A stretch of DNA of 29,712 bases from a virus, in the IMG/VR virus record IMGVR_UViG_3300036719_000234, positions 1 through 29,712 of that record, one strand, 5' to 3'. The position numbers and the translations under genes were made by a program. The first letter of the stretch is position 1. Each line of letters opens with the position of its first letter. Under the pieces are notes generated by a model, which saw only the letters and a program-made list of their open reading frames with translations, ran no database searches and had not been told where the DNA came from. Below, piece after piece: positions 1-29,712 of the stretch.

Positions 1-2
1 AG

Positions 3-1277
3 GACATTGCAGCACAGCAACAAAATCAATTAACCCTGGCAGATGCTCTTACACAAGGTGATATTTCAGCAGCAGCCAAGGCTGCAGCAGATTATTCTGC
101 TCAGCAGGCAGAGGTTGCTTCTAGAAGTGCTAGAGAAGCACTTGACGAACAAAGAGCAGCAATGGAAGTTGCTAGACAAAAACAACTTGATGATCTTAGA
201 ACAAAAATTAATGGAAAAGAATATACTAGAAAACAACTTACAGCAGAAATAGCAGCAATACAAGAAACACATATTGATAAACTTGAAAAAGAAATAGAAG
301 CAAGAAATCGCTTAGTGTCTGCACATGAAGATGCAAACACAAAGGCTTTGGCAAATGTAGAAATTAATAAAATGACTGCATCAGAATGGGAAATTATAAA
401 AGGTGCTGCTACTACATTAAATGAAGCATATGATGCACAGGTAATTAATATTGATGAAATTGCAACATCAGTAGGTGGAGTATCTGCAGCATGGGATGCA
501 GTTGGAGAAGCAATCAAGAATGCATCTCTAGAAGTTGGAAAGTATCCATTATCTGGATCAGAAAAGTTTGCAACAGACAAAGCAGCAGTAGATAAAAAAG
601 CAGCAGCAGATAAGTTGGCAGCAGACAAAGCAGCAGCAGAGGCTAAGGCACTTGCAGATGCAAAAGCAGCAGCCGATGCTAAGGCGTTAGCGGATGCAAA
701 GGCTGAAGCAGATAGACTAGCAAAATTGCAGTTAGTTCCTAACTTTACTCCATACCTTCCACCATCAACAACCGCACTAAAACCAGGAGACAAAGGGTTT
801 GTTGGACCAGTGCTTCCACGAACATCTGGTGGTGGTGGAGGAGGTCGTTTTGGAAATCAACTGTTGCTGTCAAATGGTGGAATGATTCCTAAGTATATGC
901 CAATGGGAGGTTTAGTTCCATATATGGATGGCGGAGGAATGTTTAAACCCAAAGGCACCGACACTGTTCCAGCAATGCTAACCCCTGGAGAATTTGTTAT
1001 AAAAAGAAGTATTGCAGATCAATACGGAGCATTTCTTGAATCATTAAATAATGGAAATTATAAATCTTTTGAGGCACCCACATATTCTTCTATGAATAAT
1101 AATGTTAAGATTGGAGCAGGTGCAGCAGGTTCTGCATCAGATAACTCCAGCAAGGTGTATAATTATAACGTAGGAATTAGCGTAAATAATACAAGTGCAA
1201 ATGCAGACGACATTGCCAAGGTAGTTATGGCTGAGATTAAATATATTGATTCACAAAGACTTAGAGGACAAAGGTAA
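3..1277 (+). CDS. Tape measure protein, C-terminal part (5' truncated by window edge)
   Basis: The reading frame is open from the first bases of the window, so only the C-terminal ~424 residues are seen; an internal ATG at 162 is not the real start. The visible protein begins with Ala/Gln-rich helical sequence, continues through charged coiled coil, then an Ala/Lys/Asp-rich heptad-like stretch (about 570-720), and ends in a Gly-rich segment with the motif GTDTVPAMLTPGEFVI. That motif is a hallmark, from family knowledge, of the C terminus of tape measure proteins of siphophages of Gram-positive bacteria. The protein sets tail-tube length and is injected at infection. Its stop overlaps the next start by one base (TAATG), as expected in a tail operon. 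Confidence 0.9.
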   Translation, partial: DIAAQQQNQLTLADALTQGDISAAAKAAADYSAQQAEVASRSAREALDEQRAAMEVARQKQLDDLRTKINGKEYTRKQLTAEIAAIQETHIDKLEKEIEARNRLVSAHEDANTKALANVEINKMTASEWEIIKGAATTLNEAYDAQVINIDEIATSVGGVSAAWDAVGEAIKNASLEVGKYPLSGSEKFATDKAAVDKKAAADKLAADKAAAEAKALADAKAAADAKALADAKAEADRLAKLQLVPNFTPYLPPSTTALKPGDKGFVGPVLPRTSGGGGGGRFGNQLLLSNGGMIPKYMPMGGLVPYMDGGGMFKPKGTDTVPAMLTPGEFVIKRSIADQYGAFLESLNNGNYKSFEAPTYSSMNNNVKIGAGAAGSASDNSSKVYNYNVGISVNNTSANADDIAKVVMAEIKYIDSQRLRGQR

Positions 1278-1912
1278 TGGCAACGTCAGGGTATATAACG
1301 GGCAGAAGGCGGTATCAGAGACCGCAGGGCATTCTTTGGTCTAATAACCCAGGAACACTCTCAAACGGTCTCTACGTGCCTACAGGGTATGAGGTTGGGG
1401 CAGATATAGGGGAAGAGACTAATGTTTCCTTGATAGATCAGTTCTTAATACTATCTGACCACAATAGGAGTGAGTTGAGATTTTCTCCAAAAAGAATTGA
1501 ACAAAGACAAAGAACTATTAATGGCAGAATGCGATCCTACCATATTGCAGATAAACTAGAAATTTCTTTCTCTTGGGAAAACCTTCCATCAAGATCTTAT
1601 AATGAAAGTCCAGAATTTAATTCTACTGGGGTATCTGCACTAAAAGGAACTCAGTCTGAGTATACCTCTGATGGTGCTGCTGGTGGTGTAGATATACTTG
1701 ATTGGTATGAAACACATAAGGGGCCATTTTGGATGTTCCTTGCCTATGATAAATATAATAACTTTAAAAATACAGAAAGTCCATATGCACACCTTGACCA
1801 ATATAATCAAGTTATTCAGGTATACATTGCTGATTTTAATTATACCGTTGTAAAGCGTGGGGCAACAAATCACGATCTTTGGAATATTTCGGTAACACTG
1901 GAAGAGGTTTAG
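1277..1912 (+). CDS. Distal tail / minor tail protein
   Basis: A 211-aa protein directly after the tape measure gene, where siphophages encode the distal tail protein that joins the tube to the tip. It has no signal peptide or membrane segment. It is rich in Tyr, Trp and Arg, with a basic N terminus (GRRRYQRP) and a beta-rich body including ISFSWENLPSR and KGPFWMFLAY. That composition is common in tail-tip adaptor proteins. The ATG overlaps the preceding TAA by one base. Function is inferred from position and composition; I do not recognise a diagnostic domain. A head-tail role is unlikely because of the position after the tape measure. Confidence 0.65.
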   Translation: MATSGYITGRRRYQRPQGILWSNNPGTLSNGLYVPTGYEVGADIGEETNVSLIDQFLILSDHNRSELRFSPKRIEQRQRTINGRMRSYHIADKLEISFSWENLPSRSYNESPEFNSTGVSALKGTQSEYTSDGAAGGVDILDWYETHKGPFWMFLAYDKYNNFKNTESPYAHLDQYNQVIQVYIADFNYTVVKRGATNHDLWNISVTLEEV

Positions 1913-1913
1913 T

Positions 1914-4900
1914 GTGTTTGTAAGTAGCGAACTAAAGACACACCTAGAGTCATCGGCAACCATTCAACTACAGTCTTTAGTTTTGGCTGAATGGAATATG
2001 AATATGCCAGATAACATTCAACAACTTGGTAACTATAGATATCGCCCAACTGGAACAGACACAAAATTTAAAACAATATCAAATACATTTGATCCTGCAG
2101 ATGTTGCAGGACTATACACTGGAGCAACAGACGCGGATATCTCAATAGACGGTGGATATACAAACTCCGATACGCCACAATTCTTTATTTCTAAAAAAGA
2201 TAAAATGAAGATGTTGTACTCTTTGGAAGATTGCGTTAGACCTTTTAGACCAAGATCAGGCATTAACAAGTTAATGTATTTTAGTGGAACCCACATACAC
2301 AATTCAAACGAGTCAATGTCTCAAAGACCAAGATACTACATGCCTTCTAGATATGATGAGTTTAGATACTGGACTTCTTATAGAACAGAAACTATTACAG
2401 AGAGCAATGTCACAAAAACAATTGAGCGTGGTATTGCTAAAAATAAAGTAGGGACCTTAAATTATATTGATGATGCAGCACCATTTGTTGTTTACAAAGA
2501 AAATGTACCTGCAAACAGAATTATTGTAAAGATGCAAACAAATGTTGGAACGGTTGATCTTGGTCCGTACGTAACTTCAGCGGGACCAATACAAGATCCC
2601 CTCTACCGTTCTGACTATAAGACAACACCTGTTAATTGGAAGATTCAATATCTAAAAGATAACTCTTGGGTAGATGCTCAATCATTTAACGCCAATAGCA
2701 CAAGAGATGACGGGACACCAATTATAGGTGCCGATGGATATGTTGAACTACAGTATGGTTTGACTATACCAAAAGAATATAAAACAAAGTTTAAGTATCA
2801 AGGAACCCTTCCATCAAGTACACAACTTCCAGATAAAAATTTTGATGGTTACGCATATTTAGTTATCCCTACAACAAATACTAGAGGAACCTACCACGTC
2901 TGGAATTCTGACAATGAAGAGTATGATACCTTTACACCACAATACGGTTGGAGAGTTGCAGAAGAGACCATTAATAGCGAAAGCAGTTTTATAGAAGACC
3001 TAACCTCTCCATATTATTTTAATGACGAAACAGACGGGCAAAAGGTTTATAGAGAATTTCAAAATATTAAAGGAATTCGTATTGTAGTAGATACAATGAA
3101 CAGGTTTGACTCTAGATTTGATTTAATTGAAATGTCACCTAGACTATGTGCTGATATTTCTAATAAGGTTATAAGTTTTAGAGTTAACAAAAGTTTAGCA
3201 GATCTTGGGGCAACGTCTCTACCAGTAGGGCAATTGCTTGCTTCATCAGGAGATATATCTTTATTTGATGATGACCAAGCATTTAATCCAAACAATACAA
3301 CAAGTATCATATCTAAATATTTAAGAAAAAATATTAAATTTAATTTTTATGAAAAGATAATAAATGTTGGAGACTTTGATTACTTTGTCCCAATTAAAAC
3401 TTTATATTCAGAAGGTTTTCCACAAGTAGATCGCAGTTCTGGAACATTGTCACTTTCGCTAAGAGATCTGTACTTCTTTTTTGAATCAATGCCAGCACCA
3501 AGAATGCTTGTTACTGAGGCTTCACTTAGTTATGCGATTACCTTATTGCTTGACTATATTGGGTTTACTAACTATACATTCCTAAGAGTGCCTGGAGAAA
3601 AAGATCCAGTAATACCATATTTCTTTATTGCTCCAGATCAAAATGTTGCAGAAGTTTTAAATCAGTTAGCAGTATCAACACAAAGTGCAATGTTCTTTGA
3701 CGAGAGCAATAACTTTGTAGTAATGAGCAAAGACTACTTGATGCCTTTAGAAACACAAAGACCAAGCACCTTTGTTCTTTCTGGATCAAACAATCAGTCA
3801 GACACAGGTGTAACTGAAAATGCTACATCTGGAACTCTTCCCAACATTATTTCTATATCATCTGAAGACAAGAAAGTTTTTAATGCTGGGAAAATTAATT
3901 ATACAACTAGATATATTCAAAGATCCTATGGTTCAATCCGCCAAGCAAGTTTAGTAGATCAAGAAAAAACATGGATATATAAACCTGCACTGCTATGGGA
4001 AGTATCTGGAACTGAAAATACAAAAACCATAAACGAAGTTGCAAGCACTCAGGGTAGTTATGTATTAGGCGCTATGCCAATTGCATCAGATGTTACTAGC
4101 GCTATCCCCACGGTTGTTGGCAATCAAATAATAAATAATATTATTGATCTAGGAGAAAACGTTTATTGGCTTACAAGATATAGTGGATACTTATACTCCA
4201 ATGCAGAAGTTATTAAATACGATGCTGCTGAGTTTAGCGTTACAATTGGACTTTGGTATGACATTAAGTCAGACGGAACAATAGACTATGCAAGACAATA
4301 TTTTGTAGATCCTGGAAACCTTGCTCCTGCATCAGTTATCTCTACCCTTGAGGCACAGGTTAAGGCAAAGTCAATTACTCAAGAGGCAGCAGATAAAACT
4401 ATCCAAGAATGGAAGTTTAATCACAGGCAAGGTTCTAGTAATGTTTGGATTAGCAGCAATGAAGAGTATCAAAAATATTTTTCAGTTATACCTTTTAATG
4501 GAAAGATATATCCAACAGGAAGAATAAGAATTTATACTGTTCCTTATTATGAAACAATAAACGGTAACACAAGAATGAAAAATGGCGCTGTAGTTGAGCA
4601 TGGTCGTGCACAGTTTGGCACACAGGCTACTTCACATACTGCTGGAATTAGTTCTTATTGGTCAAACAATGATAACGTTCGTGGATGCACCATGAAGTCT
4701 CAATACTTATTTACAACAGATCCATCGCCAACAACTCCAACTACAGCAGTAGGTGGCGCTGGTATTGATAATGCACGTGCAAAGCAAACAACAAGAAATA
4801 GCATTATAAGAAACTTTATGTCTATAAGTGGAAAAACAGAAACAGACGTAAACTCTTTTAGCCAAACAAGAACTGGAACTATTCAATCATCTGCACTTGT

Positions 4901-6434
4901 TATGAATGGACCATCGTTTGCCACTACAGAAAAGCCAACTGACTTTATTTCTTATGTATATAAACCACTAGATAATGCATACAAGCATTTTGGAACAAGA
5001 ATGCGGATAATTGGAAAGATTGAAAATAACCAAACAAGAGGCCAGACACCAACAGGAAGTAGTTCTTATTACCAGGTAACTGGTTCACTCACTGATCAGA
5101 CCGTCAGCATCGGTGGTGGCTCTGGCGGTCTTGGCGTTATGCTCAATCCAGACACAAACAATGGATACTATTTTGAAATCGTTGCATTAACAGAAAGCAA
5201 TGTTGAGTCTTATCTTCAAACAAACGGAGACGGTTCTGAAGATGTTGTAATCCATAATGTTTTGTTTTATAAAATTAAAAAAGATAATGCAAACTCAGAC
5301 GCTATTCCTGTAAAACTTTGGGGAGGCCTTTCAAAAATTACAGTTGACGATGGTAGTTTTACGGGACAATACAGAATGACAACTGAAGAAACTCCAACAG
5401 TATATGACCTTTCTGTTGAATATAAAGACATTGGTAAAACTAGAAGATTTTATTTATATATAAATAACAATCTAGTTAAAATTGTTGATGATGTAGACCC
5501 ACTGCCAATATACAACAATATGGCACTATTTACTCGTGGATCTTCTAGAGTTATGTTTGAAAATATTTATGCTTTAGCGGACAACTATTCTCAAAATACA
5601 GTTGCCACAGCAGTTGATACCGTATCTAAAACATTTCTAGATGATGCAATAGATATTAATGAATCATTCAGAAAGTATGCAATGAGTGGCTTTGTACAGT
5701 CCACTTACCTTTCAGGTGTAAGCGCACAGCAGCCACCAAAGTATAATATGTATTTTGATGAATTTGGAACTATCATGAGAGAGTGTGCGTATTTTGATAT
5801 CAAATATGATCGTGCTTACCCAGCATTGTATGCACAACTGTCCCCAACCTTTAATCGTATCAAGGGCTACACCACTTCTGGTTTCTATGCAGATTCATAT
5901 GGTGCTGAGTTTCTCGTATTTAATGCTACAGATAAAGCAATTGTTCTTGATGACACAAGTGGAAACTATCTTAGAATTCAAGGCATCACATTTACACAGG
6001 ATACTACCCATGAACTAACTGTTGACGAATACTTTAATAAAAGATCTATCCTATCTGACCCAGAAATGCAAGGAACAACAGTCTTAACATCTCCATATGT
6101 TGAAGCAGAAATATATAATAAAATAAAACAAAGTAGAATGATTTATGGAAATAACGAATTTTCAATTGATGCTCAATACATTCAGACTCAAGATTCTGCT
6201 AATAGTCTGATGGGATGGATAATTGATAAACTGATGACACCAAAAAGATCTGTTGGTGTAAACATCTTTAGCATACCAACACTTCAACTAGGAGACATAG
6301 TTACAATTAATTATAAGGATAGCAATAATCTTGACATTATTTCTACACCCTCAACTAGATTTGTCGTGTATAATATTGAGTATACAAGAAATCTAGATGG
6401 ACCAAATATGACAATATACTTGAGTGAGGTGTAG
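1914..6434 (+). CDS. Large tail hub / minor tail protein with lectin-like domain
   Basis: A 1506-aa protein starting at GTG, one base after the previous stop. It is the largest gene in the window and sits where the tail-associated hub or tip protein belongs. The N-terminal half is beta-rich. The part near residues 480-620 resembles hub (gp27-like) domains (DFDYFVPIKTLYSEGFP, then APDQNVAEVLNQL). Residues about 1015-1225 look like a concanavalin/LamG-type jelly roll (LGVMLNPDTNNGYYFEI ... FYLYINNNLVKIVDD), which would bind host surface glycans. The C terminus (LGDIVTINYKDSNN ... NMTIYLSEV) has the shape common at the end of such tail proteins. It probably contributes to receptor recognition. 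Domain borders are rough and read by eye. Confidence 0.75.
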   Translation: MFVSSELKTHLESSATIQLQSLVLAEWNMNMPDNIQQLGNYRYRPTGTDTKFKTISNTFDPADVAGLYTGATDADISIDGGYTNSDTPQFFISKKDKMKMLYSLEDCVRPFRPRSGINKLMYFSGTHIHNSNESMSQRPRYYMPSRYDEFRYWTSYRTETITESNVTKTIERGIAKNKVGTLNYIDDAAPFVVYKENVPANRIIVKMQTNVGTVDLGPYVTSAGPIQDPLYRSDYKTTPVNWKIQYLKDNSWVDAQSFNANSTRDDGTPIIGADGYVELQYGLTIPKEYKTKFKYQGTLPSSTQLPDKNFDGYAYLVIPTTNTRGTYHVWNSDNEEYDTFTPQYGWRVAEETINSESSFIEDLTSPYYFNDETDGQKVYREFQNIKGIRIVVDTMNRFDSRFDLIEMSPRLCADISNKVISFRVNKSLADLGATSLPVGQLLASSGDISLFDDDQAFNPNNTTSIISKYLRKNIKFNFYEKIINVGDFDYFVPIKTLYSEGFPQVDRSSGTLSLSLRDLYFFFESMPAPRMLVTEASLSYAITLLLDYIGFTNYTFLRVPGEKDPVIPYFFIAPDQNVAEVLNQLAVSTQSAMFFDESNNFVVMSKDYLMPLETQRPSTFVLSGSNNQSDTGVTENATSGTLPNIISISSEDKKVFNAGKINYTTRYIQRSYGSIRQASLVDQEKTWIYKPALLWEVSGTENTKTINEVASTQGSYVLGAMPIASDVTSAIPTVVGNQIINNIIDLGENVYWLTRYSGYLYSNAEVIKYDAAEFSVTIGLWYDIKSDGTIDYARQYFVDPGNLAPASVISTLEAQVKAKSITQEAADKTIQEWKFNHRQGSSNVWISSNEEYQKYFSVIPFNGKIYPTGRIRIYTVPYYETINGNTRMKNGAVVEHGRAQFGTQATSHTAGISSYWSNNDNVRGCTMKSQYLFTTDPSPTTPTTAVGGAGIDNARAKQTTRNSIIRNFMSISGKTETDVNSFSQTRTGTIQSSALVMNGPSFATTEKPTDFISYVYKPLDNAYKHFGTRMRIIGKIENNQTRGQTPTGSSSYYQVTGSLTDQTVSIGGGSGGLGVMLNPDTNNGYYFEIVALTESNVESYLQTNGDGSEDVVIHNVLFYKIKKDNANSDAIPVKLWGGLSKITVDDGSFTGQYRMTTEETPTVYDLSVEYKDIGKTRRFYLYINNNLVKIVDDVDPLPIYNNMALFTRGSSRVMFENIYALADNYSQNTVATAVDTVSKTFLDDAIDINESFRKYAMSGFVQSTYLSGVSAQQPPKYNMYFDEFGTIMRECAYFDIKYDRAYPALYAQLSPTFNRIKGYTTSGFYADSYGAEFLVFNATDKAIVLDDTSGNYLRIQGITFTQDTTHELTVDEYFNKRSILSDPEMQGTTVLTSPYVEAEIYNKIKQSRMIYGNNEFSIDAQYIQTQDSANSLMGWIIDKLMTPKRSVGVNIFSIPTLQLGDIVTINYKDSNNLDIISTPSTRFVVYNIEYTRNLDGPNMTIYLSEV

Positions 6435-6435
6435 G

Positions 6436-6969
6436 ATGGCCGTACAAAATAATACAGGTTCATCTGTGTCTGCTACCCCTGCCACACCAGCATCAATAGG
6501 CATTTCTTTTGTTTCTTCAAGTAGCACCACGCAGGTTAAGAGTGCTACAAAAGACATTATCTTGTTTGATGATGGAGCAGTCCCTGTAGACCTTATGGCA
6601 GATTTAATTTTTGAAAATATTGGGGGACAAGAGTTAATTAACATTGCAAGACGTGACACTGTTAATGGACAAAAGATTAGTTATCAACCAATTAAAAATC
6701 TTTCATCCATAGAGCAACAGTACAATCCTAATAATATTGTTAGTCTTCAGGCAACATCGGACAAGTACTTTGCAAACTTTCCCATCAAACTTGACGATAA
6801 AATTCCCCAAGTAGGACAAGGAACTGCAGGAGATTATGTGTATATAGATACAGTAACTGGAGACCTGGTCGTTGAGTCTGTTAATCTTGAAGCAGACGAA
6901 CAGGTAGAAATTCAGATAGCCAGAAGTGGTACAATATATGAAACAGAATTTAATGAGGGAGTGTCTTGA
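6436..6969 (+). CDS. Putative tail/baseplate structural protein
   Basis: A 177-aa protein counted from ATG 6436. The frame also offers GTG at 6424, but GAGGTG at 6425-6430 lies five bases before 6436 and acts as a good ribosome site for it, so the short form is chosen. The N terminus is a Ser/Thr/Pro-rich low-complexity stretch, followed by a compact acidic domain containing KISYQPIKNLSSIEQQYNP and DYVYIDTVTGDLVVE. No catalytic motif is seen. It lies between the hub gene and fibre-like genes, so a baseplate or fibre-adaptor role is likely. The stop overlaps the next start by four bases (TTGA). Confidence 0.55.
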   Translation: MAVQNNTGSSVSATPATPASIGISFVSSSSTTQVKSATKDIILFDDGAVPVDLMADLIFENIGGQELINIARRDTVNGQKISYQPIKNLSSIEQQYNPNNIVSLQATSDKYFANFPIKLDDKIPQVGQGTAGDYVYIDTVTGDLVVESVNLEADEQVEIQIARSGTIYETEFNEGVS

Positions 6970-8090
6970 TAACTGATAAGGGTAAGTCTATAATTGGAAA
7001 ATACCTACTTGGCCAGGCTCCAGCCTATGCTTCATATGTGGCTATTGGCTGTGGCCCTAAACCTCTTGACACTACAGATGTTCTTGGAGATTATTCTAAT
7101 AAAAAAAGCCTTGATTTTGAAATGCTAAGAATACCAATATCTTCTAGAGGGTTTGTGAGTGAGGGTGGATTAGATAAAATTGTTTTTTCTGCAGAACTTC
7201 CAGCAGAAGAAAGATATGAAATAACAGAAGTTGGAATTTTTTCTGCAAATTCAAATCCTTCTGCAGGATCATATGATAGCAAAACAGTGTTTTCTTTCTC
7301 TGGTTCAGAAAATTGGAACTATCATACATCATCTTCAGCAACAGCAATTACACCAATACCTGAAGCACTAGATGATGATGATGATAACATAATTTCAACG
7401 GGGCTTAAAGTTTTTCAAACAAATGCAGATAATTCAATTTTTTATAAAACCTCAAGAGCAAATAGATATGAAAGATGTAGATTTTTAAATAACGTAATAC
7501 TTATGCGTGGTGATGATGCAACGTTGACAGTTAGTGGTGGACACTTTGTCATTGGTGCAGGATCTAACCACATACACTACACTAGCCCAAGCGTAAACTT
7601 TTCTCAAAACTCTCCAATAGATGAACTTAGGTTAGCATTTTCTGTTATTAATAAAGACGGAGACTCTGCTCTTGCACCAGACACAGTCAGAATTCTTGTA
7701 GACTTTGCATCAACTGATGATGGATCTGGAGAATATGCTAGGTTTGAAGCAGAAATAGTAAATGGAACTGGTGCTGGTGAGTACGATCTAGATGAAAATA
7801 GATATGTAGTTATTTCAAAACAACTTCAACAACTATATACAAGTGCTAACTTTACATGGAATGCCGTTACTGTTGCTAAGATTTATGTTACTGCCATTGA
7901 TGGCGGAGTAGTTTCAGATGATTACTATATTGCTCTTGACGCAATGAGACTAGAAAATGTTGGAACTACAAACGTTCTGTACGGTCTTACTGGGTACTCA
8001 GTTATTCAAAATCCTACATCAGAATCAATTATTAAATCACCTAACACAAGCAATTATGTTGAGTTTAGATTTTCCATAGGTGTCACATAG
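6966..8090 (+). CDS. Putative tail fibre / receptor-binding protein
   Basis: A 374-aa protein with a TTG start in a four-base overlap with the upstream stop. The N terminus (TDKGKSIIGKYLLGQAPAYA, then SYVAIGCGPKPL) resembles the conserved attachment domain of tail-fibre-like proteins in actinobacterial phages, and it is followed by ERYEITEVGIFSA. The C-terminal two thirds is beta-rich and resembles a jelly-roll binding domain (YYIALDAMRLENVGT). A stretch of six Asp near residue 140 (DDDDDN) separates the two parts. This architecture fits a fibre with an N-terminal docking domain and a distal binding domain. Function is by position and general resemblance. Confidence 0.6.
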   Translation: MITDKGKSIIGKYLLGQAPAYASYVAIGCGPKPLDTTDVLGDYSNKKSLDFEMLRIPISSRGFVSEGGLDKIVFSAELPAEERYEITEVGIFSANSNPSAGSYDSKTVFSFSGSENWNYHTSSSATAITPIPEALDDDDDNIISTGLKVFQTNADNSIFYKTSRANRYERCRFLNNVILMRGDDATLTVSGGHFVIGAGSNHIHYTSPSVNFSQNSPIDELRLAFSVINKDGDSALAPDTVRILVDFASTDDGSGEYARFEAEIVNGTGAGEYDLDENRYVVISKQLQQLYTSANFTWNAVTVAKIYVTAIDGGVVSDDYYIALDAMRLENVGTTNVLYGLTGYSVIQNPTSESIIKSPNTSNYVEFRFSIGVT

Positions 8091-8590
8091 TGTCTGAGGT
8101 AATTAAAAAGGCAAAAGTTTTAAAAGAAAACTTGCCACCTATCAATAGCATTAATGGAACATATAGTGTTAGGTATAGACTTATATCTGAAGATAAAAAC
8201 AGAGTGTCTGCATGGTCTTCTGTTTATACTGTTGATCCAAACTATACCTATGTTCCTGGAAAAATAAATGTATCTTCTTCTGATGGTGTAGTCCGTATAG
8301 CATGGGATTCTGTAACAGTTAAAATTGGAGCAAATGTTATTCGTCAAGCAAAAGATTATGATATTTTTGTTAAATGGAGCAAGTCTGCTGGTCTAGGCGA
8401 TTGGAACTATGTAGAAAGAATATCAACAAATAGTACCACTCTTGTTGTTCCAGATACCTTTTTTATTGACGGGGTAGATGAAGAAGATGTTCCAAATAGA
8501 GTAACAGTTGAGGTATACTTAATAGGAGAACCAGTAACAAGGGAATATACAACACTGCGTGTTTATAATCCAGCAATGCATACGGTCTAA
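8090..8590 (+). CDS. Fibronectin-III-like tail protein
   Basis: A 166-aa protein starting at a GTG that shares its first base with the previous stop. The middle has an FnIII-like beta-sandwich pattern: YTYVPGKINVSSSDGVVRIA, then WDSV, a YDIFVKWSK strand and a closing TTLVVPDTFF strand. FnIII modules are frequent in phage tail and fibre proteins, where they serve as spacers or weak glycan binders. No signal peptide, membrane helix or enzyme motif is seen. It most likely forms part of the tail tip or fibre with its neighbours. Confidence 0.5.
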   Translation: MSEVIKKAKVLKENLPPINSINGTYSVRYRLISEDKNRVSAWSSVYTVDPNYTYVPGKINVSSSDGVVRIAWDSVTVKIGANVIRQAKDYDIFVKWSKSAGLGDWNYVERISTNSTTLVVPDTFFIDGVDEEDVPNRVTVEVYLIGEPVTREYTTLRVYNPAMHTV

Positions 8591-8599
8591 TGATATAAT
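8591..8599 (+). promoter_or_regulatory. Candidate extended -10 promoter (TGATATAAT)
   Basis: TGA-TATAAT lies just after the stop at 8590. Its +1 would fall near 8606, three bases before the ATG at 8609. A GGAG at 8600-8603 could serve as ribosome site for read-through mRNA. No clear -35 is seen, so this may be a chance match, but the same TGN-TATA(A/C)T pattern recurs in front of several other genes here. Confidence 0.35.
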
Positions 8600-8608
8600 G
8601 GAGATATA

Positions 8609-9049
8609 ATGGCAAAAATACCACTACCCGAAAGAGGGCAACCAATAGATGTTACATACATCTACGAACTAACTAAGGCAATTAATGACCTTTCTGCACA
8701 GGTATCCTCAGCAACCTATAAATCTACAACCGTAGACGCAGGAACTGCTGGCCCACAAAGTGTAAAAACATCAGATGCAAAGTTTGTTGGTGGATTTGTA
8801 GACGTAGCAAATAACAAGACGGTTACTGCTTCTTCAGAAGTTTCTTTTTCTTTTCCATATAGCGACTTTAAATATGCTCCAGTAGTTACTGCAACACCAA
8901 TTAATAAAGGTGGAACTCCAGCGGGACAAAACGTAACAGTAACACTAACAAGTGTTACAACAACAAGGGTAGATGGAATTGTAAGATTTAATGCCGCTGG
9001 CGATCTTACTGTTGGTGTTAACCTTATTGTTATTGGCATACCAAACTAA
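8609..9049 (+). CDS. Putative fibre-tip protein with coiled-coil N terminus and beta C terminus
   Basis: A 146-aa protein, the last of the tail group. Residues ~15-40 (YIYELTKAINDLSAQVSSAT) form a short amphipathic helix suited to trimerisation. The rest is Thr/Val-rich beta sequence (FPYSDFKYAPVVTATPINKG ... VDGIVRFNAAGDLTVGVNLI). This resembles the H-type lectin-like or collar-like C-terminal domains used as fibre tips. It has no signal peptide. GGAG at 8600-8603 is the ribosome site. It may be separately transcribed from the -10 just upstream. The structural role is inferred. Confidence 0.5.
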   Translation: MAKIPLPERGQPIDVTYIYELTKAINDLSAQVSSATYKSTTVDAGTAGPQSVKTSDAKFVGGFVDVANNKTVTASSEVSFSFPYSDFKYAPVVTATPINKGGTPAGQNVTVTLTSVTTTRVDGIVRFNAAGDLTVGVNLIVIGIPN

Positions 9050-9065
9050 CATTAAGGAAAATAAA

Positions 9066-9257
9066 TTGATTTCTTGCAAAAAATGCAAAGGTAGGATGTT
9101 TGTTGACAGACAATACTCTAGTATTGATCATGTTGAAACTTACTGTATTCATTGTGGGTCAAGAATATTTTTCCATCCACCAAACGAAAGTAAGGAAGGC
9201 GCATGGATACTTCTAAACGAAAAATCCAGAGCGAAGCATACAATAACGAACCTGTAA
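9066..9257 (+). CDS. Small zinc-ribbon protein
   Basis: A 63-aa protein. The frame extends upstream into the preceding gene, but TTG 9066 is preceded by AAGGAAA at 9054-9060, and the protein from there (ISCKKCKGRMFVDR...) begins right at the zinc motif. Two knuckles, CKKC near residue 4 and CIHC near residue 30, form a zinc ribbon of the type seen in small transcription-factor-like or structural phage proteins. Its last 55 bases overlap the next gene in another frame, which is long for this genome. Role unknown; DNA/RNA binding or protein bridging is plausible. Confidence 0.65.
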   Translation: MISCKKCKGRMFVDRQYSSIDHVETYCIHCGSRIFFHPPNESKEGAWILLNEKSRAKHTITNL

Positions 9258-9745
9258 TTAAGGGTAAAGTTAAAGTATGGTTTTTAAATGGGGACTTGAT
9301 AAAGGTTCATCACTCTTCAAGATCAACAGGATTAGTAACTGTATACAACATAACAAAAGATAGATTAGAATCCTGTATGCTTATTGATTTTAAAAAACAA
9401 AGAGAGAGAGCCTACAGTGTATCAGAGACTGCTATTCTTGTCAATAGGCATAGAAAGTATATTCCAAGTTTAATTAAACGAGGAGTTATTCCTCCACCGA
9501 TTGGTGCTAGTTTAAATGGAGAAAGATCTTGGCAAACAAGAGCGTATTATTCAGAATCGCACGTCAAAGAGATTCGTGCTATACTTGCAAGTATACATAT
9601 TGGGCAACCAAGAAAAGACAAATTAATAACAAATAACATGACTCCGACAAGCCAAGAATTGACACGGCGTATGGGAGACGGTATACTTACATATACGAAG
9701 ACAGAAGATGGACGATTTATTCCAGTGTGGAGTGAGTCCATTTAA
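9203..9745 (+). CDS. MerR/excisionase-like helix-turn-helix protein
   Basis: A 180-aa protein. ATG 9203 follows AAGGAAGG at 9192-9199, a strong ribosome site lying inside the upstream gene. After a small beta-rich N terminus (VKVWFLNGDLIKVHH), residues ~65-115 read as a winged-HTH of MerR/excisionase type (YSVSETAILVNRHRKYIPSL, then IKRGVIPPP), with an aromatic/Arg wing (ERSWQTRAYYSESHVKEI). Such proteins bind DNA as regulators, terminase-like factors or excisionases. No integrase is in the window, so transcriptional control at the border between tail and replication genes is more likely. Confidence 0.6.
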   Translation: MDTSKRKIQSEAYNNEPVIKGKVKVWFLNGDLIKVHHSSRSTGLVTVYNITKDRLESCMLIDFKKQRERAYSVSETAILVNRHRKYIPSLIKRGVIPPPIGASLNGERSWQTRAYYSESHVKEIRAILASIHIGQPRKDKLITNNMTPTSQELTRRMGDGILTYTKTEDGRFIPVWSESI

Positions 9746-9762
9746 AATGAAATGGGTGGATA

Positions 9763-9972
9763 ATGGAAAACGATTCAACAAAGGTATCAGTTACTCTGGG
9801 CTACACACTTAACCTGGGTAACTTTCAATCACTACGACTTGACCTTGGAGTTGTAGATAGCAAGCGTGATGGTGAAAATACAGATCAGGCTTTTGAGCGT
9901 GTCTATAAGTTCGTAGAGGACAAGTTGACAGACAAGATCCGTGAGGCACAAGAAGAGGCTGCCGAAGCATAA
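9763..9972 (+). CDS. Conserved small phage protein, unknown function
   Basis: A 69-aa protein whose ATG follows GGGTGGA. It consists of a beta-hairpin-like N half (VSVTLGYTLNLGNFQSLRLD) and an acidic helix (AFERVYKFVEDKLTDKIREA) ending in EEAAEA. Similar short proteins with a strand part and a charged helix sit before replication genes in many actinophages, as I recall, without known function. The TAA overlaps the next ATG by one base, which suggests translational coupling. No catalytic motif. Confidence 0.6.
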   Translation: MENDSTKVSVTLGYTLNLGNFQSLRLDLGVVDSKRDGENTDQAFERVYKFVEDKLTDKIREAQEEAAEA

Positions 9973-10280
9973 TGGCTGACCGCAAAGACCGAATGGCTTT
10001 GCTCAGTAGATTTAACAAGTTTTATGTTCAAAGATATGAGCAAAAGTCCAACATGAATTTAAATGTGGAACAGTGGGCTGCTGATGCACTCATTGAGTCC
10101 TATGGCATTAGTCAATGCTATGATGTTTTAGAATATTATTTTTCTATTGCACAAGATCCTAGTTGGAATTATTTTGCATATAACACAGAAAAAATTATAA
10201 ATGGTAAAGCAGAAGTAGAGCAAGACAGAATAGACAGAGCAGAGCGCAGACGAATGGCTAAGGAGTGGCTAAGTGAATAA
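9972..10280 (+). CDS. Hypothetical protein upstream of helicase
   Basis: A 102-aa protein, highly charged and helical (RKDRMALLSRFNKFYVQRYE ... DRIDRAERRRMAKEWLSE). The middle contains WAADALIESYGISQCYDVLE followed by an aromatic patch (YYFSIAQDPSWNYFAYN). It overlaps the helicase start by eight bases, so it probably belongs to the replication operon. It could be a helicase-loader-like adaptor because loader genes often precede DnaB, but it has no ATP-binding motif; this is speculation. Confidence 0.6.
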   Translation: MADRKDRMALLSRFNKFYVQRYEQKSNMNLNVEQWAADALIESYGISQCYDVLEYYFSIAQDPSWNYFAYNTEKIINGKAEVEQDRIDRAERRRMAKEWLSE

Positions 10281-11496
10281 TACAGAGGCAAAAGTAATTA
10301 CCGCAGTATTAGAAGATAAACAAATACACGTATTGCTTCAGGCTAATGTTGAAACTATGCTACGTACACATAATGATATCTGGAACTTTATTCGTTTATA
10401 TTCTGAAAACAATCAGGCCCTTCCACCATCAGACCTAGTTAGAGAAAAGTTTCGTGACTTTGAGCCAGTTGCTGGAGTGGGATCAACAAAGCATCATCTA
10501 TCAGAACTTCAAACAGAATACCTTAACGATAGCCTAAAGGATATTCTTCGCAGTGCTGCTGGAGATGTTCAGACTGGTAATGGAACAGAAGCACTTGAGC
10601 ACCTTATTACCAAGACTTCAGAATTAAAAAAGAATACTGCTGCAATCCGTGACATTGATGCTACCGATCTTGAAGATGCTGTTGCATATTATGAAAGAGT
10701 GCAAAAGCAAAATGAACTTGGCACTATAGGAATTAAAACTGGCTTGCCAGGATTTGATAACTACCTTCCTGCTGGAATTATGCCAGGGCAACTTGGCGTA
10801 TTCCTTGCTTATCCAGGCATTGGTAAATCTTGGATGGCACTATATTTTGCAGTGCAGGCTTGGAAACAAGGAAAATCTCCAATGATTATTTCTCTTGAAA
10901 TGAGTGAGACAGAAGTTCGCAACCGTGTATTTGCAATTATGGGTGAGGGTCTTTGGTCACACCGCAAGTTATCTAATGGTGAAGTAGAAATTGATATGCT
11001 TCGTAAGTGGCACGCTAACAAGGTTGCTGGCCGTCCAGAGTTTCATATCATCTCTAATGACTCTGGTGGAGAGGTAACTCCTTCCGTTATTCGTGGAAAG
11101 ATTGATCAGTATAGACCAGATTTTGTTGTTGTTGATTATCTTCAACTAATGAGTCCTAATCAACGTGCTGATAATGAAACGGTAAAGATGAAGAACCTTT
11201 CACGAGAACTTAAACTAATGTCTATTAGTGAAGAAGTTCCTATCATTGCTATCTCATCTGCAACTCCAGATGATGTAAAAGACTTGAGCACACCACCTAC
11301 ACTTGGTCAAACTGCTTGGTCAAGGCAGATATCCTATGATGCTGACTGGTTGCTTGCACTTGGTCGTGGAGTTAACAGCGATGTAATTGAGTGTGTATTC
11401 AGAAAGAATCGTAATGGGTTTATGGGTGATTTCTTGGTTCAAGTAGACTTTGATAAGGGCTACTATCGTTATAAGGATTTTGAAGATGGCAAATAA
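10273..11496 (+). CDS. DnaB-like replicative helicase
   Basis: A 407-aa protein with a GTG start overlapping the previous gene. It has a short N-terminal helical domain (1-130) and a RecA-type ATPase core typical of the DnaB/phage helicase family. Walker A is YPGIGKS (180-186), the conserved SLEM segment follows (~207), and Walker B is VVVDYLQLM (285-293). Downstream, ISSATPDDVKD and WSRQISYDADWLLAL match the arginine-finger and sensor regions. It unwinds DNA 5'-3' at the phage fork as a ring hexamer. At 407 aa it is shorter than bacterial DnaB (~470), with a reduced N-terminal domain, as in many phage versions. The primase follows at once. Confidence 0.92.
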   Translation: MNNTEAKVITAVLEDKQIHVLLQANVETMLRTHNDIWNFIRLYSENNQALPPSDLVREKFRDFEPVAGVGSTKHHLSELQTEYLNDSLKDILRSAAGDVQTGNGTEALEHLITKTSELKKNTAAIRDIDATDLEDAVAYYERVQKQNELGTIGIKTGLPGFDNYLPAGIMPGQLGVFLAYPGIGKSWMALYFAVQAWKQGKSPMIISLEMSETEVRNRVFAIMGEGLWSHRKLSNGEVEIDMLRKWHANKVAGRPEFHIISNDSGGEVTPSVIRGKIDQYRPDFVVVDYLQLMSPNQRADNETVKMKNLSRELKLMSISEEVPIIAISSATPDDVKDLSTPPTLGQTAWSRQISYDADWLLALGRGVNSDVIECVFRKNRNGFMGDFLVQVDFDKGYYRYKDFEDGK

Positions 11497-12409
11497 TCTT
11501 TACAGTGAGGAACAAATACGTCGTGTACTAAACGGCTCTGGTATTGAGATTGAAGCAGAGTTTGGCAATGACTTTATTATTTATTGTCCATATCACAACA
11601 ATAGCAGAACCCCTGCTGGAGAAGTTGCAAAAGATAGTGGTCTGTTTTTTTGCTTTGGTTGTCAAACTACAAAAAACCTAGAAGAATTTATTATGTTTAC
11701 AACTGGAAGATCTTATTTTGAAACTGCTCGCTATATTAAAAGCAAAGAAACAGAAACAAATATTGAGTCCGTTGTAAACAAGACAATGTACGCAGCACCT
11801 GACTTTGTTCAGTATGATGAGGTATTGATTAAGCGCCTTAATAATCAGGCATTAGAGTCTCCAAAGGCAATGAGGTATTACGCTGGAAGATATATTACAG
11901 AAGACTCAGTAAAAAAGTTTTCTTTAGGATACTCAGAAAAACAAGATATGGTGACGATACCTGTTCACTCTCCAGATGGCATGACAATTGGATTTGTTGG
12001 TAGGTCTGTTGAGGGCAAAGAGTTCAAGAATACTCCAGGATTACCAAAAAGCAAAATTCTTTTTAACTTGCATAGAGTAAAGACTTCTAGTATTATATAT
12101 GTAGTGGAGTCATCATTTGATGCTATCCGCTTAGACCAAGTAGGTTTCCCAGCAGTTGCAACGCTGGGCGCTAACGTTTCTGCATCTCAAATGAAACTGT
12201 TAGAAAAGTACTTTAACAATGTTGTACTTGTTGCAGACAACGATGAGGCTGGCAATATTATGAAAGACAAGTTAATTGAAAAACTTGGATCTCTAGTCAG
12301 CGTAGTCAACATAGATAAAAAATACAAAGACATTGGCGATATGGATGATGAAGCAATCAGGGGTATTGAATTCCAGTTTGACAAATCTATATCGTCTATG
12401 CTAAACTAA
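11486..12409 (+). CDS. DNA primase (CHC2 zinc finger + Toprim)
   Basis: A 307-aa protein. ATG 11486 is chosen over the in-frame upstream codon at 11450 because that one lies inside helicase coding and would add unrelated residues. The N terminus carries a CHC2-type zinc-binding site (CPYH at ~27-30, CFGC at ~52-55). The C-terminal half is a Toprim domain with the catalytic Glu in YVVESSFDAIRL and the acidic DxD in VADNDEAG. It makes RNA primers for lagging-strand synthesis and works with the helicase, whose gene it overlaps by 11 bases. It is smaller than DnaG (~600 aa), lacking an evident helicase-binding C-terminal domain. Confidence 0.92.
   Translation: MANNLYSEEQIRRVLNGSGIEIEAEFGNDFIIYCPYHNNSRTPAGEVAKDSGLFFCFGCQTTKNLEEFIMFTTGRSYFETARYIKSKETETNIESVVNKTMYAAPDFVQYDEVLIKRLNNQALESPKAMRYYAGRYITEDSVKKFSLGYSEKQDMVTIPVHSPDGMTIGFVGRSVEGKEFKNTPGLPKSKILFNLHRVKTSSIIYVVESSFDAIRLDQVGFPAVATLGANVSASQMKLLEKYFNNVVLVADNDEAGNIMKDKLIEKLGSLVSVVNIDKKYKDIGDMDDEAIRGIEFQFDKSISSMLN
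12378..12407 (+). promoter_or_regulatory. Candidate promoter for the ssDNA-binding protein gene
   Basis: A perfect TTGACA (12378-12383) lies 18 bases before TAAACT (12402-12407), at the end of the primase gene. A separate promoter would suit an abundant SSB. The -10 is imperfect, and TTTGACAAA is also simply primase coding sequence. Confidence 0.35.
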
Positions 12410-12433
12410 TATAACAACACAAAGGAGAAAGAT

Positions 12434-13090
12434 ATGAGCGTAGTAAAGGGACTCAAAAATATTAATGCCCTGCTTGACAAGCCAAAGTATGACGAAAACT
12501 CACCAAAGGTAAAGTGGCTAAAACTTGCCGATGGTCAATCAGTAAAGATTCGCTTTATTGAAGAACTAGATGAAGATTCAGCCAATTACAGTGAAGGTCG
12601 TGGTCTTGCACTAGTTGTTAAGGAACACACAAATCCAAAAGACTACAAGCGTAAGGCTGTAGACACAATGGAATCAGAAGGCCGTGACTGGGCAGAAGAA
12701 ATGCACCGCAAGGATCCAAAGGCTGGCTGGAGAGGCCGTCTTCGCTTCTACTGCAACGTACTAGTAGACGATGGAATTGAAAAGCCATATGTTGCTATTT
12801 GGTCAATGGGTGTAAGCAAGCAATCTGCTTTCAATACAATTCGTGAGTATGCTCTTGAGACAGGAAGTATTTCAAACCTTGTCTGGAAAGTAAAGCGTAA
12901 TGGTCAGGGAACTGAAACATCTTACACACTTATTCCATCAGCACCAGACAAAGAACCATTTGATTGGTCTGGAACTGAACCGTTTCCATTGGAACTTGCT
13001 CTTCGCAATATTCCATATGCTGAACAAGAAGCATTCTATTTGGGCTTTGATGGCCCAACTACCACTTCTGCAACAAACACAGACTGGTAA
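12434..13090 (+). CDS. Single-stranded DNA-binding protein (gp32-like)
   Basis: A 218-aa protein with a strong ribosome site (AAAGGAGA) before its ATG. It starts with a helical segment (SVVKGLKNINALLDKPKYDE) and continues with an OB-like region (VKWLKLADGQSVKIRFIEEL ... GWRGRLRFYCNVLVDDG ... PYVAIWSMGVSKQSAFNTI). The C-terminal part includes the strand ETSYTLIPSAPDKEPFD and ends in a loose tail. This layout matches phage gp32-type SSBs annotated between primase and polymerase in related actinophages. It coats ssDNA at the fork and interacts with primase and polymerase. It lacks a clear CX3HX6CX2C zinc site like T4 gp32, so resemblance is to the wider phage family only. Confidence 0.7.
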   Translation: MSVVKGLKNINALLDKPKYDENSPKVKWLKLADGQSVKIRFIEELDEDSANYSEGRGLALVVKEHTNPKDYKRKAVDTMESEGRDWAEEMHRKDPKAGWRGRLRFYCNVLVDDGIEKPYVAIWSMGVSKQSAFNTIREYALETGSISNLVWKVKRNGQGTETSYTLIPSAPDKEPFDWSGTEPFPLELALRNIPYAEQEAFYLGFDGPTTTSATNTDW

Positions 13091-13093
13091 TAG

Positions 13094-16000
13094 ATGAGTT
13101 ACGTAGGCTTACACGTACATACTCACTACTCACTATTTGACGGCGTAGCAACTCCACAAGAGTATGTTGACCGTGCTAGTGCTTTAGGCATGAATGCAAT
13201 CGCAATCACAGACCACGGTACGTTATCTGGTCATCGTGAGATGTATCGCATGGCTAAAGAAAAGGGTATTAAGCCTATACTTGGCGTAGAAGGATATTTC
13301 TGTGCTGATAGATTTGATAAGAGGGCAAAGGCAGAACGCACTGAGCCAACTGATATGGTCTATAATCACATTATCCTTCTCGCTAAGAACCAACTTGGTT
13401 TAGAGAATCTAAACAAGATTAATGAGATCGCTTGGACTGAAGGATATTTTAATAAGCCACGCTTTGACTTTGAAGTTCTTGAAAAGTACTCAGAAGGTAT
13501 TATTGTTTTGTCTGGATGTTTGAGCGGTATCATTGCAAAAGCATTAGAGCATGGAGAGTATGCTCAAGCAAAGAAGCATATTGAGTGGTTCAAGAGAGTG
13601 TTTAAAGATGACTTCTATATGGAGTTAATGCCACACAATGGTGCAGAAGTAAACAAGCAACTTGCTGACTTGGCAGATGAGTTTAAGATTCAGACTGTTG
13701 TTACTCCAGACTGTCACCATGTTGACGAGTCACAAAAAGAAATTCAAGAGTTTAAACTATTAATGAACTCTCACGCCAAGGTACAAAAAGATACTACTTA
13801 TGAAAAGTCAAAAAAGCAAGATGGAATGCTAAAGCGTCTTGATTATCTGTACGGCGAAGATAGACAAATGTCATTTAACAAGTTTGACATTCACCTTCTT
13901 TCGTATGATGAGATGAAGGTAGCCATGGAATCCCAGGGTATAGTAAGAGAAGATATGTATATAAACTCTATTAGCATTGCAGACAAAGTAGAAGACTATG
14001 ACATTAAAGATGGACTAAACTTACTTCCAGTACAGTATAAGAGTCCAGATAAAGAACTTAAAACACTTGCTTTAGAAGGCTTGAAGACTCGTGGCTTAGA
14101 AGGTAACAAGGAATACCTAGATCGTCTTGATGAAGAGTTAGAGATTATTAAAAACAAAAACTTTGGTCCTTACTTTCTTGTAGTTCAAAATATGATTGGT
14201 TGGGCAAAGAAAGAGGGAATTCTTGTAGGCCCTGGCCGTGGTTCGTCAGCAGGATCTCTTGTATGTTATACCCTTGGCATTACAGACATTGATCCAATTA
14301 AACACGGACTTCTATTCTTTCGTTTTATTAATCCAGATCGTAATGACTTCCCTGATATTGATACAGATATTCAAGATACTCGTCGTGAAGAAGTAAAAGA
14401 CTACTTAGTTAGACAATACCGACACGTAGCATCAATCGCTACATTTTTAGAGTTTACAGGAAAGGGTATTGTTCGTGACGTTTCACGAGTACTAAATATT
14501 CCACTATCTGATGTAAATAAAGTGTTAAAGACCGTAGATACTTGGGATGACTTCTGTAGTTCAAAATCAACACGAGAGTTTCGTGAGAAGTATCCAGAAG
14601 TAGAAATCTATGGAGAACAACTTCGTGGCCGTATCCGTGGCACTGGCATTCATGCTGCAGGTGTAGTTACTGCAAAGGAACCAATATTTAGACACGCCCC
14701 AATGGAAACAAGATCTGCTACTGGTAGTGATGAACGCATTCCTGTTGTTGGTGTGGATATGGAAGAGGCTGAACGAATTGGCTTAATCAAGATTGATGCT
14801 CTGGGTCTTAAGACTCTTAGTGTACTTAAAGATACTATTGATATGGTTAAAGAAAATCATTATGTGGATATTGATTTGCTTTCAATTAATATGGATGATA
14901 AAGATGTTTATGAAATGCTTTCTAGTGGATACACCAAGGGTGTATTCCAGTGTGAAGCAACACCATATACAAACCTTTTAATTAAAATGGGAGTAAAGAA
15001 CCTTGATGAACTTGCTGCATCAAATGCTTTGGTTCGCCCAGGTGCTGCAAACACAATTGGTAAAGACTATATTGACCGTAAGCATGGTCGTCAAAATATT
15101 AACTATCTTCACCAAATTCTAAAACCATTTACGGAGGATACTTATGGCTGCATTCTTTACCAGGAACAAGTTATGCAAGCATGCGTACAACTTGGCGGTA
15201 TGTCCATGTCGGAAGCAGATAAAGTTAGAAAGATCATCGGCAAGAAAAAAGATGCTAAAGAGTTTAATGAGTTCCAAGATCGTTTCATTAGTGGTGCTAG
15301 TAAGCATATCGCCCCTAATGATGCTTTGGATCTTTGGCATGATTTTGAAGCGCATGCTGGGTATTCGTTCAACAAATCGCATGCCGTTGCTTACAGTACT
15401 CTCTCGTATTGGACAGCGTGGCTCAAATACCACTACCCACTAGAGTTTATGTTTGCTCTTCTTAAAAATGAAAAGGATAAAGATGGAAGAACTGAGTATC
15501 TTATTGAGGCAAAAAGAATGGGCATTAGTATTAAGTTACCTCACATTAACGATTCGGATAAAGATTTTAAAATTGAGGGTAAGGGTATTCGGTTTGGACT
15601 CAGTGCTATCAAGTTCATATCTGACACGATTGCAGAAAGATACATATCTGCACGACCATTTAGTTCATACAAAGAACTTGAAGAGTTTACATTTACCAAA
15701 GGTAACGGAGTAAACTCTCGTGCCTTACAAGCGCTAAGAGTCATTGGCGCAGCAACGTTCTCTGATCATCCACGCAATGATGATGAGATTAAAGAGCATC
15801 TTTATGAATATCTAAACCTTCCAGAATTCAACATTACAATTCCATCACACTACTATGCATTTATTAGTGATACAGAAAGTTTTGAAGAAAAAGGATCCTT
15901 TATACTTCTGGGTATGGTCAAAGCCATTAAGCGTGGTACTGGTTGGTCAAGAGTTGAAGTTCTTGATAAGACTGGTAGCATCGGCATATTTGATGAAGAG

Positions 16001-16366
16001 CAGACAACAATTGAAACTGGAAAAACATATTTGCTTCTTGCAACAGATAATAGAATTGTTTCTGCAATACCAGTTGATGAGATCAAGGGTTCAGACAATG
16101 CCCTTGTAAAGTTTTTAAGTTATAAGCAATTGCCCTATTCGGATGAAGAAATGTTTGTTGTTTCTTTTAAGCCAAGAGTCACAAAGGCTGGTAAGAAGAT
16201 GGCAACACTAACCCTTGCAGATACTGGAAGAGACCTACACCCTATTACAGTATTCCCTACGGCATTTGCAAAAGCCTATATGAAACTTGAAGAAGGCAAG
16301 GCATACAAGTTTAGTTTTGGAAAAACAAAAGATGGAACAATAACACTGGAGGATATAAATGCTTGA
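13094..16366 (+). CDS. dnaE: DNA polymerase III alpha subunit (DnaE-type)
   Basis: A 1090-aa C-family replicative polymerase. An N-terminal PHP domain (1-215) keeps metal ligands expected of an active site: H7/H9 (LHVHTHYS), D40/H41 (TDHG), E66, H92, C142, D206/H208 (TPDCHH). The palm has GPGRGSSAG (379-387), the catalytic pair D421/D423 in PDIDTD, and the third Asp D568 in KIDALGLKTL. A helix-hairpin-helix region follows and an OB fold lies near the C terminus (GSFILLGMVKAIKRGTGWSR, then VEVLDKTGSIGIF). It is slightly shorter than bacterial DnaE (~1160-1180), probably lacking part of the tau-binding tail. No DnaQ-type exonuclease gene is visible, so PHP-based proofreading is plausible. It starts three bases after the SSB stop. 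Confidence 0.95.
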   Translation: MSYVGLHVHTHYSLFDGVATPQEYVDRASALGMNAIAITDHGTLSGHREMYRMAKEKGIKPILGVEGYFCADRFDKRAKAERTEPTDMVYNHIILLAKNQLGLENLNKINEIAWTEGYFNKPRFDFEVLEKYSEGIIVLSGCLSGIIAKALEHGEYAQAKKHIEWFKRVFKDDFYMELMPHNGAEVNKQLADLADEFKIQTVVTPDCHHVDESQKEIQEFKLLMNSHAKVQKDTTYEKSKKQDGMLKRLDYLYGEDRQMSFNKFDIHLLSYDEMKVAMESQGIVREDMYINSISIADKVEDYDIKDGLNLLPVQYKSPDKELKTLALEGLKTRGLEGNKEYLDRLDEELEIIKNKNFGPYFLVVQNMIGWAKKEGILVGPGRGSSAGSLVCYTLGITDIDPIKHGLLFFRFINPDRNDFPDIDTDIQDTRREEVKDYLVRQYRHVASIATFLEFTGKGIVRDVSRVLNIPLSDVNKVLKTVDTWDDFCSSKSTREFREKYPEVEIYGEQLRGRIRGTGIHAAGVVTAKEPIFRHAPMETRSATGSDERIPVVGVDMEEAERIGLIKIDALGLKTLSVLKDTIDMVKENHYVDIDLLSINMDDKDVYEMLSSGYTKGVFQCEATPYTNLLIKMGVKNLDELAASNALVRPGAANTIGKDYIDRKHGRQNINYLHQILKPFTEDTYGCILYQEQVMQACVQLGGMSMSEADKVRKIIGKKKDAKEFNEFQDRFISGASKHIAPNDALDLWHDFEAHAGYSFNKSHAVAYSTLSYWTAWLKYHYPLEFMFALLKNEKDKDGRTEYLIEAKRMGISIKLPHINDSDKDFKIEGKGIRFGLSAIKFISDTIAERYISARPFSSYKELEEFTFTKGNGVNSRALQALRVIGAATFSDHPRNDDEIKEHLYEYLNLPEFNITIPSHYYAFISDTESFEEKGSFILLGMVKAIKRGTGWSRVEVLDKTGSIGIFDEEQTTIETGKTYLLLATDNRIVSAIPVDEIKGSDNALVKFLSYKQLPYSDEEMFVVSFKPRVTKAGKKMATLTLADTGRDLHPITVFPTAFAKAYMKLEEGKAYKFSFGKTKDGTITLEDINA

Positions 16367-16691
16367 CGATATGGCAATAGAACTACACAAGAATGCAGTT
16401 GAAAAAGGTTTTTGGGGAAGTCCAGAAGATCACGACGCTATAAATGATATATTTATTGCTAAACAATGTATGATGATTGTGTCAGAAGTTACTGAGGTAA
16501 TGGAAGCAGTACGTAAAGATAAAGGCGAAGAAGAGATCACTAAAGAGTTTGCAGATATTATTATTAGGACACTTGATCTATATGCAGGAATGGTTGAAGC
16601 AGGCTATACTAGATTATCACTTGATCAAGCACTCAAAGAAAAGGTCGACTTTAATAAAACTAGACCAGAAAAACACGGGGTACGATTTTAA
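16359..16691 (+). CDS. MazG-like nucleoside triphosphate pyrophosphohydrolase
   Basis: A 110-aa all-alpha protein. ATG 16359 overlaps the polymerase end and is preceded by a strong CTGGAGGAT site. The MazG signature is present: EVTEVMEA with its ExxE pair near residues 48-54, and the second acidic pair in EFADIIIRTLDL. A typical phage MazG hydrolyses dNTPs or (p)ppGpp-like nucleotides to pyrophosphate and monophosphate, cleaning the pool or blunting stringent signalling. Its place between polymerase and RecA fits a nucleotide-pool function. Substrate cannot be read from sequence. Confidence 0.85.
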   Translation: MLDDMAIELHKNAVEKGFWGSPEDHDAINDIFIAKQCMMIVSEVTEVMEAVRKDKGEEEITKEFADIIIRTLDLYAGMVEAGYTRLSLDQALKEKVDFNKTRPEKHGVRF

Positions 16692-17707
16692 TGTCAGTAA
16701 CAATGGAAGAAGTACTAGCACAACTTAACCCTAAGTTGCGTAAGACTATTATGGTTGGAGACTCAGTACCTCCAACAGAATATGCAGCCACACCTAGTTT
16801 TGGTTTAAACCGTGCTCTGGCAGGTGGACTGCCTTATGGCAGACAGGTACTGGTTTGGGGATCAAAGTCCTCTGCAAAGTCCTCTCTATGCCTTCAGATG
16901 ATAGGTCTAGCACAGAAGGAAGGTAAGGTTTGTGCTTGGATTGATGCAGAAATGTCATACGATAAGGTTTGGGCAGAACGCCTTGGGGTAGACTCATCTA
17001 AACTTATTTACTCTCAGGCACGTACAATTAATGAAATGGTGGACGTAGGGACAAATCTTATCAATGCTGGTGTTGATATTGTAGTTATTGATTCAATTAC
17101 TTCTCTACTCCCTGCAATTTACTTTGAAAAAGATTCAGATGAACTAAAGCAACTAGAGAATACAAAGCAGATTGGTGCTGAGTCTCGTGACTTTAGTAAT
17201 GCTTGGAAGATGATTAACTACGCTAATAATAAGGTTAAGCCAACACTATTTGTATTGATTTCTCAATCACGCAATAACATTAATGCAATGTATACAAGTC
17301 AGCAACCAACAGGTGGGCAGGCTACAAAATTTTACTCGTCAACAGTCATTAAACTGTTCTCATCAGAGTCTGACAATCAAGCCATTAAAGGTAAGATAAA
17401 GATTGGTGATAAGTTGATTGAAGAAAAGATTGGTAGAAAGATTCGTTGGGAACTGCAGTTCTCTAAAACTTCTCCAGGATTTCAGTCAGGCGAGTATGAC
17501 TTTTATTTTAGAGGAGATGAAATTGGAATTGACTCTATTGGAGATCTTGTAGATACGGCAGAAGCATCGGGACTTGTAAACAGAACTGGTGCTTGGTATC
17601 AACTTGATGATGGAACAAAAGTACAGGGTAGAGACGGATTTATTAATCGTGTTAAAGAAGATCTTGAATTACAAGAGTCATTAAAGAAAAAACTTTCAGA
17701 TGGCTGA
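16691..17707 (+). CDS. recA: RecA-like recombinase
   Basis: A 338-aa protein, near the usual length of RecA (~345). It shows the core in order: P-loop GSKSSAKS (57-64), MAW-like segment WIDAEMSYDKVWAERLGVD (83-101), Walker B VVIDS (131-135), and the L2/DNA-binding region ending in TGGQATKFYSS (207-217). It polymerises on ssDNA and drives strand exchange, which phages use for recombination-dependent replication and repair. The P-loop has Ala where RecA has Gly (GPESSGKT in the bacterial enzyme). The gene shares one base with the MazG stop and its end overlaps a small zinc protein gene. Confidence 0.92.
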   Translation: MSVTMEEVLAQLNPKLRKTIMVGDSVPPTEYAATPSFGLNRALAGGLPYGRQVLVWGSKSSAKSSLCLQMIGLAQKEGKVCAWIDAEMSYDKVWAERLGVDSSKLIYSQARTINEMVDVGTNLINAGVDIVVIDSITSLLPAIYFEKDSDELKQLENTKQIGAESRDFSNAWKMINYANNKVKPTLFVLISQSRNNINAMYTSQQPTGGQATKFYSSTVIKLFSSESDNQAIKGKIKIGDKLIEEKIGRKIRWELQFSKTSPGFQSGEYDFYFRGDEIGIDSIGDLVDTAEASGLVNRTGAWYQLDDGTKVQGRDGFINRVKEDLELQESLKKKLSDG

Positions 17708-17876
17708 AAAAGAATTTAAGGTATTTGAAGGCAAGTTTCCCTGCAAGAAATGTCAAGAAGAGGTTACATCTCTAAGGCTTTGGATTAGTTCAGGTGATGC
17801 TACTTGGATGTGTAGTAAGAAACACGTATCAAAGGTAGAACTTATGCCACAAAAAAAGAAGAAAGCAGACTTTTAA
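17700..17876 (+). CDS. Small zinc-binding protein (58 aa)
   Basis: A short gene between recA and the resolvase-like gene. ATG 17700 overlaps the recA stop by eight bases in another frame; TAA ends at 17876, one base before the next start. The 58-aa product carries CKKC at residues 15-18 and a later C-x4-H (CSKKH, ~37-41), a probable zinc knuckle, and ends in a Lys-rich tail (PQKKKKADF) that could contact nucleic acid. The tight fit between both neighbours and absence of internal stops support it being real. Function is unknown. Confidence 0.75.
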   Translation: MAEKEFKVFEGKFPCKKCQEEVTSLRLWISSGDATWMCSKKHVSKVELMPQKKKKADF

Positions 17877-17877
17877 T

Positions 17878-18162
17878 ATGAGTGAGCGTTCTGAATCTAA
17901 ACGTATAGGTGCTAAACAGCATAAAAACTCTGGAAGAAATAATACAAAGGGGGATGCTTCTTGGCATAACTTTGTTGTTGATTTTAAAGAGTGCTCAAAG
18001 TCTTTTACTTTGAATCAAGATGTGTGGGCTAAGGCTGTTACTGATGCACTTAAAAAGAGTATGGATCCAGCCTTGATCATTGTTCTTGGCGAGGGGACAC
18101 AGAAAGTTAGACTTGCTATAATTGAACTAGATATGTTAGAACAGTTAGTAGAAGGAGAATAA
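17878..18162 (+). CDS. Holliday-junction-resolvase-like endonuclease (PD-(D/E)xK)
   Basis: A 94-aa protein. Its pattern fits small restriction-endonuclease-fold resolvases found in phages: an N-terminal Ser/Glu/Arg segment (SERSESKRIGAKQHKNSGRN), a flexible loop leading to KGD (Asp ~26), a strand with VDFKE (the DxK half of the active site), then SFTLN and a W-led helix with a hydrophobic end strand (LIIVLGEGTQKVRLAII). These proteins cleave four-way junctions or other branched DNA. Identification is by pattern alone and needs profile search. Position after recA supports a recombination role. Confidence 0.55.
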   Translation: MSERSESKRIGAKQHKNSGRNNTKGDASWHNFVVDFKECSKSFTLNQDVWAKAVTDALKKSMDPALIIVLGEGTQKVRLAIIELDMLEQLVEGE

Positions 18163-18163
18163 A

Positions 18164-18475
18164 ATGACAGAAGGTACAGGACAAACAACACTAGATATGG
18201 TTAATGGTTTGGCAGAGATTGCTGAATTTATGGAAGACGAAGAGTTAACTATAGCACTTACGATGATTGCTAAGTTAATCATTAAGCCAGACATTCCTAT
18301 GCCAGTGGCAGCAATTGAGATTGTTAGACTTCAGGCAATTGCAGGAAAGTTAGCGTTAAAGGCTACTTGGATGGCAAATGTTGACAAGAATAATCGGGCA
18401 AAGAAAAACATTTATTACACAGCAGCAGAAGCAGTAAACAACTTGGTCTCAGCATTAAAATACATAATGCGCTAA
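18164..18475 (+). CDS. Conserved helical phage protein, unknown function
   Basis: A 103-aa protein with AAGGAG in front of its ATG. It is predicted all-helical: an acidic N half (MVNGLAEIAEFMEDEELTIA) and a hydrophobic-basic C half (AAIEIVRLQAIAGKLALKAT ... KKNIYYTAAEAVNNLVSALK). No signal peptide; helices are amphipathic rather than membrane spanning. It lies within the recombination operon, so it may be an adaptor or structural factor, but I do not recognise it. Confidence 0.6.
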   Translation: MTEGTGQTTLDMVNGLAEIAEFMEDEELTIALTMIAKLIIKPDIPMPVAAIEIVRLQAIAGKLALKATWMANVDKNNRAKKNIYYTAAEAVNNLVSALKYIMR

Positions 18476-18477
18476 CC

Positions 18478-18486
18478 TGGTATACT
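18478..18486 (+). promoter_or_regulatory. Extended -10 promoter (TGGTATACT)
   Basis: TGG-TATACT lies in the 31-base gap after the stop at 18475. +1 would be near 18493, leaving a 14-base leader with AAAGG before ATG 18507. There is no good -35, which is usual for extended -10 promoters. GGTATACTT is found again at 27764 and 28334. Confidence 0.5.
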
Positions 18487-18506
18487 TATATAAACAAAGG
18501 ATGAAT

Positions 18507-19322
18507 ATGACTAAGAATTTACTACAATCTGTAATGCTTAAACCTGCAATGAAAAAGAATAATATTCTTGATAGTGATGCTTTAATTGAAAAAATTAAGC
18601 ATGGGTATATTATTAATCGTGGACCAAAGCAAACACAAAAGAAAACTTTTGCCCCGTCTACAATTGCATACTCACACGGAGAGTGCCCTAGGTATTGGTA
18701 TCTAGCATTTGACGGTCAGATGTTTGAAGATAATGCAGATGCTTACGGAGCAGCAAACATGACTGCTGGAACCTTGTCTCACGCAAGAATTCAAAACGCT
18801 ATGATGAATGCTGGCATTGTTAAGATTTATCGTGATGACAATAATGAAGAGACTACTGAATTTAAAATTCGTCATGATGATCCACCTATCTTTGGATATG
18901 GTGATGTTATGCTTGATTGGGAAGGCGAAGAGATTGTTGGCGAAATCAAGACAATGCTTAACGAAGGTTTTGAGTATCGCAAAAACTCTATGAAGCCAAA
19001 GACTGGTCACTTAATTCAGTTGCTTATCTATATGAAAATCCTTGGTAAGAAAAAGGGTGTTCTTATTTATGAAAACAAAAATAACCATGAACTACTTATT
19101 CTGCCAGTTGAGGTAGATGATAACTATCGTGAATGGATTGATAACGCATTTCAATGGATGCGTGAAGTTCGCAAAGCCTGGGAAGCCAGAACTCTTCCTA
19201 CTAAAAACTACCGATCTAATTCTAAAATTTGCAAGACATGTCCAATTCAAAAGGCTTGTTCAGATGCTGGAGAAGGCGTAGTTAAAATTAAATCAATGGA
19301 GAAGTTAGTTGAAACTATGTAG
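18507..19322 (+). CDS. Cas4-like Fe-S cluster nuclease (PD-(D/E)xK)
   Basis: A 271-aa protein from ATG 18507. ATG 18501 in the same frame directly abuts the AAAGG ribosome site, so 18507, six bases on, is favoured. Four Cys for a 4Fe-4S cluster are present in the Cas4/AddB-like arrangement: C60 (HGECPRYW) and C242, C245, C251 near the C terminus. Catalytic residues follow the RecB-like order H92, D133 (GYGDVMLD), E146-x-K148 (VGEIKT) and Q171. Such enzymes act as 5'-3' ssDNA exonucleases and in phages make recombinogenic ends. There is no CRISPR array or Cas1 here, so it is a recombination nuclease rather than an adaptation factor. Confidence 0.85.
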   Translation: MTKNLLQSVMLKPAMKKNNILDSDALIEKIKHGYIINRGPKQTQKKTFAPSTIAYSHGECPRYWYLAFDGQMFEDNADAYGAANMTAGTLSHARIQNAMMNAGIVKIYRDDNNEETTEFKIRHDDPPIFGYGDVMLDWEGEEIVGEIKTMLNEGFEYRKNSMKPKTGHLIQLLIYMKILGKKKGVLIYENKNNHELLILPVEVDDNYREWIDNAFQWMREVRKAWEARTLPTKNYRSNSKICKTCPIQKACSDAGEGVVKIKSMEKLVETM

Positions 19323-19599
19323 TAGATGCGATGCCTACTTTGATCCTAAAGTAAGTTATCAGATATATTGCGGTAATACTTGTAGAGATGAGGCTACAAG
19401 AGAAAAGATTGCCGAAAGATATCATCTAACACGAAGTCAAAGACGAATTGGTAAGATAAGAAAGTGCCTTGGTGGATGCGGAGTTTCTTTATCAATATAT
19501 AATGAGTCTGGATTCTGCTCTAATTGTAATATAAGTGAAAAAGAAGTAGCAAAGATGATTAAAGAATTGAAGGGATTTATTGAGTATGAGCAAGAATAA
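19309..19599 (+). CDS. Double zinc-finger protein
   Basis: A 96-aa protein beginning at TTG 19309 within the end of the nuclease gene. Four Cys pairs are spaced as two zinc fingers: C4/C7 with C21/C25, then C53/C57 with C70/C73. The first looks like a treble-clef HNH-type knuckle without the catalytic His, and a basic linker (HLTRSQRRIGKIRK) joins the two. It probably binds nucleic acid and may assist the flanking nucleases. The gene overlaps its upstream neighbour by 14 bases and its downstream one as well. No enzymatic motif is seen. Confidence 0.65.
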   Translation: MKLCSRCDAYFDPKVSYQIYCGNTCRDEATREKIAERYHLTRSQRRIGKIRKCLGGCGVSLSIYNESGFCSNCNISEKEVAKMIKELKGFIEYEQE

Positions 19600-20173
19600 A
19601 TGGGGACTAGAGTTACTTCCAGAACGTATCTGTGCTATTGATGCTAGCACTAAAAGTCTTGCCTACGCAACATTCCATGATGGACAACTTAAAGAAGTTG
19701 GTAAGATTAACTTTGATGGTAAAGATATTTATGAGAAAGTTATTGATGCTGGTAAAAAATCTAAGGGAATGTTTGATCATATTATAAATGTAGATGCTAT
19801 TGTTATTGAGCATACAGTGTTTATGAATAGCCCAAAAACTGCTGCAGACCTTGCATTAGTACAGGGTGCTTTGTTGGGTGCAGCAGGTCAGTCTGGAATC
19901 AATACTATTGGAAAAGTTTCTCCAATCACATGGCAAAACTTTATTGGCAATAAAAAGATTTCTAAAGATGAAAAACTTTTTTTAAGATCTAAAAATCCAG
20001 ATAAGTCAGAGGCTTGGCATAAGGCTAATGAAAGAGAATTAAGAAAACAAAGAACTATAAACTTTATTAATCTTCAGTATGATAGGGTTATTACTGATAA
20101 CGATGTTGCTGATGCTTGCGGTATTGGGCATTGGGCTATAAAGAACTGGGCAAAGGCTATTGGCAATGAATAG
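19586..20173 (+). CDS. ruvC: RuvC-like Holliday junction endonuclease
   Basis: A 195-aa RNase H-fold resolvase from ATG 19586; TTG 19580 is a possible alternative and the GAAGGGA site at 19569-19575 does not decide. The four acidic residues are in place: Asp in ICAIDAST (~19), Glu in AIVIEHT (~75), and DNDVADA (~173 and ~176). The RuvC pattern continues with ALVQGALLGAA and KVSPITWQ. Length is close to bacterial RuvC (~170) with a small insert containing NPDKSEAWHKANERELRKQR. It resolves branched recombination intermediates before packaging. No RuvAB partner is present. Confidence 0.85.
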   Translation: MSKNKWGLELLPERICAIDASTKSLAYATFHDGQLKEVGKINFDGKDIYEKVIDAGKKSKGMFDHIINVDAIVIEHTVFMNSPKTAADLALVQGALLGAAGQSGINTIGKVSPITWQNFIGNKKISKDEKLFLRSKNPDKSEAWHKANERELRKQRTINFINLQYDRVITDNDVADACGIGHWAIKNWAKAIGNE

Positions 20174-20411
20174 CGATGTTAAAAAGGCTGCTTTTCTAGA
20201 GCACCTGTTGTTGATGGGGGCTATTGAAATGGACGGTATTGACGGTGATACTGGAGAAATGCTATACTCTATTACGGACAAGTTAGAAGAGGTATCGCCA
20301 CGTATGTTTGAGATGTTGTCAGAAGACTTTAATTCAAAAATGTATGAGATGATCTACACAGGTCCAAAAGTAATGAAGTGGAAATTTGATTCGGAGTTTT
20401 TTGATGGCTAA
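20166..20411 (+). CDS. Small acidic protein, unknown function
   Basis: An 81-aa protein. ATG 20166, nine bases after AAAGG at 20152-20156, is preferred to TTG 20160. It is helical and acidic, Met-rich (FLEHLLLMGAIEMDGIDGDT ... RMFEMLSEDFNSKMYEMI), and ends in VMKWKFDSEFFDG. It overlaps the resolvase end by eight bases and the next gene by eight. I do not recognise a family. Confidence 0.6.
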   Translation: MNSDVKKAAFLEHLLLMGAIEMDGIDGDTGEMLYSITDKLEEVSPRMFEMLSEDFNSKMYEMIYTGPKVMKWKFDSEFFDG

Positions 20412-20556
20412 ATTATACACAAACGAAGTTTGGCTTCGCAAAAGATACCTTGTAGATAAGAAATCTCCAGAAGAAATTGCAAAAGAATGTGGGGCAAGCA
20501 TAGAAACTATTTATGTATACCTTGCTAAATTCGGACTAAGGAAGTCAAGACGATGA
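20404..20556 (+). CDS. Small helix-turn-helix protein (50 aa)
   Basis: A 50-aa gene fitted between two overlapping neighbours (ATG 20404, TGA 20554-20556). Residues 8-45 read as a single HTH: VWLRKRYLVDKKSPEEIAKE followed by CGASIETIYVYLAKFGLRK. The pattern (scaffold helix, then EEIAKE-x-G-x-S, then recognition helix) is like sigma-70 region 4 or transposase-type HTH. It may regulate late genes such as the terminase just downstream. Such minimal HTH proteins are common in actinophages and mostly unstudied. Confidence 0.75.
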   Translation: MAKLYTNEVWLRKRYLVDKKSPEEIAKECGASIETIYVYLAKFGLRKSRR

Positions 20557-20681
20557 ATAAAATGCAAAAAATAGTTATTGGTTTGGGTATTGCTGGAGCA
20601 GTAGGACTAACCTATGTCATAACAGCGTTAAAAGGTTTGCCAGAAGCATTTGAATGGGAAGAGGATGAAGAAGATGAGTGA
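20553..20681 (+). CDS. Small single-pass membrane protein (42 aa)
   Basis: A 42-aa gene in a four-base ATGA overlap with the HTH gene. It has a hydrophobic Gly-rich helix (IVIGLGIAGAVGLTYVITAL, residues 7-26) and a strongly acidic C-terminal tail (EAFEWEEDEEDE). The basic N terminus (MNKMQK) suggests N-in orientation, putting the acidic tail outside. It could be a membrane-acting accessory factor, for instance in superinfection exclusion or lysis, but nothing shows which. Confidence 0.6.
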   Translation: MNKMQKIVIGLGIAGAVGLTYVITALKGLPEAFEWEEDEEDE

Positions 20682-20916
20682 CAATCTAAATATTACGGTA
20701 GATCAAGTAAACCATCCAGCACACTACACTACCGACCCATCTGGTGTTGAGTGCATTCAGATTACTCGCCATCGCAATTTTAATGTTGGTAATGCCTTTA
20801 AGTATTTGTGGAGAGCAGGACTTAAGGATGAGTCTAAAACCATTCAAGACTTAGAGAAAGCAATTTTCTATATCAAAGATGAAATTAATAGACTAGAGGG
20901 AAAATATGTCAACTGA
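20674..20916 (+). CDS. DUF3310-family protein
   Basis: An 80-aa protein from ATG 20674 (an in-frame upstream ATG at 20650 lies in the acidic tail coding of the preceding gene). It matches the DUF3310 family well by eye: VNHPAHYTTDPSGVECIQIT, then FNVGNAFKYLWRAGLKD, then DLEKAIFYI. This family is frequent in tailed phages, sometimes labelled nucleotide kinase-like, but its function is not established. Overlaps on both sides show coupling to terminase genes. Confidence 0.88.
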   Translation: MSDNLNITVDQVNHPAHYTTDPSGVECIQITRHRNFNVGNAFKYLWRAGLKDESKTIQDLEKAIFYIKDEINRLEGKYVN

Positions 20917-21442
20917 AGATGATCTAGTAAAACATCTTGATCAAGTCAACATTGTTGTCAGTGAGTACTTAAAAGGTAATGACCCTACAGTTATTTCAAA
21001 AGAACTAGACATTCCACGAACTCGTGTTGTCTCTTTAATTAATGAGTGGAAGGTCATGGCTTCTGCTAATGATGCTATTCGTGCCCGTGCAAAAGAAGCA
21101 CTTGCTGCAATGGATGCACACTATGCAAGGCTAATTGGAAAGTCTTATGAAGTTATTGATGAAGCCTCTATGACTAATAACCTTAGTGCAAAAACTGCAG
21201 CAATTAAACTTGTTATGGATATTGAGTCTAAAAGAATTGATATGCTACAAAAGGCGGGTCTTCTTGAGAATAAAGAACTTGCAGAAGAGATGGTTGAGAT
21301 TGAACGCCGTCAAGAAGTTCTTGTTGGGATCCTAAGAGATATTGCTTCTGAGCATCCAGAAGTTCGTGATATTATTATGCAACGCCTTTCTGCTATTGCT
21401 AAAGAAGGGGAAGTGATTACAGTTGTCCACGATGTTCAATGA
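20906..21442 (+). CDS. Probable terminase small subunit
   Basis: A 178-aa protein just before the large terminase gene and overlapping it. Residues ~15-50 form an HTH-like domain (VVSEYLKGNDPTVISKELDI, then PRTRVVSLINEWK), followed by a long helical region (AIRARAKEALAAMDAHYARL ... LENKELAEEMVEIERRQEVL) suited to oligomerisation. This fits a small terminase that recognises packaging sites and forms a ring. GAGGG precedes the ATG. The assignment rests on HTH plus position; an HTH regulator is the alternative. Confidence 0.7.
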   Translation: MSTEDDLVKHLDQVNIVVSEYLKGNDPTVISKELDIPRTRVVSLINEWKVMASANDAIRARAKEALAAMDAHYARLIGKSYEVIDEASMTNNLSAKTAAIKLVMDIESKRIDMLQKAGLLENKELAEEMVEIERRQEVLVGILRDIASEHPEVRDIIMQRLSAIAKEGEVITVVHDVQ

Positions 21443-23207
21443 GTTCCTTGAAGTACTAAAGGAAAATCATTTTATTGAAAAGCCTGTTGACGCAAAAACA
21501 TTTGTTGAGTCTCCAGACTATCTTGGACAGCCACAACTTTCAGATATTCAGTATCAAATTGTTGAGGCAATGAGTCAGATTTATCGCAAAGAAGATCTTA
21601 TAGATATTATGGGGGATTCTGGAGAAGCATACTTTAACAAGTACACTAAGAACGAAATCATTCTGCAACTTGGCAAGGGATCTGGAAAAGACTTCGTATC
21701 AACAGTAGCCTGTGCATATACAGTATATAAACTACTATGCCTTAAAGATCCAGCAGTGTACTATGGCAAGCCAGCAGGAGATGCTATTGATATTATTAAC
21801 GTGGCTATTAACGCTCAACAGGCTAAGAATGTTTTCTTTAAAGGTTTTAAGTCTAAGATTGAAAGATCCCCCTGGTTTGCTGGAAAGTATAATGCTAAGG
21901 CAGATTCAATTGATTTTGATAAATCTGTCACTGTTTATTCTGGCCACTCAGAACGTGAATCACACGAAGGTTTGAACTTGTTTATGGCAGTCCTTGATGA
22001 GATCTCTGGCTTTGCATCAGAGGTTGGAACTGGAAATGAGCAGGGCAAGACTGCTGAAAATATCTATAAAGCATTTCGTGGTACGGTAGACTCCCGTTTT
22101 CCTGACCTTGGAAAGGTAGTTCTTCTATCATTCCCCCGTTATCAAGGTGACTTTATTTCACAAAGATATGAATCAGTCATTGCTGAAAAAGAAACCATTG
22201 AGCGCAAGCATACTTTTATTATGAATCCAGATTTGCCACACGAAGATCCAGGGAATAGGTTTGAAATTTCTTGGGATGAAGACACCATTCTTTCATACAA
22301 AATTCCAAGGGTGTTAGCATTTAAAAAACCAACTTGGGAAGTAAACCCTACGAGAAAGATTGATGACTTTAAGATTGCTTTTTACACAGACCTTGCAGAT
22401 GCAATGATGCGCTTTGCCTGTATGCCTACGTATGCATCAGATGCATTTTTTAAGGATAGAACTAAACTAGAAAAAGTTATGACACTAAGAAATCCTCTAG
22501 ACCAGTTTAGAAGGTTTGATGAGTCATTTAAACCAGACCCAGATAAAGTTTATTACATCCACGCTGACCTTGCACAAAAGCACGATAAGTGTGCAGTTGC
22601 AATTTCTCACGTAGATAAGTGGGTAAACATTCAGGTAATTAAAGACTATGAACAAGTGGCCCCAATGGTAGTAGTAGATGCTGTTGCTTGGTGGGAGCCA
22701 AGAGCAGAAGGACCTGTAAACTTATCTGATGTTAAAAACTGGATCATTAACCTTCGCAGAGAAGGCTTTAACATAGGTATGGTTTCTTTTGACCGTTGGC
22801 AGTCTTTTGATATTCAGAATGAATTGCAAGCGGTAGGAATAAGAACTGAAACAGTTTCTGTTGCAAAAAAACACTATGAAGATTTAGCAATGATGATATA
22901 CGAAGAGCGTGTAGCAATTCCTATGATCCCAATATTGCTAGAAGAAATGTCTGAGTTAAAGATAATGAAAGGTAATCGTGTAGATCACCCTAGAAAAAAA
23001 TCTAAAGACTTGGCAGATGCTTTGGCTGGATCAGTATTTGGGGCAATATCACATACCCCAAAGACTACTAATACAGTCATTGAAGTACACACTTGGTCTT
23101 CGTCTTCTGCTCAACTTGCAGAGAAACGTAGATCTATGGTAGAATTAGAACCTAAGCAAATGACGGACGATGTTCGTGATTTCTTAGACAAATTCAATCT
23201 AATATAG
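21423..23207 (+). CDS. terL: Terminase large subunit
   Basis: A 591-594-aa packaging ATPase/nuclease. TTG 21423 and ATG 21432 are both possible starts; neither has an ideally spaced ribosome site (GAAGGGGAAG at 21404-21412 is nearer the TTG). The ATPase carries Walker A GKGSGKD (~84-90) and Walker B LFMAVLDE (~187-194). The RNase H-like nuclease half has acidic residues in YYIHADLAQKHDKCA, GMVSFDRWQSFD and KSKDLADALAGS. It cuts concatemeric DNA and pumps it into proheads. The large size and sequence type suggest a headful or cos enzyme of actinophage kind. No portal gene follows directly, which is unusual. Confidence 0.93.
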   Translation: MSTMFNEFLEVLKENHFIEKPVDAKTFVESPDYLGQPQLSDIQYQIVEAMSQIYRKEDLIDIMGDSGEAYFNKYTKNEIILQLGKGSGKDFVSTVACAYTVYKLLCLKDPAVYYGKPAGDAIDIINVAINAQQAKNVFFKGFKSKIERSPWFAGKYNAKADSIDFDKSVTVYSGHSERESHEGLNLFMAVLDEISGFASEVGTGNEQGKTAENIYKAFRGTVDSRFPDLGKVVLLSFPRYQGDFISQRYESVIAEKETIERKHTFIMNPDLPHEDPGNRFEISWDEDTILSYKIPRVLAFKKPTWEVNPTRKIDDFKIAFYTDLADAMMRFACMPTYASDAFFKDRTKLEKVMTLRNPLDQFRRFDESFKPDPDKVYYIHADLAQKHDKCAVAISHVDKWVNIQVIKDYEQVAPMVVVDAVAWWEPRAEGPVNLSDVKNWIINLRREGFNIGMVSFDRWQSFDIQNELQAVGIRTETVSVAKKHYEDLAMMIYEERVAIPMIPILLEEMSELKIMKGNRVDHPRKKSKDLADALAGSVFGAISHTPKTTNTVIEVHTWSSSSAQLAEKRRSMVELEPKQMTDDVRDFLDKFNLI

Positions 23208-23250
23208 CATTTCTAGCCCCAAGGCTGGAATAAAACAAACAAGGAGAAAG

Positions 23251-24957
23251 ATGAATTCATTTAAGAAAATTGCCCTAGGACTCGCTGCAGCAATGTCCTT
23301 TGGCGTTATGTCAGCACTTCCGACAAGTGCTGCTGTAATTGCACCAGCACTAACGATTGACTCTGCTACAGATACAATCACTGCAGGTGAGACTGCTACA
23401 GCAGTAGTAACATTGTCATTTATTTCAGAAACAGCAGCAGACACAGCAACGGTGCTATCTGCTATTTTTGCACAGCCATCAGGCTCATCAAAGAGTGCAA
23501 CACTCTCATTGCTTGAAACAACAACCTCTGTAGTTACAATTGCAGCAGGAAGCCTTTCAGCAGATGTTAACTCAACAGTTGGAACACCAGGATATGTAAC
23601 TGCAAAGTTTACAGTTTCATTGGTAGCACCAACAGTTGCGGGTACATACGAAGCACGTATTCTTACAACTCGTCCAGCAACAGGTCCATCAGTTGCGTGG
23701 ACAGTAACAGTTAAAGCAGCAGATGTTACACCTTCTGCAGCAACAACAACATCAATTCTTAACTCTGGCGAAGTAACAACTGCAACAGCAGATGCCACAG
23801 TTTATGCACCAAAGGCTACTTCAGCAGATGCAGCAGCGGTAATCGTTGTTACACCTAAGAATGCAGCAGGCGGAGCAGCAACTGAGTCAATTCTTGCAAC
23901 AGTTTCAGGAACAGGTATGATTGGTTATGGCACAAATGCTACAACTATGACTGCTCTTGGTCGCTCAGTAGTTATTCCAACAGGAAATTACATTGGTGTA
24001 TTTGCTGACGGTACAGCAGGAGTATCAACAATTACTCTTACAACCCTTACAGGTGCAGTTCTTGCAACTGAGAAGGTAACATTCTACGGAGATATTGCAT
24101 CTATCGTAGCAACAGCAGTCAAGCCTGTTATTGCAACAGGATCAAATGCTTCAACAATTAAGGCAGTGGCATATGATGCTGCTGGAGTAACAGTTGGAGC
24201 AGGAACACTCAATGCTTTCTCAAGCGATGTTTCAGTGGTATCCGATTCAGGAACTGCAGCAACAATCGTAAATGGTGAAGCAGTGTTCACTCTTACAGGA
24301 GTCAAGACAGGCGGAGTCGCTGTAACTGTTAAGTCAGGTACAGTATCATCTGCTCCAGTTTCTACTCGTGTAGAGGGAACTGCAGCAACTGTTAAGTTGT
24401 CATTTGATAAGGAAGTTTATCTTCCAGGAGAAGCAGCAACTATCACAGTTCAGGTTCTTGATGCAGCAGGTCTTCCAGTATCTGGAAAGACACACGCTAA
24501 CCTATTTGCTACAGGTGGAATTGTTCCTAACTATGCATTTGGATCATCATCTGATGTACTAACTGCAACATCAGTTACAACAGATACATCAACTGCTAAG
24601 TCATACAAGGTATTTATGCCTTTGGCTGAAAACGTTGTTAAGATCTCAGCAACAGGTGGAACTTCACTTCCACTTGCTGGACAGGTTGTAGTAACAGCAT
24701 CAGCAGAAGTTTCTAACGCAGCAACAAAGGCTGCTACAAAGGCTTCTGAAGAGGCAGCAAAGGCAGCCCAGGCTGCTACAGATGCAGCGATTGCTGCTTC
24801 AAAGGCTGCAGATGCTGCTACAGTACAGGCACAGGCTGCAGTTGATGCAGTTGCTAAGTTGTCTGCAGATGTATCTGCACTAATTGCTTCACTTAAGAAG
24901 CAAATCACAGCACTAACCGCTTTGGTCGTAAAGATCCAAAAAAAGGTTAAGGCTTAA
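23251..24957 (+). CDS. Secreted S-layer-like surface protein
   Basis: A 568-aa protein with AAGGAG before its ATG. It has a Sec signal peptide (MNSFKKIALGLAAAMSFGVM, cleavage after PTSA near residue 27) and then an Ala/Thr/Val-rich beta body lacking Cys and nearly lacking Trp, with Ig-like invasin-type repeats (KLSFDKEVYLPGEAATITVQ then VLDAAGLPVSGKTH). Residues ~490-550 are an Ala-rich coiled coil (ASEEAAKAAQAATDAAIAAS) and the C terminus is amphipathic and basic (ALVVKIQKKVKA). This is the make-up of abundant cell-surface (S-layer-like) proteins of planktonic actinobacteria, from memory. Codon use is GCA-rich, as if for high expression. In a phage it probably alters the host envelope or was captured from a host. 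Followed by a strong terminator. Confidence 0.7.
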   Translation: MNSFKKIALGLAAAMSFGVMSALPTSAAVIAPALTIDSATDTITAGETATAVVTLSFISETAADTATVLSAIFAQPSGSSKSATLSLLETTTSVVTIAAGSLSADVNSTVGTPGYVTAKFTVSLVAPTVAGTYEARILTTRPATGPSVAWTVTVKAADVTPSAATTTSILNSGEVTTATADATVYAPKATSADAAAVIVVTPKNAAGGAATESILATVSGTGMIGYGTNATTMTALGRSVVIPTGNYIGVFADGTAGVSTITLTTLTGAVLATEKVTFYGDIASIVATAVKPVIATGSNASTIKAVAYDAAGVTVGAGTLNAFSSDVSVVSDSGTAATIVNGEAVFTLTGVKTGGVAVTVKSGTVSSAPVSTRVEGTAATVKLSFDKEVYLPGEAATITVQVLDAAGLPVSGKTHANLFATGGIVPNYAFGSSSDVLTATSVTTDTSTAKSYKVFMPLAENVVKISATGGTSLPLAGQVVVTASAEVSNAATKAATKASEEAAKAAQAATDAAIAASKAADAATVQAQAAVDAVAKLSADVSALIASLKKQITALTALVVKIQKKVKA

Positions 24958-24973
24958 TTAGTCCAACAATTAA

Positions 24974-25004
24974 GGGGGTTAGCCAAGTGCTAGCCCTCTT
25001 TTTT
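24974..25004 (+). terminator. Rho-independent terminator
   Basis: A 10-bp stem (24974-24983 with 24989-24998, two G-U pairs) closes a CAAGT loop and is followed by six T (24999-25004). It lies 17 bases after the S-layer-like gene stop and is the only clear intrinsic terminator in the window, isolating that gene from the next unit. Confidence 0.9.
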
Positions 25005-25016
25005 GTACCTAAAAAA

Positions 25017-25025
25017 TGATATAAT
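25017..25025 (+). promoter_or_regulatory. Extended -10 promoter (TGATATAAT)
   Basis: TGA-TATAAT follows the terminator and gives a +1 near 25032, with a ~38-base leader before the PA14 gene. There is no convincing -35. Its place between terminator and gene makes it a likely promoter. Confidence 0.6.
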
Positions 25026-25069
25026 AGCCTTAATAGTCATATCACCACTACGACTATAAGGAGTTAAGT

Positions 25070-27247
25070 ATTAAAAAGTTATTGAGAGTAGCATTGGTCT
25101 TATCCCTTGCTCTATTTCCCCTGCTTTTAATAATTGATAAAGCCCACGCAGCAGAAGGTTTAACTGCTCAGGTCTATAATGTACTAGGACAAAATGGTTC
25201 TCCCTACATACCCCAGGGAGCCTCTCCAGTCGTCACTACTAATGTACCCAACATTGACTTTCAGTGGGGTTCTGGGAGTGTCTTAGGTGGCCCTTCAGAG
25301 GATGTTATTGTGCGCTTTACAGGGTCAATTAGAAGTGATTCTACTCAAGAAATATCGTTTTTAGCAACAGCAGACGATGGAACAAGACTGTATATTGATG
25401 GAGTCTTAGTAGCAGATGACTGGCGTGATAAAGGCGGTGGAGGTACTATTAGTGACCCAATATCATTTACAGCAGGTGTTCCAAAAACAATAGAATTAAT
25501 GTATTATGAAAATGGCGGGGGAGCAAATGTATTCCTTCATTGGGATCAGTCTGGATCTATGGATATTATTCCAGCATCAGCATTTACTTCACAATCAGCA
25601 CCAGTAGTAAAAACAATAGGACCTCCAAGAAATTTAACTATTATTAGTGGAGAAACCTCAACAATATTAAACTGGGAAGCACCCGACACTGGTAACACAC
25701 AACCAGAAAGATATGCAATTAGTTTTAATTGTACTGGGTGCAATGGCTGGGGAATTGCTACTGGAAATGTTGGCGGACCAAATTCTTTAAATACAACAAT
25801 TACAATTGACCATTCCTTGCTAGATGGTCTTATGCCAGCAGGAACAGTATGGTCATTTCATATTAGATCAGATAACGATACCTTCTCCCTTTACTCTGCA
25901 AATTCAAATGTTGTTACTGGTTCTACATATGTAGCCCCTGCTCCAGAACCTACACCTACACCAGAACCTACACCTAGCGAAACATCAACTGTAACATCTG
26001 AAACATCAACTGCAACAACGCCTACACCAGAGCCATCACCTATTCCAACACCAACACCCGAAACAACAACTGTAACAACACCCAGCGAAACTACAACGGT
26101 TACAACTCCTACAGAAACAACAACTGTAACAACGCCTGCGCCTAGTGAAACAACAACTGTGACAATACCAACTGGGCCAACTGAAGCAGAAATTGCTGCA
26201 ACAACTGCAGCACAAGCAGCAGCACAGCAAGCAGAAGCAGCAAGAATACAGGCAGAAACAGCAGCATTGATTGCAGCCCAAGCAGCAGCAGCCCAAGCAG
26301 AGGCTGAAAGAATTGCAGCACTTCAAGCAGCACAAGAAGCAGAAAGAATTAAAGCAGAATTGGAACTAAAAGAAAAGGCTGACCGTGAAGCAGCAGAGAT
26401 TGAAGCAGCAAGAATTCAAGCAGAGATAGAAGCCCAAGAAGAAGCAGATCGCATTGCAGCAGAACTTAAAGAAGCAGAAGAAAAAGCAGAAGCAGAAGCA
26501 AAGGCAGAGGCTGAACGCATAGAGGCAGAGCGCATAGCGGAAGAAGAAAGACTTGCAGAAGAAGCAAAGGCAGAGGCTGAGCGTATAGCAGCAGAAGAAG
26601 AGGCTATCGCAGAAGCAAAGGCAAAGGCAGAGGCTGAGGCACTTGCAGAAGAAGAAAGAATTGCGGAAGAAGCAGAGGCAAAAGAATTAGAAGAAGAAAA
26701 GACTGCTGAAGAAGAAGCAAAAGCAGAAGAAGAAGAATTAAAAGAAATAATTGCAGATGCTAAAGACGGAAAAGAATTAACTGAAGAACAAACAGAAATT
26801 GTAGTGGCAGCATTGATAGAAAATCTTAAGCCAGGAGAATCTATTTCTGCAGCAGAAGTTCAGGCATCTGGAGTATCTTATGCAGATCTTCCAGCAGAGA
26901 CACCAATTGAAATTCGTACAGATGAAAATGGAAATGCATTAATTATTACAGCAGAGGTTGCTGCAAATGTAGAATTGGTTCAAGATCCAGGGGCACTGTT
27001 AGAAGCAGTTTTCACTGATCCAGGAGCAGCCTTAGCAGCCTTTGGAAGTATCGGTGCAGATATGACTGAAGAAGAAAGAGAAGAAGCAACAGACATGGTT
27101 GTGGCTACAGTAGTAGCAACAGGAGCAGCGATTAACGCAGCAGCAGTTGCAGCAGGAGGAGCAGCAGGAGGCTCTGGTGGTGGAGGAAGTTCTGGTGGAG
27201 GCTCAGGCAGCAATTCACCAGGTTCAAGAGGAGGAAGAAAATGGTAA
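25070..27247 (+). CDS. Secreted PA14 / FnIII / coiled-coil surface protein (probable ATT start)
   Basis: Read from ATT 25070, this is a 725-aa exported protein. AAGGAG (25058-25063) sits six bases before that ATT; the first standard codon in frame, TTG 25082, is 18 bases away and would remove the basic MKKLLR end of the signal peptide. Cleavage is expected after AHA (~27). Then come a PA14 domain (~30-170; FLATADDGTRLYIDGVLVAD, FLHWDQSG), an FnIII domain (~180-290) with CTGC, a Pro/Thr linker with repeated ETTTVTTP units (~295-370), a long Ala/Glu/Lys coiled coil (~370-560) and a C-terminal domain with a small hydrophobic helix and Gly/Ser tail ending GGRKW. PA14 binds glycans. It is probably anchored at or spans the envelope. 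Confidence 0.75.
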   Translation: MKKLLRVALVLSLALFPLLLIIDKAHAAEGLTAQVYNVLGQNGSPYIPQGASPVVTTNVPNIDFQWGSGSVLGGPSEDVIVRFTGSIRSDSTQEISFLATADDGTRLYIDGVLVADDWRDKGGGGTISDPISFTAGVPKTIELMYYENGGGANVFLHWDQSGSMDIIPASAFTSQSAPVVKTIGPPRNLTIISGETSTILNWEAPDTGNTQPERYAISFNCTGCNGWGIATGNVGGPNSLNTTITIDHSLLDGLMPAGTVWSFHIRSDNDTFSLYSANSNVVTGSTYVAPAPEPTPTPEPTPSETSTVTSETSTATTPTPEPSPIPTPTPETTTVTTPSETTTVTTPTETTTVTTPAPSETTTVTIPTGPTEAEIAATTAAQAAAQQAEAARIQAETAALIAAQAAAAQAEAERIAALQAAQEAERIKAELELKEKADREAAEIEAARIQAEIEAQEEADRIAAELKEAEEKAEAEAKAEAERIEAERIAEEERLAEEAKAEAERIAAEEEAIAEAKAKAEAEALAEEERIAEEAEAKELEEEKTAEEEAKAEEEELKEIIADAKDGKELTEEQTEIVVAALIENLKPGESISAAEVQASGVSYADLPAETPIEIRTDENGNALIITAEVAANVELVQDPGALLEAVFTDPGAALAAFGSIGADMTEEEREEATDMVVATVVATGAAINAAAVAAGGAAGGSGGGGSSGGGSGSNSPGSRGGRKW
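25942..26170 (+). repeat. Pro/Thr linker repeats
   Basis: Degenerate tandem units encode the linker of the PA14 protein: two close copies of a CCAGAACCTACACCTA unit, followed by several copies of GAAACAACAACTGTAACAAC with variable PT spacers. Copies differ at synonymous sites, so the array is not a recent slippage product. Such tracts often vary in unit number. Confidence 0.75.
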
Positions 27248-27420
27248 GAGTAATAAAAAATATAATGAAAGACCTAGTAGATCAGGCATGGACTCTTCTT
27301 GGAATGTTTATTGCCTGGGTTGTATTAGATGGTAGTGCAAAAACAATAGTTGGCTATGGAATCATGGCTACATTAGCACTTTGGATTATAACTAGTCCTA
27401 TTAGAAATAGAGAGGAGTAA
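27241..27420 (+). CDS. Two-helix small membrane protein (59 aa), holin candidate
   Basis: A 59-aa gene (ATG 27241) overlapping the PA14 gene's end by seven bases (ATGGTAA). It has a basic N terminus (MVRVIKNIMK), two hydrophobic helices (TLLGMFIAWVVL, then IVGYGIMATLALWIIT) joined by a short turn, and a charged end (RNREE). Two short TM segments and gene pairing with the next membrane protein fit a holin/antiholin pair. No endolysin lies nearby, so the holin role is inferred only. It could also be a partner for the exported proteins. Confidence 0.7.
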   Translation: MVRVIKNIMKDLVDQAWTLLGMFIAWVVLDGSAKTIVGYGIMATLALWIITSPIRNREE

Positions 27421-27422
27421 AC

Positions 27423-27722
27423 ATGAACAGTATTACAAATATTTGGAATATATTGATGCGTATTGTTGCAGTCTTTGCAGCAAATGCCCTTGCAGTTATT
27501 GGTGCAGGAGCAATTGCAGGAATCTCAGTAGCAAAAGCAATGACAGTTGCAGGCCTTAGCGCAGTAGCAGTAGTTGTTGAGAAGTTGGCTCGTGCATTTA
27601 TGGATGACGGTAGACTCACAAGAGATGAGATTAATGCAGCATTTTCCACCACAGACAAGAATGCAAAAACTGTGCAGGATGAAGCAGTTGAAAAACGCAG
27701 ATCAAAATCAAAGACAGTATAA
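27423..27722 (+). CDS. Putative holin-like membrane protein
   Basis: A 99-aa protein with GAGGAG before ATG 27423. It has one or two hydrophobic stretches (IVAVFAANALAVIGAGAIAG, then AMTVAGLSAVAVVV), with helix-breaking Gly, then a charged cytoplasmic-like C terminus (DDGRLTRDEINAAF ... EKRRSKSKTV). The DGRLTRDEINAAF segment resembles helical ends of actinophage holins. It lies directly behind another small membrane protein gene. Confidence in a membrane role is good, in holin function moderate. Confidence 0.6.
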   Translation: MNSITNIWNILMRIVAVFAANALAVIGAGAIAGISVAKAMTVAGLSAVAVVVEKLARAFMDDGRLTRDEINAAFSTTDKNAKTVQDEAVEKRRSKSKTV

Positions 27723-27742
27723 CTAAACATATTTGACCCTGT

Positions 27743-27771
27743 TTGACAGCCCCTCCTAGGGGTGGTATACT
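27743..27771 (+). promoter_or_regulatory. Consensus sigma70 promoter with palindrome in the spacer
   Basis: TTGACA (27743-27748), a 17-base spacer and TATACT (27766-27771) with an extended TGG (27763-27765). +1 is near 27778. The spacer holds CCCCT-CCT-AGGGG (27750-27762), a perfect 5-bp inverted repeat that could be an operator. It reads into the HslV-like gene, whose GGAGGGG site lies at 27788-27794. Confidence 0.85.
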
Positions 27772-27801
27772 TAAATATATCGCTTTGGGAGGGGTTTCTG
27801 C

Positions 27802-28332
27802 ATGACTTGTATTGCAGTCGTTCGTGATGAAATAAACAATAAGATCTTTATGGCTGGTGATCGTGGTGCTTCAGATGATGGTACTATTCTAGCACTTGAT
27901 GCACCAAAGGTTTGGAAGTCTGGCCCATACCTTATTGGGTATGCAGGATCAATGGATGGCGAAAGAATTAGATACAACTTTCATCCGACTGCTCCAACAG
28001 TTAAAGATACAGATAAGTTTATGCAAACCAAATTTATTAAAGAACTTAAAGAATTTTATAATGATTTCTGGGTAGACACTTCCAAAGACGGAGATCTTGG
28101 TTTGATTATCTGTATCCGTGGTCAAATCTATGAACACAGTTCTGCAGATATGTCTTTATCTAAATACACACTTCCATACCTTGCAATGGGGTCTGGTGCA
28201 GAATATGCTTATGGGGTTTTGTACGCAACAGATAAGCAGAAAAATGCAAGAAATCGTGTAATTTCAGCGGTATCAGCAGCAATTAAATTTAATCCATCTT
28301 GTATGGGTCCAGTTGACGTAGTAAGTGTTTAG
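27802..28332 (+). CDS. HslV/proteasome-beta-like Ntn hydrolase
   Basis: A 176-aa protein, the same length as bacterial HslV. It starts MT, so Met removal would expose catalytic Thr1. The other proteasome-fold landmarks fit (numbered from Thr1): Asp19 in FMAGDRGAS, Lys35 in DAPKVWKSG, the GYAGSMD turn near 45-51, Ser130 in AMGSGAEYAYGVLYA, and a C-terminal strand with GPVDVVSV. Such enzymes cut peptide bonds inside a closed chamber and normally need an unfolding ATPase (HslU, Mpa). None is encoded here. It has its own consensus promoter and strong ribosome site. The cytoplasmic target might be host regulators or phage head precursors. Confidence 0.8.
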   Translation: MTCIAVVRDEINNKIFMAGDRGASDDGTILALDAPKVWKSGPYLIGYAGSMDGERIRYNFHPTAPTVKDTDKFMQTKFIKELKEFYNDFWVDTSKDGDLGLIICIRGQIYEHSSADMSLSKYTLPYLAMGSGAEYAYGVLYATDKQKNARNRVISAVSAAIKFNPSCMGPVDVVSV

Positions 28333-28341
28333 GGGTATACT
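28313..28341 (+). promoter_or_regulatory. Promoter for a leaderless transcript
   Basis: TTGACG (28313-28318), a 17-base spacer, TATACT (28336-28341). The expected +1, seven bases past the -10, is 28348, exactly the A of the next ATG. The -35 lies inside the end of the HslV-like gene. No ribosome site precedes that ATG. Confidence 0.75.
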
Positions 28342-28347
28342 TGTAAT

Positions 28348-28539
28348 ATGCATAAAGAAGATGATATAGAAGATGCAGAATTTGGTATCTGGTTAACAAG
28401 TGGTATTGAGCGGGGATGGATCTCAGACCCATACTGCAATACCCATGATGGTGGATACGAATATATGGATGAAGAAGAAAAACAAGAATGGGATGACGGT
28501 GGCGACCCATGTTGTCATGTAGTCCGTCTAATGATATAA
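28348..28539 (+). CDS. Small acidic conserved protein
   Basis: A 63-aa acidic protein (IWLTSGIERGWISDPYCNTH, DGGYEYMDEEEKQEWDDGGD, PCCHVVRL). The spaced Cys/His (CNTH, CCH) could bind a metal. From memory, similar short proteins with the GW-x-S-x-P-x-C-x-THDG and DPC-x-x-VVR patterns occur in actinobacteria and their phages, with no known role. There is no Shine-Dalgarno site; a promoter places +1 on the ATG, suggesting leaderless translation, which is common in actinobacteria. Confidence 0.7.
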   Translation: MHKEDDIEDAEFGIWLTSGIERGWISDPYCNTHDGGYEYMDEEEKQEWDDGGDPCCHVVRLMI

Positions 28540-28540
28540 G
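28512..28540 (+). promoter_or_regulatory. Candidate promoter overlapping a ribosome site
   Basis: TTGTCA (28512-28517), a 17-base spacer, TATAAG (28535-28540) with extended TGA. The -10 shares bases with the AAGGAG ribosome site (28538-28543) of the protease gene. Start would be near 28547, giving a leaderless mRNA for ATG 28548; the ribosome site would serve read-through mRNA. Confidence 0.45.
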
Positions 28541-28547
28541 GAGAAAA

Positions 28548-29351
28548 ATGAAAAAAATAGCAGTAGGGTTCGTAGCAGTAATCTTTTCAACAATGTTTCT
28601 AATGCCTTCACAAGCAGCAACTCCAAAGGCTTTAGTAATCATTGATTCATACTTTGATTCAAAGGTATACAATGCAGATGTAACTTGTATTACACTTGCA
28701 AATACAACATGTACAGATGTTGTAACAACACAAACTTCCTCACTTTCAAGTGAGATTAATCATGGAAATGCTATGGCTGAAGTTGCCAAGAAGCAAAATC
28801 AATCGCTATCAATTATTTTGTTGAGAGCAACAACCCCATCGTCAAAAACAGTTAATCCAGTAAATGCTGGAAATTTTATTGATGCTCTAAACTGGGTAAA
28901 CGCAAACTCCTCAAAAGTTGGAGCAGTTTCACTCTCACGATACTTTAATGGAAACAAGGCATGCTCTCCAGCAGCCGTCAACACTGCGCCATATGGTGGA
29001 GTTCGTGGAGCAGACAATACTATTCGCACTTTGATTTCTACGCTAAACTCAAAGGGTATTCCAGTATTTGTTTCAACTGGTAACAAGATGGGTGCAAAGG
29101 TTGACTATCCAGCATGCATTACAGACACAGTTTCTGTTAGCACTGGTGGAAGAAACTCACAAGGCAATATTGTTAGCGTTAACGCATTTGACATTAACAC
29201 TGATTACTTTGCTTCATCTGAAGTTGTAAGTTACACCTCAAATGTTTTTGGGCTAATCCCACAAACAACATCATCTGCTACCGTAGCAGTTGCTGCACAA
29301 TGGCTATCAACTGGAAATCTTTTAGACAAGGTTGTTCCAGTTAATAAGTAG
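28548..29351 (+). CDS. Secreted subtilisin-like (S8) serine protease
   Basis: A 267-aa protein from ATG 28548 (five bases after AAGGAG); ATG 28509 in frame would bury the signal peptide. The signal peptide MKKIAVGFVAVIFSTMFLMP-SQA is cleaved near residue 23. The subtilase triad is readable in order: D33 in ALVIIDSYFDS, H72 in INHGNAMAEVA, oxyanion N179 in PVFVSTGNK, and S242 in TTSSATVAVAAQW, which aligns with the GTSMATPHVA block of subtilisins. There is no propeptide, unlike bacterial secreted subtilases, and the GTS Gly is replaced by Thr. Two or four Cys may form disulfides (C47/C55, C139/C190). Probable location is outside the membrane or on the surface. It may trim surface proteins. Confidence 0.75.
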   Translation: MKKIAVGFVAVIFSTMFLMPSQAATPKALVIIDSYFDSKVYNADVTCITLANTTCTDVVTTQTSSLSSEINHGNAMAEVAKKQNQSLSIILLRATTPSSKTVNPVNAGNFIDALNWVNANSSKVGAVSLSRYFNGNKACSPAAVNTAPYGGVRGADNTIRTLISTLNSKGIPVFVSTGNKMGAKVDYPACITDTVSVSTGGRNSQGNIVSVNAFDINTDYFASSEVVSYTSNVFGLIPQTTSSATVAVAAQWLSTGNLLDKVVPVNK

Positions 29352-29358
29352 TAGGTTT

Positions 29359-29434
29359 TGGTCTGTAACTCAGTTGGTAGAGTGGCGAACTGTTAATTCG
29401 CAAGTCGTAGGATCGAGGCCTACCAGACCAGCCA
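29359..29434 (+). tRNA. tRNA-Asn (GTT), CCA encoded
   Basis: Acceptor TGGTCTG pairs with CAGACCA; D loop AGTTGGTA; anticodon stem GCGAA/TTCGC around CTGTTAA (anticodon GTT); T arm GTAGG/CCTAC. The discriminator G is followed by CCA. The T loop begins with A instead of T (position 54). It decodes AAC/AAU. Confidence 0.95.
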
Positions 29435-29435
29435 A

Positions 29436-29508
29436 GTCTCCATCGTCTAGGGGCCTAGGACGTTGCCCTTTCACGGCAGTAGCACGGGTTCAAATCCCGT
29501 TGGAGACA
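29436..29508 (+). tRNA. tRNA-Glu (TTC), CCA not encoded
   Basis: Acceptor GTCTCCA pairs with TGGAGAC; anticodon stem TTGCC/GGCAG (one T-G pair) around CTTTCAC (anticodon TTC); T arm ACGGG-TTCAAAT-CCCGT. Discriminator A is followed by CAA, so CCA must be added. It begins two bases after tRNA-Asn. It decodes GAA/GAG; GAA dominates in the coiled-coil genes here. Confidence 0.95.
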
Positions 29509-29512
29509 CAAT

Positions 29513-29586
29513 GCGGATATTGCATAGTGATAGTGCGTAACCTTGCCAAGGTTAATGTGCGGGTTTGATTCCCGCTATCCGCTCCA
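29513..29586 (+). tRNA. tRNA-Gly (GCC), CCA encoded
   Basis: Acceptor GCGGATA pairs with TATCCGC; D stem GCAT/GTGC with loop AGTGATA; anticodon stem TAACC/GGTTA around TTGCCAA (anticodon GCC); T arm GCGGG-TTTGATT-CCCGC; discriminator T then CCA. Position 19 is A and position 56 is T, a paired change of the usual G19-C56. Confidence 0.93.
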
Positions 29587-29591
29587 AAGTT

Positions 29592-29600
29592 TGGTATAAT
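29592..29600 (+). promoter_or_regulatory. Extended -10 promoter (TGGTATAAT)
   Basis: TGG-TATAAT six bases after the tRNA cluster; +1 near 29607, at the foot of a stable hairpin. There is no clear -35 in the upstream tRNA-Gly sequence. Confidence 0.6.
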
Positions 29601-29605
29601 AGTAT

Positions 29606-29626
29606 TGTACTGCCTACGGGGGTACA
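29606..29626 (+). promoter_or_regulatory. 5' leader hairpin with UACG tetraloop
   Basis: TGTAC (29606-29610) pairs with GTACA (29622-29626), and inside it CC-TACG-GG (29613-29620) forms a stable cUACGg tetraloop. It would begin at the transcript's first bases. No T tract follows, so it is not a terminator; 5'-end protection or regulation of the following gene is likely. Confidence 0.6.
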
Positions 29627-29655
29627 TTAACTTATTCGCTTGAAAGGGGAATAAA

Positions 29656-29712
29656 ATGGTAACACAGTTCGCAATGGATCTATTCAATGATCCTTTTTTT
29701 ATTGGCTTCAAC
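29656..29712 (+). CDS. 5' end of a gene, possible Hsp20-type small heat shock protein
   Basis: Only 19 codons are seen (MVTQFAMDLFNDPFFIGFN), running off the window. A good ribosome site (GAAAGGGGA) precedes the ATG. The DPFFIGF segment resembles the N terminus of phage-encoded Hsp20/IbpA chaperones (aromatic, with FVGFD-like wording), which lie near head genes in some large phages. With so few residues this is only a suggestion; the frame and start are well supported, the identity is not. Confidence 0.4.
   Translation, partial: MVTQFAMDLFNDPFFIGFN

Follow-up and report, generated by a model that had tools for sequence, protein, structure and literature searches.

The contig of a freshwater phage carries, between its terminase gene and a group of tRNA genes, a tightly linked gene cassette whose first gene encodes a secreted Ig-like surface protein (SLP) with homologues in the probable host order. 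Judging from sequence comparisons, SLP alleles have entered a single phage slot after terL more than once, by repeated exchange. The three exported-looking proteins of the cassette (SLP, ASP and Sub) are hypervariable and swapped among phages, and their neighbors much less so.

Gene content, linkage and regulation of the cassette

The window, i.e. the whole stretch of DNA analyzed (29,712 nucleotides), comprises positions 1 to 29,712 of IMG/VR record IMGVR_UViG_3300036719_000234, with the cassette region at 23,251-29,351. The features are:

21423..23207, + strand: terminase large subunit (TerL), anchor gene upstream of the cassette (PHROG 2, 1.4e-15)
23251..24957, + strand: SLP, secreted Ig-like surface protein, 568 aa, with homologues in the order that probably contains the host (profile, model, fold comparison)
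24972..25000, + strand: intrinsic terminator after SLP (12-pair stem, T tail)
25017..25025, + strand: extended -10 promoter TGATATAAT of the ASP (PA14) gene (comparison with relatives)
25070..27247, + strand: ASP, which has a signal peptide, a head carrying PA14 (and an FnIII-like segment), a stalk rich in Thr and Pro, a coiled coil and, at the C-terminus, a hydrophobic stretch (PF07691)
27241..27420, + strand: tm59, small membrane protein, overlapping the ASP end (adjacency)
27423..27722, + strand: tm99, small membrane protein, replaceable (PHROG)
27743..27771, + strand: sigma-70 type promoter of HslV, TTGACA-17-TATACT (comparison with relatives)
27802..28332, + strand: Ntn hydrolase resembling HslV/proteasome, 176 aa, in which no signal peptide was seen (PHROG 1040, 9.4e-21)
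28313..28341, + strand: sigma-70 type promoter of ac63 and subtilase, TTGACG-17-TATACT (comparison with relatives)
28348..28539, + strand: ac63, small acidic protein (linkage)
28551..29351, + strand: Sub, secreted subtilase, 266 aa from its probable start (subtilisin profile match)
29359..29586, + strand: tRNA-Asn, tRNA-Glu and tRNA-Gly, bordering the window's cassette on the right (ARAGORN)

All open reading frames that a sequence-only reading had assigned to the cassette were found at their places between terminase and tRNAs. TerL shares 53.8% identity with that of Streptomyces phage Genie2 (Stanwilliamsviridae). Relatives were retrieved by TerL, keeping the 80 top-ranking of at least 600 loci (identity ≥83%); among them the first cassette gene followed the terminase gene in 68/72 loci, with the remaining genes in fixed order. 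In a count of gene neighbors, SLP lay immediately downstream of TerL in 72/77 loci; a few contigs (L180, L187, L224) carry a rearranged cassette. The tm59 gene adjoined the ASP gene in 46/46 cases, and ac63 adjoined the subtilase gene in 62/62. In long loci, tm59 was present in 20/20, ac63 in 16/16 and tm99 in 9/20, counts that arise partly by construction, as the profiles were built from sequences including the same loci. Sub was present in eight and missing in eight of 16 long TerL loci (from the same 80 top-ranking loci). The genes thus occur together and in the same order in related phages and are not scattered. The seven genes had been treated as one cassette, but they fall into several transcription units and tm99 may belong to lysis.

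The terminator after SLP, together with separate promoters, indicates these several units. A terminator-like structure followed SLP in 67/68 distinct relatives (5% of shuffles), and TGNTATAAT was present in 59/60 distinct SLP-PA14 gaps (1% of shuffles). At least 10 of 12 promoter positions matched in 92/98 distinct relatives for HslV (48/1960 shuffles) and in 74/97 for ac63 (3.8% of shuffles); here and in the promoter counts below, the shuffles preserve nothing but base composition, and related sequences were compared. A -35/-10 promoter preceded SLP in 17/74 cases (4.9% of shuffles). Such a promoter before ASP was rejected (2/60, under shuffles), and elsewhere it was found before tm59 in 0/91, tm99 in 1/57, Sub in 2/64 and TerL in 1/124 cases. 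Of the four or more promoters and the terminator initially proposed, relatives support three promoters and the terminator after SLP, whereas the window alone stays at chance level, with 15 promoter-like sites (16.8 expected) and seven terminator-like sites (5.9 expected).

SLP had been described as S-layer-like, and this description was retained: it carries a signal peptide, as judged by eye, and its predicted structure (mean pLDDT 75) is a chain of Ig-like beta domains followed by a C-terminal helix. It has the tandem Ig-like domains of the Bacillales S-layer proteins SbsC, SbsB, Sap and EA1, and an SbsC domain aligned with the model at Z 11.8 (rmsd 2.7 Å over 92 residues, 25% identity). No SLH-type domain was found in SLP, and many non-S-layer proteins reached a similar Z, with the adhesins FdeC and invasin scoring as high. 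Because no cell-wall-binding family (SLH, CWB2) was found in Pfam at E up to 1, SLP is called S-layer-like only. The shorter type-2 SLP yielded a model with pLDDT 67 that is likewise Ig-like with a helix. Ig-like folds are common, which limits the S-layer reading of SLP.

ASP probably starts at the ATT at 25070, 12 nt upstream of the TTG at 25082 in the list of open reading frames. Its PA14 domain, part of the architecture first proposed, was recovered above the cut-off (PF07691, 2.3e-8), but Pfam did not name the proposed FnIII domain and gave there, as its best match, Tissue_fac under the cut-off (0.0056). The segment 179-279 has a 48% match to phage DSL-LC01. The ASP head varies, and its C-terminus is present in most slot proteins. 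Just 5/296 host-order genomes matched the PA14 head, and a genome scan returned generic PA14 domains of 28-41% from many phyla (best 80 of 179). An origin of the PA14 part from the host was rejected as unsupported. From its sequence, ASP is predicted to be membrane-anchored, wall-spanning and not host-like.

Both proposed proteases were recovered, the subtilase with a probable change of start. The HslV-like family profile matched PDB 5ovu (3.7e-6; Pfam Proteasome just 0.029), and T2 and K36 were invariant in 10/10 sequences and D20 conserved in 9/10 (E in L299); we take T2 (an N-terminal Thr nucleophile after Met), D20 and K36 to be the HslV/proteasome beta-type active site. For Sub the probable start is 28551, the position at which most of the homologous open reading frames begin. 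The window protein alone gave no Peptidase_S8 match in Pfam, but its family profile matched subtilisins (PDB 1q5p, 5.1e-14) and the homologue L031 matched Peptidase_S8 at 1.3e-14. Catalytic D32 and H71 were present in 71/71 and N178 and S241 in 70/71 phage sequences, a count that leaves out L100, L101 and L107, which have a stop inside the subtilase match. The Asp-His-Ser triad and oxyanion Asn were also found in 10/10 host rows (one gene counted twice).

Host homologues and variation of the exported proteins

The SLP profile matched 81/296 genomes of one small-genome actinobacterial order (the order of G428), which we infer to be Nanopelagicales, with E up to 9e-114; by hand count 38 of these matches were near full length, and some covered the coiled coil only. 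The order of G011, tried first, gave a weak coiled-coil match in 1/297 genomes. Sub homologues were found in 25/296 host-order genomes. The window SLP is 42% identical to the host-order protein L402 over 618 alignment columns. In the hosts, the SLP gene lies downstream of a sigma-70 gene (regions 2 and 4) and is followed by an O-antigen-ligase gene (Wzy_C) and then sugar-nucleotide genes. A literature search found no paper joining 'S-layer' and 'Nanopelagic'.

In a tree of 59 SLPs, reduced from 113 by leaving out 27 short phage SLPs and sequences >90% identical, phage SLPs branched from among the host alleles at no fewer than four positions, which argues for repeated exchange into a single phage slot. 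Support was 1.0 for the main phage clade and for L276 and L296 with host L412, 0.995 for L299 with L440/L441 and 0.934 for L078 with L424/L425; the tree did not resolve the placement of L068. L276 and L412 share 63% protein identity, and their DNA matches at 73.7% over ~1.7 kb, from after the signal peptide to the gene end. SLP thus has a chromosomal homologue in the host order, the name of which is inferred, and its phage copies are nested among host sequences, as in a host-derived auxiliary gene.

Short type-2 SLPs, 27 of the 79 phage SLPs, matched none of the 34 host SLPs compared by blastp, and their profile gave two strong matches in the 296 host-order genomes. The SLP alignment was also run against 84,980 species and gave 385 stretches fitting a pattern, none of them confirmed, and no relative; the patterns used depend on the signal peptide of the phage proteins, and therefore whole genomes were searched by profile instead. 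When viral sequences were scanned with an alignment of host-type SLPs, 28 stretches were returned and none confirmed, so that no SLP with a host signal peptide was seen among viral contigs.

Among pairs with TerL identity ≥95% (21 of 700 sampled), median identity was 0.75 for SLP, 0.46 for ASP and 0.41 for Sub, versus 0.89 for HslV, 0.89 for tm59 and 0.90 for ac63; the 700 pairs were drawn from 1953 and are not independent of one another, and identity is calculated per shorter protein, so that unrelated proteins reach ~0.25. Median dN/dS was 0.285, 0.241 and 0.257 for SLP, ASP and Sub, compared with 0.097 for TerL, 0.111 for tm59 and 0.096 for HslV. These values are well below 1 and do not show positive selection on SLP, ASP or Sub.

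Possible functions of the cassette

The most likely reading, in which we have somewhat less than even confidence, is that the infected cell is given a different outer surface by the cassette, which would exclude superinfection or keep progeny from sticking to spent cells. SLP would be exported during infection and would join or replace the host coat, Sub would trim proteins on the host surface, whether host SLP or a different receptor, and ASP would appear late at the surface, on a stalk that crosses the wall. A cell surface changed in this way would lack the receptor for rival phages and for the phage's own progeny, so that the cell would be closed to superinfection and virions would not be lost on infected cells or debris. 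Rival phages and host alleles would select constant change, in the exported parts only. The host SLP homologues, repeated capture, the host-order Sub homologues, the variation of the exported genes and the conserved linkage and regulation argue for surface exchange. Against it stand the absence of Sub from half of the long loci, the low dN/dS, the missing SLH-type domain, the common Ig-like fold, the type-2 SLPs without a host blastp match and the rarity of the PA14 head in the host order. Envelope remodelling, the putative function proposed in the sequence-only reading, gains strong indirect support from the SLP and Sub homologues in one actinobacterial order and from three export-looking, fast-changing proteins. 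A more specific version, which we regard as possible but somewhat doubtful, is that the slot between terL and the terminator-promoter block repeatedly recruits host surface-layer alleles behind a phage signal peptide; each lineage would then put a foreign coat on infected cells, with the phage subtilase removing the old one.

A role in lysis and release, with tm99 as holin, ASP and tm59 acting late on the envelope, Sub stripping the coat for virion exit and SLP as an accessory, seems unlikely. That tm99 is a holin is possible from its weak match to PHROG 443 (0.01 for the window protein, 0.0028 to 0.23 in five homologues); a stronger match, PHROG 26427 (9.7e-25), is annotated as a nuclease, an assignment we did not accept for a 99-aa two-helix membrane protein with no Pfam nuclease family. 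In some relatives the place of tm99 is taken by a small lipoprotein that weakly matches a spanin family (PHROG 456, 0.0087), ASP shares its extended -10 promoter type with the endolysins of G005, G008 and G001, and the G005 endolysin lies ~1 kb past ac63 and may, with tm99, have a lysis role. However, tm99 is absent from 11/20 long loci, Sub forms its own unit with an early-type promoter, and a lysis module neither requires hypervariable proteins nor explains the homology of SLP to the host coat. Comparably unlikely, and perhaps slightly more so, is that SLP supplies a continuously needed host coat protein during host shut-off and keeps a slowly infected cell intact, by analogy with psbA of cyanophages. 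SLP is a true host-gene homologue under purifying selection that was re-acquired from hosts, which speaks for such maintenance, but type-2 SLPs without close host relatives, the PA14 protein, the protease and the swapping of exported genes between near-identical phages would be left unexplained.

Very improbable is a virion role, in which SLP and ASP would decorate the particle, e.g. as fibers, and the signal peptides would be incidental. Ig-like and PA14 domains do occur in virion proteins, the ASP promoter type also precedes several tail-like genes and one capsid chain was among the SLP fold-comparison matches; yet three proteins carry export signals, host chromosomal homologues share the same architecture and ASP is tightly coupled to the small membrane protein tm59. 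Also improbable, if a little less so, is that phage-made surface proteins tie infected to uninfected cells, an aggregation termed 'sibling capture'. This has already been proposed for pelagiphage curli (PMC7029224, PMC9599517), and a PA14 protein lies directly behind the curli genes in Pelagibacter phage HTVC008M, but no clumping was seen with phage Melnitz (PMC9004378) and none of the eight cassette-region proteins had a Pfam match to curli genes (CsgG, CsgF).

Surface exchange by phages has partial precedents, so that the initial statement that no described system with this set was known needs qualification. Gene_23 of methylophage Melnitz encodes a putative S-layer-type protein postulated to alter host receptors and stop superinfection (PMC9004378), and SLP resembles it in kind and proposed role. 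Melnitz is T4-like with a Gram-negative host, and the accessible parts of its report contain a single annotation and no host homologue, repeated capture or cassette (PMC9004378). Pelagiphages carry curli (type VIII secretion) surface-fiber genes; there too, a phage encodes a surface structure for a streamlined host of the plankton, and in HTVC008M a PA14 protein adjoins it. The curli genes, for an outer-membrane pore and amyloid, are stated to be absent from the host (PMC7029224, PMC9599517). In the cassette, by contrast, the main gene is a host-order homologue and no curli gene is present. The E. coli phage PA-2 (lc) and NmpC porin genes reportedly supply the phage's own form of a receptor-type protein of the host surface, which takes the place of the host's. 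They are similar to SLP as phage-made versions of a host surface protein, but encode an unrelated outer-membrane porin in a lysogenic setting.

Actinobacteria of the streamlined freshwater type are very abundant, and phage predation has been given as the cause of their microdiversity (PMC10202952). If phages carry and swap a host surface-protein gene, this would be a concrete viral vehicle for host surface diversity, and one could test how superinfection is controlled when slow cells are infected lytically. The data also point to the sigma-70/SLP/O-antigen-ligase locus as a likely phage receptor locus in the host. If the recruited alleles indeed convert the coat, phages would at once cause surface diversity and store it, in a bacterial group that is among the most abundant in fresh water.

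Gene order and linkage of the cassette

The window carries part of the genome of a tailed phage, the terminase of which is 53.8% identical to that of Stanwilliamsviridae phages of Streptomyces. Behind the tail, replication and terminase genes come those for an S-layer-like, secreted Ig-like protein (SLP, 568 aa), a PA14 protein (ASP), two small membrane proteins (tm59 and tm99), an HslV-like protein, a small acidic protein (ac63), a secreted subtilase, and three tRNAs. Linkage was surveyed from the terminase large subunit (TerL) on 80 viral contigs, the best 80 of at least 600 TerL loci. An ORF with an SLP-type signal peptide started within 260 nt downstream of TerL in 68 of the 72 contigs that extended at least 300 nt beyond it. 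Among TerL loci with enough sequence, tm59 and HslV were each present in 20/20, ac63 in 16/16, tm99 in 9/20 and the subtilase in 8/16, always in the same order. Consistent with this, a survey begun from SLP found TerL directly upstream in 72/77 cases. Starting from the subtilase, ac63 was adjacent in 62/62 and HslV lay within 2.5 kb in 58/62; starting from ASP, tm59 accompanied it in 46/46. On three contigs (L180, L187, L224), SLP was relocated behind HslV, yet close to the rest of the set. No match to SLP or the subtilase was found among annotated phage genomes.

In some relatives (L025 11404-11962, L063 6627-7439), tm99 gives way to other genes: one for a small lipoprotein that weakly matches a spanin, one for a transmembrane protein assigned to PHROG 25359 and, only in L063, one for a protein with DUF2061.

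SLP homologues in the putative host order

A profile built from 12 phage SLPs matched 81 of 296 genomes of one actinobacterial order (E down to 9e-114), compared with 1 of 297 genomes of another order in the same class. By hand count, 38 genomes had near-full-length matches, the remaining ones being partial or limited to the coiled coil. The genomes of this order measure ~0.8–2.2 Mb, several of those with the SLP gene are single contigs, and rhodopsin is present in the genomes through which the order was reached; we infer that it is the Nanopelagicales, of which the first cultured phages have genomes of about 39 kb according to the part of the source consulted (PMC10202952). In blastp, 52 of 79 phage SLPs matched a set of 34 host-order SLPs, and the window SLP was 42% identical to a host-order SLP over 618 columns. 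By these matches, SLP is a host-order protein.

In a FastTree phylogeny of 59 sequences, 20 phage SLPs including that of the window formed one main clade (support 1.0), and other phage SLPs were single branches beside different host alleles (support 1.0 for L276 with L296, 0.995 for L299 and 0.934 for L078). The SLP of phage locus L068 lacked a resolved host neighbour, and L299, L078 and L068 had long branches. The SLP of phage locus L276 was 63% identical to that of host locus L412; their DNA matched at 73.7% over about 1.7 kb, starting after the signal peptide and stopping at the gene end. The tree positions and the limits of this match show that SLP alleles were transferred between hosts and phages on more than one occasion, with one and the same place behind terL as the point of entry and with the phage-type signal peptide retained. 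A homologue of a host-order surface protein has very probably been exchanged repeatedly into this slot. In other phages the slot holds a shorter second SLP type, also predicted to be Ig-like plus helix, for which the host order yielded two strong matches.

Structure prediction for the window SLP (mean pLDDT 75, pTM 0.55) gave a series of beta domains with a single C-terminal helix of 78 residues. Its best match to an S-layer domain was SbsC (Z 11.8, rmsd 2.7 Å, 92 residues), a score that adhesins and other Ig-like proteins also reach; the profile comparison with SbsC (4uj7, E 0.056) gave only a hint. The SLP and PA14 genes (window 23251-27247) have a GC content of 0.44 and a third-position GC of only 0.19–0.20 vs 0.30 in TerL.

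Variation and regulation of the cassette genes

In the 21 of 700 sampled phage pairs whose TerL identity reached 95% or more, SLP had a median identity of 0.75 (range 0.28–1.0), ASP of 0.46 and the subtilase of 0.41, vs 0.89–0.90 for HslV, tm59 and ac63. Identity of all cassette genes correlated little with TerL identity (−0.05 to 0.35), so the entire region recombines. Median dN/dS was 0.24–0.29 for the exported proteins (the subtilase from 22 pairs only) and about 0.10–0.11 for TerL, tm59 and HslV.

The subtilase matched subtilisins in profile searches, and almost every copy retained the catalytic residues. Homologues occurred in 25 of 296 host-order genomes; in one of these, assembled as a single contig, the gene lies at position 980,872. 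Host and phage copies were partly intermixed in the tree with moderate support. On three contigs (L100, L101, L107) a stop codon lies within the subtilase match, and the gene may therefore be interrupted in them. The HslV-like protein resembles a beta-proteobacterial proteasome homologue.

By eye, and by script for the relative G005, ASP consists of a signal peptide and a variable head, followed by a stalk rich in Thr and Pro, a coiled coil and a hydrophobic stretch at the C-terminus. The head differs from one phage to the next, whereas tm59 and the C-terminal part of ASP are retained. A Shine-Dalgarno rule applied to 63 distinct upstream regions called ATT in 30, TTG in 10, CTG in 3, ATC in 2 and ATG in 1, with 17 lacking a call. 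The ASP start codon in the window (25070-25081) is probably ATT, a very rare start codon. Other lineages have TTG, with a similar sequence, KKLLR, after it.

A terminator followed SLP in 67/68 distinct relatives (5% of shuffles), and the extended -10 promoter TGNTATAAT preceded ASP in 59/60 (1%). Promoters of the TTGACA-17/18-TATACT type preceded HslV in 92/98 (2.4%) and ac63 in 74/97 (3.8%). A clear promoter before SLP was found in only 17/74, and SLP is probably transcribed together with terL. On the coding strand of three long relatives, TGNTATAAT occurred 20, 21 and 18 times vs about 4–6 in shuffles, with no enrichment on the opposite strand. Ten G005 genes behind such sites comprised one endolysin, two to three genes that matched tail or head proteins (in part weakly), one with an Ig-domain match and one with an endonuclease VII match, the rest having no assigned function. 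Because of this enrichment and these genes, we regard the promoter as probably late-type. In G001, G008 and G005, two promoter classes were seen: coding-strand TGNTATAAT sites in the vicinity of structural and lysis genes, and the TTGACA-17/18-TATACT class near replication genes and small opposite-strand genes.

Known systems and proposed function

Gene_23 of phage Melnitz, as described in the portion of the report consulted (PMC9004378), is a phage S-layer-type protein with a proposed role in exclusion. Curli genes are known from phages, as far as the consulted parts of two sources go (PMC7029224, PMC9599517). In Pelagibacter phage HTVC008M (L302 4757-9158), a PA14-domain protein annotated just as 'hypothetical' lies directly behind the curli genes, an independent parallel to the cassette. 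PA14 matches also occurred in two single-cell assemblies labelled Pelagibacteraceae (L322, L326), that in L326 being a 2003-aa protein of Ig-like repeats. DSL-LC01, in the consulted excerpt a metagenome-assembled lake phage with Actinomycetia as predicted host (PMC10611076), has the FnIII-like segment in common with the window and also matches tm99 over a short stretch.

Three exported hypervariable proteins, two of them homologues of surface or secreted proteins of the host order, lie amid conserved cytoplasmic and membrane genes, a set that would be best explained if the cassette alters the surface of the infected cell. Superinfection exclusion together with prevention of progeny loss would be the likeliest benefits, a suggestion we make tentatively.

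In the host-order loci examined, including L427 3512-8698, a sigma-70-type gene, SLP and an O-antigen-ligase gene follow one another; the upstream gene carried sigma-70 regions 2 and 4 (Pfam, 2/2 tested), the downstream gene was Wzy_C (1/1 tested), and sugar-nucleotide dehydrogenase and epimerase-like genes lay nearby. This is possibly a phage-receptor locus, and it merits study on its own account.
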